Source: Aneurinibacillus sp. (GTDB taxonomy: Bacteria; Bacillota; UBA5301; DYFA01). From it: a stretch of DNA of 64,000 nt. The notes beneath the pieces are model-generated. The model did no database searches and was not told the origin of the DNA. It saw nothing but the letters and a program-made list of their open reading frames with translations. The translations under genes and the position numbers were made by a program. Every line of letters starts with the position of its first letter. Positions within the stretch are counted from its first letter, which is position 1. The stretch lies in assembly GCA_020725425.1 (NCBI GenBank), contig DYFA01000004.1:1-64000 (forward strand). Direction: 5' to 3'. This document shows positions 1 through 64,000 of the stretch, in pieces.

Positions 1-740
1 GCTCCGCCGCCTCCCGCGACTGCTCCGCCAGCTTGCGGACCTCCTCCGCCACCACCGCGAACCCTCGTCCCTGTTCACCCGCCCGGGCCGCCTCGATAGC
101 GGCGTTCAAGGCCAGCAGGTTCGTCTGGTCGGCGATGCTGGTGATCACCTCGACGATGTTCCCGATCTCCTGTGACCGCTCTCCCAGCCCCCGGACCACT
201 CCGGCCGACTCCTCGACGGTCTGGCGGATCGTGGCCATCTGGCTGATCGCCTGGTCTACCGCCGTCCGGCCATCCTCCGCCGTCATCACGGCCCCGGTGG
301 CGTCCTTGCTCATCTGCTGGGCGGAGGCGGCCACCTGCTCGATGGAGGCGGACATGTTCTCCACCACCTGGCCTGTCTCCTGGGCCTGCTTGGCTTGTTC
401 ATCGGCCCCCTTGGCAAGCTGGCTGATCGTTTCGCTGACCTGCTGGGTCACCTGCCCCACCTGCTGGGCTGAGGAGGCCAGTTCCTCTGAGGAGACGGCC
501 ACCTGCTCCGCGGCATTGACCACCTGTTTGACCAGGCTCCGCAGTTTCTCCACCGCCCGGTTCACCGCCGCCCCCATCAGCCCGATTTCATCTTTCGACT
601 TCACTTGGGCGTTCTTGCTGAGGTCGCCCTCGGCTAGAGCCTCGGCCACCGCCTGGACCTGCTTGACCGGATTCACGATCAGGTTGGCCACCCAGAGGCC
701 GACCAGGACGGACAGGAGGGCAACGGCGGCAATGGCGACC
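1..740 (-). repeat. diverged repeat of chemoreceptor signalling module, copy A
   Basis: Bases 1-740 match 36922-37660 in the same orientation at about 90% over most of their length (both encode HAMP and signalling hairpin). These direct repeats, 37 kb apart, could recombine. The end is approximate. Confidence 0.8.
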
Positions 741-1330
741 AGCGAGTTGATCCGGGAGGAGGTCGCCAGCGCCTCGTTCGCCTCGCCCTTCTTATCCGCG
801 TGCTCTGCGTTGATCTTGACTAGCCTCTCCAGATTCTCCAGGGCCTCGTCGATCTCGGCCTCCATGGCCTCCATTCGCTCGAACGCCTCCTTACCCTTGC
901 CGGCCCGGGAGAGTTCAAGGATCGCCGGAAGCTTGGCTTCATAGTCGGCCAGGTGAGTCTGAATCTCCTTCAGCAGGTCCTGCTCCTCTTTCTCCGTCGC
1001 CAGTTTTTCGTATTCCACCAAGTGCTCCTTGATTTGTTCGAACGACGCAGCGATCGACTTTTCAAGGGCCACCTGCTCCTCGGAGTCGGTAATCAGGCTG
1101 TTGTGGAGGATGTGATGGGCCACTGAATTGGTGATCTCCAAGAAATGTCCCTTGATTTCCAAGGAACTCTCAATGGCGTGTGTATCGTTGTGATACAGTT
1201 CGTCGCTCCCCTTGGCGACTCTGGTCGTGATCTGGACGTTGTACAACCCCAGTCCGGCCATGGCCAGGACCAACAACCCCACCAATCCCAGAAGCTTCAC
1301 CTTGAGCTTCAAGTCACGAAAACTGATCAT
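1..1330 (-). CDS. methyl-accepting chemotaxis protein, 3' end outside window
   Basis: Chemoreceptor that would relay a ligand signal to CheA/CheW. Translated from the ATG at 1330 it gives 443 residues before the window edge: an N-terminal membrane helix, an alpha-helical ligand-binding region rich in Glu/Lys, a second membrane helix near residues 185-210, a HAMP segment and the conserved cytoplasmic hairpin ([19 protein letters not shown], then [15 protein letters not shown]). The start has a clear GGGAGG site 7-10 bases upstream. The signalling half is about 90% like the receptor at 36530-38239. A truncated cheW lies directly upstream. The ligand cannot be told from the sequence. Confidence 0.95.
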
Positions 1331-1343
1331 TCTCGATACCTCC

Positions 1344-1535
1344 CTATATCCCTGTCAACTCAGCACTCCCTCTGCTATGTGTATGGATCACCCAGCCTGG
1401 GTCTCTGCTAAGGGCGCTGGGTGGAGCCTTCGGGACAGCCGCGATGGACACGAAGCGGTTAATCTCTCGCACCTGAGCGATCGGCACCCCGAAGTCCTCC
1501 CCGGCCAGGCGGAAGACCACCAGTTGGGTTTCCAT
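1344..1535 (-). pseudogene. cheW fragment (N-terminal part only)
   Basis: The reading frame starts with a good ribosome site (GGAGG) at ATG 1535 and gives METQLVVFRLAGEDFGVPIA and then QVREINRF, the start of a CheW adaptor. It closely matches the intact CheW at 38260-38703. After about 37 residues the similarity stops abruptly and unrelated sequence runs to a stop at 1344. CheW is normally about 150 residues, so this is a 5' remnant placed just before a chemoreceptor gene, the same gene order as the intact cheW-MCP pair at 36.5-38.7 kb. Confidence 0.85.
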
Positions 1536-1672
1536 GACTCCTCCCCCCCCTTCGGCAAGCGAGCTGTTTGCCCACACAGTTTGACATTATTCTCCATAGT
1601 CCTGTGTAATATTTCTAATGTTGGGGCAAAATTCTTGTGGTGCTGTGTGCCGAATTGTTGTCAGCTACTCTA

Positions 1673-1705
1673 AAGCGGGTGGTGAATCTCCCTCACCACC
1701 CGCTT
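1673..1705 (-). terminator. 13-bp perfect hairpin downstream of a chemoreceptor tail remnant
   Basis: AAGCGGGTGGTGA (1673-1685) pairs perfectly with 1693-1705 across a 7-base loop. It lies just after the LAQFKL-stop remnant at 1730-1750 on the minus strand, where the terminator of a lost upstream chemoreceptor would be. No clear U-run follows, so terminator function is only likely. Confidence 0.5.
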
Positions 1706-1729
1706 CTGCTCTCTCTATCTCCCTAGCGG

Positions 1730-1750
1730 CTACAGCTTGAACTGGGCCAG
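1730..1750 (-). pseudogene. extreme C-terminal remnant of a chemoreceptor
   Basis: Minus-strand codons give LAQFKL and TAG, matching the last residues of the receptor at 36530-38239 (VAQFKL, stop). Only about 7 codons are recognisable. With the hairpin at 1673-1705 it suggests that a whole receptor gene once stood upstream of the cheW fragment. Confidence 0.45.
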
Positions 1751-2039
1751 GGTTCTAGATGCCTGCCGTGTTCTCGTTCCCCGGGCTTAGCATCGAGCCC
1801 GGGCCAGCAGGAGCCACCGGGCTGATCGTCACCAAGTGGGCAGGAAGCTCTTACGGCTGGGAGAGCCAGATTGAGGAGAAGGTGACTTCAGGTGGGAGAA
1901 CTCCGCCCTGGAGCGAAAGAGGAGCGGCTGGCGTAAGAAAGCGGCTTGAACAAGCAGCAACGTCTGATCCCGGAACTGACTGGAGTGAAGCCCGAGGAGT
2001 ACGTGGAGGTGGCGGTTCTTGGCTCCGATGGCACATCGT

Positions 2040-2777
2040 TTATAGCACCATTCCACCGCTCACGTTGATGACCTCCCCGGTCAGGTAGCGCGCCTCGTCA
2101 GAGGCCAGAAAAGCCACCAGATTGGCGACATCTCGGGGATCGCCTACCTGGCCCATAGGGATCTTATCCATCATCAGTTGCCAGATATTCTGCGGTAACG
2201 CCCGAGTCATGTCGGTATCGATGAACCCCGGGCAGACCACGTTCACCGTCACGCCCTTCTTTGCCAACTCCCTGGCTGCCGTTTTGGAGAGGCCCACTAT
2301 GCCAGCTTTTGATGCAGCGTAGTTGGCCTGCCCGATGTTGCCGAGCCACGACATGGAGCTGATGTTGATGATACGCCCATAACCGGCCTCTCTCATGTGA
2401 ATGGCGGCAGCCTGGGTGGTGTTGAAGGTACCGATCAGGTTGACGCGGAGTACTTCGTCCCACTGGTCACGGGTCATCTTGTGGAGCATCGCGTCACGGT
2501 TGATCCCCGCCACGTTGACGAGTATCTCAAGCCCACCCAACTCCGTGAGGGCGGCGTCGACAAGGCGCTTAGCCGTTTCGCAGCTACCTACGTCCCCTGG
2601 CACCGCGATCGCCCGCCGTCCCAGGCTCTCGACCTCTTTGACCACCTGGGCCAGTCTCTCGGCATGAAGGGCGTTCACCACGAGGTCCGCACCTTCTTCG
2701 GCAAGCCTTAGCGCAATCGCTCGACCGATACCTCGCGACGCGCCGGTGACGATCGCCCGCTTGCCCTTCAGTCTCAT
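2040..2777 (-). CDS. SDR-family 3-oxoacyl-(ACP/CoA) reductase, FabG-like
   Basis: NAD(P)H-dependent short-chain dehydrogenase that would interconvert 3-oxoacyl and (R)-3-hydroxyacyl thioesters. The 245 residues show TGASRGIG (11-18) for the cofactor, NVAG (88-91), and the catalytic Ser140, Tyr153 and Lys157 of the YxxxK motif, at FabG spacing. ATG 2777 has a GGAGGTG site. It is the last gene of the 4-hydroxybutyrate-type operon, 17 bases after the acyl-CoA ligase. That context favours acyl-CoA over ACP substrates, possibly as an acetoacetyl-CoA reductase (PhaB-like), but this is inference. No fatty-acid synthesis genes are adjacent. Confidence 0.9.
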   Translation of the reverse strand: MRLKGKRAIVTGASRGIGRAIALRLAEEGADLVVNALHAERLAQVVKEVESLGRRAIAVPGDVGSCETAKRLVDAALTELGGLEILVNVAGINRDAMLHKMTRDQWDEVLRVNLIGTFNTTQAAAIHMREAGYGRIINISSMSWLGNIGQANYAASKAGIVGLSKTAARELAKKGVTVNVVCPGFIDTDMTRALPQNIWQLMMDKIPMGQVGDPRDVANLVAFLASDEARYLTGEVINVSGGMVL

Positions 2778-2794
2778 CCTTGTACACCTCCGGT

Positions 2795-4441
2795 TTACGG
2801 ATCAAAGCGCCAAGACGCTGTCGCCCCCTGAGTGGGAATGCCCTGCTCCGCCCATTCCCGCAGGACCCGGCGCAAGGTTTTTCCGTTGGCACTCCGAGGT
2901 AGCTCCGGCAAGAAGACATAGGTGGACGGCACCTTGTAACGAGCCAGGCGTTTCTTAGCCCATGCCTCCAGCTCCTCCCCACTCGACGTATTGCCTGAGG
3001 CTGGAACGATGAACGCCCAGACCGATTCGCCGTACACCGAATCGGGTACCCCCACAACTGCTGCCTCGATCACCGCCGGGTGCTCGGTCAGGATCGCTTC
3101 GACCTCACTGGGGAAGACCTTCTCGCCCCCGCGAATGATCATATCCTTCTTCCGGTCTTGAATGTAGAGAAACCCATCCGCGTCGAACCGTGCGAGATCG
3201 CCGGTAGCGAACCACCCGTCGCGATGCGCAGCCGCTGTCGCTTCCGGGTTCCGGTAGTAAGCCGGGGAAACCACCCCGCCGCGCACCCAGAGTTCGCCTA
3301 TCTCTCCCAATGGCACATCCTGCCCCGCCTCATCCACCACCCGGCAATCGACCACGGGGATCGGGCGACCGGCTGACCTCACCCGTTCTAAGCAGGTATT
3401 GACATCGACCGGCATTACCGAAGCTGGTGAACTGGTTTCCGTTAGACCATAGACGGGGCGAAAATCCAGCTGAGGTAGCCATGTCTTCAGATCGGCAATC
3501 GTCTTCGGCATGACCGGCCCACCACCGCAAGCTGCCAGGCGCAACGTCGAGAGGTCTACCCGTCCTCTCTCAGAGGCCCCTAGCATCTTGATGAACACGG
3601 TCGCTACCGCATGGATGAACGTGACCCTCTCGGACTCGATCAGTCTTAGCAGCACGTTCTCCTCGAATCTGTGCATGATGATACTGGTTCCGCCCAAGGC
3701 GAGAAAGAAGAGGAGCTGAGCAATGAGACCAGTCACGTAGAAGAGCGGCACGGCGATGACGGTCACGTCTTCTTCTGAGAGAGGTAGCACCTGAGTGTAG
3801 CTCAGAACGGAGTGAACCAGGTTACCGTGGGTCAGGATCACCCCCTTGGGCTTACCCGTAGTGCCCGAGGTGAAGATGAGGGCCGCGCAGTCATCCTCCC
3901 CGGGGTCAAGCGCTTCCTGCACCTTCGGCAGCTTCAAGGAATCGGGCCAAGGCTCTGAACCCGGCCAGACCAGAAGCTTCTGCCGGGGGTAATCCGGCCA
4001 TGCCTCTTCCACCTTGGGGAGGTACTCCGGGGCCACCACAAGGAGCCTGGGGTCAGAGCAGTCCAGCACCCGCCGGAGTTCGGTCGGCGCAAGCTTGGTG
4101 TTGAGGGGAATCGCGACGGCTCCGCACCGGAGCACTCCCAAGAACAGGGAGACATAATCGACGCTGCTGGAGAGCAGCAAGGCCACCCGGTCCCCCGGGT
4201 CCACTCCCCAGGTGGACTTCAGCCATGCCGCGCACCGCTCCGTCTCCCGCCACAGAGCCCGGTACGTCAAGGAGACCCCGGAATCGTCTTTCACAGCCAC
4301 CTTGTCTGGAGATCGTTCCACGCTCCGCTTGATTAGGTGCAAGACATTAGGGGGGCGGTGGCGGTAGCGCACCGCCCCCCTGACGTCCTCCTCCAAGGCG
4401 AACCGCTCATCCGCGGTCCAAAGCGCACGTCCCCTGATCAT
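2795..4441 (-). CDS. class I adenylate-forming acyl-CoA ligase
   Basis: ATP-dependent acid:CoA ligase of the ANL superfamily, 548 residues, usual length. Seen: the phosphate-binding loop TSGTTGKPKG (191-200), the YGLTET motif (331-336), the hinge region DRKKDMIIRGGEKVFPSEVE and the C-terminal catalytic Lys in SANGKTLRR. It follows the CoA-transferase gene by 6 bases. In this operon it probably activates the imported carboxylic acid as an alternative to CoA transfer. The acid is not readable from sequence; medium-chain, crotonobetaine-like and 4-hydroxy acids are all possible. Confidence 0.92.
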   Translation of the reverse strand: MIRGRALWTADERFALEEDVRGAVRYRHRPPNVLHLIKRSVERSPDKVAVKDDSGVSLTYRALWRETERCAAWLKSTWGVDPGDRVALLLSSSVDYVSLFLGVLRCGAVAIPLNTKLAPTELRRVLDCSDPRLLVVAPEYLPKVEEAWPDYPRQKLLVWPGSEPWPDSLKLPKVQEALDPGEDDCAALIFTSGTTGKPKGVILTHGNLVHSVLSYTQVLPLSEEDVTVIAVPLFYVTGLIAQLLFFLALGGTSIIMHRFEENVLLRLIESERVTFIHAVATVFIKMLGASERGRVDLSTLRLAACGGGPVMPKTIADLKTWLPQLDFRPVYGLTETSSPASVMPVDVNTCLERVRSAGRPIPVVDCRVVDEAGQDVPLGEIGELWVRGGVVSPAYYRNPEATAAAHRDGWFATGDLARFDADGFLYIQDRKKDMIIRGGEKVFPSEVEAILTEHPAVIEAAVVGVPDSVYGESVWAFIVPASGNTSSGEELEAWAKKRLARYKVPSTYVFLPELPRSANGKTLRRVLREWAEQGIPTQGATASWRFDP

Positions 4442-4447
4442 GCCTCA

Positions 4448-6010
4448 TCACAACCCCATAGGCTCCGGGCGGAAGAGGCGCTGGTCCATAAGTTTAAGAT
4501 CAGGACTGATTGCCGGCCGGAACTCCATCTGCGCCAGAACGTCCCGCTCCAAGTCGACACCCGGGGCAATCTCAAGCAGGACCGGCCCTTCCTCCCCCAA
4601 CTCGAAGACGCAGCGCTCGGTGACGAAGTACATCCGCTGCCCCTTCTTCCGGGCATAGTCCGCACTATACGAAACCTGCTGGACCCGCTCGACCAGCTTA
4701 CGTACTCTACCTTCCTGTTTAATGCGTACCCGGCCGTCTTCAAACTCAACCTCCAACCCTCCGGCAGTGAAGGTGCTGCAGAAGACGACACACCTCGCCC
4801 CTTGGGTTATATCAATGAAGCCGCCTGCCCCCGCCACCCGGTCTCCGAACTTGGTGGCGTTGACGTTCCCGTGACGGTCCATCTCGGCAGCCCCCATGAA
4901 CGTGAAATCCACTCCGGCGCCATTGTAGTAATCGAACTGGACGTGGTGCTCGATCAGGGCGTCCATGTTCTTGGCGATTCCGAAATCGAGGCCCCCGTAC
5001 GGCACACCCCCATACACACCCGATTCAACGGTGACGGTGAACCGGTCCATGATGCGCTCCTCCGCGGCAATGGATCCGATCGTGTCGTTCGGGATTCCGG
5101 TGCCCAGATTGATGATGGCCCCCGGGGAAATCTGCATAACCGCCCGCCGCCCGATCACTTTCCGCACCGACAGCGGCAGCACCGGTAGGCTGTCGAGGGG
5201 GACCTTGATGTCCCCGCAAAAGGCCGGATCAAAGTAGGCACAGTCGGTCTGAGGGTGATCGACCTCCGGTTTCTCCGGGATAACCACCGCGTCGATGAAG
5301 ACTCCTGGAACCGTCACCTGTTTGGCGTGCAATGTTCCGTGCTTCACCTTGTACTTGGCCTGCGCGATCACTTTCCCCCCGTACCGCTTCACCGCCAGGA
5401 CCGCCGGCATAAGCTCCAGTTTCATCGCCTCTTCGTCAGTGCTCAGATTCCCCTTCTCATCCACCTTCGTCCCCCGGATGATCACGAAGTCCAAGGGGAT
5501 GCCGTGGTAGAAGAGGTACTCTTCCCCTCTGAAGTTCACTACTTCGACGATGTCCGGGAGCTGCCGCGTCCGCTCGTTCATCTTCCCGCCCTCAAGCCGG
5601 GGATCGATGAAGGTTCCCAGCCCGATCTTACTGAGCTTCCCCGGGTTCCCGTAGGCGGTGGCCCGATAGATGTGGGTGATCTGACCCTGCGGCAGGCAGT
5701 ACGCCTCGACCTTGTTCTCATGGATCAGGTTCATCCAGCGTGGCTGCAGCCCCCAGTGAGACCCGATGATCCGCTTCACCAGGCCCTCGTGGGCCAGGTG
5801 CTGGATGCCCATTCCCCTTTCCCGGTTGGACTGGCCTGCGGCGTGAACCAGCGTGAGGTCCCGGGGATGTCCGGTGTCAAGGAAGCTTTGCTCGATCGCT
5901 TTGAGAATGGCTTCACTGGCGCTGACCAGGGTCATCCCCACAGTGGCCACCGTGGCGCCGTCGAAGATGAGACCGGCCGCCTCCCGTTCGTTTAGGAACT
6001 GTACCGCCAT
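4448..6010 (-). CDS. fused-subunit acyl-CoA:acetate-type CoA-transferase (copy 1)
   Basis: Family I CoA-transferase with both subunit domains in one chain (520 residues), like propionate/acetate CoA-transferases of the YdiF type. The catalytic Glu is visible as E329 in VESGVYGG, and the GTGIPND and GAGGFIDI loops are present. ATG 6010 follows a GGGAGG site. A second, divergent copy lies at 7737-9281 with its Glu at the same residue number, so the operon encodes two transferases that may differ in donor or acceptor. It would move CoA between acetyl-CoA and the imported acid. Confidence 0.92.
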   Translation of the reverse strand: MAVQFLNEREAAGLIFDGATVATVGMTLVSASEAILKAIEQSFLDTGHPRDLTLVHAAGQSNRERGMGIQHLAHEGLVKRIIGSHWGLQPRWMNLIHENKVEAYCLPQGQITHIYRATAYGNPGKLSKIGLGTFIDPRLEGGKMNERTRQLPDIVEVVNFRGEEYLFYHGIPLDFVIIRGTKVDEKGNLSTDEEAMKLELMPAVLAVKRYGGKVIAQAKYKVKHGTLHAKQVTVPGVFIDAVVIPEKPEVDHPQTDCAYFDPAFCGDIKVPLDSLPVLPLSVRKVIGRRAVMQISPGAIINLGTGIPNDTIGSIAAEERIMDRFTVTVESGVYGGVPYGGLDFGIAKNMDALIEHHVQFDYYNGAGVDFTFMGAAEMDRHGNVNATKFGDRVAGAGGFIDITQGARCVVFCSTFTAGGLEVEFEDGRVRIKQEGRVRKLVERVQQVSYSADYARKKGQRMYFVTERCVFELGEEGPVLLEIAPGVDLERDVLAQMEFRPAISPDLKLMDQRLFRPEPMGL

Positions 6011-6026
6011 CTCTGAACCTCCCTCA

Positions 6027-6464
6027 CTAACCCTCGCGCTTCTTCGGCCAAACCACTGCTTCTCCCGTCACGACCACCTCCCCGTCCTGGTTCCGGCAGG
6101 CCTGGCGGATCGTCACCCGGTTCCGCTCGACGTCCTTGCCGATGATCTCCACTTCCGTCGTGATCGTGTCGCCAATGAAGACCGGCTTCAGGAAGTCGAG
6201 ATGCTGCTTGAGATGGAGGTTTCCTTCTCCCGGCAAGAAGTTGCCTTGCGTCGCCGGAAGCATAGAGGCGATCAGGAGCTCGGGTACGATCCGCCGACCG
6301 AGGGGTGTGCCGGAGGCAAAAACCTCATCCAGATACAGAGGATTGGTCGAGCCCGTCAAGGCCGCGAACATGTAGGCGTCTGTCTCCGTAATGGTCTTTG
6401 ACATGGAGGCCTTTTCACCGATCTCCACCTCATGCACCGTCTTGCCGTTGAGAATGTTGATCAC
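6027..6464 (-). CDS. MaoC-like hotdog protein lacking the usual catalytic Asp and His
   Basis: A 145-residue single hotdog domain of the MaoC/(R)-specific enoyl-CoA hydratase family. The hydratase motif normally holds Asp and His (GDxNPxHxD), but here it reads GSTNPLYLDEVFA, with Ser and Tyr at those two sites. It overlaps the next MaoC-like gene upstream (6430-6888) by 35 bases, so the two are probably co-translated and may form a heteromer. The GTG at 6464 sits close after GGAGAG. An R-hydratase that works through its partner, or a non-catalytic thioester-binding subunit, are both possible. Confidence 0.85.
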   Translation of the reverse strand: MINILNGKTVHEVEIGEKASMSKTITETDAYMFAALTGSTNPLYLDEVFASGTPLGRRIVPELLIASMLPATQGNFLPGEGNLHLKQHLDFLKPVFIGDTITTEVEIIGKDVERNRVTIRQACRNQDGEVVVTGEAVVWPKKREG

Positions 6465-6888
6465 CGCTCTCCCCCCTCACCCGGAGCTTGAACTCCCCGA
6501 GCAGCACGGGATTCCCATCCTGGTTAGTCATTGTGTTCTTAAAGGTGACCGTCTGTTCCTCACTGTCCGTGCCGATCACCTCAAGCTCGGCAGTGACTGT
6601 GTCCCCGAAGTACACCGGCGCCACGAACTTGGCGTCCAACGATACCAACTGCGTGCCTGGGCCGACCAGAAAGTTTTCGGCGGCGCTGACCGCTAGAGCG
6701 TTGACCAGGAGCCCCACGCCGAGACGCCGCTTGAACCGGGTCTTCTTGCAGTACTCCTCGTCGATGTGAACCGGGTTCAGTGCCCCGATCAATCCGACAC
6801 CGAGGTAGGTCTCCGCTTCGGTCATTGTCTTGGCATATCTCAACCTATCCCCGATCTTGATGTCTGAAAAACTCCCATAAGCTCGCAC
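6430..6888 (-). CDS. MaoC-like hotdog protein, partner subunit
   Basis: Single hotdog domain of about 152 residues. The hydratase motif reads GALNPVHIDEEYC, so the His is kept but the usual Asp is Ala. Start chosen at GTG 6888 because a GGGAGG site sits 9 bases upstream; the frame is open a further 6 codons to 6906. Its 3' end overlaps the neighbouring MaoC-like gene by 35 bases in another frame. The pair stands between the crotonase and a CoA-transferase, so a role in hydrating or dehydrating a short acyl-CoA is likely. Confidence 0.85.
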   Translation of the reverse strand: MRAYGSFSDIKIGDRLRYAKTMTEAETYLGVGLIGALNPVHIDEEYCKKTRFKRRLGVGLLVNALAVSAAENFLVGPGTQLVSLDAKFVAPVYFGDTVTAELEVIGTDSEEQTVTFKNTMTNQDGNPVLLGEFKLRVRGESGDQHSQRQDGA

Positions 6889-6930
6889 TCCACACGCCTC
6901 CCTCACCCCAGAACGCGGGCATGCCCCGCC

Positions 6931-7692
6931 TTATTTCCCCTTGGCTACGAACCGCTCCATGGCTTCTTGCTTCTCCCGTGTCGAGTTGCAGATCGCGAAG
7001 CCAAGGGTGTCGTAAGCGAAGGCAGTGTCTTTGACCAGCCCAGCCGCCACCCCAAGCGCCGCCTTGGCCATGCGTAGGCTGAACGGGGGTTTCTCCGCCA
7101 GCGAAGCCGCCAAGATACGGGCTTCTTCGAGGAGACGTTCGGGAGGCACGACCCGATCAACCAGCCCGATGGAAAAGGCCTCGTCGGCACTTAGAAGCTC
7201 CCCCGTGAAGACCATTCGTTTGGCCTGGCTCAACCCGATCAGGCGGACCACGATCTCGAGTCCGCCCGCGCCGGGCATGATGCCCAGGTTGACTTCGGGC
7301 AGACCCAACCGGGCAGTGGTGCTGGCGATCCGGAAGTCGCACGCGGCGGCTAGCGTGCAACCACCGCCTAAAGCCACCCCATTGATGGCTGCCACCACTG
7401 GCTTCCCCGTGCTGAGCACCGCCATATGTGCCCGGTGACAGAGTTCATCAAACCGGGCTCCCTCATGGGGCGCCATCGCCGCCATTTCCTTGATGTCCGA
7501 ACCGGCCGCGAACGCCTTTTCACCCTGGCCCCGGAGCACGATGGCCCTCACGTCGTCGTCCTCATCGAGCCGGCGGAAGGTCTCGACGACCTCCCGCCAA
7601 GTCGCCCGGTTGAGCGAGTTTGCGGCCTGGGGACGGTTGATCACCACTTCGGTCACCGCGCCCATGCGTACTTCCAAGTTGGTCTGGCTCAC
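6931..7692 (-). CDS. enoyl-CoA hydratase/isomerase family protein (crotonase fold)
   Basis: A 253-residue crotonase. The oxyanion-hole segments AAGSDIKEM (62-70) and NGVALGGGC (104-112) are clear. Of the two hydratase glutamates, the second (rat Glu164) is kept as E133 in LPEVNLGIMPGAGG, but the first (Glu144) is Thr113 in GGGCTLAAACD. Hydration of crotonyl-CoA to 3-hydroxybutyryl-CoA is what the operon needs. The missing Glu leaves open an isomerase, hydrolase or lyase role. GTG start at 7692. Confidence 0.9.
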   Translation of the reverse strand: MSQTNLEVRMGAVTEVVINRPQAANSLNRATWREVVETFRRLDEDDDVRAIVLRGQGEKAFAAGSDIKEMAAMAPHEGARFDELCHRAHMAVLSTGKPVVAAINGVALGGGCTLAAACDFRIASTTARLGLPEVNLGIMPGAGGLEIVVRLIGLSQAKRMVFTGELLSADEAFSIGLVDRVVPPERLLEEARILAASLAEKPPFSLRMAKAALGVAAGLVKDTAFAYDTLGFAICNSTREKQEAMERFVAKGK

Positions 7693-7736
7693 TCGAATCC
7701 CCCTGTTCTTCCTCGGATTCTTTTAGGCGGGCCTCC

Positions 7737-9281
7737 TCAGCGGAACAGCTTCTCGTCCATGAAACGGAGGTCCGGGGAGACGACTGGGACGAATCCCATC
7801 TGCCCCAGGACGTCCCGTTCGAGGTCGACCCCGGGCGCGATTTCCGTGAGCACCATCTGGCCGTCCAAAAGGCGGAAAACCGCTCGCTCCGTGACGTACA
7901 CGACCTCTTTTCCGTACTTGGAGGCGTAATGGCCGCTGAAGCTGATCTGTTCCACCTGGTCCACCAACTTGCGGATCTTGCCTTCCTTAATGATGCGGAG
8001 CCGCCCCCCGCCGACCTCCACCTCCAACTCACTGGCCGTGAAAGTCCCGGTGAAGATCACCTTCTTCGCCCCCTGGGAGATGTCAATGAACCCCCCTGCT
8101 CCTGGCGAGCGGGCGCTGAACTTGGTCACGTTCACGTTGCCAGCCCGATCAGCCTGGCCCATGCCCAAAACGGCGGTGTTGAGGCCACCACCGTTGTAAA
8201 TAGCGAACATGTCGACCATGTCGATGATTGCCTCGGGATTGATAGCCGCGCCAAAATCGAGGTCCCTGGCCGGCCTCCCGCCTATAACCCCCGACTCGAT
8301 CGTGCTGATGAGTTTGTGGGAAATGCCCAACTCGCGGGCCGCTGTCAGAACCCCGTCCGAGATGCCTATGCCCAGGTTGAGAAGCCCCTCCCGACCTTCC
8401 AGTTCCATAGCGGCCCGCCTTTGGATGACTCTCCGCTCATCCAACGCTGGGGCGGCATTCACGGTGTCCTCCTCCGCCAGGGGAACCCTGATCTCGCCAG
8501 TGTAAGCTGGATTATAGCTGTACGTGAGTGTTTGCTGGTGATACTCCGGCCGACCCACTACCACGTAGTCGACGATGGCTCCCGGAACCTTGACGCTCCT
8601 GGGGTGAAGGGACCCCGCCGCGGCAATGCGCTCAACCTGGAACACCACCAGCCCCCCGGAGTTCTTCGCCGCCAGGGCGATCGGGAAGGTGTCGAGGTTG
8701 AGGGCTTCCTTCTCAATGGAGATGTTGCCGTGCTCATCTGCCGTGGTGCCGCGCAGGAAGGCCACATTCACAGGTTGCGTCTTGTAGTACAAGTAATCCT
8801 GCCCGTCGATAGTCATGACCCGGACCAACTCTTCGGTCGAAAGGAGGTTCACCTTGCTGCCATCTTCCACCCGCGGGTCGATGTAAGTCTCTAGTCCGAC
8901 GGGGGTGATAACCCCGGGCTGCCCCGCCGCCTGAGCCCGAAAGAGGAGTCCCATGACCCCCTGGGGAAGGTTGTACGCGGCCACCTTGTGCTCGGCGATC
9001 ATCTGTTCGAGCTTCCGGCAAACGCCCCAATGGCTTCCGACGACTCGTCCGATCAAGCCCTCGTGGGCCAAGTGGTTCAACCCTTTGCCGCCCCAGTAGT
9101 CACCCTTCCCCCCGCCCATGTAGACGGTGAGGTTCCGGGGGGAGCCGGTGGTCAGAAAGCGGTTTTCCAGAGCGGTAAAGAGGTCTTCAGGGAACATGGA
9201 GTTAAGGAAACCTTCACTGCTTATCGTATCGCCATCCTTGACCAGCCGGGCAGCTTCCTCAACGCTGATGAATCCTCTCAT
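7737..9281 (-). CDS. fused-subunit acyl-CoA:acetate-type CoA-transferase (copy 2)
   Basis: Second family I CoA-transferase of the operon, 514 residues, with both domains fused. The catalytic Glu is E329 in TIESGVIGG; GIGISDG and GAGGFIDI loops are also present. It resembles copy 1 over its whole length but is clearly diverged, so this is not a recent duplication. It directly follows the dehydratase gene (58-base gap), which suggests it makes or uses the 4-hydroxyacyl-CoA substrate of that enzyme. ATG 9281 is preceded by AAGGAAAG. Confidence 0.92.
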   Translation of the reverse strand: MRGFISVEEAARLVKDGDTISSEGFLNSMFPEDLFTALENRFLTTGSPRNLTVYMGGGKGDYWGGKGLNHLAHEGLIGRVVGSHWGVCRKLEQMIAEHKVAAYNLPQGVMGLLFRAQAAGQPGVITPVGLETYIDPRVEDGSKVNLLSTEELVRVMTIDGQDYLYYKTQPVNVAFLRGTTADEHGNISIEKEALNLDTFPIALAAKNSGGLVVFQVERIAAAGSLHPRSVKVPGAIVDYVVVGRPEYHQQTLTYSYNPAYTGEIRVPLAEEDTVNAAPALDERRVIQRRAAMELEGREGLLNLGIGISDGVLTAARELGISHKLISTIESGVIGGRPARDLDFGAAINPEAIIDMVDMFAIYNGGGLNTAVLGMGQADRAGNVNVTKFSARSPGAGGFIDISQGAKKVIFTGTFTASELEVEVGGGRLRIIKEGKIRKLVDQVEQISFSGHYASKYGKEVVYVTERAVFRLLDGQMVLTEIAPGVDLERDVLGQMGFVPVVSPDLRFMDEKLFR

Positions 9282-9339
9282 CGTCTCACTTTCCTTTAAC
9301 AGACGTCCCTCATTACGGGTGCTCAGTGGGGGCAGTGTG

Positions 9340-10776
9340 TCACTCCTGGCCCGAAATCCTCCGGGCCAGGGCCTTCTTCTCTTCCAGCCGCGCTTGGGCG
9401 TACACCGCCATACGCTGCGTCTGCGGGGGTCCGCCCCCGTTTAGCGCGACCAGCCCTTGTACGCCGAAGAGTAGATTTTGTACCAGTCGAAACATTTTCA
9501 GCCGGGCTTCGCAGGGAACCTGTGCGCTACCGACCAGGTATTTGCGGAGCAACTCCCCCTGAGGAGCGGCCTCAAGATCGCGCCAGGCGGGAGCCGTTGC
9601 TGCAAGAGCTCCTGCCACTTCAGCCAGCAAGGTCATGCTTTGCGTGACAGCCTGTGCGGCATTCAACTTGGCGACGTTGGCCAGAAGGGTGTCGGGCAGG
9701 TAGTTGCCGCTTGGCGTCGTCCGCCCGAGGACCGCCGAGGCGATGGAGCCCGAAAAGGCGGTCTCCGAAAGCCGGATCATCTCGACGATCTTGTCTCGGA
9801 TATGAGATGCTTTGGCCACCCCGTTGTACTCTGCTATCTGCGCGGCGGCGCCGACGATCACGTCACATAACCCTGCCTTACACCCGCCCGTGGCCATCCG
9901 GTGATACGAGGCAAACAACTCCACCAATCGAGCGGTGTGTTCTACTTCACCCGCCAGGAAGACATTCTCCCACGGGATGAGAACGTCCTCAAAGACTACC
10001 AGTGTACCCGGATGAGTACCGTAGGCGGCATTCCCGAAGTCCTCTTCCTGTCCCACCAGGCGCCATGCTTCCGCTGGCCCTGTTCCGACGATCTGTGTCA
10101 CCCCCGGGGACCCGTTAGCCACCGCAAAGGCCACGGCGTACTCCTCTTCACCCGCCTGCATACCCATGGTGGGAAGCACCAGTGTATAGTCGACCGCCAT
10201 CGGACGGCCTTGGTGGGCTTTGGCTCCCCGCACCACGATCCCTCGCTCGTTCCGGTCGATTATGTGAAGGTACAGGTCTGGGTCGGGCTGCTGACCGGGA
10301 CGGAGCCCCCGGTCGCCTTTGGGGTCGGTGACGCTGGCAGTCAACGCCAGATCCTCCGCGGCCGCCTTTCGCAAGAAAGCTCGGAACCGTTCGTGGTACT
10401 CGGTTCCCCTCGCCTCGTCGACTTCCCGGGTCACGATGTCTAGAGCGTTGATGGCATCAATCCCTACACACCGGTGGGTGCACGCCCCGGTACCCCGGGT
10501 CAGCTCCCGAACCAGGTGAACCCTGGCCACCGCATCATCCGCGCTCCGGAACACGTGGTTATGCCGGTTGATGGTCTCGCCTGCATCTGTCACTCGAAAC
10601 GCCAATTCCGGAGAAACGCCAACCGCGTCCGGGTCGAAGGTAGTGGCGACCGAGTTCACCACCGGTGCCAAACACGGGTGCTCCAAGACGTTGTGGATCC
10701 GCTCCCCAAGCAGGTATACGTTGGTGGAATACGTGCGCAGGCGCTCGCGATACTCCGCCCCCGACCTCAGAGCCAT
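9340..10776 (-). CDS. abfD: 4-hydroxybutyryl-CoA dehydratase / vinylacetyl-CoA delta-isomerase
   Basis: [4Fe-4S]/FAD radical dehydratase that turns 4-hydroxybutyryl-CoA into crotonyl-CoA. From ATG 10776 the protein has 478 residues. The cluster ligands fall at exactly the numbering of the characterised clostridial enzyme: Cys99 and Cys103 (ACTHRC), His292 and Cys299 (YHRMATGGC). This match also fixes the start, although the frame is open upstream to 10848. Family relatives such as 4-hydroxyphenylacetate monooxygenase (HpaB) lack these ligands. Thiolase lies 26 bases upstream and a CoA-transferase downstream, as expected for a 4-hydroxybutyrate route. Another 4-hydroxyacyl-CoA substrate remains possible. 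Confidence 0.92.
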   Translation of the reverse strand: MALRSGAEYRERLRTYSTNVYLLGERIHNVLEHPCLAPVVNSVATTFDPDAVGVSPELAFRVTDAGETINRHNHVFRSADDAVARVHLVRELTRGTGACTHRCVGIDAINALDIVTREVDEARGTEYHERFRAFLRKAAAEDLALTASVTDPKGDRGLRPGQQPDPDLYLHIIDRNERGIVVRGAKAHQGRPMAVDYTLVLPTMGMQAGEEEYAVAFAVANGSPGVTQIVGTGPAEAWRLVGQEEDFGNAAYGTHPGTLVVFEDVLIPWENVFLAGEVEHTARLVELFASYHRMATGGCKAGLCDVIVGAAAQIAEYNGVAKASHIRDKIVEMIRLSETAFSGSIASAVLGRTTPSGNYLPDTLLANVAKLNAAQAVTQSMTLLAEVAGALAATAPAWRDLEAAPQGELLRKYLVGSAQVPCEARLKMFRLVQNLLFGVQGLVALNGGGPPQTQRMAVYAQARLEEKKALARRISGQE

Positions 10777-10802
10777 GGGAGCCCCCCCCAATCCCCTGGT
10801 GA

Positions 10803-11957
10803 TCAGACACTGACCAGGACCGCTATGCCTTGACCGCTCCCGATACACATGGTCACGACGGCGTGCTTCTCGCCCCGGCGGCGCAGTTCGTGCAACGCCT
10901 TCAAAAGAAGGATGACGCCAGTCGCGCCGACCGGATGGCCCAAGGCAATCGCTCCGCCGTTGACGTTTACCTTCTCCGGGTCAAGCCCCAACTCGCGGAT
11001 GGCCGCCACGGTCGACGAGGCGAAGGCCTCGTTTAGCTCGACCAAGGCAATGTCCGACAGCGAAAGCCCCGTTTTGGCGAGCAATTTGCGCACGGCCGGC
11101 ACCGGTCCGATACCGAACAGGTCCGGGTCGACGCCGATGGACGCCCAGGCTTCCAGATACCCCAGGGGCTCAAGGCCCAGCTCGGCGGCGGTCTTTTCGC
11201 TCATGACCGTGACCGCGGCAGCTCCATCGTTGATGCCCGAGGAGTTCCCAGCCGTTACCGTCCCGTCTTTCTTGAAGACCGGCTTCAGACTGGCCAGCTT
11301 CTCCAGGCTGGTGTCCGGCCGCGGATACTCATCGACCTCGAAGACGAACGGGTTCTTACCCGGGACCGTGATCGGCATGATCTCGTCTTTGAACTTGCCT
11401 TCTCTGATGGCGGCGGCTGCCCGCATCTGACTCTCATACGCCCAGCGGTCCTGATCCTCCCGGGTGATGTTGTAGCGGGCCGCGACATTCTCCGCCATCG
11501 GACCCGCATCCCCCAGAATGTAATCGGCCAGGTAGTCGATGAGCACTCCATTCCCAAGCCGGTAACCGAACCGCGCACCCTCAAGGAAGTACGGAGTCTG
11601 CGACATGTTCTCCATCCCACCGGCCACCGCCACCTTGATCTCGCCGAGGAGGATATCCTGGCCGGCCGAAATGATGGCGCGCAGGCCGGAGGCGCAGTTC
11701 ATGTTCATCGTATAGTCGTCGATCTCCACCGGCAGCCCGGCCGCCAGGTGTACGCGCCGGGCCGGATTGCCACCCCGGGTGACCTGGATGTTCTCGCCCA
11801 ACACCAAACGGTCGATCTGTGACGGCTCTAATCCGGCCCGCCTGATGGCCTCGTTCACCACCAGCGCTCCTAAGTCAATCGGAGAGACATCCTTCAAGGA
11901 TCCGCCGAACTTACCGATAGCGGTGCGGACTCCCGACGTAATGGCTATACGCTCCAT
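10803..11957 (-). CDS. acetyl-CoA C-acetyltransferase (thiolase)
   Basis: A 384-residue thiolase that cleaves acetoacetyl-CoA with CoA to two acetyl-CoA. The catalytic set is complete: Cys88 in NMNCASG, His341 in GHPVGATG and Cys371 in CIGSGQG. It lies between the 3-hydroxyacyl-CoA dehydrogenase (22 bases) and the dehydratase (26 bases), the last step of a crotonyl-CoA to acetyl-CoA route. Degradative use is inferred from context; thiolases are reversible. Confidence 0.93.
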   Translation of the reverse strand: MERIAITSGVRTAIGKFGGSLKDVSPIDLGALVVNEAIRRAGLEPSQIDRLVLGENIQVTRGGNPARRVHLAAGLPVEIDDYTMNMNCASGLRAIISAGQDILLGEIKVAVAGGMENMSQTPYFLEGARFGYRLGNGVLIDYLADYILGDAGPMAENVAARYNITREDQDRWAYESQMRAAAAIREGKFKDEIMPITVPGKNPFVFEVDEYPRPDTSLEKLASLKPVFKKDGTVTAGNSSGINDGAAAVTVMSEKTAAELGLEPLGYLEAWASIGVDPDLFGIGPVPAVRKLLAKTGLSLSDIALVELNEAFASSTVAAIRELGLDPEKVNVNGGAIALGHPVGATGVILLLKALHELRRRGEKHAVVTMCIGSGQGIAVLVSV

Positions 11958-11979
11958 GTTGGTTCACTCCCCTCGTCGC

Positions 11980-12834
11980 CTAATTGCTGTAGTCGTAGAA
12001 CCCGCGCCCCACCTTGCGCCCCAAGCGGCCGGCTTGGACCATGCGCTTGAGGAGCGGGCACGGGCGGTACTTCGAGTCGCCGAAACCTTCGAAGATACCC
12101 TCCATGGCAAAGAGCAACGTATCCAGACCGACGAAGTCGGCCAACTCCAGCGGTCCCATTGGATGGTTCAGCCCCAGCTTCAGGCTGGCGTCCACGTCCT
12201 CGGGCTTGACCCCTTCCATGACCAGGTAGATGGCCTCGTTGACCATCGGAACGAAGAGCCGGTTGACGATGAACCCCGGAAGGTCCGGCGCATTCACGGG
12301 GTGCTTGCCGAAGCTTATGGCCAAGCTCTTTCCCATCTCGAAAGTCTCGTCGGAAGTACCCACGCCCCGGATCAACTCCACCAGTTTCATGACTGGAGCC
12401 GGGTAGAAGAAGTGCATCCCCATGACCTTGTCCGGCCGCTGGGTGGCACTGGCGATATCCGCAATCGGCAGACAGGAGGTGTTGGTCAGAAGGATGGTCT
12501 CCCGCGGACAGATCGTATCCAGCTCCGCGAACACCCTCTTCTTGAGTTCCAAGTTTTCTGGGACAGCCTCAATCACGACCTGGGCCGAAGCGGCCGCGCC
12601 CAAGTCCGTGGTGGTTTCGATCCGGTCCAGGATGGCCTTGGCGTCATCCTGGGTGATCTTTCCTTTCTCGACCGACCGCGAGAGGATCTTCTCAATCCCT
12701 TTGAACGCCTTCTGACATAACTCCTCGCTCACGTCCCGCAGCACCACCGAAAACCCGGCGGTTGCTGCGACCTGGGCGATGCCCGAGCCCATCAGGCCTC
12801 CTCCGATCACCGCCACTCTTTTGACCTCAGCCAT
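11980..12834 (-). CDS. 3-hydroxybutyryl-CoA dehydrogenase
   Basis: NAD-dependent (S)-3-hydroxyacyl-CoA dehydrogenase, 284 residues. GGGLMGSG (11-18) binds NAD; the HFFYPAPVMKLVE stretch holds the catalytic His; DLPGFIVNRL and the C-terminal GRGFYDY ending are typical. Start set at ATG 12834 because AAAGGGG lies 9 bases upstream; an ATG at 12843 touches that site. The first enzyme gene after the transporter, it would oxidise 3-hydroxybutyryl-CoA to acetoacetyl-CoA for the thiolase. Confidence 0.93.
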   Translation of the reverse strand: MAEVKRVAVIGGGLMGSGIAQVAATAGFSVVLRDVSEELCQKAFKGIEKILSRSVEKGKITQDDAKAILDRIETTTDLGAAASAQVVIEAVPENLELKKRVFAELDTICPRETILLTNTSCLPIADIASATQRPDKVMGMHFFYPAPVMKLVELIRGVGTSDETFEMGKSLAISFGKHPVNAPDLPGFIVNRLFVPMVNEAIYLVMEGVKPEDVDASLKLGLNHPMGPLELADFVGLDTLLFAMEGIFEGFGDSKYRPCPLLKRMVQAGRLGRKVGRGFYDYSN

Positions 12835-12894
12835 AGGCCACATCCCCTTTCTTTAAACGGCCCGGCTCTCCGCCCGGCCGGTCTTTCGTTGAGC

Positions 12895-13608
12895 TCAACA
12901 GCCTAGGTAGGCGCGCTTAACGTGTTCGTTGGCCTCGAGGTCCTCCGGACGTCCCTCTAACACCATCCGACCGGATTCGAGGACGTAGCCACGGTCCGCC
13001 ACGGACAAAGCCTGACGCAGGTTCTGCTCGACAAGCAACACCCCGATCTTCTTTTGCCGACGGATCTCGACGATCGAACGGAAAACCGTCTCGACCAGCC
13101 GCGGCGCCAGTCCCAAGGACGGTTCATCCAGGATCAAGAGTTGGGGGTCGGACATGATGGCTCGACCGATCGCCAGCATCTGCTGTTCCCCGCCACTCAG
13201 GCTGCCGGCCTTCTGCGTTTTCCGCTCCCGGAGGATTGGGAAAAGCGAATAGACGTACTCCAGGGACTCGGCCCGTTTCGCCCGCGGTATGGGGGCATAG
13301 GAACCCAGGTACAGATTCTCCAGGACGCTCATGCTGCCGAAGAGTCCTCTGCCCTGGGGAACCAGCGTGATTCCCAACTCGGCCATGCGGTGCACCCCAC
13401 GCCGTTGGATCTCCTCGCCTTTGAACCGGATGCTGCCCTTCTGCGGGGGGTTGATCCCGACGATAGACTCGATCAGGGTTGTCTTGCCGGCACCGTTGCC
13501 CCCGAGGAGGACGGCGATCTCCCCCTCCTCGACTTTGAGCGAGACGTCCCAGACGATGGTCAAGTCACCGTAACCGGCACATAGCGACTCAACTTCCAAA
13601 AGGCTCAT
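12895..13608 (-). CDS. livF: ABC transporter ATPase, LivF type
   Basis: Second ATPase subunit of a branched-chain-amino-acid (HAAT) type importer, 237 residues. Walker A GGNGAGKTT, signature LSGGEQQML and Walker B LLILDEPSLGLAP are intact. Its ATG overlaps the livG stop by one base, so the two are translationally coupled. HAAT importers carry amino acids but also amides, urea and short or aromatic acids. Here the cargo is more likely the acid degraded by the downstream enzymes. Confidence 0.93.
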   Translation of the reverse strand: MSLLEVESLCAGYGDLTIVWDVSLKVEEGEIAVLLGGNGAGKTTLIESIVGINPPQKGSIRFKGEEIQRRGVHRMAELGITLVPQGRGLFGSMSVLENLYLGSYAPIPRAKRAESLEYVYSLFPILRERKTQKAGSLSGGEQQMLAIGRAIMSDPQLLILDEPSLGLAPRLVETVFRSIVEIRRQKKIGVLLVEQNLRQALSVADRGYVLESGRMVLEGRPEDLEANEHVKRAYLGC

Positions 13609-14324
13609 TAGTCTCCACCCCCTCTTCCAAGGTAGGCCTCGATGACCTTGGGGTCGTTCGCTACCGCCTGAGGTGTGCCATCAGCGATCTTGGCTCCCTC
13701 CTCGAGCACCACGATTCGCTGGGAGACACCCATGATGACTTGCATGATGTGCTCAATGATCAGGAATGACAGGCCTTCCGAGACGATCTCCTGGATGAGG
13801 GTCAGTTGCCCGTCGATCTCGCCGGGGGTTAGGCCCGCCATTACTTCATCCAGAATGATCATCTTGGGCTGGGTGGCGTAAGCCCGGGCAAACTCCAAGG
13901 CTTTGCGGCTCTGGATGGTCAGGTTTCGGGCCAGTTCTTCCTCCTGCCGGTCCAGACCGAACCGTTTGACCACCGTTTTTGCCTTCTTGAAGGCTTCAGG
14001 CACACTATCCGCGCGCACCAGAGCACCTACGGCGACGTTCTCCAGCACCGTAAGGTCCTTGAACGAGCGCTCAATCTGGAAGGTGCGGACAATACCTTTA
14101 CGCGCGACAAAGTCAGCGCCCCTGTTGGCAATGGGCTCACCGTTCAGTGTTATCTCCCCTTGGTCGATGGGAAGGAAACCCGTGATCAGGTTGGTCAGAG
14201 TAGTTTTGCCCGCCCCGTTCGGACCGATCAAGCCCACGATCTCCCCCGGGCGGACCTCCAGATCCACCTGGTTGACGGCGGTGAGGCCACCGAATGACTT
14301 CGTTACCCCCTTAAGCTGAAGCAT
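13608..14324 (-). CDS. livG: ABC transporter ATPase, LivG type
   Basis: First ATPase subunit of the HAAT importer, 238 residues. Walker A GPNGAGKTT and Walker B MIILDEVMAGL are clear. The signature site reads LTIQSRKALEFARA rather than the usual LSxGxxR form, a departure seen in some LivG proteins but worth noting. Overlaps livM by 14 bases and livF by one base. Confidence 0.92.
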   Translation of the reverse strand: MLQLKGVTKSFGGLTAVNQVDLEVRPGEIVGLIGPNGAGKTTLTNLITGFLPIDQGEITLNGEPIANRGADFVARKGIVRTFQIERSFKDLTVLENVAVGALVRADSVPEAFKKAKTVVKRFGLDRQEEELARNLTIQSRKALEFARAYATQPKMIILDEVMAGLTPGEIDGQLTLIQEIVSEGLSFLIIEHIMQVIMGVSQRIVVLEEGAKIADGTPQAVANDPKVIEAYLGRGGGD

Positions 14325-15333
14325 GGCTGTTCCTCCCCTTCGGACCTGGTTGCAGGGTCACAGCACCTCTAGACGGTCGGCGCCGCAGGACCCGAATGAG
14401 CCCATCGGGTGCGTACAATACGACGATTATCAGAATGATGGAATACACGACCATCGACGCTCCAGCGCGGATACTGGCGAAGTAGGCGTTAGTAAGTTCA
14501 GTCAAGGGGATGAGCAGGACCGCCCCGAGCAATGGACCCCAGATCGATCTCCGCCCACCCACCAGCGCGATGAGCAGGATCTTGACTGAGACCTCGCTGC
14601 TGCATGTGCTGTACGGGTCGATGTAGCGGTCGTAGATCACGTAGAACGCGCCTGCCAGGGCGGTCAGACAGGCCGAGATCACGAACGCCTTCACTTTCGC
14701 CGACATGAGGTTGATGCCGACCGACTCGGCGGCGTCTTCGTCGTTGCGGATCGCCGCCAATTGGAATCCGAGGCGGGAACGGCTGACCTGATAACTGGTC
14801 CATATCGCCAACGCGAGGAGTGCCACGGCGATGTAGTAGTAGGGCCGGTCCGTGGCAAACTGCAGGGCGGACAAGTTAAATCCGGTATAGGGGATGACCC
14901 GGCCTTCCGCTCCACCCGTTATGCTCTTGAAATGGAGGAGGAGGATTCGCACGACTTCGGCCGCGGCGAGGGTGCTGAGCGTGAAGTAGGGTCCCCGCAG
15001 CCTCAGCACCAAAGACCCGAGGCCGAGCGCCAGGAGTGCCGCCAGCCCCACTCCCGCCAGCGCTCCGACGGCGGGGGATAGTTTCCAGATCAGGTAGGCG
15101 GATGCTGCGGCATAGGCCCCGATGGAGAAGAAGGCAGCCTGACCGAGAGACAACTGCCCGGCATAACCGCCGATGACATCCCACCCGTAGGAGGCCACCG
15201 CGAAATACGAGATCATAATCAGGATGCGTAGAACGTAGCCGTGCTGAACGACCAGCGGGAGAAGCGAAACCAGCATGATCAAGAGGACTGCCAGGCCCGA
15301 CCGTTTTCTGGCTTCGGTTTGGCTATCTGCCAT
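14311..15333 (-). CDS. livM: ABC transporter permease, LivM type
   Basis: Polytopic permease of 340 residues with about eight hydrophobic segments and the family stretch GYAGQLSLGQAAFFSIGAY. The ATG at 15333 overlaps the TAA of livH and has AAGGGGTGG upstream; the frame is open to 15342. Forms the membrane channel with LivH. Confidence 0.93.
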   Translation of the reverse strand: MADSQTEARKRSGLAVLLIMLVSLLPLVVQHGYVLRILIMISYFAVASYGWDVIGGYAGQLSLGQAAFFSIGAYAAASAYLIWKLSPAVGALAGVGLAALLALGLGSLVLRLRGPYFTLSTLAAAEVVRILLLHFKSITGGAEGRVIPYTGFNLSALQFATDRPYYYIAVALLALAIWTSYQVSRSRLGFQLAAIRNDEDAAESVGINLMSAKVKAFVISACLTALAGAFYVIYDRYIDPYSTCSSEVSVKILLIALVGGRRSIWGPLLGAVLLIPLTELTNAYFASIRAGASMVVYSIILIIVVLYAPDGLIRVLRRRPSRGAVTLQPGPKGRNSHASA

Positions 15334-16202
15334 TACGCCCACCCCTTCCCTCGGATCAGCCCCTGAGGCCGGAAGAGCAGGACCAAAATGAACGCCAGGA
15401 ATACGCCGAGATGAGACAGGTCGAGGGCCACGTATTGAGCAGTCAGAGCCTCGACCACACCAATCAGCAGCGCGCCCACCACGGCCCCCAGGATGTCTCC
15501 CAGACCGCCCAGCACCACGACCACGAACGCGATGGTACCGAAGAAGGCTCCGACATCAGGAAACACATAGTAGAACGGCACTAGCGAGACCCCGCCGACC
15601 GCGGCGAGCATAATGCCGATTCCGAAAGCCAGACCGTACATGAGATCGGGGTTGATGCCCATAAGCGCCGCCGACTTGCGGTTCACCGCGCTGGCCCGCA
15701 TGGCTCGACCAAGTTCGGTGCGGTTCAGGAAGAACCACAGAGCGAGCATGACGACCACGGCCACGCCGAAAGACAAGAGTCTGGGATAAGAAATCAAGAC
15801 TCCCCCGACGTAGAGGGACTTTAGACGATAGGAGACAACCGCCGAGCGAAAGTTGGGACCCCAGATCACCAGCGCCAAGCTCTTGAAAAGGACGGACAGA
15901 CCCAGAGTCAAGAGTATCTGCGTCTCGTGTCCCCGGTCGATGGTCCGGTGGATCAGGTACTTCTCGAGCAAGAATCCGAAGACGAAGAATGCGACAGCCA
16001 CCAGCACGAGAAAGACGTAAGGATCGACCCTCGCAGTCTCTGCGAGCATCAGGGTGGTGAACATGCCCAGCATCAAAAACTCTCCCTGGGCGAAGTTGAC
16101 AGTGTTCATGACCCCGAAGATAAGGGTAAGCCCCACAGCCACAAGGGCGTATACACCGCCGATCAACACCCCATTCGTCATGGCCTGAAGGAAGGTCGAC
16201 AA
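15333..16202 (-). CDS. livH: ABC transporter permease, LivH type
   Basis: A 289-residue permease with about eight membrane helices and the family motif near the N-terminus (GLTLIFGVMNTVNFAQGEF). TTG start at 16202, supported by a strong GGAGGTG site 5 bases upstream. Separated from livK by 124 bases that contain a hairpin, and overlapping livM by one base. Confidence 0.93.
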   Translation of the reverse strand: MSTFLQAMTNGVLIGGVYALVAVGLTLIFGVMNTVNFAQGEFLMLGMFTTLMLAETARVDPYVFLVLVAVAFFVFGFLLEKYLIHRTIDRGHETQILLTLGLSVLFKSLALVIWGPNFRSAVVSYRLKSLYVGGVLISYPRLLSFGVAVVVMLALWFFLNRTELGRAMRASAVNRKSAALMGINPDLMYGLAFGIGIMLAAVGGVSLVPFYYVFPDVGAFFGTIAFVVVVLGGLGDILGAVVGALLIGVVEALTAQYVALDLSHLGVFLAFILVLLFRPQGLIRGKGWA

Positions 16203-16281
16203 GCTGCCACCTCCTCAACAACATGCGCGATCGCTTCGTGAATCGATGCTCGTCCTGCTGGGATGGGACGGTTGCGGAGGA

Positions 16282-16311
16282 GAGCCCGAGGGCTTCAACG
16301 CTCGGGCCCTC
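16282..16311 (-). terminator. hairpin between livK and livH (likely attenuator)
   Basis: An inverted repeat around GCCCGAG/CTCGGGC with flanking paired bases lies 16 bases after the livK stop. No U-run follows, so it may trim or stabilise the livK message and leave the binding protein in excess over the permease genes, a common arrangement in ABC importer operons. Confidence 0.5.
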
Positions 16312-16326
16312 CCCGCGAGACCACTC

Positions 16327-17547
16327 TTACTTGACGGGCCACATGACCTTGTTGTCGGTGTCCTCGACCGGATAGACGGTCCGCACGACACCGTTCTGCC
16401 ACTGGATGATCGTCGGGTGGACGTGCTTATTCCAGCCGTACTGATCGAATTCTACGACACCAGGCTGCATCATCGCCCCCGGTCCATCCGTGATCTTGAT
16501 CTTGGCCAGGGCGTCCCGGATGGCCTTGGGGTCAGCGGACTTCGCCTGTTCGATGGCTTCCTTGAGAATGAACATGGCGGTGTACATCTCCCCGGCCATC
16601 TCCGGCATGAATGTCTTGTATTTGGTTTCCCAAGCCTTGACGGCCGCCACCGACTCCGGGTGGCCCAGCACGTTCTTGGTGTCCCAGCTCCACGAGCCGA
16701 CGCTGAATACGCCTTCGGCGTTCTTACCCAGGGTCTTGTAGAATTCGGGCCAGATGAACCCAGCGCCGCCGCCGATGATGACTGGGTTGTAGTTCATCGC
16801 CTTCATGGTCCCGAGGATAAGGGCGGCATCGTTCGTGTAGGAGACCGGGAACACCACCTGGGCGCCGGCCGCCTTGACCTTGGTGACGAGCGGGGCAGCG
16901 TCAGTGAAGTTCTTCGGGTAGGATTCCTCGATCACCACTTCAAAGCCGTGCTTCTCCGCCAACTGGCGGATGCCCTTGGCCGTCGACTGTCCGTAGGCGG
17001 TGTTCTCGAAGACGATGGCAACCTTCTTGGCGGGTAGACCGTACTTATCCTGGAGGAACTTCAGAAACTCGGCCTGCATGTTACCGAACTGGCTGCCCTT
17101 CGGGCAGAACTGGAACATGTACTTATACCCCAGTTGGGTTAGGTTGTCAGCGACAGCGGCGGTCAGGAAAGGCACACCCGCTCTTTCGAGCACAGGCGCC
17201 ACCGCCAGGGCCATGCCGCTCACGCCAGCCCCCAAAACCCCCGACAGCTTGTTGTTGTTCACCAACCGCTGGGCCACCAGAACTGACTGGCTGTAGTCGC
17301 TGGTGGTATCTCCGATGATCAGGTTGATCTTGGCTCCTCCCAGTGCCTTGATGCCGCCCGCGGCGTTGATGTGTTCCACCGCCAGCTTGGCGGCGTTGGC
17401 GCCCATGTTCCCGACTTCACTCAGGTCTCCAGAGATCGTGGCCAAAAGTCCGACGTTGACGGTCTTGACTGCTGCACTGGCGTACAGCGGCACAGCCAAG
17501 GCTACTACCGTGAGCACTAGCACGAGGGAAAGCAACTTCTTCGTCAC
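16327..17547 (-). CDS. livK: ABC transporter substrate-binding protein, LivK type
   Basis: Extracytoplasmic type I periplasmic-binding-fold protein, 406 residues. It has a Sec signal peptide (basic start, then LLSLVLVLTVVALAVPLYAS) and ligand-binding-family segments (GLLATISGDLSEVG near the mature N-terminus, then VAQRLVNNNK). There is no lipobox Cys after the signal peptide, so it is predicted to be secreted or periplasmic, unlike the lipoprotein binding proteins of monoderm bacteria. GTG start at 17547 with AAAGGAG upstream. First gene of the 15.5-kb operon and divergent from the LacI-type regulator. Confidence 0.92.
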   Translation of the reverse strand: MTKKLLSLVLVLTVVALAVPLYASAAVKTVNVGLLATISGDLSEVGNMGANAAKLAVEHINAAGGIKALGGAKINLIIGDTTSDYSQSVLVAQRLVNNNKLSGVLGAGVSGMALAVAPVLERAGVPFLTAAVADNLTQLGYKYMFQFCPKGSQFGNMQAEFLKFLQDKYGLPAKKVAIVFENTAYGQSTAKGIRQLAEKHGFEVVIEESYPKNFTDAAPLVTKVKAAGAQVVFPVSYTNDAALILGTMKAMNYNPVIIGGGAGFIWPEFYKTLGKNAEGVFSVGSWSWDTKNVLGHPESVAAVKAWETKYKTFMPEMAGEMYTAMFILKEAIEQAKSADPKAIRDALAKIKITDGPGAMMQPGVVEFDQYGWNKHVHPTIIQWQNGVVRTVYPVEDTDNKVMWPVK

Positions 17548-17727
17548 CTTACACTCCGCTCCTTTCCAGTCTCACGACACCCCGTGGCCATCTTGTGAAA
17601 CCGCTCTCTTCCTTTTGAACCATCACCGCCCCATTACTCGAGAGTAACTGGACAACACGATTGTCACTGGTCAGAAATATGATTCGCCTTAATCCCCGGA
17701 ATTCCTTCTCCATTTTCGGCAAATTTG

Positions 17728-17741
17728 CGCAACGCTCTGCA
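17728..17741. promoter_or_regulatory. second, imperfect LacI-type operator
   Basis: CGCAACGCTCTGCA agrees with the perfect palindrome at 17761-17774 at 11 of 14 positions. The two centres are 33 bp apart, about three helical turns, which suits cooperative binding by a LacI-family dimer pair. Confidence 0.4.
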
Positions 17742-17760
17742 AAAGTCTCCAGTCCATCCT

Positions 17761-17774
17761 TGCAACGCGTTGCA
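17761..17774. promoter_or_regulatory. perfect palindromic LacI-family operator
   Basis: TGCAACGCGTTGCA is a 14-bp perfect palindrome of the size and form bound by LacI/GalR-family dimers. It lies between the regulator gene at 17970 and the livK operon it faces, so it is the best candidate site for that regulator. Confidence 0.65.
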
Positions 17775-17904
17775 GCAGCTCGTGCCCGTAACCGGGCGCC
17801 TGATACGGAGTTATGCGCCTTTGATGGCGGGTAGGAGGAATGATTTCCAGGTGAAATGAAGTTCAGGGGGATACCGGGTAAAGCGGAAAATCTTGCATGG
17901 GCAG

Positions 17905-17933
17905 TTGCAATTCGCACCGTAAACTGCTAGTAT
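17905..17933 (+). promoter_or_regulatory. sigma-A-type promoter of the LacI-family gene
   Basis: TTGCAA (17905-17910), a 17-base spacer, then TAGTAT (17928-17933). The start codon follows 36 bases downstream. The palindrome at 17761-17774 is well upstream of this promoter. Confidence 0.6.
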
Positions 17934-17969
17934 CCTGATTGGGCAATGCATGGATTGTGAGGTGCCATT

Positions 17970-19007
17970 GTGGCAACGCTGAAGGACGTAGCTGCCATCG
18001 CGGAGGTATCGGTTTCCACCGCCTCCCGAGCACTTTCCGGCAAGCCGGGGGTCAGCGAGCGCGTTAGGGCGCGGGTCCTAGCCGCCTCGGAGCAGGTTGG
18101 GTACTGCGTGCAGCAAGTGCCGCTGCGCCGCGGTTCCGAACATGAGGGCCTGTTGGCAATCACGTCTGACCACCTGGCCAACCCCTTCTGCAACGAGGTC
18201 GTCCGGGCGATCGAAAATTACTGTCTGGCCCGTGGCTATAACGCGGTATCCTGGAACATGCAGGGTCTCTGGAGAGACGTACACGCCTTCGCCCGGGCCA
18301 TCCAACGCCACAAGATCTCGGGGCTGCTATGCGTGTCCGTCAATTTGCCCGGTCCCATCGAGAAGTTTATCCTGGACCTGGGCCTTCCGTGTGTTACCGT
18401 GGGGCGCTATGTTCAATCGCGGAGAATTGACTCAGTGACCGCCGATAACTTCAACGGGGCTCTCGATGCCACCAAGCACCTAGTGTCCCTGGGGCACCAG
18501 CGGATCGTCCTCCTGACCGGACCGGAGGACTCCTCGGCGACCATCGACCGGACTCGCGGCTATCGGGAAGTCCTGGCCAGCCGCGGCCTTCTCGACGAAC
18601 GACTCATCCGCCGCGGGAGCCTGGACTACCAGAGCGGGCATGATCTGACCCTGTCCCTCTTGCAGCAGGGCCTGGATTTCACAGCCATCTTCGCCGCCAG
18701 CGACATAATGGCGGTCGGGGTCATCGAAGCGCTGGCGGAAAAGGGCCTGCGGGTGCCGGAGGACGTGGCTGTGGTGGGCTTTGATAACATCGAACTGGCA
18801 GGCTACAGTAGGATACAACTGACTACCGTCGATCACCCTAAGATGGAACTGGGAGAAGCGGCGGCGGAACGCATCGTCAAGCTCATTGAAGGGCCCAGCA
18901 CCCCCTTGCAGCATGTGGTTCTGCCAGTCCGCCTGGTAGTTCGCCGGACCTGTGGTGCCCAATTGGCTCATGGGGAGGCCTTGGGCCTGCCAGTAGGCGC
19001 CGCCTAG
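17970..19007 (+). CDS. LacI-family transcriptional regulator
   Basis: A 345-residue repressor-type protein. The N-terminal helix-turn-helix is clear (TLKDVAAIAEVSVSTASRAL, 3-22), with the hinge-helix region near residues 45-55 and a sugar-binding-protein-like effector domain (SVTADNFNGALDATKHLVSLG; FAASDIMAVGVIEAL). GTG start at 17970 with GAGGTG upstream. It is the only plus-strand gene in the first 32 kb and faces the catabolic operon, so it most likely represses that operon until the substrate or its CoA ester appears. LacI family members usually sense sugars, so use in an organic-acid operon is less common. Confidence 0.93.
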   Translation: MATLKDVAAIAEVSVSTASRALSGKPGVSERVRARVLAASEQVGYCVQQVPLRRGSEHEGLLAITSDHLANPFCNEVVRAIENYCLARGYNAVSWNMQGLWRDVHAFARAIQRHKISGLLCVSVNLPGPIEKFILDLGLPCVTVGRYVQSRRIDSVTADNFNGALDATKHLVSLGHQRIVLLTGPEDSSATIDRTRGYREVLASRGLLDERLIRRGSLDYQSGHDLTLSLLQQGLDFTAIFAASDIMAVGVIEALAEKGLRVPEDVAVVGFDNIELAGYSRIQLTTVDHPKMELGEAAAERIVKLIEGPSTPLQHVVLPVRLVVRRTCGAQLAHGEALGLPVGAA

Positions 19008-19072
19008 GGCTTCCGTCGCGAAGTTGATCATCTCAGGCATATCATCCCTGCCGACCCCAATTGGCCCTACAA

Positions 19073-19155
19073 GGTGGTGAGATAGCTCAGCTGCAATCAG
19101 GACGGGCGGCGCCGCTCGCGACGCCACCCGTCCTGATTCCGCAAGACTCACCACC
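19073..19155. terminator. nested inverted repeats downstream of the LacI-type gene
   Basis: An inner 17-bp stem (19095-19111 with 19122-19138, one mismatch, 10-base loop) sits inside an outer 9-bp stem (GGTGGTGAG 19073-19081 with CTCACCACC 19147-19155). It separates the convergent LacI-type gene and rlmH and could end transcription in both directions. No U-run follows either arm, so a structured RNA or protein-binding element is not excluded. Confidence 0.55.
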
Positions 19156-19200
19156 AGGAACCCGCAAGGTTTCCGGACCTCCTCCGCTACGCTTTCGCCG

Positions 19201-19686
19201 TTAACGATGGTACGGTTCGCGGCGGATGATCTTAAACGCCCGGTAGAGCTGCTCCAGGAGAACCACCCGGGCCAGTTGGTGAGGCAGGGTCAGCCGCGAC
19301 AGGGAGAAGCGGAAGTCGGCCGCGGTCAGGACCTCGGGAGCCAGGCCGGACGCCCCGCCGATGACGAAGGCGACCGACGATTGCCCCTCCAGGGACAGTT
19401 TCGCGAGGTACTCGGCGAGTTCCTCCGAAGACAGCTCCTGCCCGTGGACGTCCAGGGCGATGACGTGAGCGCGGGGCGGCTTCGCCAGGGCCGTCAGGAT
19501 CCGTTCGCCCTCCCGGCGCCGGGCAGCCGCTTCCTCGGCAGCCATCCCCATCTCCGGCAGGGGCTCCTCCTTGACCTCGACCACCTCGACCCGGGCGTAG
19601 GGCTGAAGCCGCTTCAGATACTCCCGGGCCGCGGCCCGCCAGTGGGGCTCCCGCAGCGTCCCCACGGCCACGATGCGCACCTGCAA
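19201..19686 (-). CDS. rlmH: 23S rRNA (pseudouridine-1915-N3)-methyltransferase RlmH
   Basis: SPOUT-class methyltransferase that methylates pseudouridine 1915 in 23S rRNA on the assembled 70S ribosome. The 161 residues are the family length. The AdoMet-binding knot is seen as ALDVHGQELSSEE, AFVIGGASGL and FSLSRLTLPHQLARVVLLEQ, with the typical RAFKIIRREPYHR C-terminus. It follows htrA, the same neighbourhood as in Bacillus. Confidence 0.96.
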   Translation of the reverse strand: MQVRIVAVGTLREPHWRAAAREYLKRLQPYARVEVVEVKEEPLPEMGMAAEEAAARRREGERILTALAKPPRAHVIALDVHGQELSSEELAEYLAKLSLEGQSSVAFVIGGASGLAPEVLTAADFRFSLSRLTLPHQLARVVLLEQLYRAFKIIRREPYHR

Positions 19687-19733
19687 TGACCCTTCCTCCC
19701 GCCACTCCGCCCGGCCTGTCGTCTGTCAGGGCG

Positions 19734-20867
19734 TCAGCTCAACACGCTGCGCAGGCGGATACGTTTGCCCTCCCGCACGACGGTCAGGACCACCTGCCCG
19801 CCGAAGCCGATCTTCCGCACCAGCGGGCGAATGTCGTCCACCTGGGTGACCGGGCGGTCGTTCAACTCCACGAGGATGTCCCCGGGGCGGACCCCCGCCG
19901 ACGCCGCGGCTGATCCCGGCTCGAGCCCCACGACCAGAATTCCCCGCTCCACCGGCAGACGCCGCCCGACCTGAGCTTCCAGCTGATCCACGATGGCCGG
20001 GGAAAGGGTCTCGCCCACGATTCCGAGGCGCAACACCTTCCCGTGGCGGATCAGGTCGTCGGCGATCGCCCGGGCGACGTGGATCGGGATGGCGAATCCG
20101 AGACCCCGGGCCTCGGCGATGATCGCCGTGTTGATCCCGATCACCTCGCCGTTCCGGTTGAGGAGCGGCCCCCCGGAGTTGCCCGGATTGATCGAGGCGT
20201 CAGTCTGGATGAGCTCCTGCAGTTGCAGGCCGCTCTCTTCCGTAGGCAGGCTCCGGTCGAGGGCGCTGATCACTCCGACGGTGACGGTGTTGTCGAAGCC
20301 GAAAGGGTTTCCGATGGCGATGACCCCCTGCCCCACCTGGAGATGTTCTGAGTCTCCAAGCGGGGCCACCGGCAGGTTTGCGTTGCCTGGAATCTTCACC
20401 ACGGCCAGGTCGTTGAACCGGTCCCCGCCGACCAGTGTCCCTTTGACCGGCGGCTTGCCGGGGAGCGTCACGAGTATCCGCGAGGCGTCGGCGATGACGT
20501 GGTGATTGGTGAGCACATGCCCGTCCCGGTCGATGATGACCCCTGAGCCGATGCCCTCCTCCTGCTCGATCACCGGGCGGCGGAAGAAGTCCAGCACCAC
20601 CTTCTCGACCCGGGTGTTGATCATCACCACCGCCGGACCGACCCGCTTCACCACCTCGACCGTGCGGGCTTCATCCGACAGCGCCTCGCTCGAGGGGGTG
20701 GCCGGTGAGGCCTGTTGCGCCTTGACCGGCCGCCGCGGGGGGAACAGGCGAGACCGCCCCGGAAGGCCCCGCACAGCCAGGAGGGTCCCGAACACCGCCA
20801 TGAACACCAGGGAGACGAGAATGTAGGTCCAAACCGCCGACCAGCGCCGGGCGCGCCGCTCCGCCAC
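19734..20867 (-). CDS. HtrA/DegP-like membrane-anchored serine protease with PDZ domain
   Basis: Envelope quality-control protease, 377 residues from GTG 20867. This start has AAGGAGG 8 bases upstream; the frame is open to a TTG at 20897. One N-terminal membrane helix (about residues 12-33), a Ser/Pro linker, then a trypsin-like domain with His123, Asp153 and Ser231 (GNSGGP), and a C-terminal PDZ domain (GLEPGSAAASAGVRPGDILV). The protease would face outside the cytoplasmic membrane. It precedes rlmH. Confidence 0.94.
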   Translation of the reverse strand: MAERRARRWSAVWTYILVSLVFMAVFGTLLAVRGLPGRSRLFPPRRPVKAQQASPATPSSEALSDEARTVEVVKRVGPAVVMINTRVEKVVLDFFRRPVIEQEEGIGSGVIIDRDGHVLTNHHVIADASRILVTLPGKPPVKGTLVGGDRFNDLAVVKIPGNANLPVAPLGDSEHLQVGQGVIAIGNPFGFDNTVTVGVISALDRSLPTEESGLQLQELIQTDASINPGNSGGPLLNRNGEVIGINTAIIAEARGLGFAIPIHVARAIADDLIRHGKVLRLGIVGETLSPAIVDQLEAQVGRRLPVERGILVVGLEPGSAAASAGVRPGDILVELNDRPVTQVDDIRPLVRKIGFGGQVVLTVVREGKRIRLRSVLS

Positions 20868-20946
20868 CGCCGGTTCCTCCTTCCCGACCTCCCCCAACCG
20901 GCCCCCGCCTAGTATCCCTCCGGTTCGGCTCCCCGACTCCTCCAGC

Positions 20947-22380
20947 TCACCGGAGATAGGAGGTCAGAACCGCCCGGGCGTCCTCGATCCGCCGCTCCAG
21001 CATCTCGGGGCTGCTCGCCTCAACGTACACGCGGAGCAGAGGTTCGGTCCCCGAGGCCCGGACCAGGACCCAGCTCCCGTCGGCCAGGATGAGCTTCACC
21101 CCGTCCGTCCGATTCACGGAAGTCACCAGAACCCCGCCGATCTCCGCCGGAGCCCCCTCCTGCAGCCGCCGCATGATCGCCCGCTTCTCTGTCTCGGCGT
21201 AGCGCAGGTCGATCCGGCGGCTGAAGGCCGGGCCGACTTCCTCCATCAACTCGGCCAGGATGGCTCTGAGAGGCCGGCCGGCCACCGCCCGCAGCTCCGC
21301 CACGAGGAGACAGGCGAGGACCCCGTCCTTCTCCGGGAGGTGCCCGCCGATGGAGAGGCCACCGCTCTCCTCCCCGCCGATGCAGATCGGCTTCTCCCGC
21401 ATCACCTGGCAGATGTACTTGAACCCCACGGGCGTCTCCGTCACCGGACGGCCGAAGCGGGCCGCCAGCCGGTCGAGGAGATGGGTGGTGGCCACGGTCC
21501 GGACCACGCCGCCGGGTACACCCTTCCGAACCAGGTGCCAGAAGAGCAGGGGGATGATCTGGTTGGCCGAGAGGTAGCTCCCGTCGCGGTCGATGATGCC
21601 GAAGCGGTCGGCGTCGCCGTCGGTGGCGAGGCCCAGATCGGCCTCACCCGCCCTGACCCGGGAGATCAGCTCGCCCAGGTGCCGCTCGATCGGCTCAGGA
21701 GTCTCCCCGCCGAAGAGCGGATCCCGCTCGCCGTGGATGACGGTGAGGCGGCAGCCCGCCTCCTCCAGGAGGTCCGGAAGGTAGCGGCGCCCGGTGCCGA
21801 ACATGGGGTCGTACAGGACCCGCAGCCCGGCCGCCCGGACTGCCGCCAGGTCCACCAGGGCCCGCAGGTGGGTGAGGTAGGCCGGCTTCGGGTCGAACGC
21901 GGTGACCGGCGCCGGCTGGCCGGGCACCGGCGAGGCCGGCGCAGAGCGCCCGGGGCCCAGCGTGCCCAGATCGCCGCCGGCCAGAAAGTCCTCGATCCGC
22001 CTGGTGATCTCCGGAGCAGCAGGGCCGGCGTAGTCGGGGATGAACTTGAGCCCCTGGTACTCGGGGGGATTGTGGCTGGCGGTGAACATCAGAGCGCCGG
22101 CCGTCCCCCGGTCGAGGATGGCGTGAGCCACCACGGGAGTGGGAGCGTCGCCCTCGGTCAGGTAGACGGGCACCCCAGCCACCGCGCAGACGTCTGCTGC
22201 CACCGCGGCGAAGCGCTCGGCGAGGAACCGGGTGTCGTACCCGATGATTATGCCGCGCCCGGCCAGGCCGGCCTCGCGCAGGTAATCCACGATCGCCCGG
22301 GTGACCCGGCGGACGTTGGCGAAGGTAAACTCCTCGCACATCACGGCCCGCCAGCCGTCCGTGCCAAACTTGATCGTCAT
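20947..22380 (-). CDS. phosphoglucomutase/phosphomannomutase family protein
   Basis: Alpha-D-phosphohexomutase, 477 residues. The catalytic phosphoserine is S102 in TASHNPPEYQG, the metal loop is DGDADRFG and the sugar-binding GGEESGG and RASGTEPLLR (phosphate-binding) motifs are complete. Its ATG overlaps the stop of the upstream transporter ATPase gene (ATGA). It interconverts hexose 1- and 6-phosphates for envelope or glycogen metabolism. Substrate preference (Glc, Man or GlcN) is not readable. Confidence 0.93.
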   Translation of the reverse strand: MTIKFGTDGWRAVMCEEFTFANVRRVTRAIVDYLREAGLAGRGIIIGYDTRFLAERFAAVAADVCAVAGVPVYLTEGDAPTPVVAHAILDRGTAGALMFTASHNPPEYQGLKFIPDYAGPAAPEITRRIEDFLAGGDLGTLGPGRSAPASPVPGQPAPVTAFDPKPAYLTHLRALVDLAAVRAAGLRVLYDPMFGTGRRYLPDLLEEAGCRLTVIHGERDPLFGGETPEPIERHLGELISRVRAGEADLGLATDGDADRFGIIDRDGSYLSANQIIPLLFWHLVRKGVPGGVVRTVATTHLLDRLAARFGRPVTETPVGFKYICQVMREKPICIGGEESGGLSIGGHLPEKDGVLACLLVAELRAVAGRPLRAILAELMEEVGPAFSRRIDLRYAETEKRAIMRRLQEGAPAEIGGVLVTSVNRTDGVKLILADGSWVLVRASGTEPLLRVYVEASSPEMLERRIEDARAVLTSYLR

Positions 22381-23687
22381 GCCTCATCCTCCTTGTCCGG
22401 CCGTTCTTTTTCCACCCGCGGGAGCGCCCCGTCCAGGCGAGAAAGCACCTCGGCTTCGCTCGAGAGGCGCACTGCCCCCTCCTCCAGCAGTTGTTCGTAT
22501 TCCCGGGTGGCCTCTCCTCCCGTGAAGTCCCGCTCCGCGATGGGCGTGAAGTCGCAGACGAAGACCGGCCGGCCGCCGGCCAGCGCTTCCCGGGCCGCCC
22601 GGAGGTTGGCCAGGTTCCCTGGCCCGAAGGGGACGTCGCCCATCACCACCGCCGCCGCCCGCCGGATCAGCGCCAGGTTGACGGCGTGGGCCGCCGGCTC
22701 GATGGCGGAGAAAGGCGCCTCCTCCGCCACCTCGAGCTGATACAGGCGGGCCGTCTCCCAGTCGGAGTCGCCCCGGTTCAGCACCCCGCAGCTCACCTGG
22801 TAGCCGGCGCTGGTCAAGAGGCCGATCAACGCCGTTCCACTCCCGCCGCCGCAGATGAGATGGACGGTTCCCTGCCGCGGCGCCGCTCCCCGGCCGGCCG
22901 CCGGCGTCTCGACTGTGACCAGTGGCTGCCCGTCCCGCCCGGGGTTCACATTCATCCGCACGCCGTAGGCCGCCTGAAGATTGGCCGGGGTGAGCACCTC
23001 CAATGGCGAGCCGGTGGCGACGACCCGCCCGTTCGCCAGGAGAACGAGCCGCTGGCAGCAACGGGCCGCCAGGTTCAAGTCGTGGAGTACGGCCACGATC
23101 GTCAGGCGCCGCTCGGTGTGGAGGCGCTGGAGTAAAGCCAGGATCTCCGCCTGGTAGCCGACGTCCAGGTGGGCTGTGACCTCGTCCAGAAGGAGAATCC
23201 GGGGGGTTTGTGCCAGCGCCCGGGCGAGCACCACCCGCTGCCGTTCCCCACCGGACAGGGTCGAGACCGGCCGCTCCGCCAACGCCGCCAGGCCCGTCGA
23301 CTGCAGCGCCTCAGCCACCGCCTCCCGGTCGGCGGGAGTCTCCCGCTGCCAGCGGCGCCGGTGGGGGTACCGCCCCATCGCCACCACCTGGCGCACGGTG
23401 AAGGCGAAGCCCGATTCCTCACCCTGGGCCACGACGCCGAGCCTCTTGGCCAGCTCAGCCGCTCCCCAGGTGTGAACGTCCCGCCCGTCGACCAGCACCG
23501 CCCCGCCCTGCGGTGCCAGAAGCCCCGTCAGGCAGCGCAGGAAGGTGGTCTTGCCGGAGCCGTTGGGGCCGATGAGCCCCACGAACTCCCCGGGCGCGAT
23601 GGTCACGGAGACTCCGGCTAGCGCCGCCTGGCCGCCGGCCGCCCCCGGATAGGTGAAGTGGATCGCCCGGGCCGTCAACTCACCCAT
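22377..23687 (-). CDS. BtuD/FecE-type ABC ATPase with extra C-terminal domain
   Basis: Import ATPase of 436 residues, far longer than the usual 250-270. Residues 1-260 are a standard FecE/BtuD ATPase (Walker A GPNGSGKTT, signature LSGGERQRV, Walker B LLLDEVTAHLD). Residues about 275-425 form a second alpha/beta domain that starts TVHLICGGGSGTALIG and contains NRGDSDWETA, EEAPFS and VMGDVPFGPGNLANL; I do not know its function. It overlaps the permease gene upstream and the phosphohexomutase downstream. With the permease and binding protein it would import cobalamin or a similar metal chelate. Confidence 0.9.
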   Translation of the reverse strand: MGELTARAIHFTYPGAAGGQAALAGVSVTIAPGEFVGLIGPNGSGKTTFLRCLTGLLAPQGGAVLVDGRDVHTWGAAELAKRLGVVAQGEESGFAFTVRQVVAMGRYPHRRRWQRETPADREAVAEALQSTGLAALAERPVSTLSGGERQRVVLARALAQTPRILLLDEVTAHLDVGYQAEILALLQRLHTERRLTIVAVLHDLNLAARCCQRLVLLANGRVVATGSPLEVLTPANLQAAYGVRMNVNPGRDGQPLVTVETPAAGRGAAPRQGTVHLICGGGSGTALIGLLTSAGYQVSCGVLNRGDSDWETARLYQLEVAEEAPFSAIEPAAHAVNLALIRRAAAVVMGDVPFGPGNLANLRAAREALAGGRPVFVCDFTPIAERDFTGGEATREYEQLLEEGAVRLSSEAEVLSRLDGALPRVEKERPDKEDEA

Positions 23688-24759
23688 GGGCGCCCACCTC
23701 CCCCGACCGATACAGCAGGTAAAGGAAGAAGGGACCTCCGCACAACGCCGTCACGATGCCGACCGGCAACTCCGAAGGGGCGAGAACCACCCGGGAGAGA
23801 ACGTCGGCCAGCGAGAGAAACGCCCCGCCCAAAAGAAACGCGCCCGGCAGGACGAAGCGGTGGTCGGGGCCGGTGAAGTAGCGGACGATATGGGGGACGA
23901 TCAGCCCGACGAAGCCGACGAGCCCGGAGACGGCCACCGCGGAGGCGGTGATGAGCGTTACCCCCAGGACCACTAGAGTCTCGAGGCGCACCGGGTCGAC
24001 CCCCAGATGATAGGCGGTCTCCTCTCCCATCGTCAGGAGGTTCAGGTCCCGGGCGCACCAACCGACGATGAGCAGGCCGAAGGCCAAGTAAGGCCAGGCC
24101 AGCCGCACGCTTTCCCAACCGCGGCCCGCCAGCCCTCCCATCAGCCAGACGACCACCGTTCCCGGGTTGCGGGTGCCGAAGAGGAGCAGCAGAGAGACGC
24201 CGGCGGAGAGCAGGGCCGAGACGGCGATCCCGGCCAGGAGAAGGCGCGTCGAGCTTTGGTCGAAACGGCCCGCCCGTCCCCTCTCCTTTCGCCGCCCCCC
24301 CCTAGCCAAGACGTAGACCAGCCCTGTCGCCCCGACCGCTCCCAGGAAGGCCAGCGTCGGCACGGGCGGCAGCCCCGTGCGGACCGCCAGCGGTACCTGC
24401 CAGACGATCCCTGCCGCCGCCCCGAGCGCCGCTCCGGCCGAGACGCCCAGGACGTACGGATCGGCCATCGGGTTGCGAAAGAGGGCTTGCAGCACCGCGC
24501 CCGCCACTGCCAACCCCCCGCCGACCAGGAAGCCCAGAAGCAGCCGGGGCAGCCGCAAGTCCCGGACGATGAGCACCGCCGGAGCGCTCAGCGGCGGGTT
24601 GGCCAGCGACAGAGCCGGCCCCCGGCAGGTGAAGCTCTCCCACAGAAGGCGCGCCGCCTCACCCGGCGGCAGAGTCACCTGCCCCACGCTCACCCCGGCG
24701 ACCGCCACCGCCGGCACAATCAGGATCAGTGCCGCAAAAAACCAGTACCGCCTGCTCAT
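23680..24759 (-). CDS. FecCD/BtuC-family ABC permease
   Basis: Metal-chelate importer permease, 359 residues from ATG 24759, which overlaps the stop of the binding-protein gene (ATGA). The frame runs on to 25011, but that extra part is Arg/Pro-rich shadow sequence. About ten hydrophobic segments, with the family motifs LLLGFLVGGGLAVAGAVLQALFRN (residues near 85-110), DPYVLGVSAGA and GLVGFVGLIVPH. Works with the neighbouring ATPase and binding protein. Confidence 0.93.
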   Translation of the reverse strand: MSRRYWFFAALILIVPAVAVAGVSVGQVTLPPGEAARLLWESFTCRGPALSLANPPLSAPAVLIVRDLRLPRLLLGFLVGGGLAVAGAVLQALFRNPMADPYVLGVSAGAALGAAAGIVWQVPLAVRTGLPPVPTLAFLGAVGATGLVYVLARGGRRKERGRAGRFDQSSTRLLLAGIAVSALLSAGVSLLLLFGTRNPGTVVVWLMGGLAGRGWESVRLAWPYLAFGLLIVGWCARDLNLLTMGEETAYHLGVDPVRLETLVVLGVTLITASAVAVSGLVGFVGLIVPHIVRYFTGPDHRFVLPGAFLLGGAFLSLADVLSRVVLAPSELPVGIVTALCGGPFFLYLLYRSGEVGAHG

Positions 24760-25655
24760 CGTTGCTCCCGCATGACGGAAATCAGGAAGTCGAGCCCGTC
24801 GAGGATCCGCGGCCCCGGGCGTGACAGGAGGTCCGGGTCCACCTGGTAGACTTTCCCGGCCCGCACGGCGCTTATGCCTTGCCACTGCGGCTTTTGCAGC
24901 ACCGGTGCGGGGGGCGGGCAGGCCACCACGATCACCTGCGGGTCGGAGAGGAGGAGGGCCTCCTCGCTCAGGAGCGGCCAGGGGCTCTTTGCCTCGGCGG
25001 CCACGTTGCAACCCCCCGCCAGCCGGACCAGTTCGTCGAGGAAGGTGCCGGGCCCGGCGGTGTAGAGCTGCTCCGGATCGAGCAAGAGGAAGACTCTCGC
25101 TCGTCCTTCCGGCCGGCGGGCGTTCTCCGCCCCCGCCTGTACCAGACGTTCCAAGCGGTGGCGAAAGCGGTCCGCCTCCCGTCTTCCCGCCTCCGGCTTC
25201 CCGGCCGCCCGGGCCAGGAGTTCCATCGCCCGGGGTACCTCCGCCACCCGCCGCGGCGCCACTGCCAGGATCGGCCAGCCGAGCCGGTCCAGTCGCTCCA
25301 GGAAGGGCCGCTCCAGGGAGGCGTCACCCACGATCAGGTCCGGCCGGAGGGCGGCGATCCGCTCCTCGCTCAGCGCCAAGTCCCCCACCTTGGGCAGGGC
25401 CTTCGCCGCCTCGGGGTAAGTGCACCAGCGGGTGACCCCGACCACCCGCTGACCCAGCCCCAAAACGAAGAGCATCTCGGTCACGCTCGGCGCCAGGGAG
25501 ACGATGCGCTGCGGCGGCGCCTTCAAGGTCACCCGCCGCCCCAGGTCGTCGGTGAGGGTCAGGGGATAGGGAGAAGCCGGCGCAGCGTGAATAACCGGGA
25601 AGGCAGCCAGCATACCCAGCAGACAGAGGTACAATCCGGCTGAAAGACGGCGCAC
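24756..25655 (-). CDS. BtuF-like substrate-binding protein of metal-chelate importer
   Basis: Helical-backbone periplasmic binding protein, 299 residues. Signal peptide at the N-terminus (LYLCLLGMLAAFPVIHA); no lipobox Cys. The segments APPQRIVSLAPSVTEMLF and VVGVTRWCTYPEAAKALPKV are those of BtuF-type cobalamin binders. The first gene of the btuFCD-like set, followed by permease, ATPase and the phosphohexomutase with overlapping ends. Cobalamin is favoured because the TonB receptor at 42.7 kb is under a cobalamin riboswitch, but none was seen upstream of this gene, and heme or siderophore transport is possible. Confidence 0.88.
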   Translation of the reverse strand: MRRLSAGLYLCLLGMLAAFPVIHAAPASPYPLTLTDDLGRRVTLKAPPQRIVSLAPSVTEMLFVLGLGQRVVGVTRWCTYPEAAKALPKVGDLALSEERIAALRPDLIVGDASLERPFLERLDRLGWPILAVAPRRVAEVPRAMELLARAAGKPEAGRREADRFRHRLERLVQAGAENARRPEGRARVFLLLDPEQLYTAGPGTFLDELVRLAGGCNVAAEAKSPWPLLSEEALLLSDPQVIVVACPPPAPVLQKPQWQGISAVRAGKVYQVDPDLLSRPGPRILDGLDFLISVMREQR

Positions 25656-25757
25656 GCTCGATCCTCCTGCCTCTTGCGCTTAAAGGGAGTTCGAGGACTC
25701 AGCAAGGAAAACCTGCCGGGCAGAGAGCCAGCGTGCCGATGGCCAGTCCTGTGGACA

Positions 25758-25865
25758 AATGACCCTGAGCCGGGATCTCAAGCTGATGCTCGACTTGGAA
25801 CTGGTCCAGCTCCAGGACGGCTTCCTGGAGCCGAATATGGAACTCATGGGGCAGTTCCAGAGGTA
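25758..25865 (+). CDS. possible 35-codon small ORF, unrecognised
   Basis: ATG 25758 to TAG 25865 reads as a protein-like peptide (includes LELVQLQDGFLEPNMELMGQ). The same frame is open upstream back to 25682 without another good start. No ribosome site and no recognised family; it may be a remnant. It occupies most of the gap of about 220 bases between the btuF-like gene and the fumarase gene. Confidence 0.25.
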
Positions 25866-25875
25866 GGGACGTCGG

Positions 25876-26457
25876 TCAGACGTCCGCCTCCCGCCGGTAG
25901 GCGCGAATCCCTTCGGTGTACAGATCGCCGCCCGCCGAGTCGTTCGCCACGACCGCCGGGAAGTCCTCGACCACCAGCTCGTGGACGGCTTCCGCTCCCA
26001 GGTCCGGGTAGGCGACCACTCGGGCGGACTTGATCCGGCGGGCCAGCAGTGCCGCGGCCCCTCCGGTGGCGACCAGGTAGACCGCCCCGTACCGGCGGAG
26101 GGCCTCCTTCACCTCGGCCGACCGGCTTCCCTTGCCGATCATCACCCGGACGCCCTGCGCCATAAGGGCTGGCGCGAAGGCGTCCATCCGGCTGCTGGTC
26201 GTCGGCCCGGCCGACCCGATTACCCGGCCCGGGCGGGCCGGCGAGGGGCCGGCGTAGTAGATCGCTGCCCCCTCCGATGGGAAGGGCAGTTCCTCGCCGC
26301 GGGCCAGCGCCTCGACCATTCGCCGGTGGGCGGCGTCCCGAGCGGTGTAAAGCGTCCCGGAGAGAAGGACCCGCTGGCCGCTCCGGAGGGCCCGGATGGC
26401 CTCAGCGTCCGCCTCGCCAGTGACTGGGAGGGTCAGGCGAATCGGCTCGTCGCTCAC
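25876..26457 (-). CDS. class I fumarate hydratase, C-terminal (beta) subunit
   Basis: Beta subunit of a two-subunit Fe-S fumarase, 193 residues from GTG 26457, whose codon overlaps the alpha-subunit stop (GTGA). Visible: SGTLYTARDAAHRRM, IYYAGPSPARPGRVIGSAGP (substrate loop), MIGKGSRS and PDLGAEAVHELVVEDFPA near the end. Catalyses hydration of fumarate to malate with the alpha subunit. L(+)-tartrate dehydratase is the main alternative in this family. Confidence 0.92.
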   Translation of the reverse strand: MSDEPIRLTLPVTGEADAEAIRALRSGQRVLLSGTLYTARDAAHRRMVEALARGEELPFPSEGAAIYYAGPSPARPGRVIGSAGPTTSSRMDAFAPALMAQGVRVMIGKGSRSAEVKEALRRYGAVYLVATGGAAALLARRIKSARVVAYPDLGAEAVHELVVEDFPAVVANDSAGGDLYTEGIRAYRREADV

Positions 26458-27296
26458 AGGATCGCCTCCCCGTGGCGGTAGGCGTGGCAGGCGAAGGCTA
26501 CCCCAACCGGAAGCGCCGCGATGTGGGTCGGGAGGAGCGCCAAATGGACCGCCAGGGCCGTAACGCGCCCGCCGAGCCCCCCGGGGCCGAGGCCCAGGTC
26601 GTTGACGGCCTCCAGCAACTCCCGCTCCAGGCCGGCCACTCGGGGCTCCGGCTGCGGCTCGCCCACCTTCCGCAGGAGGGCCTCCTTCGCGGCCAGGGCG
26701 CACTGTTCGAAGTCCCCTCCGACCGCCACTCCCAGGACGAGCGGCGGGCACGGGTTGGACCCCGCCTCGCGCACCGCCTGCCGGACGAACTCCTTCACCC
26801 CGGCCCACCCGGCCGAGGGCTTGAGCATGGCCAGCCGGCTCATGTTCTCGCTTCCGGCCCCCTTGGCCATGAACCGGAGGCGGAGCCGGTCGCCGGGCAC
26901 CGAGCGGACGTGGATCACGGCCGGCGTGTTGTCACCCGTGTTCATCCGCTCCAGGGGGTCGCCGACGATGGACTTGCGCAGGTACCCCTCCGTGTACCCT
27001 CGGCGCACCCCGGCGTTGATCGCCTCTTCCAGCGTCCCGCCGACGAGCTGGACCTCCTGCCCGAGCTCCACGAAGAAGACAGCGTACCCCGTGTCCTGGC
27101 AGACCGGGACCTGGTCCTCCCAGGCGATCCGGGCGTTCTCGACGAGCTGGGCCAGGATCTCCCGGCCGGTCGGCGATTCCTCACGCTTGCGGGCCTCTTC
27201 CAGCGCCGCCAACACGTCCTCGCCCAGCCGCAGGTTGGCCTCGACGCAGAGCCGCGCCGCGGCCGCCATCACGGCGGCGGCCGTCACTTCCCGCAT
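26454..27296 (-). CDS. class I fumarate hydratase, N-terminal (alpha) subunit
   Basis: Alpha subunit carrying the [4Fe-4S] cluster, 280 residues. The three cluster cysteines are seen in VCQDTGYAVFF, in GAGSENMSRLAMLKPSAG followed by SNPCPPLVLG, and in DFEQCALAAKEALLR, the last being the usual GGDFExxA-LxKxAL block. ATG 27296 is preferred over the adjacent GTG 27299. Coupled to the beta subunit by a 4-base overlap. Part of the citric acid cycle or fumarate respiration. Confidence 0.92.
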   Translation of the reverse strand: MREVTAAAVMAAAARLCVEANLRLGEDVLAALEEARKREESPTGREILAQLVENARIAWEDQVPVCQDTGYAVFFVELGQEVQLVGGTLEEAINAGVRRGYTEGYLRKSIVGDPLERMNTGDNTPAVIHVRSVPGDRLRLRFMAKGAGSENMSRLAMLKPSAGWAGVKEFVRQAVREAGSNPCPPLVLGVAVGGDFEQCALAAKEALLRKVGEPQPEPRVAGLERELLEAVNDLGLGPGGLGGRVTALAVHLALLPTHIAALPVGVAFACHAYRHGEAIL

Positions 27297-27323
27297 CACC
27301 CGTTGCCGCCTTTCTTTTCCTCG

Positions 27324-27902
27324 TTACCTGCCTCCGGTGAAGTCGACCTTCGGTGCCTCCTTGGCTCCTTGAACCGCCTCGAAGTATGGCTTCTCGGTGA
27401 AGCCCATCAGCCGGGCGAAGAAGACCGTCGGCACCCGCAGGATCCGCGAGTTGTACGCCTGCACCGCCTCGTTGTAGCGCATGCGCTCGACAGCGAGGCG
27501 GTTCTCGGTCCCGGCCAGCTCATCCTGGAGTTGCGTGAACTGGCGGTCCGCCTTCAACTCCGGATAACGCTCGACGATCACCAGGAGGCGGGCCAGGGCC
27601 GACTCCAACTCGCCGGCCGCCCGGATCTTGTCGGCGGGGCTGGCTGCTCCGGCGTACCGGCTGCGGGCGTCGGCGATCCTGGCCATGACCTCCTGTTCGT
27701 GCTTGGCGTAGCCCTTGACCGTCTCCACCAGGTTGGGGATCAGGTCGTAGCGGCGCTGGAGCTGGTTCTCCACCTGCGCCCAGGCCGTCTTCACCTGCTG
27801 GTCCAACCCGATCAGGGAGTTGTAGCTTCCGGAGGCCCACCCCCCGATCAGGACCAGGAGACCAACGACCACGATCCACGGCATCCACTTGTTCAGGTTC
27901 AA
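27324..27902 (-). CDS. LemA-family membrane protein
   Basis: A 192-residue protein with one N-terminal membrane helix (WIVVVGLLVLIGGWASG) and an elongated helical domain starting NSLIGLDQQVKTAWAQVENQ, the LemA hallmark. TTG start at 27902 is fixed by AAAGGAGG 7 bases upstream. It follows the TPM-domain gene by 22 bases; LemA and TPM proteins are commonly encoded together. Molecular role not established; envelope-associated. Confidence 0.92.
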   Translation of the reverse strand: MNLNKWMPWIVVVGLLVLIGGWASGSYNSLIGLDQQVKTAWAQVENQLQRRYDLIPNLVETVKGYAKHEQEVMARIADARSRYAGAASPADKIRAAGELESALARLLVIVERYPELKADRQFTQLQDELAGTENRLAVERMRYNEAVQAYNSRILRVPTVFFARLMGFTEKPYFEAVQGAKEAPKVDFTGGR

Positions 27903-27924
27903 GGCGATTCCTCCTTTTGCTCCC

Positions 27925-28914
27925 TCAGAAACCCCGGCCGGCGCCGCCGCCGCCGGACCGGCCGCCGCCAAAGCCGCCGAACCCGCCGCCGCTGCCGCCG
28001 CCGAAGCCCCCGAACCCGCCGCCGAAGGGGCCGAACGGCCCGCGCAGGTGGCGCCGCCGCCCGACCAGCTCGCCGGCGACCAGCATCGGCAGCACCATCT
28101 CGGCTATCCGCTCGTACCCGCACCGGGTACAGCGGTAGTACACCCGCGCCAGGCCGTCCTCCTCAGCGGTCGCCGGCCGGAGCGTCTCCTCTTTCTCCCT
28201 GAGCATCCTTCCTTTGCAGCGCGGGCAACGGTGGCCGACCGGGCGGCGCAGGGCCACGGCCGCCGCGCCGAAAAGTCCCAGGATGAGGAGGAAAGCCAGA
28301 AGCCCGGCAACCTCCGCCGCCCCGTTCTCGGGTCGAGGCGCACCCCGACCGCCGTCTTCCCCGGGCCGGTACTCCGCCTCGGCGATTCGGGCTACCTCCT
28401 CCACCAGGGCGATCAGGCCCTCGCCGTACCGCCCCTGCTTCAAGGCAGGCACCGCGAAGTCGTCCAGCAGCCGGCCGACCCGCCCGTCGGGGAAGATCTC
28501 CTCCAGGCCGTACCCGACCTCCACCTTCACCCGCCGCTCGCGCCGCGCCACGAGGACCAGGAGGCCGTTGTCCCGTCCCCTCTTCCCCACGCCCCACGCT
28601 TCGAACAGCTCAGTGGCGTACATGTCCGGCGTCAGCGGCTCCGTGGTGGCCACGGTCGCCACTCCGATCTCCACCCCGTTCCGGGCCTCGAGGTGGGCCA
28701 GGATGGCATTGAGCCGTGCCACTGCCTCTTCGCCCAGGATGCCCGCCCCGTCCGCCACCCGGCCGCTCTCCGGCACCGGCAGCAGCTCGACCCCGCCCGC
28801 CGGCGCCGCCTGCACCGGTGCCGCCGTCGGGATCAAGGCTGCAACAATAAGGAGTGCCCCCAGGAGGGCGGCGGGGAACCGCAACCCTCTCCGGCAGGCC
28901 TTCGCCTTCGACAT
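27925..28914 (-). CDS. TPM-domain (YgcG-like) protein with zinc ribbon and Gly-rich tail
   Basis: A 329-residue envelope protein. Signal peptide (FPAALLGALLIVAALIPTA), a TPM domain at about 45-180 (GRVADGAGIL, DNGLLVLVARRERRVKVEVG, GLEEIFPDGRVG), a membrane helix near 215-232 (LLAFLLILGLFGAAAV), a four-Cys zinc ribbon (CPRC...CTRCGY) and a Gly/Phe-rich tail. ATG 28914 has GAGGTGG upstream. Paired with the LemA gene, as usual. Confidence 0.9.
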   Translation of the reverse strand: MSKAKACRRGLRFPAALLGALLIVAALIPTAAPVQAAPAGGVELLPVPESGRVADGAGILGEEAVARLNAILAHLEARNGVEIGVATVATTEPLTPDMYATELFEAWGVGKRGRDNGLLVLVARRERRVKVEVGYGLEEIFPDGRVGRLLDDFAVPALKQGRYGEGLIALVEEVARIAEAEYRPGEDGGRGAPRPENGAAEVAGLLAFLLILGLFGAAAVALRRPVGHRCPRCKGRMLREKEETLRPATAEEDGLARVYYRCTRCGYERIAEMVLPMLVAGELVGRRRHLRGPFGPFGGGFGGFGGGSGGGFGGFGGGRSGGGGAGRGF

Positions 28915-28985
28915 CGTCTGACGCCACCTCATGTGAATGGTTATTCTCGGCATCCGGAGGCAACCCCTCCCCGCCGCCCCTGCCA

Positions 28986-30035
28986 TCACCTGGGAGGACG
29001 GCCACTCTCCACCCACCCCGCCAAGCGCTCCAGGAACGCCGCCCGCTGCCGCCCGTGCCGGGCCAGGTGGACCACTCGGGCCGTCGCCCGCCGGAGCTCC
29101 TTAGCCTTCGGCCCATAGTGGCTCCACAACCGCTTCAGCAGGCGCTCCGGGAAGAGGAGACGGAGATAGAGCAGCTGCCGGTCCAGGGGGGAGAGCGGCC
29201 AGACCTCGCTGTAGGCGTTGAGCGCCGCATAGGCCAAGTCCTCCCGCCAGCCCACCCGCTGGAGGTAGCGGTCGAGGAAGTGGGCGAGGTCCCTCGCCCG
29301 GTGGTCCCAGACTGCCCGGTCGAGGTCCACGAAGCAGATCGTCCGCCCCGGGTCGACCAGGATGTTCTGGTAGTAGAGGCTGTTGTGGCAGAAGACGCCC
29401 GGACCCCACTCGGCGAGGGGGACCGCCAACTCGGCCAGGCCTTCCCGCGCTTTGGCAATACGTCCGGCAACCCAGGGCGAGTTCCGAATGAGCCACCGGT
29501 CGAGGGAGGCGGGCCGGGGCGCCGCCGACGCCCGCTGGAGGCAGGCGTTGAGGAGCCGCTCCCCTTCCGCCATCTCCTCCGCCCACATCCCCCACCTGAC
29601 TGCCGGGGCGTGCTCCGGCCGGAGCGGAAAACCGACCGACGCCCGGTGCAAAGCCGCCAGCCCTCGGGCTGCCGCCTCCATGTCCGCCCGGCGTTCAAGC
29701 CGGCATTCCTCTCCGGGCAGCCAGCCGCTCAACGAGAAAACGCGGGACCCCAGGGGCCACCCTACCTCACCAGCCCGCGTGGGGAAAAAGCGGGGAACGC
29801 GGGGAAAACCGCGCCCCCACAGAAATTCGGTCATCTGATGCAGGAAGAACAGCTTCGCCTGGGCTTGCCGGCGCACCTCCCGCAGGCAGAAGAGTCCCTG
29901 CGGGGAGCTCACCTTATAGGCGCTGCGGACAGGCACAAGCGACGTCACCCTCAGGCCGAAGGCCGTCTCGACCGCCCGCCGCAACCACTGGCGGAGGTTC
30001 CCGTCACGCCTGGCGTCGTCGCCGGAGGCCCCCAC
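28986..30035 (-). CDS. CotS/CotI-family kinase-fold protein lacking the catalytic Asp
   Basis: A 349-residue protein of the aminoglycoside-phosphotransferase/choline-kinase fold, closest in style to spore-coat proteins of the CotS family. The Brenner motif normally HxDxxxxN reads HNSLYYQN (217-224), so the catalytic Asp is Ser219; the metal-binding DLD (237-239) is kept. This suggests a pseudokinase or altered chemistry. GTG start at 30035 with GGGGGTGG upstream. Its presence argues for a spore-forming lineage. Assignment to CotS rather than a general APH protein is moderate. Confidence 0.75.
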   Translation of the reverse strand: MGASGDDARRDGNLRQWLRRAVETAFGLRVTSLVPVRSAYKVSSPQGLFCLREVRRQAQAKLFFLHQMTEFLWGRGFPRVPRFFPTRAGEVGWPLGSRVFSLSGWLPGEECRLERRADMEAAARGLAALHRASVGFPLRPEHAPAVRWGMWAEEMAEGERLLNACLQRASAAPRPASLDRWLIRNSPWVAGRIAKAREGLAELAVPLAEWGPGVFCHNSLYYQNILVDPGRTICFVDLDRAVWDHRARDLAHFLDRYLQRVGWREDLAYAALNAYSEVWPLSPLDRQLLYLRLLFPERLLKRLWSHYGPKAKELRRATARVVHLARHGRQRAAFLERLAGWVESGRPPR

Positions 30036-30110
30036 AGTTCCACCCCCGGCGCCATCTTATGCCGGAACCGGGACACTGTCCCAGCCCAGGGACAACGGAG
30101 AAAGCGCCGC

Positions 30111-31223
30111 CTACAGCCGCCCGATCTCCCGAACCCAGCCGTACGGGTCGGGAACCCGTCCCCACTGGAGGTCGGTCAGCCGCCGATAGAGGTCGCGGGC
30201 GACCGGCCCCACCTCTCCTGGGCCGACCTGGTAGTCGCGCCCTTTGTAGCGGAACCCGCTCACCGGGGAGATCACTGCCGCCGTCCCGGCCCCGAAGGCC
30301 TCAGTCAGCGTCCCGTCGGCCGCTCCGGCGACCACCTCGTCGATGGAGATCGGCCGCTCCTCCGTCTCGTAGCCCAGATCGCCCGCCATCTCGAGGATGG
30401 AGAGGCGGGTGTGGCCGGCCAGGATCGACCCGCTCAGGGCCGGCGTCACGAGCTTCTGGCCGAAGACGAAGAAGATATTCATGGCGCCGACTTCCTCGAC
30501 GTACTTCCGCTCCTTGGCGTCCAGCCAGAGGACCTGGGAGAAGCCCTTCTTCTGCGCCTCGGCCCCGGCCAGGATGCTGGCGGCGTAGTTCCCGCCCGTC
30601 TTCACGTCGCCGACTCCGCCCGGAACCGCCCGGACGTAGACGTCCTCCACATACAGGCGGACCGGCTTGAAGCCCTCCTGGAAGTAGGGGCCCGAGGGCG
30701 AGAGGATGATGTAGAAGAGGTAGCTGGCTCCGGCGTGCACTCCAAGGAAGGCCTCGGTGGCGATCATCGTCGGCCGGATGTAGAGCGACGTCTCCGGAGC
30801 CCGGGGGATCCATCGCTTCTCCCGGACGACCAACTCCCTGATCGCGGTCAGGAAGTCCTCCTCCGGGAACTCCGGCATGGCCATGCGCCGGGCCGAGCGG
30901 TTCATCCGCCGGGCGTTCAGCTCCGGGCGGAAGAGCAGGATGCGTCCGTCCTCAGAGGCGTACGCCTTCAGCCCCTCGAAGATCTCCTGGGCGTAGTGGA
31001 GGACGCAGGCCGCCGGATCCAGGGGGAAGTCGTGATAGCGCTCGATCCGGTGGTCGAACCAACCTCGGCCCACTTCGTACCTGGCGGTGAACATCCGGTC
31101 GGTGAAGACCTTCCCAAACCCGAGCTTCGCCGGATCGGTCACCAACGGCTTCTTCTGCTCCTCCGACAGTTCTTCCACCTCAATGTGCACACTCTTCACC
31201 CCACAGACTCTATCGTCAAGCAT
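30111..31223 (-). CDS. ilvE: branched-chain amino acid aminotransferase
   Basis: PLP enzyme of fold type IV that transaminates Leu, Ile and Val with 2-oxoglutarate; 370 residues, the long (eukaryotic-like/BCAT II) form. The PLP Lys is in VKTGGNYAAS, with YIRPTMIATE and LWLDAKERKYVEEVGAMN typical of the family. ATG 31223 is used; GTG 31190, with GGGGTGA upstream, is an equally good start. A strong promoter lies just upstream at 31245-31273. Confidence 0.93.
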   Translation of the reverse strand: MLDDRVCGVKSVHIEVEELSEEQKKPLVTDPAKLGFGKVFTDRMFTARYEVGRGWFDHRIERYHDFPLDPAACVLHYAQEIFEGLKAYASEDGRILLFRPELNARRMNRSARRMAMPEFPEEDFLTAIRELVVREKRWIPRAPETSLYIRPTMIATEAFLGVHAGASYLFYIILSPSGPYFQEGFKPVRLYVEDVYVRAVPGGVGDVKTGGNYAASILAGAEAQKKGFSQVLWLDAKERKYVEEVGAMNIFFVFGQKLVTPALSGSILAGHTRLSILEMAGDLGYETEERPISIDEVVAGAADGTLTEAFGAGTAAVISPVSGFRYKGRDYQVGPGEVGPVARDLYRRLTDLQWGRVPDPYGWVREIGRL

Positions 31224-31244
31224 CCATCTTTTCCGGTTTACTCC

Positions 31245-31273
31245 AGTCTACTACGGCCCCCTCGCGCTGTCAA
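31245..31273 (-). promoter_or_regulatory. sigma-A-type promoter of the aminotransferase gene
   Basis: Minus strand TTGACA (31268-31273), a 17-base spacer, then TAGACT (31245-31250). The -35 element is consensus. The predicted start of transcription is about 15 bases before ATG 31223, or about 48 before GTG 31190. Confidence 0.7.
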
Positions 31274-31306
31274 ACAAGCCGTTCGTCCAGGGATCGATCT
31301 ACGTGT

Positions 31307-32464
31307 TCACCTCCAAGTCTGACCCAGCGCCACGAGCCGCGCCGCCCGCGCCGCAGCGGACTGAACGTTGCTGCCGGCGGCTGCCATGGCCTCCTCCAGG
31401 CTCTGCGGGCCGGGCACGATGCTGACCAGGGCGTCGAAGTGGTCTGGTACCAGCAGCGCCTCGTCAGCCAGGCTCCCGGCGAAAGCGATCACCGGCACCC
31501 GGTGGCGGCGGGCCACCCGGGCCACGCCCAGCGGCGCCTTGCCGCGCAGCGTCTGGCTGTCGATCCGCCCTTCAGCCGTCAGGACCACCGACGCTCCGGC
31601 TACCGCTTCCGCCAGCCGGGTGGCCTCGATCACCAGCTCGATCCCGGGCACGAGCTCAGCACCGAGGAAGGCCACCAGCCCCCCACCGAGTCCGCCAGCC
31701 GCGCCCGCCCCCGGAAGGCGCTCGACGTCCCTTCCCGTGTCCCGCCGGATGACCGCCGCCAGGTTCACGAGCCCGGCGTCCAGCCGCTCCACCATGGCCG
31801 GGTCCGCGCCCTTCTGCGGGCCGTAGACGGCCGCCGCCCCCTCGCTCCCGGTGAGCGGGTTGTTCACGTCGCAGGCCACTCGCACTGTGGTGTAAGCCAG
31901 GCGGCGGTCCAGGCCGGACAGGTCGATTCGGGCTATGGCGGAGAGCTCTCCACCGGTCCCGCCCAGCTCCTTCCCGCTGGAGTCCAGGAAGCGCGCCCCC
32001 AGGGCCCGGGCCATCCCGGTGCCCCCGTCGTTGGTGGCGCTGCCGCCGATGCCCACCAGGACCTGCGTGCACCCGGCATCCAGGGCGGCGCGGATGAGCT
32101 GGCCGGTGCCGTAGGTGGAGGTGCGCTCGGGGTCCCGCTCCGCCTCCGTCAACAGGACCAGCCCCGAGGCCCGAGCCATCTCTATTACTGCGGTCCGACC
32201 GTCGCCCAAAAGACCGAAAACGGACGCGACCGGGCGCCCCAGGGGATCCGCCACCTCGACCGTGCGGAGGCTACCCCCCGTCGCCGCCACCAGCGCCTCG
32301 ACGAAGCCGTCACCTCCGTCGCTCACTGGGATCAGCCGGCACTCAGCCTCTGGGAAGACCTCCCGCCACCCAGCCGCCAGGGCCTCCGCCGCCTGGGGGG
32401 CAGTGAGGCTGCCCTTCAGAGCGTTGGGGGCCACCACCACCCGTTTGGATCCGGTTTCATTCAT
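31307..32464 (-). CDS. glycerate 2-kinase, GarK/GlxK family
   Basis: ATP-dependent glycerate kinase, 385 residues. Family blocks are APNALKGSLTA at the N-terminus, PVSDGGDGFVEAL, GIGGSATNDGGTGMARALG and GAGAAGGLGGGL. ATG 32464 overlaps the end of the upstream ylbF-like gene in another frame. Feeds glycerate into glycolysis; no glyoxylate genes are adjacent. Confidence 0.94.
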   Translation of the reverse strand: MNETGSKRVVVAPNALKGSLTAPQAAEALAAGWREVFPEAECRLIPVSDGGDGFVEALVAATGGSLRTVEVADPLGRPVASVFGLLGDGRTAVIEMARASGLVLLTEAERDPERTSTYGTGQLIRAALDAGCTQVLVGIGGSATNDGGTGMARALGARFLDSSGKELGGTGGELSAIARIDLSGLDRRLAYTTVRVACDVNNPLTGSEGAAAVYGPQKGADPAMVERLDAGLVNLAAVIRRDTGRDVERLPGAGAAGGLGGGLVAFLGAELVPGIELVIEATRLAEAVAGASVVLTAEGRIDSQTLRGKAPLGVARVARRHRVPVIAFAGSLADEALLVPDHFDALVSIVPGPQSLEEAMAAAGSNVQSAAARAARLVALGQTWR

Positions 32465-32864
32465 GATCGGTCTGCCTTTCCCCCGCTTCGCCCCCGGCGT
32501 CACCTTCGCCTCCGGGAGCCCCGGGCACCCGGTCCAGGTCGATCCCCACCGCCTCCCCCAGAATGCGCTGGACCTCCATCATGAGGTTGCCGAAACGGGC
32601 CTCAGCCATCAGGTACTCCCGCACCACCGGGTTGGCCGTCACGATTTTCGCCTTCTCCTGCAGCTCCCGCCCCATTTCCGGGGTGAAGGTCCCCGCCAGT
32701 TTAGCCTTCTCCGCCTCGAACTGACGGGTGCGGAAGTCGCGCAGCATGAACTGGGCCGCCAGGCTTCCCTCCACCTCGGCCTGAGCCTTCTTGTAGGCGG
32801 CGTACTCCTCCGAGTCGGCCAGCGCCTGGCCGAGCTGGCGGGCCAAGTCCTGGATCGTGGACAT
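32457..32864 (-). CDS. YlbF/YmcA-family protein
   Basis: A 135-residue helical protein of the YlbF/YmcA family, members of which form the Y-complex affecting RNA processing, competence and sporulation in Bacillus. Core: LARQLGQALADSEEYAAYKK and MLRDFRTRQFEAEKA, with a Gly/Glu-rich tail. ATG 32864 has GGAGG upstream; the longer open frame to 32969 is antisense to the splB-like gene start. Divergent from that gene, with glycerate kinase downstream. Confidence 0.85.
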   Translation of the reverse strand: MSTIQDLARQLGQALADSEEYAAYKKAQAEVEGSLAAQFMLRDFRTRQFEAEKAKLAGTFTPEMGRELQEKAKIVTANPVVREYLMAEARFGNLMMEVQRILGEAVGIDLDRVPGAPGGEGDAGGEAGERQTDHE

Positions 32865-32967
32865 CGCATCCCCTCCTCCAAGCGCTCTCGTTCCAAGCTC
32901 GCTCATGCTCTCTTTATTCCGTGCGTCGCCCCGTCTTCCTGCGGACACACTCTTCCTGGTGAGCGCC

Positions 32968-34005
32968 ATGAACCCGATGACCGCCCTCTTCCGCCCGGCG
33001 CAGGCCTACTTCGAACCGGCCGCTCTGGACTACCCCCTCGGCCGGGAGCTGTACGCGCGGCTTATGCGGGAAGGCATCCCTCTGCGGTTTACCAGCTCCC
33101 ACAACCGGGTAACCGGCCTCCCTGGCGAGACCCCCCGGGAGGCTTTCCGAGCCGCCAAGCGCACCCTGGTCGTGGGGATCAAGCGGGACCTGGACTTCGA
33201 GCCCTGCCGGCCTTCGGCCGACTTCTCCCTCGTCCTGGCTACCGGCTGCCCCGCCGCCTGCGAGTACTGTTACCTCCAGACCACCCTCGGGCGGAAGCCG
33301 TACGTGCGGGTCTACGTCAACGTAGAAGAGATTCTGGCGGCCGCCGGGCGGGTCATCGCCGGGCGCCGGCCGGAGATCACCGTCTTCGAGGCGGCCAGCA
33401 CCGCCGACCCCCTGGCTCTCGAGCACCTCACCGGTTCGCTCCGGCGGGCGGTCGAGTGGTTCGGGCGGGAGGAGTGCGGCCGCCTGCGCCTGGTGACCAA
33501 ATTCGCCGCTGTCGAGCCGCTCCTGGACGCCGACCACCGCCGCCACACCCGCGTCCGGTTCACCCTCAACGCCGAGCCGGTCCGTCGTCTCTTCGAACAC
33601 CGGACCGCCCCTCAACCGGACCGTCTGGCCGCGGCGGTCCGATTGCGCGACGCCGGCTACCCGATCGGCTTCGTTCTCGCTCCGCTGATGCTCTTCCGGG
33701 GGTGGCGGGAGAGTTACTCCGCTCTGCTGGACGAGGTGGCGGCGGCCCTCGGGAGCCCGGCGGGCGAAGACCTCACCTTCGAACTGATCCAGTACCGGTT
33801 CACCCCCGCCTCGAAGCGCATCATCCAGGAGCGCTTCCCCGCCACCCAGCTCGACCTGCGGGAAGAGGGGCGCCACTATAAGCGCGGGAAGTACGGGCGG
33901 GGAAAGTGGGTCTACGCCCCGGCCCAGGCCGAGGCGTTGCGGGGTTTCCTGGTGGAGGCGATCGCCGGGCGGTTCCCCGCCGCCCGGGTGGAGTACTTCA
34001 CCTGA
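32968..34005 (+). CDS. spore photoproduct lyase (SplB) family radical SAM protein, catalytic Cys replaced by Ser
   Basis: A 345-residue radical SAM enzyme collinear with Bacillus SplB. The cluster ligands are Cys94, Cys98 and Cys101 (GCPAACEYCYL), with both flanking tyrosines (Y100, Y102). The conserved H-atom donor Cys141 of B. subtilis SplB, in its EASCTSD segment, aligns with Ser144 here (FEAASTADPL), with the same offset of 3 as the cluster cysteines. So repair of thymine spore photoproduct by the known mechanism is doubtful. The RYKWGRYG-like segment (HYKRGKYGRGKW) and YFT C-terminus are kept. Start at ATG 32968; ATG 32977 aligns even better with SplB. It overlaps the convergent acetyltransferase gene by 8 bases. 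Confidence 0.9.
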   Translation: MNPMTALFRPAQAYFEPAALDYPLGRELYARLMREGIPLRFTSSHNRVTGLPGETPREAFRAAKRTLVVGIKRDLDFEPCRPSADFSLVLATGCPAACEYCYLQTTLGRKPYVRVYVNVEEILAAAGRVIAGRRPEITVFEAASTADPLALEHLTGSLRRAVEWFGREECGRLRLVTKFAAVEPLLDADHRRHTRVRFTLNAEPVRRLFEHRTAPQPDRLAAAVRLRDAGYPIGFVLAPLMLFRGWRESYSALLDEVAAALGSPAGEDLTFELIQYRFTPASKRIIQERFPATQLDLREEGRHYKRGKYGRGKWVYAPAQAEALRGFLVEAIAGRFPAARVEYFT

Positions 34006-34648
34006 TCGCGGCAGGAGCGGCTGCTTTGCGCGCCCCCGACCGCCGGCTCATGACCACCCACTCCCCCTGCGTGTCCCTGGCCCGGCCGGTCTCAACGAAG
34101 CCCAGGCTGGTGTAGAGGTGGAGCGCCGGCTCGTTCCACGGACGAACTTCGAGCTGCACCAACGGCACCCCCAGCCGGTCGAGGCGTTCCAGAGCCGCGC
34201 CGACGAGGGCCCTTCCAATTCCCCGTCCCTGCTCACTCCGGCGCACTCCCACTGTGAGGATGCGAGCGTCGCCGCCGAAGCCGGTCCGGACCGCGGAGGC
34301 AAGAAAGGCGAGCTTGTCGGGGAGAAGCCGGCGCAGGTGGGCCCACCCCACCCCCAGCCGCCCGCTGAAAAAGCCGGCCACCCACCGCCAGGCGAACCCG
34401 CGCCGAAAAAAGACGCCCCAGAGGCGGCGGACCCGCTCCGGGGCGAAGCAGTATCCGATTACCCGCCCCCCGTCCCGCGCCACTAGAAAGGCCTCCGGTT
34501 CGGCGGCGAGACAGAGGCGGAAGAGCTCAACTACGGCGGGGGGATTCTCCGCCCGGCCGTAGACGTGGCGGATGCTGGGTTCGAAGGCCTCCGCGAACAC
34601 CTCGGCCACCTGAGCCAGGTCGGACTCGGCGGCGCACTCGATCCTCAT
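33998..34648 (-). CDS. GNAT-family N-acetyltransferase
   Basis: A 216-residue acetyltransferase. The acetyl-CoA loop is seen as VRRSEQGRGIGRALV and the C-terminal strand as YTSLGFVETGR. ATG 34648 has no ribosome site; a TATAAT box ends 6 bases before it, so the message may be leaderless. The frame is open upstream but overlaps the transporter gene and is not protein-like. Substrate unknown; RimI-like protein or small-molecule acetylation both possible. Confidence 0.88.
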   Translation of the reverse strand: MRIECAAESDLAQVAEVFAEAFEPSIRHVYGRAENPPAVVELFRLCLAAEPEAFLVARDGGRVIGYCFAPERVRRLWGVFFRRGFAWRWVAGFFSGRLGVGWAHLRRLLPDKLAFLASAVRTGFGGDARILTVGVRRSEQGRGIGRALVGAALERLDRLGVPLVQLEVRPWNEPALHLYTSLGFVETGRARDTQGEWVVMSRRSGARKAAAPAAIR

Positions 34649-34654
34649 GTATCC

Positions 34655-34660
34655 ATTATA
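34655..34660 (-). promoter_or_regulatory. -10 box directly before the acetyltransferase start
   Basis: Minus-strand TATAAT ends 6 bases before ATG 34648, which would put the transcription start at or next to the A of the ATG. No matching -35 is obvious. Confidence 0.5.
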
Positions 34661-34674
34661 CCCCAGGCAGGGTA

Positions 34675-35214
34675 CTACCAGCTCAGGTTTTCCGGCGGGA
34701 ACCGGCGGGCCGCCGCGAACACGAGGATCCCCGTGATGACCCCTTTCACGAGGTTGAAGGGGAGAACCACCCTGACGATCATCCCCGCCACCTCTCCCGG
34801 GGGCACCCCGTACGCCGGCAGGAAGACGAAGTAGTTGCCGAGCGACATGAGGGCCGTGGAGGCTAAGACTCCCGACCCCAGCGCCACCCAGAGCCGCCCG
34901 CGCCTCCGCCATCGGCGGTACGCCAGACCGCAGACCAGAGCCATGCTCCCCCCCGCCAGGAAGGCTGCCGCCGGGCCGAGGACCCCGGTCGGATCTTTCC
35001 CCGAAAGGACGAAGAGCAGGCTCTTGACCAGCTCCACCGCCACCCCCGTCCCGGGTCCGATCGCCAGGGCGGCCAGAACCGAGGGGACGCCGCTGGGATC
35101 GTACTTGAGGAAAGGCGGGAAGAAGGGGAGCGGGAACTCGGCGAAGTACATCAGAAGAAAGCTCATGGACGCCAGGAGACCGATGAGGACCAACCGCCGG
35201 GTACGCTTCTGCAT
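34675..35214 (-). CDS. RibU-like ECF transporter substrate-binding (S) component
   Basis: A 179-residue membrane protein with about five to six helices. Segments FAEFPLPFFPPFLKYDPSGVP and PGTGVAVELVKSLLFVL are those of RibU riboflavin-binding S proteins, which work with the shared EcfA/EcfT module (not in this window). ATG 35214 has a perfect GGAGGTG site. An FMN riboswitch and terminator lie directly upstream, which fixes the ligand as riboflavin or FMN with good confidence. Confidence 0.92.
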   Translation of the reverse strand: MQKRTRRLVLIGLLASMSFLLMYFAEFPLPFFPPFLKYDPSGVPSVLAALAIGPGTGVAVELVKSLLFVLSGKDPTGVLGPAAAFLAGGSMALVCGLAYRRWRRRGRLWVALGSGVLASTALMSLGNYFVFLPAYGVPPGEVAGMIVRVVLPFNLVKGVITGILVFAAARRFPPENLSW

Positions 35215-35239
35215 AGACTCCACCTCCGCCAAGTCGAGG

Positions 35240-35276
35240 AAAAGCCGACCCCCGAAGGGGTCTGCCTTCGGGGGTC
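35240..35276 (-). terminator. Rho-independent terminator of the FMN riboswitch
   Basis: A 12-bp perfect stem (GACCCCCGAAGG, 35247-35258, with 35265-35276) around a 6-base loop, followed on the minus strand by GGCTTTT. It lies between the aptamer and the RibU-type gene, so it is the likely expression platform. Confidence 0.85.
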
Positions 35277-35342
35277 CAAAACCTGCCTGGAGACAGCCGG
35301 AAAGGCCGTCAACCAAGCGCGCCCGGCATTATGCCAGGTCAA

Positions 35343-35512
35343 CCTTCTCCCCTCCCGACTATACGGTCGGCTCCGGCTTCTCACCGGATCTGCCCTCGGG
35401 CTGCCGGGTTTTCACCCCGGTAGCGCCCCCGGGCTCGCGGGCTCGGCGGGAGTCCCCGCCACACCGCCGGTCAGGAATTGAAGGGCTAGCCCTTCTCACC
35501 TTGCCCCGAAGG
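35343..35512 (-). promoter_or_regulatory. FMN riboswitch (RFN element)
   Basis: Minus strand starts CTTCGGGGCAAGGTG and continues with the conserved AATTCCTGACCGGCGGT, GCCCGCGAGCC, GATCCGGTGAGAAGCCGGAGCCGAC and GGGAGGGGAGAAGG blocks in the RFN order. It precedes a terminator and the RibU-type gene, so FMN should switch off riboflavin import. Confidence 0.95.
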
Positions 35513-35556
35513 TATTCCTCTGTTGGCTCTATGCTACCATCACGCCCCGTCTCTCG

Positions 35557-36378
35557 TCAATGGTGAGAATGGGCGCGGGCGCCCAGGACGGACAGCAGTT
35601 CCTCGTGAATCAGCCCGTTGGTGGCGACGATGTACCCGCCCTCCGGGTCGAACCGCTCCCCCCGGCGCCCTGTCACCCGGCCGCCCGCCTCTTCCACGAG
35701 GAGCGCTCCGGCAGTGATGTCCCAGGCGCCCATCGACCCTTCCCAGTAACCGTCGAAGCGCCCCCGGGCCACATCGGCCAGGTCGAGGGCGGCCGAGCCG
35801 AAGCGGCGGAAGTCCCTCGCCCGCTTGAGCACGGCGACTGTCTCCTCCTGGTTGGACGTCTCGGGCCCCGGCTCATAGGGGAAACCGGTGGCAAGAAGCG
35901 CTCCAAGCAGGCGGCCAGTTGAGGAAACGGACAGGCGATGCGCTCCGCCCGCCAACGGTCCACGCGGTGCGTCCCTCAGCAGAAAGGCCCCGCCGCCCCG
36001 CTCCGCCACGTACAGCTCGTCCAGGAGTGGAGCGTATACCACCCCCACGACCCGCTCGCCGGTATGCTCCAGGGCGATGGACACGGCAAACCGCTCGAAG
36101 CCGTGGATGAAGTTGGTTGTCCCGTCCAGCGGATCGACGATCCAGCGGTACTCGGCCGCGCTATCCCTGTCGGCGCCGCGCTCCTCGGCCAGGATGGCGT
36201 GGTGGGGGAAGCGGCCGCGGAGCAGGCGGCAGATGACCTCCTCCGACTCCCGGTCCACCTCGGTGACGAAGTTGATCGGCCCCTTCCGTTCCACCTCAGG
36301 CCGCTGGCCGAAACCGGCCGCCAGAACCTCTCCCGCCGCCCGCGCCGCCTCGACGGCCGCTTCGACGAACTCCTTCAT
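35557..36378 (-). CDS. inositol-1-monophosphatase family phosphatase
   Basis: Mg-dependent sugar-phosphate phosphatase, 273 residues, SuhB-like. Metal and catalytic motifs: AEERG, DPLDGTTNF and GSMGAWDITAGALLVEEAGG. ATG 36378 start. It stands alone between the riboswitch gene and the chemotaxis block. Substrate could be inositol phosphate, fructose 1,6-bisphosphate or 3'-phosphoadenosine phosphate. Confidence 0.93.
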   Translation of the reverse strand: MKEFVEAAVEAARAAGEVLAAGFGQRPEVERKGPINFVTEVDRESEEVICRLLRGRFPHHAILAEERGADRDSAAEYRWIVDPLDGTTNFIHGFERFAVSIALEHTGERVVGVVYAPLLDELYVAERGGGAFLLRDAPRGPLAGGAHRLSVSSTGRLLGALLATGFPYEPGPETSNQEETVAVLKRARDFRRFGSAALDLADVARGRFDGYWEGSMGAWDITAGALLVEEAGGRVTGRRGERFDPEGGYIVATNGLIHEELLSVLGARAHSHH

Positions 36379-36429
36379 CGGATGGATGCTCCGTTACTCC
36401 TTTCCCGGACCCAGTTCTTTTTCAGTATC

Positions 36430-36516
36430 TCACTGTATGACCAGGTTTGGCAAGCTCTTGAAGTCGAAGACCTTCTCCAGATCCAGCACGATGATGAGGC
36501 GGTCATGGCGTATCGC
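36430..36516 (-). pseudogene. cheW fragment (C-terminal part only)
   Basis: Minus-strand codons read RLIIVLDLEKVFDFKSLPN and then LVIQ, stop at 36430. This matches the end of the intact CheW at 38260 ([16 protein letters not shown]). It follows directly after the chemoreceptor stop at 36530 and has no start. It is the complementary half of the N-terminal cheW fragment at 1344-1535. Confidence 0.8.
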
Positions 36517-36529
36517 AGCGGGGACATCA

Positions 36530-38239
36530 CTACAGTTTGAACTGGGCTACCGCCTTCTGCAGCTCCTGGGCCAATTGGGCCAGGGACTCCGCCGAGGCGG
36601 CGATCTCCTCCACCGAGGCCGACTGCTCCTCCGAGCTCGCCGACACCTCCTCCGTCCCCGCCGCAGCCTCCTCCGTGATCGCCGCAATCGACTCCACCGA
36701 CTTCACCACCTGCTCGCTCCCGGTCGCCAACTGCTGCGTCGCCGCACTCACCTCCTGAATCTGCGCCACCACCGTCTGCACCGCCTCCGCAATCGCCGCA
36801 AACGCCCGGCCGCTTTTGCTCACCACTTCCGTCCCCGCAGCCACCTCCTTCGTCCCCGCCTCCATCGTCGACACCGCCTTCGCCGTCTCCCCCTGAATCT
36901 CCCGGATCAAAGACGAGATCTGCTCCGCCGCCTCCCGCGACTGCTCCGCCAGCTTCCGCACTTCTTCCGCCACCACCGCAAACCCCCGGCCCTGTTCCCC
37001 CGCCCGGGCCGCCTCGATCGCCGCATTCAGCGCCAAAAGGTTCGTCTGGTCGGCGATGCTGGTGATCACCTCCACGATCCGCCCGATCTCCTGCGACCGC
37101 TCTCCCAGTCCCTTCACCGCCACCGCCGACTCGTCCACCGTCTTCCTGATCGTCTCCATCTGGCTGATCGCCTGGTCCACCGCTTTGCGCCCCTCCTCGG
37201 CGGTCGTGGCGGCACCGGTGGCATCCTTGCTCATCTGCTGGGCTGAAGCCGCCACCTGCTCGATGGAGGCCGACATGTTCTCCACCACCCGCCCCGTCTC
37301 CTGGGCCGCCCGGGCCTGCTCGTCCGAGCCCTTCGCCAGTTGGCTGATCGTCTCCGCCACCTGCTGTGTCACCTGCCCCACCTGCTGGGCAGAGGAGGCC
37401 AGCTCCTCCGAGGAGGCCGCCACCTGCTCCGAGGTGTTGGCCACCTGCGTCACCAGGACCCGCAGGTTCTCCACCGCCCGGTTGATGGCCGCAGCCATCA
37501 CGCCGACTTCGTCCCGCGACTTGATGCGGGCTCTCCTGCCCAGATCTCCTTCGGCCAGGGCCTCAGCCACCGCCTGCACCTCCCGGACGGGGTTCACGAT
37601 CAGGCTGGCCACCCACAGTCCGACCAGGACGGACAGGATCGCGACTGCGACGATGGCCACCAAGGCGTTCGTCCGGGACGTGGCTGCCAGGTCATGATTC
37701 TTCTTGTACTGTTTTTCCGCCTCTTCGTGGTTGAGCTTCACCAGGGCATTGAGGTTCTCCGTGATCGCCTTGCGAGAACTGCGCATCTCCGCTGCGACCG
37801 CCAGCGCCTCTTGAACCTTTCCCGCCCGGTTGAGGCTCAGCAGGGTGGAAACGGGCTGATAGTACTCCTCCAGCCCCGTCCGGATGGCGGCGACAAGCGC
37901 TTGTTCTTTCTCCAGGGTGATGGCCTGTTCATACTGTTTGAGATTAGCCGCGATTTCCTGCCGTGCCTCAGTGATCGCCTTCTCGGCCACTTCGAATTCA
38001 GCGCCTGTGCGGGCGTTGATATGCTGGTTGAGCGCCGTGGCAAAGCTTTGAAAAGACTCCGCGGTTCTCAAGGCATACTCTACGCCCAGCAAGTTTTGCT
38101 TGAAGATATCTTCCCCGCCCTGGGCAAGCCTGCCGGCGATTTGCACATTGTAGATTCCCAGCCCTGCCATAGCCAGGACCATGAAACCGATCAAGGCCAG
38201 AAGCTTAACCCGCAGCTTTAGATGGTGGAAGAAGCTCAT
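36530..38239 (-). CDS. methyl-accepting chemotaxis protein
   Basis: Complete chemoreceptor, 569 residues. Membrane helix 1 at about 13-35, a four-helix-bundle sensor region of about 150 residues, membrane helix 2 near 190-213, HAMP, then the coiled signalling hairpin with [20 protein letters not shown] at its tip. It ends VAQFKL without a CheR-binding pentapeptide. Intact cheW lies 20 bases upstream and a C-terminal cheW remnant downstream. Its signalling half is about 90% like the receptor at 1-1330. Confidence 0.95.
36922..37660 (-). repeat. diverged repeat of chemoreceptor signalling module, copy B
   Basis: Partner of bases 1-740, same orientation. Base 1 of the window aligns with 36922. 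The sensor domains outside the repeat are not alike at the DNA level. Confidence 0.8.
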
Positions 38240-38259
38240 TCGTGGTCCTCCTTTCGTCC

Positions 38260-38703
38260 TTAGGCCGGCCTGGCGGCTGACATCGAGAAGTCCAACACTC
38301 TTTCCAGATCAAGCACGATGACCAGCCGCTCGCCCACCTTTCCGATGCCGGTGATGAAGTCTGAGTCAACCACGGAGGCGTGTCGGGGTGCAGGTTCGAT
38401 GGAGTCCATGGCTAAACGCAAGACCTCGGTGACTGAGTCGACCACGAAGCCTGCCGTCTGGCCTCCTACGTCACTCACGACAATCCGTGTGGCGTTGTCA
38501 GCCTCTCTGGGCGGGAAGCCGAACCGCTCTCTCAGGCTGACGACCGGGATGACGTGCCCTCGCAGGTTGATGACGCCCAGGAGGCCCTCCGGCCCCTTGG
38601 GAACCTTGGTGATGTTCGTGAACCGGTTGATCTCCCGCACCTGCTCAATCGCGACGCCAAAAGTCTCCTGTTCCAGACTGAAGACGACCAGCTGCAGCTC
38701 CAC
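38260..38703 (-). CDS. cheW: chemotaxis adaptor protein CheW
   Basis: SH3-like adaptor that couples receptors to CheA. The 147 residues from GTG 38703 match the family length; the start has AAAGGAGG 7 bases upstream, and the open frame to 38910 is not used. Visible blocks: [40 protein letters not shown] and [13 protein letters not shown]. Followed by its receptor gene after 20 bases. Confidence 0.95.
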
Positions 38704-38756
38704 GCCGCTCCCTCCTTTGCCGTTGTGTTGCCATGGGTTTTCACCGGCCTCCATTC

Positions 38757-39197
38757 TCACGCCTTCCCGTGCGGCTGGCTTCCGGTCAAACCGCCTTGTG
38801 AAGCCCGGGAAACCCCTACCACCACAGTCCGCTTGTTCTGCGCAACGTCGGTAAAGCCACGAAGGGAGTGCACAGTCAGCCCGAACTCCTGCCGGAAGAG
38901 GTCTTCCCACGCCTCCCTCGCCTCTTCGAGCAGGCGCTCCCGGATCAGGTGCACCAGTTCACGGTTCTCTCCTCGTCTTACCAGCGTTTCCTCAAGCGGG
39001 GTAAGGAAGCCGTGCATCACCACCTCCACCGTCCACCCTGCTGTCCTGATCTTGACCGCGAGCGGACCCCGGCCAGCCACTTTGCGGGCCAAGCTGGAAA
39101 CCAAATCGGCAAGGCGTTTGCGCTCCTCTCCAGAGAACTGGACACCCGGTTCTTCGGCGACTGTTGCTACAGCCCGGGGTTGCAGCGATGTATTCAT
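38757..39197 (-). CDS. DUF2294 (MpsC-like) domain protein
   Basis: A 146-residue protein with the DUF2294 pattern: a basic helix, KVAGRGPLAVKIRTAG, then GFLTPLEETLVRRGENRELV and a C-terminal DLFRQEFGLTVHSLRGFTD block. Proteins of this family have been called MpsC after a proposed role in membrane-potential generation, but their biochemistry is poorly known. It is the first gene of the cheW-MCP block. The start at ATG 39197 is a choice between weak sites. Confidence 0.8.
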   Translation of the reverse strand: MNTSLQPRAVATVAEEPGVQFSGEERKRLADLVSSLARKVAGRGPLAVKIRTAGWTVEVVMHGFLTPLEETLVRRGENRELVHLIRERLLEEAREAWEDLFRQEFGLTVHSLRGFTDVAQNKRTVVVGVSRASQGGLTGSQPHGKA

Positions 39198-39445
39198 CGC
39201 TCTGCATGCCCCCTGCCCTTCTATGATCACGCCGGCTCTGCGCCAAAAAAAAGACCAGCCTTGCCCCAGTGGGACCAAAGCCGGTTCTGCGCGGAAGCCT
39301 CCCCCATGCATTCGCCGCATGGCTGACTCTCGGCCAAACCATCGCCCAGTTGGCGGTTATTCCATTTTGTACTATCTTTCAGCTTACTATTTTCTACTAG
39401 CCCTAGACAAGTCCTTCTCCCGGAGGCAATTCGTCCCCAAACTTA

Positions 39446-39985
39446 TTATCTCCGCTCAACGTCAGACAGCGCCAAACCACGCAGAGCGTAAAGCAGGTCG
39501 ATGTCGCGGTCTATCTGGCTCAAGGAGGTCTCCCAGGCCAGGCGGCCGACCCCTAGGCCCGTCCCGCGGGCGAACTCGGAAAACGACCGGCGATAGCTCT
39601 CGAGCAGGCGGATCTGCCCCTCGAGAAAGGCTCTTCTTCCCGCTTTGCGCAAAAGCATCACCCCCGTGCATTTTACCTCGAAAACCGGCCGGTGATGGCG
39701 GTATTCTGTGACCGAGAGAGGTCTGGCCAGCCAGCGAAGGAAAGCGACCCGGCCTCTTGGGGAAACTGACCAGACGGTCTTGGTGGGGCGGCGCTTCTGG
39801 GGGATGACGTCCCCCACAAGGTAGCCCTGTCGCGCCAGGCGGTTGACCGCCGCGTACACCGTGCTGGCCCCCCCTTCGATGCAGTGCACCGGATACTGGG
39901 TGAGGTGCCGTGTCAGGTCGTAACCGGTCATGGGGCCGATCGTCCGCAGGTAGAATATGACGCAAGCTTCAACGTTCGACAACAT
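39446..39985 (-). CDS. PadR-family transcriptional regulator
   Basis: Winged-helix repressor-type protein, 179 residues. The PadR start is visible (VEACVIFYLRTIGPMTGYDL), followed by the wing (STVYAAVNRLARQGYLVGD, TVWSVSPRGRVAFLRWL) and a helical dimer domain. ATG 39985 is preferred: GGAGGG lies 6 bases upstream, but touches the ATG at 39991. Divergent from the alpha-oxoamine synthase gene, whose promoter carries an inverted repeat that this protein might bind. Confidence 0.88.
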   Translation of the reverse strand: MLSNVEACVIFYLRTIGPMTGYDLTRHLTQYPVHCIEGGASTVYAAVNRLARQGYLVGDVIPQKRRPTKTVWSVSPRGRVAFLRWLARPLSVTEYRHHRPVFEVKCTGVMLLRKAGRRAFLEGQIRLLESYRRSFSEFARGTGLGVGRLAWETSLSQIDRDIDLLYALRGLALSDVERR

Positions 39986-40085
39986 GCGCATCCCTCCAAA
40001 ACCTGAAGAAAGCGCTGATAACCTTTCAACGATAGAGCGCTGGGTCCCCCGTCGCCTCAGGTGTCACTGCCGCCTCAAGTGCTAC

Positions 40086-40114
40086 TTGTAATTCCTGGGA
40101 CGTATTGTTAGACT
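40086..40114 (+). promoter_or_regulatory. sigma-A-type promoter of the oxoamine synthase gene
   Basis: TTGTAA (40086-40091), a 17-base spacer, then TAGACT (40109-40114). Transcription would start near 40121, just before an inverted repeat. Confidence 0.6.
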
Positions 40115-40127
40115 AATGCCGAATGGA

Positions 40128-40147
40128 TGTGCACGAGATTGTGCACA
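40128..40147. promoter_or_regulatory. inverted repeat at the transcription start, candidate PadR operator
   Basis: TGTGCAC (40128-40134) and GTGCACA (40141-40147) form a 7-bp inverted repeat with a 6-base spacer. It lies just downstream of the -10 box at 40109-40114, where a bound repressor would block transcription. The nearest regulator gene is the divergent PadR protein. Confidence 0.45.
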
Positions 40148-40184
40148 GATACGGGCGAGAAAGCCAGCGCAGGAGGGATTTCAC

Positions 40185-41483
40185 TTGGAAGCAAGCCGAG
40201 CACAGCTTGAGGCGATGGAGACCGAAGGCGGAGCGATGACCGTCCGCAATCTGGCGGATTTCTACGAGCTGCCCGACCGCGACATCTTCGCCAAGACGCG
40301 GCCCTTCTGGGAGTTCACCGAGGAGCTGAAGGAGGCCGGCCAGTTCTTCTACCGGCGGACACTCGTGGACGGGTCGGCCAACCGCACGCGGATCTTCGAT
40401 CCCCTGACCGGCAAGGTCCGGGAGATGGTCATGATGGCCTCCAACAACTACCTGGGCCTCACCACCCACCCCAAAGTCGTGGAGGCGGGGATCAAGGCGC
40501 AGGAGAAGTACGGGGCCGGTTCCGGAAGCGTGTCGTTGCTCGCCGGGACCCTCGACCTCCACCGCGAACTCGAGGAGCGACTGGCCCGCTTCAAGGGGTG
40601 CGAGGACGCCATCGTCTTCCCCACCGGCTATTCCACCAACGTCGGCTGCGTCTCCGGCCTTCTGCGCAAGGGTGACGTGGCGATCAACGACCGGTTGAAC
40701 CACGCCTCGCTCATCGACGGGTGCAAGCTGTCCGGGGCCGACATCCGGACCTTCCGGCACAACGACATGAAAAGCCTCGGCGCCTTGCTGGAGAAATGCG
40801 ACGAGGAGTACAACGGCAAGCTCATCATCGTGGACGGGGTTTTCTCCATGGACGGGGACATCGCCCCCCTCCCGGAGATCCTGGCCCTGGCCCGGAACCA
40901 CGGGGCCCGGGTGATGATCGACGAGGCCCACGCCACGGGCGTCATCGGCGAGCACGGGCGGGGAACTCCGGAGCACTGGCACCTGGAGGGGCAGATCGAC
41001 CTCGTCGCCGGGACACTGTCCAAGGGCCTCGGCGGCATCGGCGGCTTTGTCGCCTCGACGAAAGAGGTCGTCAACTACCTGCGCTTCTTCGGTCGGTCCT
41101 ACATGTTCTCGACCAGCCTCCCGCCGGCTGTCTCCGCTTCCCTCATCGCCGCCCTGGAGGTCATCGAGACCGAGCCGGAGCTGCGCCAGCGTCTCTGGGA
41201 CAACATCCGCTACTTCACCGGTCGCCTGCGCGAGCTCGGCTTCGACCTGGGGAACGCCGAGACCGCCATCGTCCCGGTGATCGTCGGGGATGACACGAAG
41301 GTGCAGTTGATGTGCCGGGAGATGCATCAGGCCGGCATCTTTCTCAATCCGGTCGCTTATCCGGCCGTCCCCAAGCGTCTGGCGCGTCTCCGCCTCTCGC
41401 TCATGGCTACCCATACCAAGGAAGATCTGGACCAAACCCTGGATGCCTTGGAGCGGGTGGGACGCAAGTACGGGGTGATCTGA
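40185..41483 (+). CDS. alpha-oxoamine synthase family PLP enzyme (Kbl/SPT-like)
   Basis: PLP enzyme that condenses an amino acid with an acyl-CoA, or the reverse (2-amino-3-ketobutyrate CoA ligase, 8-amino-7-oxononanoate synthase, serine palmitoyltransferase). It has 432 residues from TTG 40185, which follows GGAGGG by 7 bases. Motifs: ASNNYLGLTTHP, GSGSVSLLAGTLDLHRELE, VDGVFSMDGDIAPLPEI, IDEAHATGVIG and the PLP Lys in AGTLSKGLGG. No threonine dehydrogenase, biotin or sphingolipid genes are adjacent, so the acyl-CoA and amino acid are unknown. Own promoter; PadR regulator divergent. Confidence 0.88.
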   Translation: MEASRAQLEAMETEGGAMTVRNLADFYELPDRDIFAKTRPFWEFTEELKEAGQFFYRRTLVDGSANRTRIFDPLTGKVREMVMMASNNYLGLTTHPKVVEAGIKAQEKYGAGSGSVSLLAGTLDLHRELEERLARFKGCEDAIVFPTGYSTNVGCVSGLLRKGDVAINDRLNHASLIDGCKLSGADIRTFRHNDMKSLGALLEKCDEEYNGKLIIVDGVFSMDGDIAPLPEILALARNHGARVMIDEAHATGVIGEHGRGTPEHWHLEGQIDLVAGTLSKGLGGIGGFVASTKEVVNYLRFFGRSYMFSTSLPPAVSASLIAALEVIETEPELRQRLWDNIRYFTGRLRELGFDLGNAETAIVPVIVGDDTKVQLMCREMHQAGIFLNPVAYPAVPKRLARLRLSLMATHTKEDLDQTLDALERVGRKYGVI

Positions 41484-41525
41484 GTCAGTCGGCTGGGAAG
41501 TTGGGACGACTGGCAAGGTGGCGCC

Positions 41526-41954
41526 CTAGTGTCCGACCTTGGTCACGTAGGCGAGCAGTCGTTGCAGGAGCGTCTCCAGATCATCGAGCCGCTCCTGCAA
41601 GATCTCCCACATCTCCTTTTCGCTGACTAGGGCGTAGTCATGGACCAAACGGTTGCGATACCCGGCGATGCCCTGCACCCGGAGGCGGAATTCGTTGTCG
41701 AGCACTCCCCCCCGCTCCAACAGCTCGAAAACCTCGCGGTAGTTCGCCGGGTTACCCCATTTCGACTTGACGACCACGTGCCTGCCCAAGTCCAGGAGCG
41801 CCTGAAGCGCCCGGCGGAGGTGGTGCTCGGCAATGGCGTAGTTGTCAGCGTCGCGTTGAAACTCTGCGAGCGATAGGCCGGCCAAGCGACGCAGACGAGC
41901 CACTGAGTCGTAAACCATCTGCGTATGGCTGGCGATGAACTGCCGGTTAAACAA
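41526..41954 (-). CDS. HepT-like HEPN-domain protein (toxin candidate)
   Basis: A 142-residue DUF86/HEPN protein. The RNase motif Rx4HxY is intact in YRNRLVHDYALVS. HEPN toxins of the HepT/MntA type are partnered by a minimal nucleotidyltransferase, which is encoded 3 bases upstream (41958-42380). MntA-type partners inactivate the toxin by AMPylation of its HxY tyrosine. Predicted toxin of a type VII-like toxin-antitoxin pair. Confidence 0.87.
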   Translation of the reverse strand: MFNRQFIASHTQMVYDSVARLRRLAGLSLAEFQRDADNYAIAEHHLRRALQALLDLGRHVVVKSKWGNPANYREVFELLERGGVLDNEFRLRVQGIAGYRNRLVHDYALVSEKEMWEILQERLDDLETLLQRLLAYVTKVGH

Positions 41955-41957
41955 CCC

Positions 41958-42380
41958 TCAGCCCCCCTCGGCTTCCTCGATCATCTCACGGTAGGAGCGC
42001 TCATACCATGGTTGCAGGTCGAGGAAGTCCCGGACAATGAGGTCCTCCGCATCGGTCCGGACCTCGGAGTCTGATTCGTAAAGCACTTTGCCCGTACGGA
42101 TAACCTCGAACTGCAGGGGCAGTGGAGCCTTGTTGAGGACGACCAAATCCACCTGCCGCCCAGCAACCTCCTCCAGTTCCCCGATGAGGTCCATCCGTTC
42201 CGGACCCGTGAGAGATGGTCGGTCGGTGGGCAAGAGCATAGCCAGGTCCAGATCGCTGTCGGGGCGTTGCGTCCCGGCAGCGTAAGACCCGAAAAGGTAA
42301 ACCGCGACGGGCCGGTAGCGCCGAAGCAGCGTCACCAACTTGTCCAATTCGTCCCCCATCCTCAAGTTGTTCGCCGTCAC
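41958..42380 (-). CDS. MntA-like minimal nucleotidyltransferase (antitoxin candidate)
   Basis: A 140-residue nucleotidyltransferase-fold protein. The MNT motif reads LFGSYAAGTQRPDSDLDLAM with both metal aspartates. GTG 42380 has AGGAGAGG upstream; ATG 42359 is an alternative. The ORF continues upstream only as antisense of the riboswitch region. Followed at once by the HEPN gene, as in MntA-HepT pairs. It is divergent from the riboswitch-controlled receptor gene. Confidence 0.86.
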   Translation of the reverse strand: MTANNLRMGDELDKLVTLLRRYRPVAVYLFGSYAAGTQRPDSDLDLAMLLPTDRPSLTGPERMDLIGELEEVAGRQVDLVVLNKAPLPLQFEVIRTGKVLYESDSEVRTDAEDLIVRDFLDLQPWYERSYREMIEEAEGG

Positions 42381-42499
42381 CGACAGCCCCCTCTCCTGCC
42401 GGTAGTTTCGCCTTCTCGGAAGCAAATCCTCCGAACTCTGTCCGGCACCAGGGAAGGCGAGGAAGGAATTGGCGGGCCGGCGGAGAAAACCTGGTCCAA

Positions 42500-42668
42500 A
42501 CTGAATAGCGTCGCCATGGCGGGAAACCGGTGAGAATCCGGTACAGCCCCTGCTACGGTAACCGGTGACGAACCCTGCAAAGGACCATCGGGTCGGAGGT
42601 GGCGCCTCCGCCGAGAAGGTGCAGGCAGTAGGAGGACCCGGAAGTCCGGAGACCGGTGGCGGCGCGCC
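42500..42668 (+). promoter_or_regulatory. cobalamin riboswitch
   Basis: The conserved adenosylcobalamin aptamer blocks occur in order: GGGAAACCGGTGAGAATCCG, CAGCCCCTGCTACGGTAA, and the 3' block CCGGAAGTCCGGAGACCGG. It ends about 35 bases before the receptor start, so it probably controls translation or elongation of the receptor and TonB genes, switching them off when cobalamin is plentiful. Ends are approximate. Confidence 0.92.
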
Positions 42669-42704
42669 GACAACCAACTTCAGCGGGAAGGGTGGGTGTT
42701 ATTC

Positions 42705-44585
42705 ATGTCCAAGCTCCTTTCCGCCCAGGAAGGGCTTTTTTATCGGCCCCGGGCAAATCTCCTGGCTCTGCTGCTCGTCTCCATCCTGACTCTTGGTCCA
42801 GCCGGCCGAGCGGCCTCGCCATCTCCGCAGGGTGAAGCGGAGGCGGCGGAGGACGAGGATATCATCGTGGTCACTGCCACCAGGTTGCCCCAACCGGCCA
42901 GCGAGGTCCCGGCAGTCGTGACGGTCGTCACTGTGGAAGAGGCCCTGGCGGCCGGCGCCACCACCGTGGCCGAGGCGATCCGCTTGGCTCCCACCGCGGT
43001 GGTAAACGCCCACGGGGGCCTTGGTTCCGCCGCCACCGTCAACCTCCAGGGGGCTTCAAGCAACCAGGTCCAGATCCTGGTGGACGGACGCACCGTCACA
43101 ACGGCCTTGGGCCCGGTGGATGTGGGCCTTTTGTCCTTGTCAGGGGTAGAACGGATCGAGATCGTTCAGGGCCCGGCCTCCGCGGTTTACGGCGCCAACG
43201 CCCTGGGAGGGGTAGTCAACATCATTACGCGTCGCCCCCCCGAACAGAGAGAAAACCGGTTGGAGTTATCGGTTGGCGGGTTTGATGCGCACAGGCTCCA
43301 GTGGTCCACCGGAGCGGAGACGGGATGGGGAAGCTATCTTGTCACCGGCAGTACCGAAGCCTCCGCGGGCTGGCGCCCCAACTCCGACGCTTCCCTGTGC
43401 GCTTTGACGACTAAGCTGGCCTGGGCGGTACCGGGGGGTGAGGCCACCCTAGGCGCCCGCTACGTCTCGGCCAGCGCGGGCTCGCCGGGCGATGACGGGA
43501 CGTATCCCTTCTCCCTCGGCCCCACGCCGCACGCCCGGCGGGGAGACGAGTCGGTCAACCTCGACCTTGCGTACCGTAGCGCCAGCCCCGGGCAACCGGA
43601 ACTCCGCCTGTACTACACCGACGCCACCTGGACCTACGATGACCCGGACAAGCTCGAATCCAGCCGCCATCACGGCGTCTTCGGCGGGATCGAAGCCCGC
43701 CGGGGATGGGCGACAGGAAGACACCGGATACTCGTGGGTGGAGAGTACCGGGGTGATTACGGCTCCAGCACCAACCTCTTGAGTGACTGCACGTCGCAAA
43801 ACCTGGCGCTGTACGTCGAGGACCTCTACCGGACCGGTCCGGCCCTCTCCTTCACGCTGGGGGGACGCCTGGACGCTCATTCGATTTACGGGCCGGTTTG
43901 GTCGCCGCGACTGGGGGCCGTGTATCAATTCGGGGCAGCCCAACGCCTCTGGTTGTCGGCGGGCCGGGCCTTCCGCGCCCCCTCTTTCCAGGATTTGTAC
44001 TGGAAAGCCGATGCCTGGAGCGAGGGGAATCCCGACCTCCGACCGGAAACAGCCACTGCTTACCAGGCTGGCCTGTCTGCCGGACCACTCGACCTGACGG
44101 TCTTCCACAAGGATGTGGCGGATAACATCAATTGGGCTTTCAATCCCTCGACCGGCAAGTATCAACCGACGAACCTAAGCGCCACCCGCTTCGACGGCCT
44201 GGACCTTACGCTCCACCGCAAGCTTGGTCCGTGGGTGACGGCCGAAGCCGCCTATAGCTGGTTGAACGCAGTGAACGCCGAGACGGGAAAGCGGCTCCCG
44301 CAGCGTCCAACGGACCAAGGATCTGTAAGACTTGGGGTAACAGCGCCCGGCGGCTGGGCAGGGGCAGTGGCTGTAAAGGTAGTCGGCAGCTCCTACTACG
44401 ACGTGGCCAACACGGTAGTGGCACCGGGGTTCACGAAAGTCGACCTTACTCTGAGCCGAACCGTCAACCCCTCGCTGACCTGGCGGGTGAACCTGGACAA
44501 CGCCCTCAACGCGCGTTACCAGGAGGTCCCCGGTTACCCGATGCCGGGAGCGAGTCTGAGCACCAGCGTCACTTACCGCTTCTAG
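42705..44585 (+). CDS. TonB-dependent outer-membrane receptor, BtuB-like
   Basis: A 626-residue outer-membrane transporter. Signal peptide (LLALLLVSILTLGPAGRA), a TonB box in EDEDIIVVTATRL, a plug domain (VNLQGASSNQVQILVDGR; GPASAVYGANALGGVVNII) and a 22-strand-type beta barrel with Tyr/Trp-rich strands, ending SVTYRF with the C-terminal Phe used for barrel insertion. The cobalamin riboswitch upstream points to vitamin B12 as cargo. ATG 42705 chosen; an in-frame GTG lies at 42696. Such a gene needs an outer membrane, unusual for a Firmicute. Confidence 0.94.
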   Translation: MSKLLSAQEGLFYRPRANLLALLLVSILTLGPAGRAASPSPQGEAEAAEDEDIIVVTATRLPQPASEVPAVVTVVTVEEALAAGATTVAEAIRLAPTAVVNAHGGLGSAATVNLQGASSNQVQILVDGRTVTTALGPVDVGLLSLSGVERIEIVQGPASAVYGANALGGVVNIITRRPPEQRENRLELSVGGFDAHRLQWSTGAETGWGSYLVTGSTEASAGWRPNSDASLCALTTKLAWAVPGGEATLGARYVSASAGSPGDDGTYPFSLGPTPHARRGDESVNLDLAYRSASPGQPELRLYYTDATWTYDDPDKLESSRHHGVFGGIEARRGWATGRHRILVGGEYRGDYGSSTNLLSDCTSQNLALYVEDLYRTGPALSFTLGGRLDAHSIYGPVWSPRLGAVYQFGAAQRLWLSAGRAFRAPSFQDLYWKADAWSEGNPDLRPETATAYQAGLSAGPLDLTVFHKDVADNINWAFNPSTGKYQPTNLSATRFDGLDLTLHRKLGPWVTAEAAYSWLNAVNAETGKRLPQRPTDQGSVRLGVTAPGGWAGAVAVKVVGSSYYDVANTVVAPGFTKVDLTLSRTVNPSLTWRVNLDNALNARYQEVPGYPMPGASLSTSVTYRF

Positions 44586-44618
44586 CGCAGCATGGAGAGG
44601 GGCGAAAGGAGGGGGAGC

Positions 44619-45527
44619 ATGCGATTCGCGGAGGGCTTGCCGGAGGCGGCCAGGTCTCTGCTCCTCTCGCTCCTCCTCCACACCGCCTTGCTGGGGCTCC
44701 CTGCCGCCTCGCTCCTCCGGGGAAACCCCCTCCCCCCCGCTCGCGAGGGATGGGCGCCCCAGGCATACACACTGGTGCAGGTGGTCTCGGCGGCCCCCGA
44801 AACGGACGCTGCTACGGTGGCCAAGCCGGTGGCGCTGGCCGCGGTCGCCGAGGCCCGACGGGTGCGGCAACCGGAGAACTCGCCGCCCATACGAGAGGAT
44901 CGCCCGTTGCAGGAGGCCCCGCAAGAGGCCCCGGCGGACCTTGCAGAGCAGGAAACAGCGCCGGGCGACCGGCCCTCACCCCTTGCCGGGGAGCCGCCCG
45001 TGGCGGAGAAAGCAGAGGCGGCACCGGTTGCGCCGTCTTCGCCAGGGTCCGGGGAGATCACCCCCTCGCCGGCGTCTCCAGCCCCTCCGGGCTCGCCGAT
45101 TCTCCTCACCTCGACTGCGCCGACCGCACCCCCCGCGCCGACCGCACCCCCCGTGGCCGCTCCGGGGTCTGCCGCCGCCTCGGGGGAACGCCCGGCCGAC
45201 CCGGCCCCGGCTGGCCCGACCCGCGTCGAGCCGCCCCCACCATCCCGTACCCCCGCCCGCCTGGTCTGGCAGACTCTGCCGCAGTATCCCGTTGCCGCCC
45301 GCCGAGCGGGGCAGAGCGGAACCGTCCACTTGCGCCTGGAGGTGGGGGCGGACGGCCGGGTCCACCGGGTGGAGCTCGCCAGCTCCAGCGGTTCCCCTCT
45401 CCTCGATGCCGCCGCGGTGGCCGCCGCCAAGAGTTGGCGATACGAGCCGGCGCACGAAAACGGCCACCCGGTCACCGAGTGGCGCCGGGTGGCGGTGGTC
45501 TTCCGTCTGGAAGATGACAGCCCCTAA
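44619..45527 (+). CDS. tonB: TonB energy-transducing protein
   Basis: A 302-residue protein that couples the inner-membrane proton gradient to the outer-membrane receptor. One N-terminal membrane helix (SLLLSLLLHTALLGLPAAS), a long Pro/Ala/Glu-rich periplasm-spanning region (about 60-215) and a C-terminal TonB domain (PQYPVAARRAGQSGTVHLRL; LDAAAVAAAKSWRYEPA). ATG 44619 has AAAGGAGG upstream. Co-directional with the receptor, 33 bases apart. No exbB or exbD is in the window, so these must lie elsewhere. Confidence 0.93.
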   Translation: MRFAEGLPEAARSLLLSLLLHTALLGLPAASLLRGNPLPPAREGWAPQAYTLVQVVSAAPETDAATVAKPVALAAVAEARRVRQPENSPPIREDRPLQEAPQEAPADLAEQETAPGDRPSPLAGEPPVAEKAEAAPVAPSSPGSGEITPSPASPAPPGSPILLTSTAPTAPPAPTAPPVAAPGSAAASGERPADPAPAGPTRVEPPPPSRTPARLVWQTLPQYPVAARRAGQSGTVHLRLEVGADGRVHRVELASSSGSPLLDAAAVAAAKSWRYEPAHENGHPVTEWRRVAVVFRLEDDSP

Positions 45528-46177
45528 TGCTTGGAAGCCGCAACACCCTCCGGCGTTACAGAATCACCAGATCTCCGTCGAGTGACCGTAAAGGTGCGCG
45601 GTTTACAGATGATTTCCTTTACGTCCATACCCTCACTTGGATGAAACATGGTCAACTTTCGTGCAGCACGCAAGACCAAGGCTGTATCTGCGGCCATCGC
45701 CACCACCTCTTCCCCCGGAGCGACGACTCCGGCGTCACAAGCCATGACCGCGGCCTGGATGCACAGTACTGTGCCGCCCCCAAAAAGGCGCAGCGTATGT
45801 ATAATGGTTTGGATCTTCGGGTCTGAGCTGCCAGGAATCATGATGTCCTGAAATGGCATACTGCCTTGGACTATTTCAACATCCTGGCTTTTGAGCTTGG
45901 CACGGATGGATTGATCGACGATTCCCGTAACCACCATGTCATCGCGGTCAGCATCCGCCTTGAAGCTTTGGCCAAAGGGGTAAGTAACGGCAATGACCTT
46001 TACATCCATACCCCTCGCCGCTTTCTTGAGGGCCAAAGGCCCTTCTCCTTCGGCTGTAAACACAATGACCTTTTGTACATCGGGGTGGGCTTTCAAATAC
46101 TTCACCACAGCCTTAACGGTCAATGGAAGGTACTCTCGTCCCTCGCCGTCGAAATACGTCACGACCTCAGCGCTCAT
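45524..46177 (-). CDS. pyruvate-kinase C-terminal-domain-like protein
   Basis: A 217-residue stand-alone alpha/beta domain that resembles the C-terminal domain of pyruvate kinase (VQKVIVFTAEGEGPLALKKA; VKVIAVTYPFGQ; IQTIIHTLRLFGGGTVLCIQ; DAGVVAPGEEVVAMA). Stand-alone relatives occur in archaea and some bacteria, function unknown. Convergent with tonB, overlapping its end by 4 bases. Codon use is less GC-rich than in neighbouring genes, as in the two genes upstream. Confidence 0.75.
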   Translation of the reverse strand: MSAEVVTYFDGEGREYLPLTVKAVVKYLKAHPDVQKVIVFTAEGEGPLALKKAARGMDVKVIAVTYPFGQSFKADADRDDMVVTGIVDQSIRAKLKSQDVEIVQGSMPFQDIMIPGSSDPKIQTIIHTLRLFGGGTVLCIQAAVMACDAGVVAPGEEVVAMAADTALVLRAARKLTMFHPSEGMDVKEIICKPRTFTVTRRRSGDSVTPEGVAASKH

Positions 46178-46719
46178 CGTATCTGCTCCCTCCAGTATGC
46201 AAGGCGGTTATTGTACTCTCCCCAATGAGCGGAATCGAGCGGGGAATGCCCGGTACGAAGAAAGTGGTTGGCAATGTTGATCGCCAACCAGAGATTCATG
46301 TCGGCAGTATCGAGCCAAAACGCATCCCCGTAGTGAATGTGGCTCCCCTTGGCGTCGTTGACGTGAGGATCCAGAATCAATCCTGTATGCGAATCGAACC
46401 GGACAGATACTCTTGGATGCTGCAGGTGATAGCGATACCACTCGACCTGATAGAGAGCGGGTGCCTTGAACTTCCCATGCTCTGTCGCGGTCAGAGTACC
46501 CGGCTCCTTATCATTTCCCAGCTTCAACACCAGGTTCCGAATCGTCAGACGGACCGGCCGCCCGGACAGCCCCTTCCGAATGAAGGCGTGAATCCTAAAT
46601 CCAGGCTGTCCCGCGAGTCGGGGATTTTGGGAGGCAGCATTGAGCTTCCGAAGATATTTCTCAGCCGAGTAATCTTCCATTGCTGCGATCCGTCGCCCAA
46701 GAAAGATTCGAGGGCTCAT
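46174..46719 (-). CDS. hypothetical protein, toxin-like partner of the upstream gene
   Basis: About 181 residues from ATG 46719, which has GAGAGG 6 bases upstream; ATG 46680 is an alternative. No firm family. It has a mixed beta region (PVRLTIRNLVLKL; YQVEWYRYHLQHPRVSVRFD) and ends with His-containing segments (GSHIHYGD). It overlaps the upstream gene by 59 bases and the downstream gene by 4 bases. The segment order recalls DUF6516/TumE-type toxins, but this is a weak impression. AT-richer than its surroundings, so possibly transferred. Confidence 0.6.
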   Translation of the reverse strand: MSPRIFLGRRIAAMEDYSAEKYLRKLNAASQNPRLAGQPGFRIHAFIRKGLSGRPVRLTIRNLVLKLGNDKEPGTLTATEHGKFKAPALYQVEWYRYHLQHPRVSVRFDSHTGLILDPHVNDAKGSHIHYGDAFWLDTADMNLWLAINIANHFLRTGHSPLDSAHWGEYNNRLAYWREQIR

Positions 46720-47080
46720 TGAGCCCTCTCGCAGCCAAGTCCGCATCGTCCATAAGCGGCCCGAAAAGAACACCCCAACACTCTGATATGTCCGGCCAGG
46801 AGTACGCTGAGCACGGTTCCGTCTTGCCTCGGTCAATTTCGACGCCAGCGGCTTCGATATCCTCAAGGGTGAGCGTGATACCAGAGTCATCAGACGGGTT
46901 CCGAAGGGCCTCAATCGCTGACAGCCACTCGTAAGCGTCCTCATCAGTCACTCCAGCAGGAAGCTTTCCCACTTGGGCTGCAGTGTAGAAATCCTCCGAG
47001 GTCATCGCATACTTGCGCTCCATTTCAGCCATGATGCCCCTGGCATACTCGGATTCTCGGACTACCTTTGCCGTGAACAC
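46661..47080 (-). CDS. hypothetical protein, antitoxin-like
   Basis: A 139-residue acidic protein from GTG 47080, which has AAAGGGGG 8 bases upstream; GTG 47089 is too close to that site. The N-terminal half (MERKYAMTSEDFYTAAQVGK, then DEDAYEWLSAIEALRN) resembles short acidic ORFs often found before TumE-like toxin genes. The C-terminal half is unrecognised. Overlaps the next gene by 59 bases. A strong promoter and a 32-bp palindrome lie upstream. Confidence 0.6.
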   Translation of the reverse strand: MFTAKVVRESEYARGIMAEMERKYAMTSEDFYTAAQVGKLPAGVTDEDAYEWLSAIEALRNPSDDSGITLTLEDIEAAGVEIDRGKTEPCSAYSWPDISECWGVLFGPLMDDADLAARGLNEPSNLSWATDRSNGRLLG

Positions 47081-47127
47081 AGCGGACACCCCCTTTCCGG
47101 GACTAGGATGGTCATCTGGAGATTTTC

Positions 47128-47156
47128 ATTATACCCTGCCCTTGGTTAAACTGTAA
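47128..47156 (-). promoter_or_regulatory. sigma-A-type promoter of the antitoxin-like gene
   Basis: Minus strand TTACAG (47151-47156), a 17-base spacer and a consensus TATAAT (47128-47133). It lies between the palindrome at 47163-47194 and the gene start at 47080. Confidence 0.65.
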
Positions 47157-47162
47157 ATGACC

Positions 47163-47194
47163 CTGTTGTACTTCCAGTACTGGAAGTACAACAG
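47163..47194. repeat. 32-bp perfect palindrome upstream of the antitoxin-like gene
   Basis: Both strands read identically over 32 bases, from CTGTTGTACTTCCAGT to its exact complement. It ends 6 bases upstream of the -35 box of the promoter at 47128-47156, as an operator or activator site would. It could also be the footprint of an excised element or a bidirectional hairpin. Chance occurrence at this length is negligible. Confidence 0.85.
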
Positions 47195-47275
47195 TTCATC
47201 CGAAAACTCCTGCCTAGGTTGTGGGCTTCTCCACCGATTTTCCGAGAACGAAAAGGATGGGACTTGTCGCCTGCT

Positions 47276-48586
47276 TCACGCTTCCTCTGCCTCAGTGAGC
47301 ATGGCCGCCGCCGCCTCCCCGGACGGCAGCTCCTGAACGTGCTTCAGCTTGCGCTCGATGGTGCGGGACTTCCGGGCGGCGTCCTCGATCGTGTTGCTCG
47401 CCTCCTGCAGCTTCTTCTGGGTCTTCTCCAGGATGTCGCCGAACTTGCCGAACTCGGTCTTGACGGCGCCGAGGAGCGCCCAGACCTCGCTCGACCGCTT
47501 CTCGATGGCCAGCGTCCGGAAACCCATCTGGAGGCTGTTCAGGAAGGCGAGCAGGTTGGATGGGCCCACCACCGTCACCCGGTATTCCCGCTGCAAGGTC
47601 TCCCACAAGCCGGGCCGGCGCAGGATCTCCGCGTAAAGCCCCTCGGTCGGCACGAACAGGAGGCCGAAGTCCGTGGTGTTCGGCGGGTCCAGGTATTTCT
47701 CCTGAATGTCCCTGGCCTCGGCTTTAAGGCGAGCCTCCAGCTGCCTGGCCGCTGCCTCCACCAGGGCCTGGTTCCCCTGGTCCTGCGCCTCGATCAGCCG
47801 CTGATAGTCCTCCTGGGGGAACTTGGCATCGATGGGCAGCCAGACGGCCTGGTCCTCCCGGTCCCGCCCCGGCAGCCGGATGGCGAACTCGACCCGCTCC
47901 CCGCTGCCCTTCTTGGTGGCGACGTTCTCTTCGTACTGCTCGCCCTTGATCAGCACCTGCTCCAAGAGGGTGCCGAGCTGGATCTCGCCCCAGGTCCCCC
48001 GGGTCTTCACGTTGGTCAGGACTTTCTTCAAGTCCCCCACCCCCGCGGCCAGCGTCTGCATCTCCCCGAGTCCCTTGTGGACCAGTTCCAGGCGCTCGCT
48101 CACCAGCTTGAAGGACTCGCCCAGGCGCTGCTCGAGGGTGGCATGAAGCTTCTCGTCCACCGTGGCCCGCATCTGCTCCAGCTTCTGGCTGTTATCCTCA
48201 CGCAGGGCCACAAGCTGCTGCTCCACCGCCTCGCGCAGCTTCTCCAGCTTTTGCTCGTTGGTCTGGGTGAGAGTGGTCAACTGGGTAGCAAAGATGTCCA
48301 GTTGCTCCTTCTGCAGAGTGGCAATCTCCGTCATCCGGGAGAGCAGAAAGTCGCTGAACTGCCTCAAGGCGCCGCTGAGTTCCTCCCGACCCTGTCTGGC
48401 CTGGAGGGCGGCTTCGGACCGGCTCTGGGCGGCTTCTTCCCGCACCACCCGCTCCGCCCTCTCCAGACTCCGGTCGAGGGCCTCCAGCCGCACGGCTAGC
48501 CGGCCGAGGCGCGCCCAGACCGCTGTCACCAGAAGCAGCGCGGCGACTCCGGCTACCGCCGCCATCACCGTCGGAATGGTTCCCAC
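47276..48586 (-). CDS. rmuC: DNA recombination protein RmuC
   Basis: A 436-residue RmuC: an N-terminal membrane helix (VMAAVAGVAALLLVTAVWA), a long coiled coil (about 30-165) and a PD-(D/E)XK-like nuclease domain with GTWGEIQLGTLLEQVL, LPIDAKFPQEDY and FVPTEGLYAEIL. RmuC limits recombination at inverted repeats. GTG 48586 has GGGAGGAGG upstream and comes 3 bases after the addA stop, as last gene of the repair operon. Confidence 0.94.
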   Translation of the reverse strand: MGTIPTVMAAVAGVAALLLVTAVWARLGRLAVRLEALDRSLERAERVVREEAAQSRSEAALQARQGREELSGALRQFSDFLLSRMTEIATLQKEQLDIFATQLTTLTQTNEQKLEKLREAVEQQLVALREDNSQKLEQMRATVDEKLHATLEQRLGESFKLVSERLELVHKGLGEMQTLAAGVGDLKKVLTNVKTRGTWGEIQLGTLLEQVLIKGEQYEENVATKKGSGERVEFAIRLPGRDREDQAVWLPIDAKFPQEDYQRLIEAQDQGNQALVEAAARQLEARLKAEARDIQEKYLDPPNTTDFGLLFVPTEGLYAEILRRPGLWETLQREYRVTVVGPSNLLAFLNSLQMGFRTLAIEKRSSEVWALLGAVKTEFGKFGDILEKTQKKLQEASNTIEDAARKSRTIERKLKHVQELPSGEAAAAMLTEAEEA

Positions 48587-48589
48587 CGC

Positions 48590-51500
48590 TCAAGCCTCCT
48601 CCCTTGCCTGGTCCATGATCCGCCGCCCGGCGTCGCAGAGGGGCACGTAGCCGCACCGCCGGCAGGTGTCGCCCGGGGCCGGACTCCGCCCGCCCGTCTC
48701 GCTCTCCCGGGAGAGCCGGGCCGCCTCCCTCAGGGCCTTGTCCCGGGCGGTCGGCGAGACGTCCGCTTCGATGGTCAACCCGGGTGCGAGAAAGACGTAG
48801 GCGGCCGAAACCACCGGCTGCCGCCAGGCGGCCTCGACCGCCAGCGCATACAGCGGGAGCTGCAGCCAGTAGTAACCGACGGCCTCCTCCCGGGCGAGCT
48901 CTGCGGAGACGAAATTCGTCTTGAAGTCCAAGAGTCTGAGCCCCCCAGGGGTCTTGTCCACCCGGTCCACCGCTCCATGCAGCAGGAGGCCCGGCGCCAG
49001 GCGAACGAAGAAGGGCGCTTCCGCCTGGAGGATCAGGCCTTGCTGCACGGCGGCGAACTCCTCTGCCGCCACGTACTTGGCCAGGAGCGGCCGAAGCCGC
49101 TCCGCCGCCCCTTCCCGCTCCTCCGCCCGGAGCCCGGTTTCCGCCAACGCCTCCCCCAGCAGGAAGTCCAGCTCAGCCGGGTCCCGCAGCCGGGCGATCA
49201 CCCGGTGGACCACGCTGCCGCGCACGTCCGGCGGCAGAGGCTCTCCTCCGGTGGCGCCGCGCCAAGCGTCTTCGCTCCCCGGACCCTCCCACCCGCGGGC
49301 CGGCGGGGTGCCCAGCCGGTACTGGAGGTGGTAGCGTCGGGGACAAGCGGCGTAGCACATGAGTTCCGAGACGGTGGTCACGGCGACCGCCCGGCCGGGC
49401 CAGGCTACCGGATGAATCAGCGGCAGGAAAGCAGGTGCCTCCGGCGGCGGGCTCTCCGCCAGCCACCGGTTGGGAAGGGGCAGGTCGTCCGGCTCAGGCA
49501 GGGAAGTGGCGGCCGGCGCAGTGACCGACCGCTCCACCGTCACCGTACCCTCCGGAAGATCGAGTTCGTCCAAGGCCCCCAGAATCCACTGGAGCCAGGA
49601 TTCGCCCTGGCGGCCCGTTCCGCCGGTAATGCCCGTGAGGAGCAGATGATCCCTGGCCCGCGTCACGGCCACGTACAGAAGACGGACCAGCTCGGTCCGG
49701 GCCTCCCGGGCGTCGTGCTCGGCCGGTCCCGGATACAGGCCAAGGTTCCGGTCGTACCGCCAACCTTCCTTCTCCTTCCGGAAGGGACGGGCGAGGTCTG
49801 CCACCGCCACTACGGGAAACTCCAGCCCCTTGGAGGCATGGACAGTCAGAAGCTTGACTGTGTCGCCCCCCTCGTTTTCGAGCGGGGCCTCCTCCTCATC
49901 GCTCTTCCGGGTAAGGCGGTCAAAGCGGGCCAGAAAATCCGGAAGCCCTCCCTGGCCGGCGGCCGCCACCTCTCCCGCCATCTGCCGGAGCTTCCGCACG
50001 TTGGCGGCCTTTTGCGGCCCGCCCGCCGAGGCCAGCAGCGTCGCCTCGTAACCGGTCTCGGCGAGCAGCCGGTCGACGAGCTCCGTGACCGCCAGCCGCG
50101 ACCGCAGCCGCCGCCCTTCCCTCACGATGCGCGCCGCCCGCTTCACCTGCTCGCCGGTCTCCGGGTCCACCCCCGCGAGATCCGCTTCGCCGGCGCGGCG
50201 CAGGCCCTCGTCGAGGCTGCCGTGGAGCTGGACGAGAAGCAGAAGAACGTCGTCGGGCAGGCCGAAGAGGGGGGAGCGGAGGGCAGCCGCCAGCGCCAGA
50301 CCGTCCGCCGGGTCGTCGAGCGCCCGCAGGAGGGAGATGAGGTCTCGCACCTCCTGCTTTTTGTAGAACCCGATGCCGCCCAGGACGTAGTAGGGCACCC
50401 CCTGCTCCGCCAGGGCTGCTTCGAAAGCCTTGAGTCTGCCCCGCGTCCGGAAGAGGATGGCACAGTCGCCGTACCGAACCGGCCGGCGCCGCTCCGGCTC
50501 ATCCGCAGAGGGCCGCTCCCAAACGAGCTCCTCGCCTCCCTCCACCATGGCCTTCAGCCGGGCCGCCAAGAGTCGGGCTTCCTTCAGCGCAGCCTGGCCC
50601 ACTGTCTCGCCGTCCGCCTGCTCCGCCAAGAGAACCTCGACCGCCGGGCAGGACCCGGGAACCTGGCGGGCAGGCTCGAGGGGCTGGAAAGCCGCCCCCA
50701 TGAGTCGGGTGAAGAAGGCGTTCACGAAGGCGACCAGCGCCGGCTGGGTGCGGAAGTTCTCCGCCAAGGGAACCACGCCGCCCTGCCCCCGGGCCAGTCT
50801 CGCCCGCCACTCCTCGAACAGCGTCACGTCGGCGTGGCGAAAGCGATAGATGGACTGCTTGGGATCGCCCACCAGGAAGAGCCGATCACTAGGGTTTTCG
50901 CCGGCCAGAAGATGGACGATCTGGCTCTGCAAAGCGTCCGTGTCCTGGAACTCGTCCACCAAGAGGTAGCGGCAGCGGCTTCGCAGGCGGTCCCGAACGA
51001 GCGGCTGGCCCGTCAAGAGGTCCCTCACCTTGAGTTGAAGATCCTCAAAGTCCAGCGCCGCCACTCCCTTCTCCGCGGCATACGCCTCGTCCACCGCTCG
51101 GAGCAGCCGGAACAGGAGCCAGACGCTCTCCCCCGCCCCCTCCTCCAGAGTCCGGCGGGTGCTCGCCTCCACCTGGTCCCAAGTCCGGCCGCTGGCCCGA
51201 ACCGCTCGATACAGGCGTGTGAGGTCGGCTGCGAGCCCCTCCAAGCCCTGCTCGACCGCCAAGCGGCGGGCTGCGTCGTCCGCCTCCAGGGCCGCCAGAA
51301 CGGCCGTCCGGGCGGCCCGCTCCAGTCGCTCCGCGGCCTCGAACTCATCAAGGACCGTGAATTCGGGATCAACCCCCGCTTCGATGGGGAACTCCCGCAG
51401 CAGCCCGGCGCAAAAGGCATGGATGGTCTGGACGCGGCTCCCGGCCATTTCCTCGATCAGCCGGAGCCATTTTCCTCTCAGGTCCGGCGCCTGGGCTGCC

Positions 51501-51760
51501 TCGGCCTCCTCCCAGAGCTTGGCCCGAATCCGGTCGAGCATCTCCCGGGCGGCCTTGGTGGTGAAGGTGATGGCGATGACGTTGGCCGGCGAGGCCACTG
51601 CGCCCCCCTCCCGCCGGGGGTCGATCAGGTTCAGATACCTCTCCACCAGCACCGTGGTCTTTCCCGAACCGGCGCCGGCGGTTATCACATAGCTGCGGAA
51701 GACGTCGGTGGCGGCCAGACGCCGGGCCTCCTCCTGAACCCTCTGCCGTGCGCGAGTCAC
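48590..51760 (-). CDS. addA: AddA-type helicase-nuclease (UvrD/RecB family)
   Basis: Helicase-nuclease subunit for double-strand-break processing, 1056 residues. Walker A is GAGSGKTTV, with the superfamily 1 motifs AIVHLLAGE/RLFLVGDPKQSIYRFR and LLTVHASKGLEFPVV. The C-terminal nuclease has HGAVDRVD and LLDFKTN. It also has a Cys set (ACPRRY, then CRRCGYVPLC, spacing Cx2Cx5C) like the iron staple normally described for AddB. GTG 51760 overlaps the addB stop. Confidence 0.93.
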   Translation of the reverse strand: MTRARQRVQEEARRLAATDVFRSYVITAGAGSGKTTVLVERYLNLIDPRREGGAVASPANVIAITFTTKAAREMLDRIRAKLWEEAEAAQAPDLRGKWLRLIEEMAGSRVQTIHAFCAGLLREFPIEAGVDPEFTVLDEFEAAERLERAARTAVLAALEADDAARRLAVEQGLEGLAADLTRLYRAVRASGRTWDQVEASTRRTLEEGAGESVWLLFRLLRAVDEAYAAEKGVAALDFEDLQLKVRDLLTGQPLVRDRLRSRCRYLLVDEFQDTDALQSQIVHLLAGENPSDRLFLVGDPKQSIYRFRHADVTLFEEWRARLARGQGGVVPLAENFRTQPALVAFVNAFFTRLMGAAFQPLEPARQVPGSCPAVEVLLAEQADGETVGQAALKEARLLAARLKAMVEGGEELVWERPSADEPERRRPVRYGDCAILFRTRGRLKAFEAALAEQGVPYYVLGGIGFYKKQEVRDLISLLRALDDPADGLALAAALRSPLFGLPDDVLLLLVQLHGSLDEGLRRAGEADLAGVDPETGEQVKRAARIVREGRRLRSRLAVTELVDRLLAETGYEATLLASAGGPQKAANVRKLRQMAGEVAAAGQGGLPDFLARFDRLTRKSDEEEAPLENEGGDTVKLLTVHASKGLEFPVVAVADLARPFRKEKEGWRYDRNLGLYPGPAEHDAREARTELVRLLYVAVTRARDHLLLTGITGGTGRQGESWLQWILGALDELDLPEGTVTVERSVTAPAATSLPEPDDLPLPNRWLAESPPPEAPAFLPLIHPVAWPGRAVAVTTVSELMCYAACPRRYHLQYRLGTPPARGWEGPGSEDAWRGATGGEPLPPDVRGSVVHRVIARLRDPAELDFLLGEALAETGLRAEEREGAAERLRPLLAKYVAAEEFAAVQQGLILQAEAPFFVRLAPGLLLHGAVDRVDKTPGGLRLLDFKTNFVSAELAREEAVGYYWLQLPLYALAVEAAWRQPVVSAAYVFLAPGLTIEADVSPTARDKALREAARLSRESETGGRSPAPGDTCRRCGYVPLCDAGRRIMDQAREEA

Positions 51761-54700
51761 GGTTCATCCTCCTCCCCGACGCTCCGTTCGTCAATCCGGC
51801 AGGCCGTCCGATAGCGGCAGGGCCAGCACTCGTCGGGGTTCGCAGCCGGGGGGAACGAGCCCTTTCTGATCCGACGCGCCACCGACGCCGCCGAGGCCGC
51901 CGTCTCCGTGAGCAGGGCCTCCCAGCGCTCTGCGGCGAAGAGTCCCGCCCGGCGGCGGTTGAAGCGCACGAGCTCGGCAGCCTCGTCCCGGTGCCAGAGA
52001 CCCTCCTTGGCCTTGCACTCCGTCGGCTTGACCTGGTAGTAGGCGGCCCCGGCCGGACGCAAGTGCGGGAGGAGAAGCTGCTTCACGGCCAACAGGTAGA
52101 GGCGGAGTTGGAGGCTGCGGCCCGCTTCCTCTTCACTCCACCCCGGGATCTTTCCGGTCTTGTAATCGTACACGACGAACCGCCCCTCGCGGTCGACGTC
52201 CACCCGGTCCACCTTTCCCGCCACCGTCACCTCCTCGCCACCGGCGCGCAGGCGAAGCGGCTCCAGCGTCGAGGCCGGATCCAGCGCTCGGCCTGGCGCC
52301 AAGCCGAAGCCCCACTCCAAGTGGCGGGGGCGGAAGCCGGTCGCCCGGTAGCAGTCGGCGTCCCGGGCGAGCGCGGCCAAGAGCTGGGCGACGATGGCCT
52401 CCCGGCGGGCTTCCCAGAAGGCCTGGTGGGGGACGAGATCCCTCACCGGCGAGCGGCTGAGCGCCTCCTCGACCAGGGCGCGGACCGCCGCCTCTCTGAC
52501 CGGTTCAGCCCAAGTCAGGCACTGCTCCCCGCCCTCGCGGTAGTACCGGCAAAGCAGCTCGTGGATGAGGTTGCCGTGCTCGAGGGGGGTGAAGTCCTCC
52601 GCGGCCTCTTCGATCGCCGGCGCCAAGAGTTCCCGCTGCAGGAAATACCGGAAGGGGCAGCGATTGTAGTCCCAAAACCGCCCGGCGCTCCAGGCGAAGT
52701 CCGGTCCCCGGGCGATAGCGAGGTTGTCCAGGGCGGCGGAGTTCTCCACCTGTCCCGCCCACCGATGGGACCCCCCTTGTTCGCGGTGGGCAACGGCAGT
52801 TGCCGCGTACCGGACGTGGGACCAGGTCTCGGGCACGGCCGCCCGCAGGAACGAGGCCGCCTGGAAGACCAGCGGCTCCTCGACAGCCGCTGCCGATTCG
52901 ATGTAGCAGGCGCGCAGTCCCCGCCAGACCCGGCCAGCCAGCTCTCGGAAGTTGGTCACCTCAAGCCACCCGCCGGACACGTCCAGCGGCGAGGGAGAGG
53001 CGCGCTCTTCCAAGCGCCCCGCCTCTGCCCGGCAGAAGTCGGTTAAGAGCGGCGAGGCGAGCTGCGCCTGGCCCCTTTCGTCCGCTTCGGCATAGCTCAA
53101 GTGGAGGTGGTCCGTCGCCCGGCTCACCCCCACCCGGAAGATCAACCGGTCGCGCTCGGCCGCCTCCCGGACGGTCTCCAGCCGCAGGCCCTGCGCCTTC
53201 AGCGCCTCCCGGACGCTCTCGGGCAGAAGCCAGTCCTCGCGCCGGCTACGGGGAAGCGCTCCGTCCACCAGCCCGGTAAAGAAGGCGTGGCGGAAGGTAA
53301 GCCCGCGAGCCTGGGTGGCAGTCATCAGCGCCACGCCCCCCGGAGCCGCCGCCTCCACCCGGAAGGAGGCCTCGCTCAGCGCCGCCTGGAGAACGCTCAG
53401 GAATTCGAGGAGGGTCAACTCCCCGGCTTCCGGGAGCAGGTCCCCCGCCCGGGCGAGTTCGCCCAAAGTCTGACGAAAGGCCCCCAGAGCGGTCCAGTCC
53501 CTCACCCGGAGTTCTTCCGGGACCGCGGGAGAGAGGGCGGCGGCTTCCAGCCCCACGCGGCCGAGCAGCTCCTCCAAGGCCTGCAGATGAGCGGCCAAGG
53601 GCGCCCGCCGAGGGAGGGTGGCCAAGGGGTCCAGGATGGTCGGCAGCAAGGCGATGGCTCGGCGCAGCCCGTCGAGGCGCCGGCGGATTGCGGCCTCGTT
53701 TCCTGCCGTCTCCTCGCCGGCGGTCGCCGCCAGCAGCCGTTCTTCCCGGGCCAGGGCCGCCTGGAGCCGTCGCTCCCACTGCGGACGGGTAAGAGTCAAG
53801 CCGCGTTCGCGGAAGGCTCGCCGCAGGGCGACCAGTTCCTCCTCCCCTCCCGGCAGGTAGGCCGACCGGACCAGCCGCAGGAGGTCAAACCGCCCCTCGA
53901 GTGCGAGGGCGGTCTCGAGACAGAGGAGGATCGCTCGGACGAGAGGGGTGTCCGCAAGCGGGGCTTCCCCGCCGAGGTCAGTCGGTACGCCCTCCTCCGC
54001 CAGAACCGCGGCGAAGAGCGCAACGGTGGAACGGCTGCCAGCCGTCAGGACGGCGATCTCCGCCGGAGCCACGCCTTCCTGGAGGATCAACCGCTTGACT
54101 TCCTTGGCTACAAGGCGGGCCTCCTGTTCGGGGCTGGAAGCCCGGGCGAGGGTGATCCGCCCCGCCAGCTCACCGGTTGATTCTGCCGGCCCGAGCGGGA
54201 CCACGCTGCACCAGGCCGCCCGGCCTTGCGCTTCCTGGATAATGTCCGCCTGGACGGGGGTCAAGTCGAAGAAGCCTTCGACGAGCAGGGTGTCGCCGGC
54301 GAGCAGCGCCGGGTTCTCCCTGAGCGCCTGGAGAGCGAGCAACTGCAGTTCTTCCTTGTCTGCCAGCGCCCGCGAGGATAGGAATTCTTGATAACAACCA
54401 TAAAGGTGAGCGATGTCCCGGACCGCAGACGCCTTCGCCTCCTCGACCCCGGCCGCCGCCAGAGCGGCGGGCGTCACCCCGGCCAGCTTGAGCTCCCCGA
54501 CCAAGCGGCTCAGTCCCGAAGCCAGGCCTTCGCAGGAGGCGAGCGCGGAAAAATGGGTCAGCCTCCCCGCCGCCGCCTCCCGCTCCACCAGGTGGCGCAG
54601 GATGAAGCGGCGAAGAGCGTCGGACAGCGCTTCGCGCCGGATTCCCGCGACGGTAAGAAGATGAAGGACAAACTGATAGAACGAAAGGATGTTGAGCCGC

Positions 54701-54849
54701 CGGGCCCCGGCCACCCCGTCGGCGGCCAGGACCCTTTCCCGGGCCAAAGCCTGCAACCGGTGGGTGGGCAGGACATAAAAGACCTTCTCCTCACGGCCCT
54801 CCCGGACCGCGGCCGCTACCTGCGCGACGTGGCTCTGGTCCAGGCCCAC
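51757..54849 (-). CDS. addB: AddB-type subunit with Fe-S nuclease domain, no Walker A
   Basis: Partner of AddA, 1030 residues, somewhat short for AddB. It begins FYVLPTHRLQALARERVL, that is, just after where AddB proteins usually have an N-terminal GxxGxGK(T/S) loop. GTG 54849 has AAGGAGG at good spacing and the upstream gene stops 10 bases before, so the shortened N-terminus looks real. The C-terminal nuclease has an iron-staple Cys set (NRCPFRYF, then CWPCRYRTAC, Cx2Cx5C), DRVDVDREGRFVVYDYKTGK for catalysis, and LQLRLYLLAVKQ. Confidence 0.9.
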   Translation of the reverse strand: MGLDQSHVAQVAAAVREGREEKVFYVLPTHRLQALARERVLAADGVAGARRLNILSFYQFVLHLLTVAGIRREALSDALRRFILRHLVEREAAAGRLTHFSALASCEGLASGLSRLVGELKLAGVTPAALAAAGVEEAKASAVRDIAHLYGCYQEFLSSRALADKEELQLLALQALRENPALLAGDTLLVEGFFDLTPVQADIIQEAQGRAAWCSVVPLGPAESTGELAGRITLARASSPEQEARLVAKEVKRLILQEGVAPAEIAVLTAGSRSTVALFAAVLAEEGVPTDLGGEAPLADTPLVRAILLCLETALALEGRFDLLRLVRSAYLPGGEEELVALRRAFRERGLTLTRPQWERRLQAALAREERLLAATAGEETAGNEAAIRRRLDGLRRAIALLPTILDPLATLPRRAPLAAHLQALEELLGRVGLEAAALSPAVPEELRVRDWTALGAFRQTLGELARAGDLLPEAGELTLLEFLSVLQAALSEASFRVEAAAPGGVALMTATQARGLTFRHAFFTGLVDGALPRSRREDWLLPESVREALKAQGLRLETVREAAERDRLIFRVGVSRATDHLHLSYAEADERGQAQLASPLLTDFCRAEAGRLEERASPSPLDVSGGWLEVTNFRELAGRVWRGLRACYIESAAAVEEPLVFQAASFLRAAVPETWSHVRYAATAVAHREQGGSHRWAGQVENSAALDNLAIARGPDFAWSAGRFWDYNRCPFRYFLQRELLAPAIEEAAEDFTPLEHGNLIHELLCRYYREGGEQCLTWAEPVREAAVRALVEEALSRSPVRDLVPHQAFWEARREAIVAQLLAALARDADCYRATGFRPRHLEWGFGLAPGRALDPASTLEPLRLRAGGEEVTVAGKVDRVDVDREGRFVVYDYKTGKIPGWSEEEAGRSLQLRLYLLAVKQLLLPHLRPAGAAYYQVKPTECKAKEGLWHRDEAAELVRFNRRRAGLFAAERWEALLTETAASAASVARRIRKGSFPPAANPDECWPCRYRTACRIDERSVGEEDEP

Positions 54850-54861
54850 TACCGCCCCTCC

Positions 54862-55851
54862 TTACCGCTGACCCAGGTAGAGGCTGCGCCCCAAGACCCC
54901 GTCGTACGGCGACCAAAGGCCCGCTATCCGGCCCCCGCCCTCGCCTGGACTTGCCCCCGCCGCCACCTGCTGGTACTGCTTCACCCGCCCGGAGAGGAGG
55001 TCGGCGTAGTGGAGCGCGGCCGCCTCGACCGTCTGGGGAAGGACCGGCGCTCCCCACTCCAACTCGCCGTGGTGGGTCAAGAGGAGGTGCTCCAGCTCCA
55101 GAACCACCTCGGGTGCGACCACCTCCGGCCCCAGCGCCGCCGCCCGTTCCCGGACCATGGCGCAACCCAAGACCGTATGCCCCAGCAGCTTCCCCTCGTC
55201 GGTCAGATCGATCAGCGGCCGGTAGCGGTACTCCCGCACCTTGCCGATGTCGTGGAGGAGCGCCCCGGTCAAGGCCAGGTCGCGGTTGAGCCCGCCTTCT
55301 GCCTCGGGAGCGAAACGGGCGACCGCCTCCACCAGCTCCGCCACCTCCAGGCTGTGTTCGAGGAGTCCCCCGAGGTAGTTGTGGTGGACGCGCTTGGCGG
55401 CCGGGGCTTCGCTGTACGCTCGGCGGAACTGCGGATCGCCAAAGAAGGCGGTGAGCAGGGCCCTAAGCCCTGGGTGGCGGACGGAGGCAATCAGGGCGTC
55501 GAGCCGCTCCTCCATCGCCTGCCGGTCCCGCGGCGTCACCGCCAAGAATTCCCCCAGGTCAATCTCGCTCTCAGTCAGGCGCCGAAGAGAAGTGAGGCGC
55601 AGTTGCCGGACCTCCCGGTACTCCTCGACCACGCCGGTCACCTGGATCACGTCCCCGACCTCGCAGCCGTTGGCCAGTTCCTCCGCGTTCTCCCAGGCCC
55701 GTCCCTCGATCTGGCCCGTCCGGTCGACCAGGACCAGCGCCAGGTAGCGCCCCTTCGCCTGGTCACGGAAGGGCACGAGCCTTTTTTCCGCTACCATGAG
55801 CGCCGTGTCCACGGGTTCGTTCACCCGGAAGTTGGAGATGAAGACCTTCAT
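54862..55851 (-). CDS. YhaM-like 3'-5' exoribonuclease (OB fold plus HD domain)
   Basis: A 329-residue protein with an N-terminal OB-fold (ALVLVDRTGQIEGRAWENAE; VTGVVEEYREVRQLRL) and an HD phosphohydrolase domain (HHNYLGGLLEHSLEV; ALLHDIGKVREY; HTVLGC; LTHHGELEWG). YhaM/CBF1 enzymes degrade RNA or single-stranded DNA from the 3' end. First gene of the run yhaM-addB-addA-rmuC, all within 15 bases of each other, which fits a repair and recombination operon. Confidence 0.9.
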   Translation of the reverse strand: MKVFISNFRVNEPVDTALMVAEKRLVPFRDQAKGRYLALVLVDRTGQIEGRAWENAEELANGCEVGDVIQVTGVVEEYREVRQLRLTSLRRLTESEIDLGEFLAVTPRDRQAMEERLDALIASVRHPGLRALLTAFFGDPQFRRAYSEAPAAKRVHHNYLGGLLEHSLEVAELVEAVARFAPEAEGGLNRDLALTGALLHDIGKVREYRYRPLIDLTDEGKLLGHTVLGCAMVRERAAALGPEVVAPEVVLELEHLLLTHHGELEWGAPVLPQTVEAAALHYADLLSGRVKQYQQVAAGASPGEGGGRIAGLWSPYDGVLGRSLYLGQR

Positions 55852-55863
55852 GGCCCGGCTCCT

Positions 55864-56559
55864 TCACTTACCTGCGCCTTTGACCGGCGGAGCCGCACCC
55901 CTGGCCCGGTCGCGAGCCCGGATGACCTCCCGGCTGTACATGAAACCCCAGAACATGAGGGTGAGGCCGAGCAGTTCCGCCAGGTAGAAGTGTTCCGAGA
56001 AGCCATAGCGGGCCCCCAGCCCGGCGATCGCAATGAGGCCGGTTCCCGCGGCGATCAGCAGGTTCCAGGCGGTCCCCGCCTTGACCCAGGAGTAAATCGC
56101 CCCGCCGAACAGGGCCAGGCTCCCAGGGCCGGAGAGCAGCGGCGACAGCCGCCGGACGGACGGATCCATGGCAAACCCGCCCACCACGATGCCTGGCTCG
56201 AAGCGCGCTACGTCCACCGGGGCGTTCAGCGCCCGGACCAGCATGTAAAGGGTCATCAGGATGGTATAGGCCAGAAAGGCGTGGCCGATTCTCTTGTTGT
56301 ACAACAGGTAGACCGTTCCCGCCCCCAGGAAAGCCACCAGCGACGCCGACCCGACGTAATAGAGCCGGTACATCAGCGGGTTCCACGGGCGCAACATCGT
56401 ATAGAACTCGGGGAAGGCGGACAAGCCGAAGAGGATGAGCCCGATGGTCCAGACCAGTTGGTGGGGCCGGCGCCGTTCCAGGTACTGCTGCCCCACGAAG
56501 AAGGCGAAGACGAAGGCCAAGACCGTGGTGACCAACGGGTAAAGCGTGCGGATGGGCAC
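55864..56559 (-). CDS. polytopic membrane protein, unknown function
   Basis: A 231-residue protein with about seven hydrophobic segments (LYPLVTTVLAFVFAFFVG; LVWTIGLILFGLSAF; HAFLAYTILMTLYMLV; AWNLLIAAGTGLIAIAG; LAELLGLTLMFWGFMY) and a basic C-terminus. No family recognised. GTG 56559 has GAGAGGGGG 8 bases upstream, but that site is part of a terminator-like hairpin (56562-56590). Its stop is 12 bases before the yhaM-like start. Confidence 0.75.
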   Translation of the reverse strand: MPIRTLYPLVTTVLAFVFAFFVGQQYLERRRPHQLVWTIGLILFGLSAFPEFYTMLRPWNPLMYRLYYVGSASLVAFLGAGTVYLLYNKRIGHAFLAYTILMTLYMLVRALNAPVDVARFEPGIVVGGFAMDPSVRRLSPLLSGPGSLALFGGAIYSWVKAGTAWNLLIAAGTGLIAIAGLGARYGFSEHFYLAELLGLTLMFWGFMYSREVIRARDRARGAAPPVKGAGK

Positions 56560-56561
56560 AG

Positions 56562-56590
56562 AAAAACCCCCTCTCTCCGTAGGAGAGGGG
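56562..56590 (-). terminator. terminator-like hairpin overlapping a ribosome binding site
   Basis: Minus strand CCCCTCTC pairs with GAGAGGGG around a 7-base loop and is followed by G and five U. It ends 3 bases before GTG 56559, so the 3' arm is also the Shine-Dalgarno of the membrane-protein gene. It could stop read-through from upstream, or hide the site. Confidence 0.7.
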
Positions 56591-56591
56591 T

Positions 56592-56874
56592 TCAACAGGG
56601 GCCGGAGGGTTTCCTCCAGAGCTCCAGCGCTCCACAGAGTTCCCGCATGAAGGACTCGACGTCGGTGACGATGCCCATGGTCTGGAAGGAGCCTCGGTCC
56701 GCCAGCTTGGTGACTACGGCCGGGTAGCGGCCCGTCTTCCCTGATCGAGCCGGCCGGGACATAAGGGATGCCCCGCCGGGTGAGAGTGCACATGGTGTTG
56801 ATCGGCACTGCCGCCGAAGACGCACTGCACGTAGCCCGCCTCCTCGTCCACCACCAGCCCGCAGTCGGGGCCAG
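56592..56874 (-). pseudogene. frameshifted remnant of a small conserved protein
   Basis: Three minus-strand frames hold consecutive protein-like pieces: TGPDCGLVVDEEAGYVQCVF (down to about 56815), then VPINTMCTLTRRGIPYVPAG (to about 56740), then RYPAVVTKLADRGSFQTMGI and VTDVESFMRELCGALELW to the stop at 56592. Two single-base shifts would join them to a protein of about 95 residues. No start codon or family identified. It lies directly after the methyltransferase stop. Confidence 0.55.
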
Positions 56875-57885
56875 TCAGGAGAGCGGCTGTAAGGCGCAGT
56901 AAAACAGGCGCTCCGTCACCCGGCCCGACCCGGCGGCCGAGGCCGCCCCGTGCTCCAGCTCGAAGCACTCCGGGCGCCCCCGGGTCTTGAGGAGGTCCCA
57001 GATGGTCCGATTGGGGATGACCCCTTCGCTCGAGTAGCTCAAGAAGAGGTGGCGGCACCGGGCCCTGGCGATCAGGTCCGCCAGCGCCCGGGTGGCCCGC
57101 TCGGCCTCAGCCCAGTCATCCAGCGGGGCCAGTGACGGCGCCAGGCGCCCCTGCCCGGCCGCCCCGCCGCTTCCTCCCCGCGCCACTTCGTCCAGCAACG
57201 CCAGCCGGTCGGCCTCCGGCTCCTGTCCCAGCGGAGGATCGAGATAGACCACCTCCGCCTCCACCTCGCGGATCAGTTGCCGCGCGTCCCGGTTGAACAC
57301 GGCGTTATCCCGGTAATTCCCCAGGCGCGGCAGGCGCAGCGGCAGCCGTCCCCCCTTTTGCCGGCTGTCTGTCGCCCGGTCCACCGCCTGGAGGAGCGCA
57401 GCCACGAGGACCCTCTCTTCCTGCTCTGTCAGCCGCCCTCCCGCCCGCAGCTCCCCGATGGCCGTGCGGCAGGCCTGGACCTTTCCGGCCAGCTCGGGCC
57501 CGAGCAAGGGGGTGCTGCGGCGGGCGAGCGGACCCGGCCTGGCCGGCAGAGCCGCCAGATAGGTCGCGATCTGCCGGAGCTTGCCCTTGTCCACGTTGCC
57601 GGCGTGGGAGAGGAGGAAGGCGCAGTTGGTGAGGTAGCTGGAATAGCGCAGGTCGTTGGCGATCACCCGGGCGCCGGCCTCGGCGAAATGGACCGCCACC
57701 GTCCCGCTGCCGGCAAACAGATCGGCGATCGACGTCAGGGGGTGGGCCTTGGCCCGCACCACGCGGTCGAGGAAGGAGAGCAGCCCAGCCTTATTGCCGG
57801 GGTAGGAGCGCTCCGAAGGGGTGAAGTCGTCGGCTTCGGGCGCGGCGCACCCAAGGTAGATCAGTTTCAGTTCGTCCGGCGGGCG
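56875..57885 (-). CDS. D12-class-like DNA methyltransferase with altered catalytic motif
   Basis: A 336-residue AdoMet-dependent methyltransferase from GTG 57885, which has AAGGAGG 8 bases upstream; the frame is open to 57906. AdoMet motif DLFAGSGTVAVHFAEAGARV and an early SYPGNKAG stretch match D12/Dam-type adenine methyltransferases. The catalytic DPPY reads DPPL (216-219, YLDPPLGQE). No restriction endonuclease is adjacent, so it is an orphan. Either a diverged adenine methyltransferase or an enzyme no longer active on DNA. It follows the glycosylase-like gene by 48 bases. Confidence 0.8.
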   Translation of the reverse strand, partial: RPPDELKLIYLGCAAPEADDFTPSERSYPGNKAGLLSFLDRVVRAKAHPLTSIADLFAGSGTVAVHFAEAGARVIANDLRYSSYLTNCAFLLSHAGNVDKGKLRQIATYLAALPARPGPLARRSTPLLGPELAGKVQACRTAIGELRAGGRLTEQEERVLVAALLQAVDRATDSRQKGGRLPLRLPRLGNYRDNAVFNRDARQLIREVEAEVVYLDPPLGQEPEADRLALLDEVARGGSGGAAGQGRLAPSLAPLDDWAEAERATRALADLIARARCRHLFLSYSSEGVIPNRTIWDLLKTRGRPECFELEHGAASAAGSGRVTERLFYCALQPLS

Positions 57886-57933
57886 CACCGTCCGCGCCTC
57901 CTTCACTGTGCCGGGGATGCCGGCCGGGGTGGC

Positions 57934-58839
57934 TCAGCCGATGGCCTGAGTCAGGATGTCCACAACCAGCTCGAGGAACCGGTCCACGTCGGTGCCGCGG
58001 TAGACGTAGCAGGTTCCCCCCTCCGGGGAGTAGAACTCGGCCACCAGTTGCCGGGGGCGTCGCAGCATGCGGAAGAGGCGCCGGTTGGCGGGGGTGAAGT
58101 AAGTCGAGCCTGAGGCGTCCACCTTTTCCCGGAACGCCAGCGGCACCAGTTCCCGCACTCGCTCCAGCGCCTGTTCGTAGAGCGAGACCCGGCACAACCG
58201 GCCCACGTTACCCGCAAACTCGGACAGGAGCCGGTTGACCGGCCCGGCCTCCCCGCCGGCCCCGGCCAGCGCCGCCGGCAGCGGCACCACCCGAAACTCG
58301 GCCGCCTGGAAGTAGAACCGCCCGAAACGCTCCGCCAACGCTCCCAGGGCGACCATCCGCTCCACCGGCCGGTCTTCCGGTCCCAGCGGCGCTAACGCCG
58401 GCTCCTGCCCCGTGATGTTCCGGACGGCCGTCAGCGTCTCGACCAGAGGTAACCGCCCCATGGCGATCACCGTGGGCGGGGTTCTCGGGTTGCGCAGGCG
58501 CTGCTCCAGGTGGCGGCGGCAGCGGCGCACCGCCTCCTCCGGGTCCCACCCCGGCCGCTCCTGCGGCTGGCAGCGAGGAAGCACGCTCAAGACCAACTCG
58601 TCCTCGGACAGCCCGGCCAGCCGGGCTACCTGATGAGCCAGGTGATAGAAGGGAAAGCAGGACCCCGGGGACGCTCCGGCTGAACCGTCCCTTCCGGGTT
58701 CCCCCACCCACAGGAGACCCTTCTCGCCGGCATGCACCCCGACCAGGTCGGGAGCAGGCTCCTCCCCGCCCCGGCAGGCCTCCGGGCATGTGGCGACCGC
58801 TTGGTTGAGCTCATCGCCGGTCACCAGTCGCACGCCCAT
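57934..58839 (-). CDS. uracil-DNA-glycosylase-superfamily protein (family 4-like) with C-terminal extension
   Basis: A 301-residue protein from ATG 58839. The N-terminal 140 residues fit the Fe-S uracil-DNA glycosylase pattern: Cys18 and Cys22, LLWVGEPGRDG (42-52), then VLPRCQPQERPGWDPEEAVRRC, with Cys90 and Cys107, and VIAMGRLPLVETL. The four cysteines match the cluster positions of family 4 enzymes. The GEAPG active-site loop is degenerate. Residues 140-301 are an unrecognised domain with Phe/Tyr-rich segments. Its start is 8 bases after the BadF-type gene and a methyltransferase follows, so a joint nucleic-acid-related role is possible. Confidence 0.65.
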   Translation of the reverse strand: MGVRLVTGDELNQAVATCPEACRGGEEPAPDLVGVHAGEKGLLWVGEPGRDGSAGASPGSCFPFYHLAHQVARLAGLSEDELVLSVLPRCQPQERPGWDPEEAVRRCRRHLEQRLRNPRTPPTVIAMGRLPLVETLTAVRNITGQEPALAPLGPEDRPVERMVALGALAERFGRFYFQAAEFRVVPLPAALAGAGGEAGPVNRLLSEFAGNVGRLCRVSLYEQALERVRELVPLAFREKVDASGSTYFTPANRRLFRMLRRPRQLVAEFYSPEGGTCYVYRGTDVDRFLELVVDILTQAIG

Positions 58840-58847
58840 CGCCTCCG

Positions 58848-59831
58848 TCAGACGCGCGCTGCGAGGTTCAGCTTGTTGAGGCCACTCTTCTCCGCAAAGG
58901 CGCGGAAGGCCGCGCCCTTCAACTCCATGGCCAGACTGATGGCGCCCACCGCCGGCTGAAACTCCGGCCAGATGACCTTGGCGCCTGGACACCGGTCGGT
59001 CAGGCGGGAAATGAACGCCTCCCGGACACGGGAGCTCTTCTCGAACACACCGCCCACGGTGGCCACAATCCCCGGATCGGTGCTCTTCAACCCCAGCTGG
59101 GCCCGCACCGCAGCCGCCGAAACCGCCAGCTCGTTGCCGGCCTCGTCCAGGATCAACTGAGACACCACGTCCCCCTCCAGCGCCGCCTGGACCACCACCC
59201 GGGTGACGGCGGCGACCTCGACCCGCGTCAGCCCTCGGTGGTAGGTCAACTGATACATCGCCTCGACCCGTTCGAGAGCGAAGTGCTTGAGCAGCAACTC
59301 TGTCAACTGAGTCTTGGGCCCGCGCCAGTCGTGGGCTTTCAGGGCGGCGCTGATCGCCATCCGGCCGATGTAGTAGCCGCTTCCCTCATCCCCCAGGAGA
59401 TAGCCCCACCCGCCGGATTTGGCCTTTTTCCCGCCGGAGCCCACTCCGTAGGCCAGCGATCCCGTCCCGGCGATCACCACCACGCCAGGCTCCCCGGCCG
59501 TTGCCCCGGCCAGCGCGATGGCGGCGTCCGTCTCGAGGCGATACCGCTTGACCCCCAGCTCCTTGAGAACACCTTCGACGACCGTCCGCTCCTGGAAGCG
59601 ATCGACTCCCGACAAACCAAGGCAGATGTTGACCCAGTCGAACGTCTGCACGTGAGTCGCTTCACGAACCTTGTCCACAATGGTCCGCAGTACCGCCGCC
59701 ATGCCCGCCTGGCCAACGGAGTGCATGTTGGAGGGGCCTAAAACACCGTTTCCCCCAAGGCGGCCGTCGTCGAACACCGCCACCCAGGACGTCTTGGAGC
59801 CCCCGCCGTCAATTCCGACGTATATGCTCAC
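58848..59831 (-). CDS. BadF/BadG/NAGK-family sugar kinase-fold ATPase
   Basis: A 327-residue ASKHA-fold protein. Phosphate-1 motif GIDGGGSKTSWVAVF (6-20), phosphate-2 VVIAGTGSLAYG, then GGWGYLLGDEGSGYYIGR, the block typical of N-acetylglucosamine kinase-like members rather than of benzoyl-CoA reductase activators, which carry Fe-S cysteines. GTG 59831 has AGGTGAAG upstream. Likely phosphorylates an amino sugar, perhaps from cell-wall recycling. First gene of a three-gene run with the glycosylase-like and methyltransferase genes. Confidence 0.85.
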   Translation of the reverse strand: MSIYVGIDGGGSKTSWVAVFDDGRLGGNGVLGPSNMHSVGQAGMAAVLRTIVDKVREATHVQTFDWVNICLGLSGVDRFQERTVVEGVLKELGVKRYRLETDAAIALAGATAGEPGVVVIAGTGSLAYGVGSGGKKAKSGGWGYLLGDEGSGYYIGRMAISAALKAHDWRGPKTQLTELLLKHFALERVEAMYQLTYHRGLTRVEVAAVTRVVVQAALEGDVVSQLILDEAGNELAVSAAAVRAQLGLKSTDPGIVATVGGVFEKSSRVREAFISRLTDRCPGAKVIWPEFQPAVGAISLAMELKGAAFRAFAEKSGLNKLNLAARV

Positions 59832-59920
59832 CGCTTCACCTGCCTGGCACGTGGAGTAACCTGTCCATGATAGGTTCAACGCTTGGTCTGCTATTCCTTT
59901 TTTAGCGCCGGCTCCCAGAG

Positions 59921-59963
59921 AGCAAAAAGAGCGGCGGAGACGGCTGTCTCTCCCGTCTCCGCC
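59921..59963 (-). terminator. Rho-independent terminator after the SLH-protein gene
   Basis: Minus strand GGCGGAGACGG pairs over 11 bp with its complement across a 9-base loop and is followed by GCTCTTTTTGC. It lies 49 bases after the stop of the SLH-domain gene. Confidence 0.85.
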
Positions 59964-60011
59964 GACCGCCTGGAACTTCTGCGCTTCGCTCAGCCGCCCC
60001 TCTCCGACCCG

Positions 60012-60839
60012 CTACAACGCCGCCAGGACCACCGCCCCAAGCGCCATGAACCAGCCCATCCGCCGCATCCCTTGCTTGAGCTTCTGGTTCTCGCCCTCCA
60101 GGGCCTGCAGCCGCAAGCGGAGGTCATCGGCCCGCTTCAGTTCGGCCAGCTCGGCCCCAAGTCGGTCCACAGTCTGGCGCAACTCTGTCATCCGGGCGGC
60201 GAGATCTTCATCCGTCCGGCGCAGTTCCGTCACCTGGGTGGCCAGGCCCTCGTCCGCCCGGCGCATCTCCGCCAGGTCGTCCACCAACTGCGCCAGGCGG
60301 CCGGCAGTTTGCGCCACTTCCTGCCGGACCGCCTCCAGGGCGGTGTCCGCCAACCCGATCAGCCGCCCTTCGAGGGCGACCAGACGGTTTTCCAGGGTCT
60401 CCACCCGGACAGCAAGGACACCGCTCCGCTCGTCCAGTCCGTTGACCCGGCCGTCCAGCCCGTCGACCCGCCCTTCCATCTGGGCCAGCAACGTCCGCAC
60501 TTTCTGCACCTCGTCCGCCAGTTGCCCCAGAGCTTGCGGGTCGACCGTCTCCCTGTCCATCACCCCGCGAACCAGCCGGTAGAGTCGAGAGAGAGCCATG
60601 GACAGCTCATAGCGGGTGGCCGCCTGATCCCCCCGGAAAGTGCCGTCCGGGTAGCCGATGAGGATCTTCGCCTCTCCGGTCTCCGCCACCGCCTGAGCTG
60701 CCCAGTGGTCGGCGGGCGGGGCGTCCTTGAAGCTCACTTCCGCAGCCAGGCATGACCCTGCCGCACCGCCCAGGACGACCAGGAGCAGCGAGACCAGGAA
60801 GATTACCAGCCCTGCCGGCCACCCCTGCAGTCGCTTCAT
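60012..60839 (-). CDS. SLH-domain, coiled-coil, C-terminal membrane-helix protein (Omp-alpha-like envelope tether)
   Basis: A 275-residue exported protein. Signal peptide (LVIFLVSLLLVVLGGAAG), one SLH domain (about 38-90, HWAAQAVAETGEAKILIGYPDGTFRGDQAATRYE), a coiled coil of about 150 residues (LAQMEGRVDGLDGRVNGLDE and repeats) and a last hydrophobic segment (MGWFMALGAVVLAAL) at the very C-terminus. This order is that of Thermotoga Omp-alpha, whose SLH domain binds the cell wall and whose C-terminal helix sits in the outer membrane. ATG 60839 has GGAGGTG upstream. A strong terminator follows. Confidence 0.85.
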   Translation of the reverse strand: MKRLQGWPAGLVIFLVSLLLVVLGGAAGSCLAAEVSFKDAPPADHWAAQAVAETGEAKILIGYPDGTFRGDQAATRYELSMALSRLYRLVRGVMDRETVDPQALGQLADEVQKVRTLLAQMEGRVDGLDGRVNGLDERSGVLAVRVETLENRLVALEGRLIGLADTALEAVRQEVAQTAGRLAQLVDDLAEMRRADEGLATQVTELRRTDEDLAARMTELRQTVDRLGAELAELKRADDLRLRLQALEGENQKLKQGMRRMGWFMALGAVVLAAL

Positions 60840-60951
60840 TCCTGTCACCTCCATAGTCGGTTTCCTTTTCCAGTCTTGCCGCTTGGCTCAGAGGTTATGC
60901 AGGAAAAGTCGCCGACCTGGAGTGAGCTGGGAGGCTACGAAATGCAGACGG

Positions 60952-61938
60952 TCAGGCGAGCGCCGCTTTGGCCTTCACCGCCCAGTCGGGGTCCTTCAGC
61001 AAGGCCCGGCCCACTCCGACCAGATCCGTCTTGCCCTGGCGGAGCAAATCCTCAGCGGCCCGGGGCTCCGTTATCCCACCCGTCACCAGCACCGGGACCG
61101 GCGACACCTGCTTCACGGCCGCGGACAGATAGGAGAAGTACCCTTGGCCGTTGAGGCCCTCGGGCCGCGACCCGCAGATTCCTCCGGAGAGGTCGAGGAG
61201 GTCGACCCCGGCCTCGGCCAGGAGCGGCGCCGCCCATACGGCATCGTCCACCGTCAGCCCGCCCGGCAGGCGGTCATCAGCGCCCAGTCGGTAGAAGACG
61301 GGATACTCTGGCCCCACCGCCTGCCGCACGGCTCGCACCACCGCCAGGGGGAAGCCCAGCCGCCTCTCCCGGTTCCCACCGTATTCGTCGGTCCTGCGGT
61401 TGGTCAGAGGGGAGAAGAACTGGTTCAGGAGGTACCCATGGGCCCCGTGCACCTCCACCGCGTCGAACCCGGCCTCCTGGACCCGGCGCGCCGCTCGGGC
61501 GAAGGCCTCCACCAGGCCGGGGATTTCGTCCCGCCGGAGCTCCCGCGGCTGGTCGCCGCCGAGAGGGTGAGGGACCGGCGAGGGAGCCACCGGTACCTGG
61601 CCGATTACTGCCGCCGGGGCGGCTGCCCCGCCGTGGGTGATCTGCAGGGCCCCGCGCCCGCCCGCCGCGTGGACCGCCTCCGTGATCCGCCGCAACCCGG
61701 CCACCAGCCGATCGTCGTGAACCCCCAGCTGGTTAGGGTGGATGCGCCCCTCCCGGACCACATAGGCGTGTTCCACGATGATCAGCCCCAGTGACTCCGC
61801 CCGGGTGGCGTAGTGTTCCACGAGGGGTGGAGTCACCTCCCCTGCCTCCGTCGCCAGGTTATTCGCCATCGGCGGCATCGCGACGCGGTTCTTCAGCCGC
61901 AACCCCTTCACCCGAAACTCGGTAAATAAGAGCGCCAT
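60952..61938 (-). CDS. NADH:flavin oxidoreductase, old-yellow-enzyme family
   Basis: A 328-residue FMN-dependent TIM barrel. Starts LFTEFRVKGLRLKNRVAMPPM, with the FMN and substrate residues in HGAHGYLLNQFFSP and DEYGGNRERR, and GGITEPRAAEDLL and GVGRALLKDPDW at the end. Single-domain form without the Fe-S/FAD extension of 2,4-dienoyl-CoA reductases. ATG 61938 has AAGGAGG upstream. Reduces activated C=C bonds; natural substrate unknown. Confidence 0.93.
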   Translation of the reverse strand: MALLFTEFRVKGLRLKNRVAMPPMANNLATEAGEVTPPLVEHYATRAESLGLIIVEHAYVVREGRIHPNQLGVHDDRLVAGLRRITEAVHAAGGRGALQITHGGAAAPAAVIGQVPVAPSPVPHPLGGDQPRELRRDEIPGLVEAFARAARRVQEAGFDAVEVHGAHGYLLNQFFSPLTNRRTDEYGGNRERRLGFPLAVVRAVRQAVGPEYPVFYRLGADDRLPGGLTVDDAVWAAPLLAEAGVDLLDLSGGICGSRPEGLNGQGYFSYLSAAVKQVSPVPVLVTGGITEPRAAEDLLRQGKTDLVGVGRALLKDPDWAVKAKAALA

Positions 61939-62023
61939 CGGTCTGCCCTCCTTGCCCGCGCCCAAGCGTCTTCTTTCACCTTCTTCTTCCCTGAGCACCG
62001 GCTTCCTTCCCCTGGCCCGAAAC

Positions 62024-62056
62024 GGCGCCGGCCGGGTGATCCGCCCGGCCGGCGCC
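62024..62056 (-). terminator. 13-bp GC-rich hairpin after the LuxR/GerE-like gene
   Basis: GGCGCCGGCCGGG (62024-62036) and its exact complement (62044-62056) flank a 7-base loop, 17 bases beyond the stop at 62073. Only a short U-run (GTTTC) follows on the minus strand. Confidence 0.7.
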
Positions 62057-62072
62057 TAGGACAGCAGTGATG

Positions 62073-62342
62073 TCAAGTCAGGTTCTCCGGTGAAACCAAA
62101 CCGTTTTGGATTGCCAGAAGCACCAGCCGGGAGCGGCCGTTGATCCCCACCTTCTTGTACACGCTGGAGATATGATTCTTCACGGTCGACTCGCTCACAT
62201 ATAGCAGTCTGGCAATCTCCCGATTGGAGTGGCCCTTGGCGATCAGGGTCAGAATCTCTCGCTCCCGCGGGGTCAAGGAGGCCAGGGCAGGCGCTTGCCG
62301 CCCCGGTCCAGTCCGGGAGCCCAAACCTTCACCGCCGGCCAA
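62073..62342 (-). CDS. GerE-like stand-alone LuxR-type HTH regulator
   Basis: An 89-residue protein consisting of a LuxR/FixJ helix-turn-helix (LTPREREILTLIAKGHSNRE, then IARLLYVSESTVKNHISSVYKK). No receiver domain. The size and layout match GerE, the small mother-cell regulator of spore-coat genes in Bacillus, though other small LuxR regulators exist. TTG 62342 is supported by GGAGGTG 7 bases upstream. It is the last gene of the run that begins with the arsenic genes, 76 bases after the candidate selenoprotein. Confidence 0.85.
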   Translation of the reverse strand: MAGGEGLGSRTGPGRQAPALASLTPREREILTLIAKGHSNREIARLLYVSESTVKNHISSVYKKVGINGRSRLVLLAIQNGLVSPENLT

Positions 62343-62418
62343 TCATCCTCACCTCCGCCCTTCAAACTTCCCGGAACAGGCGGCGGTGGGCCGGCCCCTT
62401 CACGTCCCTACCCGGCAC

Positions 62419-62790
62419 TCACCCGCCTCTGGCGGACGTCCGGTCCTCGCCCTCTCCCGGCCAGCGCGCAGCTAGTTGGCGCCGCACCTCGTAGTCGATC
62501 CGGCTGGGAGAGAAGGCCCCGGTAAAGATGACCTTCCCTTCCACCACGGTCAGCGGAAGAAGGGAGGCATCCTGGGCCATGAGCCGCACCTCCTCCGGGA
62601 ATCCGGACAGAGCAGAATCGGTCACATCCAGATAGCGAAAGGCGATACGGCCGGCATAGTTCCGCTTCAAGCGCTCACCGTAGGACGCGGCGATCTCCTC
62701 CAGAGATCGGTTGCCCCCTCACCCGTGGCAGTAGCGCCAGTCCCGGGTTCCGATCAGCACGACTTCGACCGGCCGGAATCCCCCCGCCAT
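62419..62790 (-). CDS. thioredoxin-fold protein with in-frame UGA, candidate selenoprotein (CxxU)
   Basis: Read through one UGA (62719-62721), ATG 62790 to the stop at 62419 gives 123 residues. UGA is codon 24, three after Cys21 in WRYCHG-UGA-GGN, so it stands at the second Cys of a CxxC redox motif. After it the frame reads RSLEEIAASYGERLKRNYAG, then a cis-Pro-type thioredoxin segment PLTVVEGKVIFTGAFSPS. The order of elements recalls the small YuzD-like disulfide proteins. Right after the UGA, CGATCTC and GAGATCG form a 7-bp stem with a 5-base TGGAG loop starting 16 bases downstream, within the bacterial SECIS pattern. ATG 62790 has AAGGGAG upstream; downstream of arsC. Alternative: a nonsense mutation. 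Confidence 0.72.
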
Positions 62791-62821
62791 CCCGATCACT
62801 CCCTTCTGCAACCGCCGAAGC

Positions 62822-62851
62822 ATAATATGCCTGCGTTGCAGCGGGGGACAA
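62822..62851 (-). promoter_or_regulatory. possible promoter of the candidate selenoprotein gene
   Basis: Minus strand TTGTCC (62846-62851), an 18-base spacer and TATTAT (62822-62827), 31 bases before ATG 62790. It could give expression independent of the upstream arsenic genes. Confidence 0.45.
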
Positions 62852-62876
62852 TCCCGGAACCCAAAAGGGGCGGGCG

Positions 62877-63311
62877 TCACAAGGTGGATAAGGATTCGGG
62901 GATTCTTACCACAAAGTCCCGGATCAGGTCCCGGACCCGGCGGAACTCGGCCAGGACCTCGTCCGGGGAGCCTGCCGCCCGGGCGGGATCGGGGAACCCG
63001 GCGTGGACCGTCTTCCGGGCGCCGGGGAAAACGGGACAGGCGGCGTGGACATCGTCGCAGAGGGTGACGACGTAATCGAAGGGCTGCCCCAGGAACTCGC
63101 TCAGGTGCTTGGAGCGGTGGCCCGAGAGGTCGACTCCGGCCTCCCTCATCACCTGGACGGCCAGCGGATTGATCCCGGCCGGCTGGGTCCCGGCCGAGAA
63201 AGCCTCGATCTTCCCCCGATGCAGCGCCCTGGTCCACCCCTCCGCCATCTGGCTGCGGCAGGAGTTGCCGGTGCAGAGGAAGAGGATACGCAGGGGTTTG
63301 GGCGAGGTCAA
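62877..63311 (-). CDS. arsC: arsenate reductase, thioredoxin-coupled (ArsC, low-MW phosphatase fold)
   Basis: Reduces arsenate to arsenite, 144 residues. P-loop Cys13 in LCTGNSCRS, and the relay cysteines Cys85 and Cys92 in [14 protein letters not shown]. With an offset of 3 these are the Cys10, Cys82 and Cys89 of the Bacillus/Staphylococcus enzyme, which is recycled by thioredoxin. Its ATG overlaps the acr3 stop. The thioredoxin-fold candidate selenoprotein lies 86 bases downstream and might be its reductant; that is inference. Confidence 0.95.
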
Positions 63312-64000
63312 ACCGACAACTTCCTTTCGTGCATGTTTGGGAACCAGTGCTTGGTCCGTTTAGCGATGCTGACGAGACTGAGCATGATCGGGACCTCGGT
63401 CAAAACCCCGACCACCGTCGCCAGGGCGGCGCCGGACGAGAGGCCGAAGAGCGAGATGGCCACCGCCACCGCCAGTTCGAAGAAGTTGCTCGCCCCGATC
63501 ATGGCCGCCGGCGCGGCGATCTCGTAGTCGACCTTCCACCACTTCGCCCAGAGGTAGCCGAGGAGGAAGATGAAGTAGGTCTGGATGATCAGCGGGACGG
63601 CGATGAGGAGGATGTGCACCGGCTTGTGGAGGATGACGTCCCCCTGGAAGGAGAAGAGAATGATCAAGGTCAGAAGCAGGCCGAAGATGGTAAAGCCGCT
63701 CAGGCACTTGAGGAAGACCTCATTGAACCACTGCAGGCCCTTGCGCTTGATGAGCTGAACCCGGGAAAAGTACCCCGCCGCCAGCGGGATGAGGATGAAC
63801 AAGACCACCGACAGGAGCAGGGTGTCGTACGGCACCTGGATGGCGGTTACGCCGAGCAGGAAGGCAACGATCGGAGCGTAGGCGAACAGGACCACGAGGT
63901 CGTTGATGGCCACCTGGACCAGGGTATGCCCCGCATGGCCGCCTGAGAGGTAGCTCCACACGAAGACCATGGCGGTGCAGGGGGCGGCGCCGAGCAGGAT
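63308..64000 (-). CDS. acr3: Acr3-type arsenite efflux permease, 5' end outside window
   Basis: C-terminal 230 residues of a 10-helix arsenite/H+ antiporter. At the window edge it reads [17 protein letters not shown], with the Cys essential in Acr3, followed by [20 protein letters not shown], the second conserved block. Overlaps arsC by 4 bases. Exports arsenite made by ArsC. The operon's regulator (ArsR) would be upstream, outside the window. Confidence 0.95.

Follow-up and report, generated by a model that had tools for sequence, protein, structure and literature searches.

The last gene of the arsenic-resistance (ars) operon in the window (the whole stretch of 64,000 nucleotides of DNA that was analyzed) is best explained as the gene of a selenocysteine (Sec)-containing thioredoxin-fold protein of 123 residues, and we consider this reading very likely. 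That its in-frame UGA is a Sec codon is likewise very likely, and on comparative grounds nearly certain; actual incorporation of Sec is inferred, as no experiment has been made. The reading frame, the exchange of UGA and Cys, the covariation of the SECIS-type hairpin, the Sec machinery, the fold and the operon were all computed, while the partner of the protein and its chemistry are, like the incorporation itself, inferred. An earlier note, made from the sequence alone, had proposed a candidate new selenoprotein in an arsenic-resistance locus, and the comparative evidence supports this proposal. The features of the locus are listed in Table 1.

Table 1. Positions of the Sec gene, its recoding signals and the adjoining ars genes within the window.
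Feature	Position	Strand	Details
Selenoprotein gene (Sec inferred)	62419..62790	minus	123 codons, Sec at codon 24 (C21-H-G-U24), stop UGA 62421-62419
In-frame UGA taken as the Sec codon	62719..62721	minus	aligned column UGA in 23 rows, Cys in nearly all others
SECIS-type hairpin	62691..62711 (approximate ends, within 62690-62712)	minus	7-bp stem CGAUCUC/GAGAUCG, loop UGGAG
arsC, thioredoxin-type arsenate reductase (LMWP fold)	62877..63311	minus	PF01451 78.8 bits; TIGR02691 138.7 bits (below the 174.3 cut-off)
acr3, arsenite efflux permease	63308..64000	minus	TIGR00832, 394 bits, over cut-off (complete gene)

The frame starts with an ATG at 62790 that is preceded by a GGGAG-type ribosome site, and after the first UGA it stays open for 99 more codons up to the second. 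The N-terminal part of the read-through product is MAGGFRPVEVVLIGTRDWRYCHGUGGNRSLEEIAASYG.... Under genetic code table 11 only two open reading frames are found at this locus, namely one of 83 aa from a downstream TTG (62670-62419) and one of 172 aa that overlaps arsC and ends at the UGA; therefore, the selenoprotein gene would escape gene finders.

A search of the genome contigs with the window protein as a single query returned no match, because the family diverges fast, and a profile search succeeded instead. When the seven genomes of the class were searched, UGA-bearing relatives turned up in other families, and the profile had matches in 78 of the 399 genomes of the phylum; the relatives are only 21-37% identical to the window protein. 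About 60 loci were retrieved, in which the family members were read through the UGA, and an alignment of 55 rows (A2) was made of the family together with ArsD (three rows). In the column of residue 24, UGA occurs in 23 rows from 20 genomes, and Cys occupies this column in the 19 rows that have no UGA. The remaining 13 rows (L067, L086, L089, L090, L094, L096, L099, L100, L102, L103, L107, L111 and L117) have their UGA at a more N-terminal Cys, 5' of the residue-24 column, typically in the form GGUSC...CGP or CGUGC...CGP; in the divergent row L117 the residue-24 column is a Val codon. Sec has moved between two Cys positions inside one fold family. The sequence is conserved beyond the UGA to the cis-Pro and further, so that the test for membership was met: the UGA is in frame, the coding sequence is conserved on both sides of it, and the aligned homologues have Cys. 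Direct reading of the sequence upheld the claim of a single UGA flanked by one open frame with a ribosome site and start upstream. The claim that this UGA takes the place of the second Cys of a CxxC motif also held, since the suggested search for homologues with Cys at position 24 found homologues that carry either UGA or Cys there. A pattern scan built from a further alignment (A5) returned only five records, from Thermincola and Firmicutes MAGs; A4 was too divergent to scan.

Two further features were noticed among these loci. The genome of the window carries a second UGA paralogue outside any ars locus (L060:5156-5548, minus strand; G000:C18, about 25155-25547), which reads VVGCPPPGKGUGGGEGQRPWD... 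and has a 6-bp hairpin (GCGUCC-GUG-GGACGC) 23 nt after its UGA. Separately, a subgroup with the sequence NCxRTGUGPVQSQAET (L074, L080, L081, L084, L085 and L088) lies directly behind a queC/queD-like pair in six genomes.

The bacterial SECIS (bSECIS) model (PMC13188914, Fig 2) requires a stem of 4-16 bp, a loop of 3-9 nt with a G in its first two positions, a distance of 16-37 nt from the UGA, and an MFE of at most -7.5. The window hairpin meets this model either as 7 bp with the loop UGGAG at 16 nt or as 8 bp with the loop GGA at 17 nt. The predicted 7-bp stem with a 5-base loop 16 bases downstream of the UGA was thus confirmed. However, the stem had also been said to start directly behind the UGA, and this failed, because nine bases intervene. 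The statement that the first two loop bases carry G is only partly right: the GG stands at bases two and three of the 5-nt loop; if U and G pair, the loop shrinks to 3 nt and the GG comes first in it. The folding energy (-18.7 kcal/mol over 47 nt, z -1.34, with 13 of 200 shuffles as good) makes the single hairpin unremarkable on thermodynamics alone and is uninformative. Its score for bSECIS geometry was matched by just 1.7% of 1000 random positions in 20 control loci.

The evidence that the hairpin is real is comparative, not energetic. The 22 closest, gapless UGA sequences share a common 6-bp helix and an invariant GG in the loop. Paired cells made up 93% (93.2%) of their stem versus 84% in shuffles, with 17 two-sided changes versus 5.7, and the outermost pairs vary among A-U, G-C, C-G and U-A. 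The covariation score exceeded that of all 500 shuffles and lay far above those of slid registers, pairing being destroyed when the partner was slid; all but one of the covariation measures beat nearly all shuffles. The geometric bSECIS score was 14-21 in all 23 UGA rows versus 0-13 in the 29 non-UGA rows (p 3e-10). Given that the peptide motif RS(Q/L)EE alone could force nucleotide conservation, the Cys homologues were used as a control. The closest Cys forms, in genomes G392 (CASCGGSRSQAQ; CASCGGSRSQ) and G233 (CCGSRSQEE), retain the peptide motif and have lost the stem, because their Ser codon is AGC. The SECIS-like hairpin of the earlier note therefore held, being conserved across the UGA homologues with compensatory changes.

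We also looked for the machinery of Sec insertion. In the genome of the window (G000; 2.38 Mb, 72 contigs, 97% complete), one cluster on contig C8 holds selA, selB and selD, which score 594, 357 and 373 bits, respectively, and are all over cut-off; the selD has an in-frame UGA of its own at the catalytic position (KSGUAAKY). The extreme end of C8, adjoining selD, holds a tRNA of which only the 3' part remains, with the anticodon loop CUUCAAA (UCA); ARAGORN makes no tRNA-Sec call for it because the gene is cut by the contig end. The test for Sec machinery was met, and the outcome of the suggested look for selA, selB, selC and selD was favorable, with selC present only as this tRNA-Sec fragment. 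Other strong matches to the tRNA-Sec model in this genome are tRNA-Ser genes and were rejected. By our own count 35 genomes have a UGA form, and 34 of them have a strong selA, which is over cut-off in 256 of the 399 genomes overall; the selA of G002 is truncated by a contig end. The lone exception, G331, has a UGA member, SelB (364 bits) and tRNA-Sec(UCA), and neither selA nor selD was found in this 99%-complete genome (L077, L120 and L153); missing contigs or an unusual pathway are possible explanations. In the Cys-only genomes G392 and G233 there was no selA, selB or tRNA-Sec above paralogue level.

Next to these signals stands the fold of the protein. The AlphaFold2 model of the window protein (pLDDT 86.1, pTM 0.78) has as its closest solved structure 1xg8 (S. 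aureus SA0798, DUF1462), with an E-value of 2.7e-4 by structure and 1.6e-8 by sequence profile; after it, Foldseek listed ArsD (3mwh, 3kgk and 3ktb among the top matches) and thioredoxins. The model has a beta-alpha core, the redox motif ahead of a helix, and a cis-Pro loop with P79 invariant in A2, and thereby meets the test for a thioredoxin fold. A thioredoxin-fold body with a cis-Pro-type segment, as claimed earlier, is upheld for the fold, while the cis state of the Pro is inferred.

The second Cys of the CASC motif of DUF1462/YuzD (PF07315) aligns with the window Sec24. However, the window protein is a distant relative, as its 13.9 bits fall below the 25-bit gathering cut-off, and no selenoprotein form of DUF1462/YuzD is listed in the sources that we searched. 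Among the relatives, L105 scored 23.6 bits and the UGA member L112 of G126 scored 29.0 bits, which passes; therefore, a Sec form of DUF1462 exists under Pfam's own rule. ArsD (PF06953, NF033727) shares the thioredoxin-like fold, the ars operon context and an xLPxxxxxG segment, and by our own reading the C-x4-[C/U]-G-P of typical members has the spacing of ArsD C13-x4-C18-G-P; in addition, hhalign matched the family profile to ArsD in the region of CGP (prob 86, E 5e-6). Membership in ArsD was nevertheless rejected, given 11.8 bits against a 27-bit gathering score (E 0.31) and no vicinal Cys pair of the CC-x4-C motif that ArsD requires, and true ArsD co-occurs in several of the operons. The known CxxU thioredoxin-fold selenoproteins (SelW-like, Prx-SUH and Trx-like Sec.1/2, among others; table of PMC13188914) have in common with the window protein a Sec redox motif, a small thioredoxin fold and a bSECIS just 3' of the UGA, but their motif and neighborhood differ. 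The C-terminal half of two relatives is weakly similar to the HUIPC thioredoxin-like selenoprotein (NF047660; E about 0.001), which has its Sec in UxxC; the similarity is far under the 105-bit cut-off, and there was no match to the window protein.

The operon lies on one strand in the order arsM, arsR, ArsE/MTH895-like thioredoxin, ArsP_1 permease, acr3, arsC and, last, the Sec gene. The matches of arsM (NF008823), the ArsE-like thioredoxin (TIGR00412) and acr3 are over cut-off, and the permease matches PF03773. The first six genes overlap or lie a few bases apart, and the Sec gene follows arsC after 86 nt; the complete acr3 (366 aa) extends past the edge of the window to about 64408 of G000:C24. 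Genes of the ars type, arsR excluded, were found in 11 of 60 member loci versus none of 20 random loci, which are a small control; the 11 include one near-identical pair, L094 and L095. Other members adjoin acr3 or sit in arsR-arsD-arsA-arsA operons (L094/L095, L103, L104 and L110; also L064, L067, L068, L087 and L098), behind arsA in five loci, and thioredoxin reductase (TrxB) adjoins six others. The earlier note had inferred a link to arsenate reduction from the thioredoxin-dependent ArsC gene upstream. The arsenic link held and is stronger than was claimed, because the operon extends past the window with arsP, the ArsE-like thioredoxin, arsR and arsM, and because other members sit in ars loci; a role specific to ArsC remains an inference. 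About 49 of the 60 member loci are away from ars genes, and therefore the family as a whole cannot have an arsenic function.

Two neighboring genes may be mentioned separately. The ArsE/MTH895-type thioredoxin (GSGCCNCN; L059:7900-8139, minus strand), in the same operon past the window edge, could serve the Sec protein as reductant or partner. Immediately downstream of the operon, at 62073-62342 on the minus strand, the window encodes a stand-alone 89-aa LuxR-type (GerE) HTH protein.

We propose that the UGA of codon 24 would be decoded as Sec by SelB and tRNA-Sec(UCA), aided by the SECIS with its loop 16-17 nt downstream, and that the C21-x-x-U24 pair would precede the first long helix. The protein belongs to a DUF1462/YuzD-like family, which is common in Bacillota-type genomes and has Sec or Cys at this position. 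As to its function, which is inferred, our first choice is that the protein is dedicated to arsenic detoxification and works by thiol-selenol redox chemistry, a proposal as likely to be right as wrong. On a partner, for example thioredoxin-type ArsC or ArsM, the selenolate would attack either a disulfide or arsenic bound to a thiol, and the thioredoxin system would then reduce the Cys-Sec bond that results.

A possible second choice is an ArsD-like carrier of As(III), in which the Cys thiol and the Sec selenol would bind arsenite and pass it to Acr3, ArsA or ArsM without electron transfer. The ArsD structures among the top fold matches, the profile alignment around CGP, the ArsD-like C-x4-U-G-P spacing and the five members behind arsA speak for this. 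However, those operons mostly have a genuine ArsD of their own, CxxU replaces the vicinal CC and third Cys of ArsD, the Pfam score is low, and many members adjoin TrxB instead. It is unlikely, as a third choice, that this is a general redox or metal-homeostasis selenoprotein, as DUF1462/YuzD may be, recruited without an arsenic-specific role: most homologues do lie outside ars loci, some by TrxB or in the queC/queD-like cluster, but the tight operon place after arsC and the recurrence by acr3, arsA and arsD in about ten loci argue against it. Finally, it is all but excluded that the UGA really terminates translation, or stems from a recent nonsense mutation or an error of sequencing, with the frame behind it a mere remnant: table 11 does read UGA as stop and the folding energy alone is not unusual, but conservation past the UGA to the cis-Pro and beyond, UGA in the same column in 20 genomes of many families, the covarying SECIS and the Sec machinery reject it.

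The Sec protein appears to represent an uncatalogued family of thioredoxin-fold selenoproteins. NCBIfam (June 2026) has no model matching the family: its selenoprotein models gave no match to the window protein at E 5 and none over cut-off, and among the 55 aligned members only the ArsD rows gave strong matches. No family of Pfam or NCBIfam claims the window protein. The table of 119 prokaryotic selenoprotein families in a 2026 review (PMC13188914) lists neither a DUF1462 nor an ArsD-like family, nor anything else that matches, and nowhere in the literature that we searched are YuzD or DUF1462 linked to selenoproteins, although a description under another name is not fully excluded. The chemistries of selenium and arsenic are closely linked, yet arsenic operons are known to encode only a few selenoproteins. 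A bolder reading, which we lean slightly against, is that a widespread, uncatalogued Sec form of DUF1462/ArsD-like proteins exists with two alternative Sec positions, and that some of its members would bind or reduce arsenic by a thiol-selenol pair in ars operons. No earlier selenoprotein would then have been a metallochaperone or reductase integral to arsenic resistance of this type. If confirmed, the finding would add a family that occurs in no fewer than 35 of the 399 genomes sampled from one phylum and that standard annotation cuts short at the UGA. It would also offer a way into DUF1462/YuzD, a family of unknown function, since Sec points to the residue that is catalytic or a ligand.
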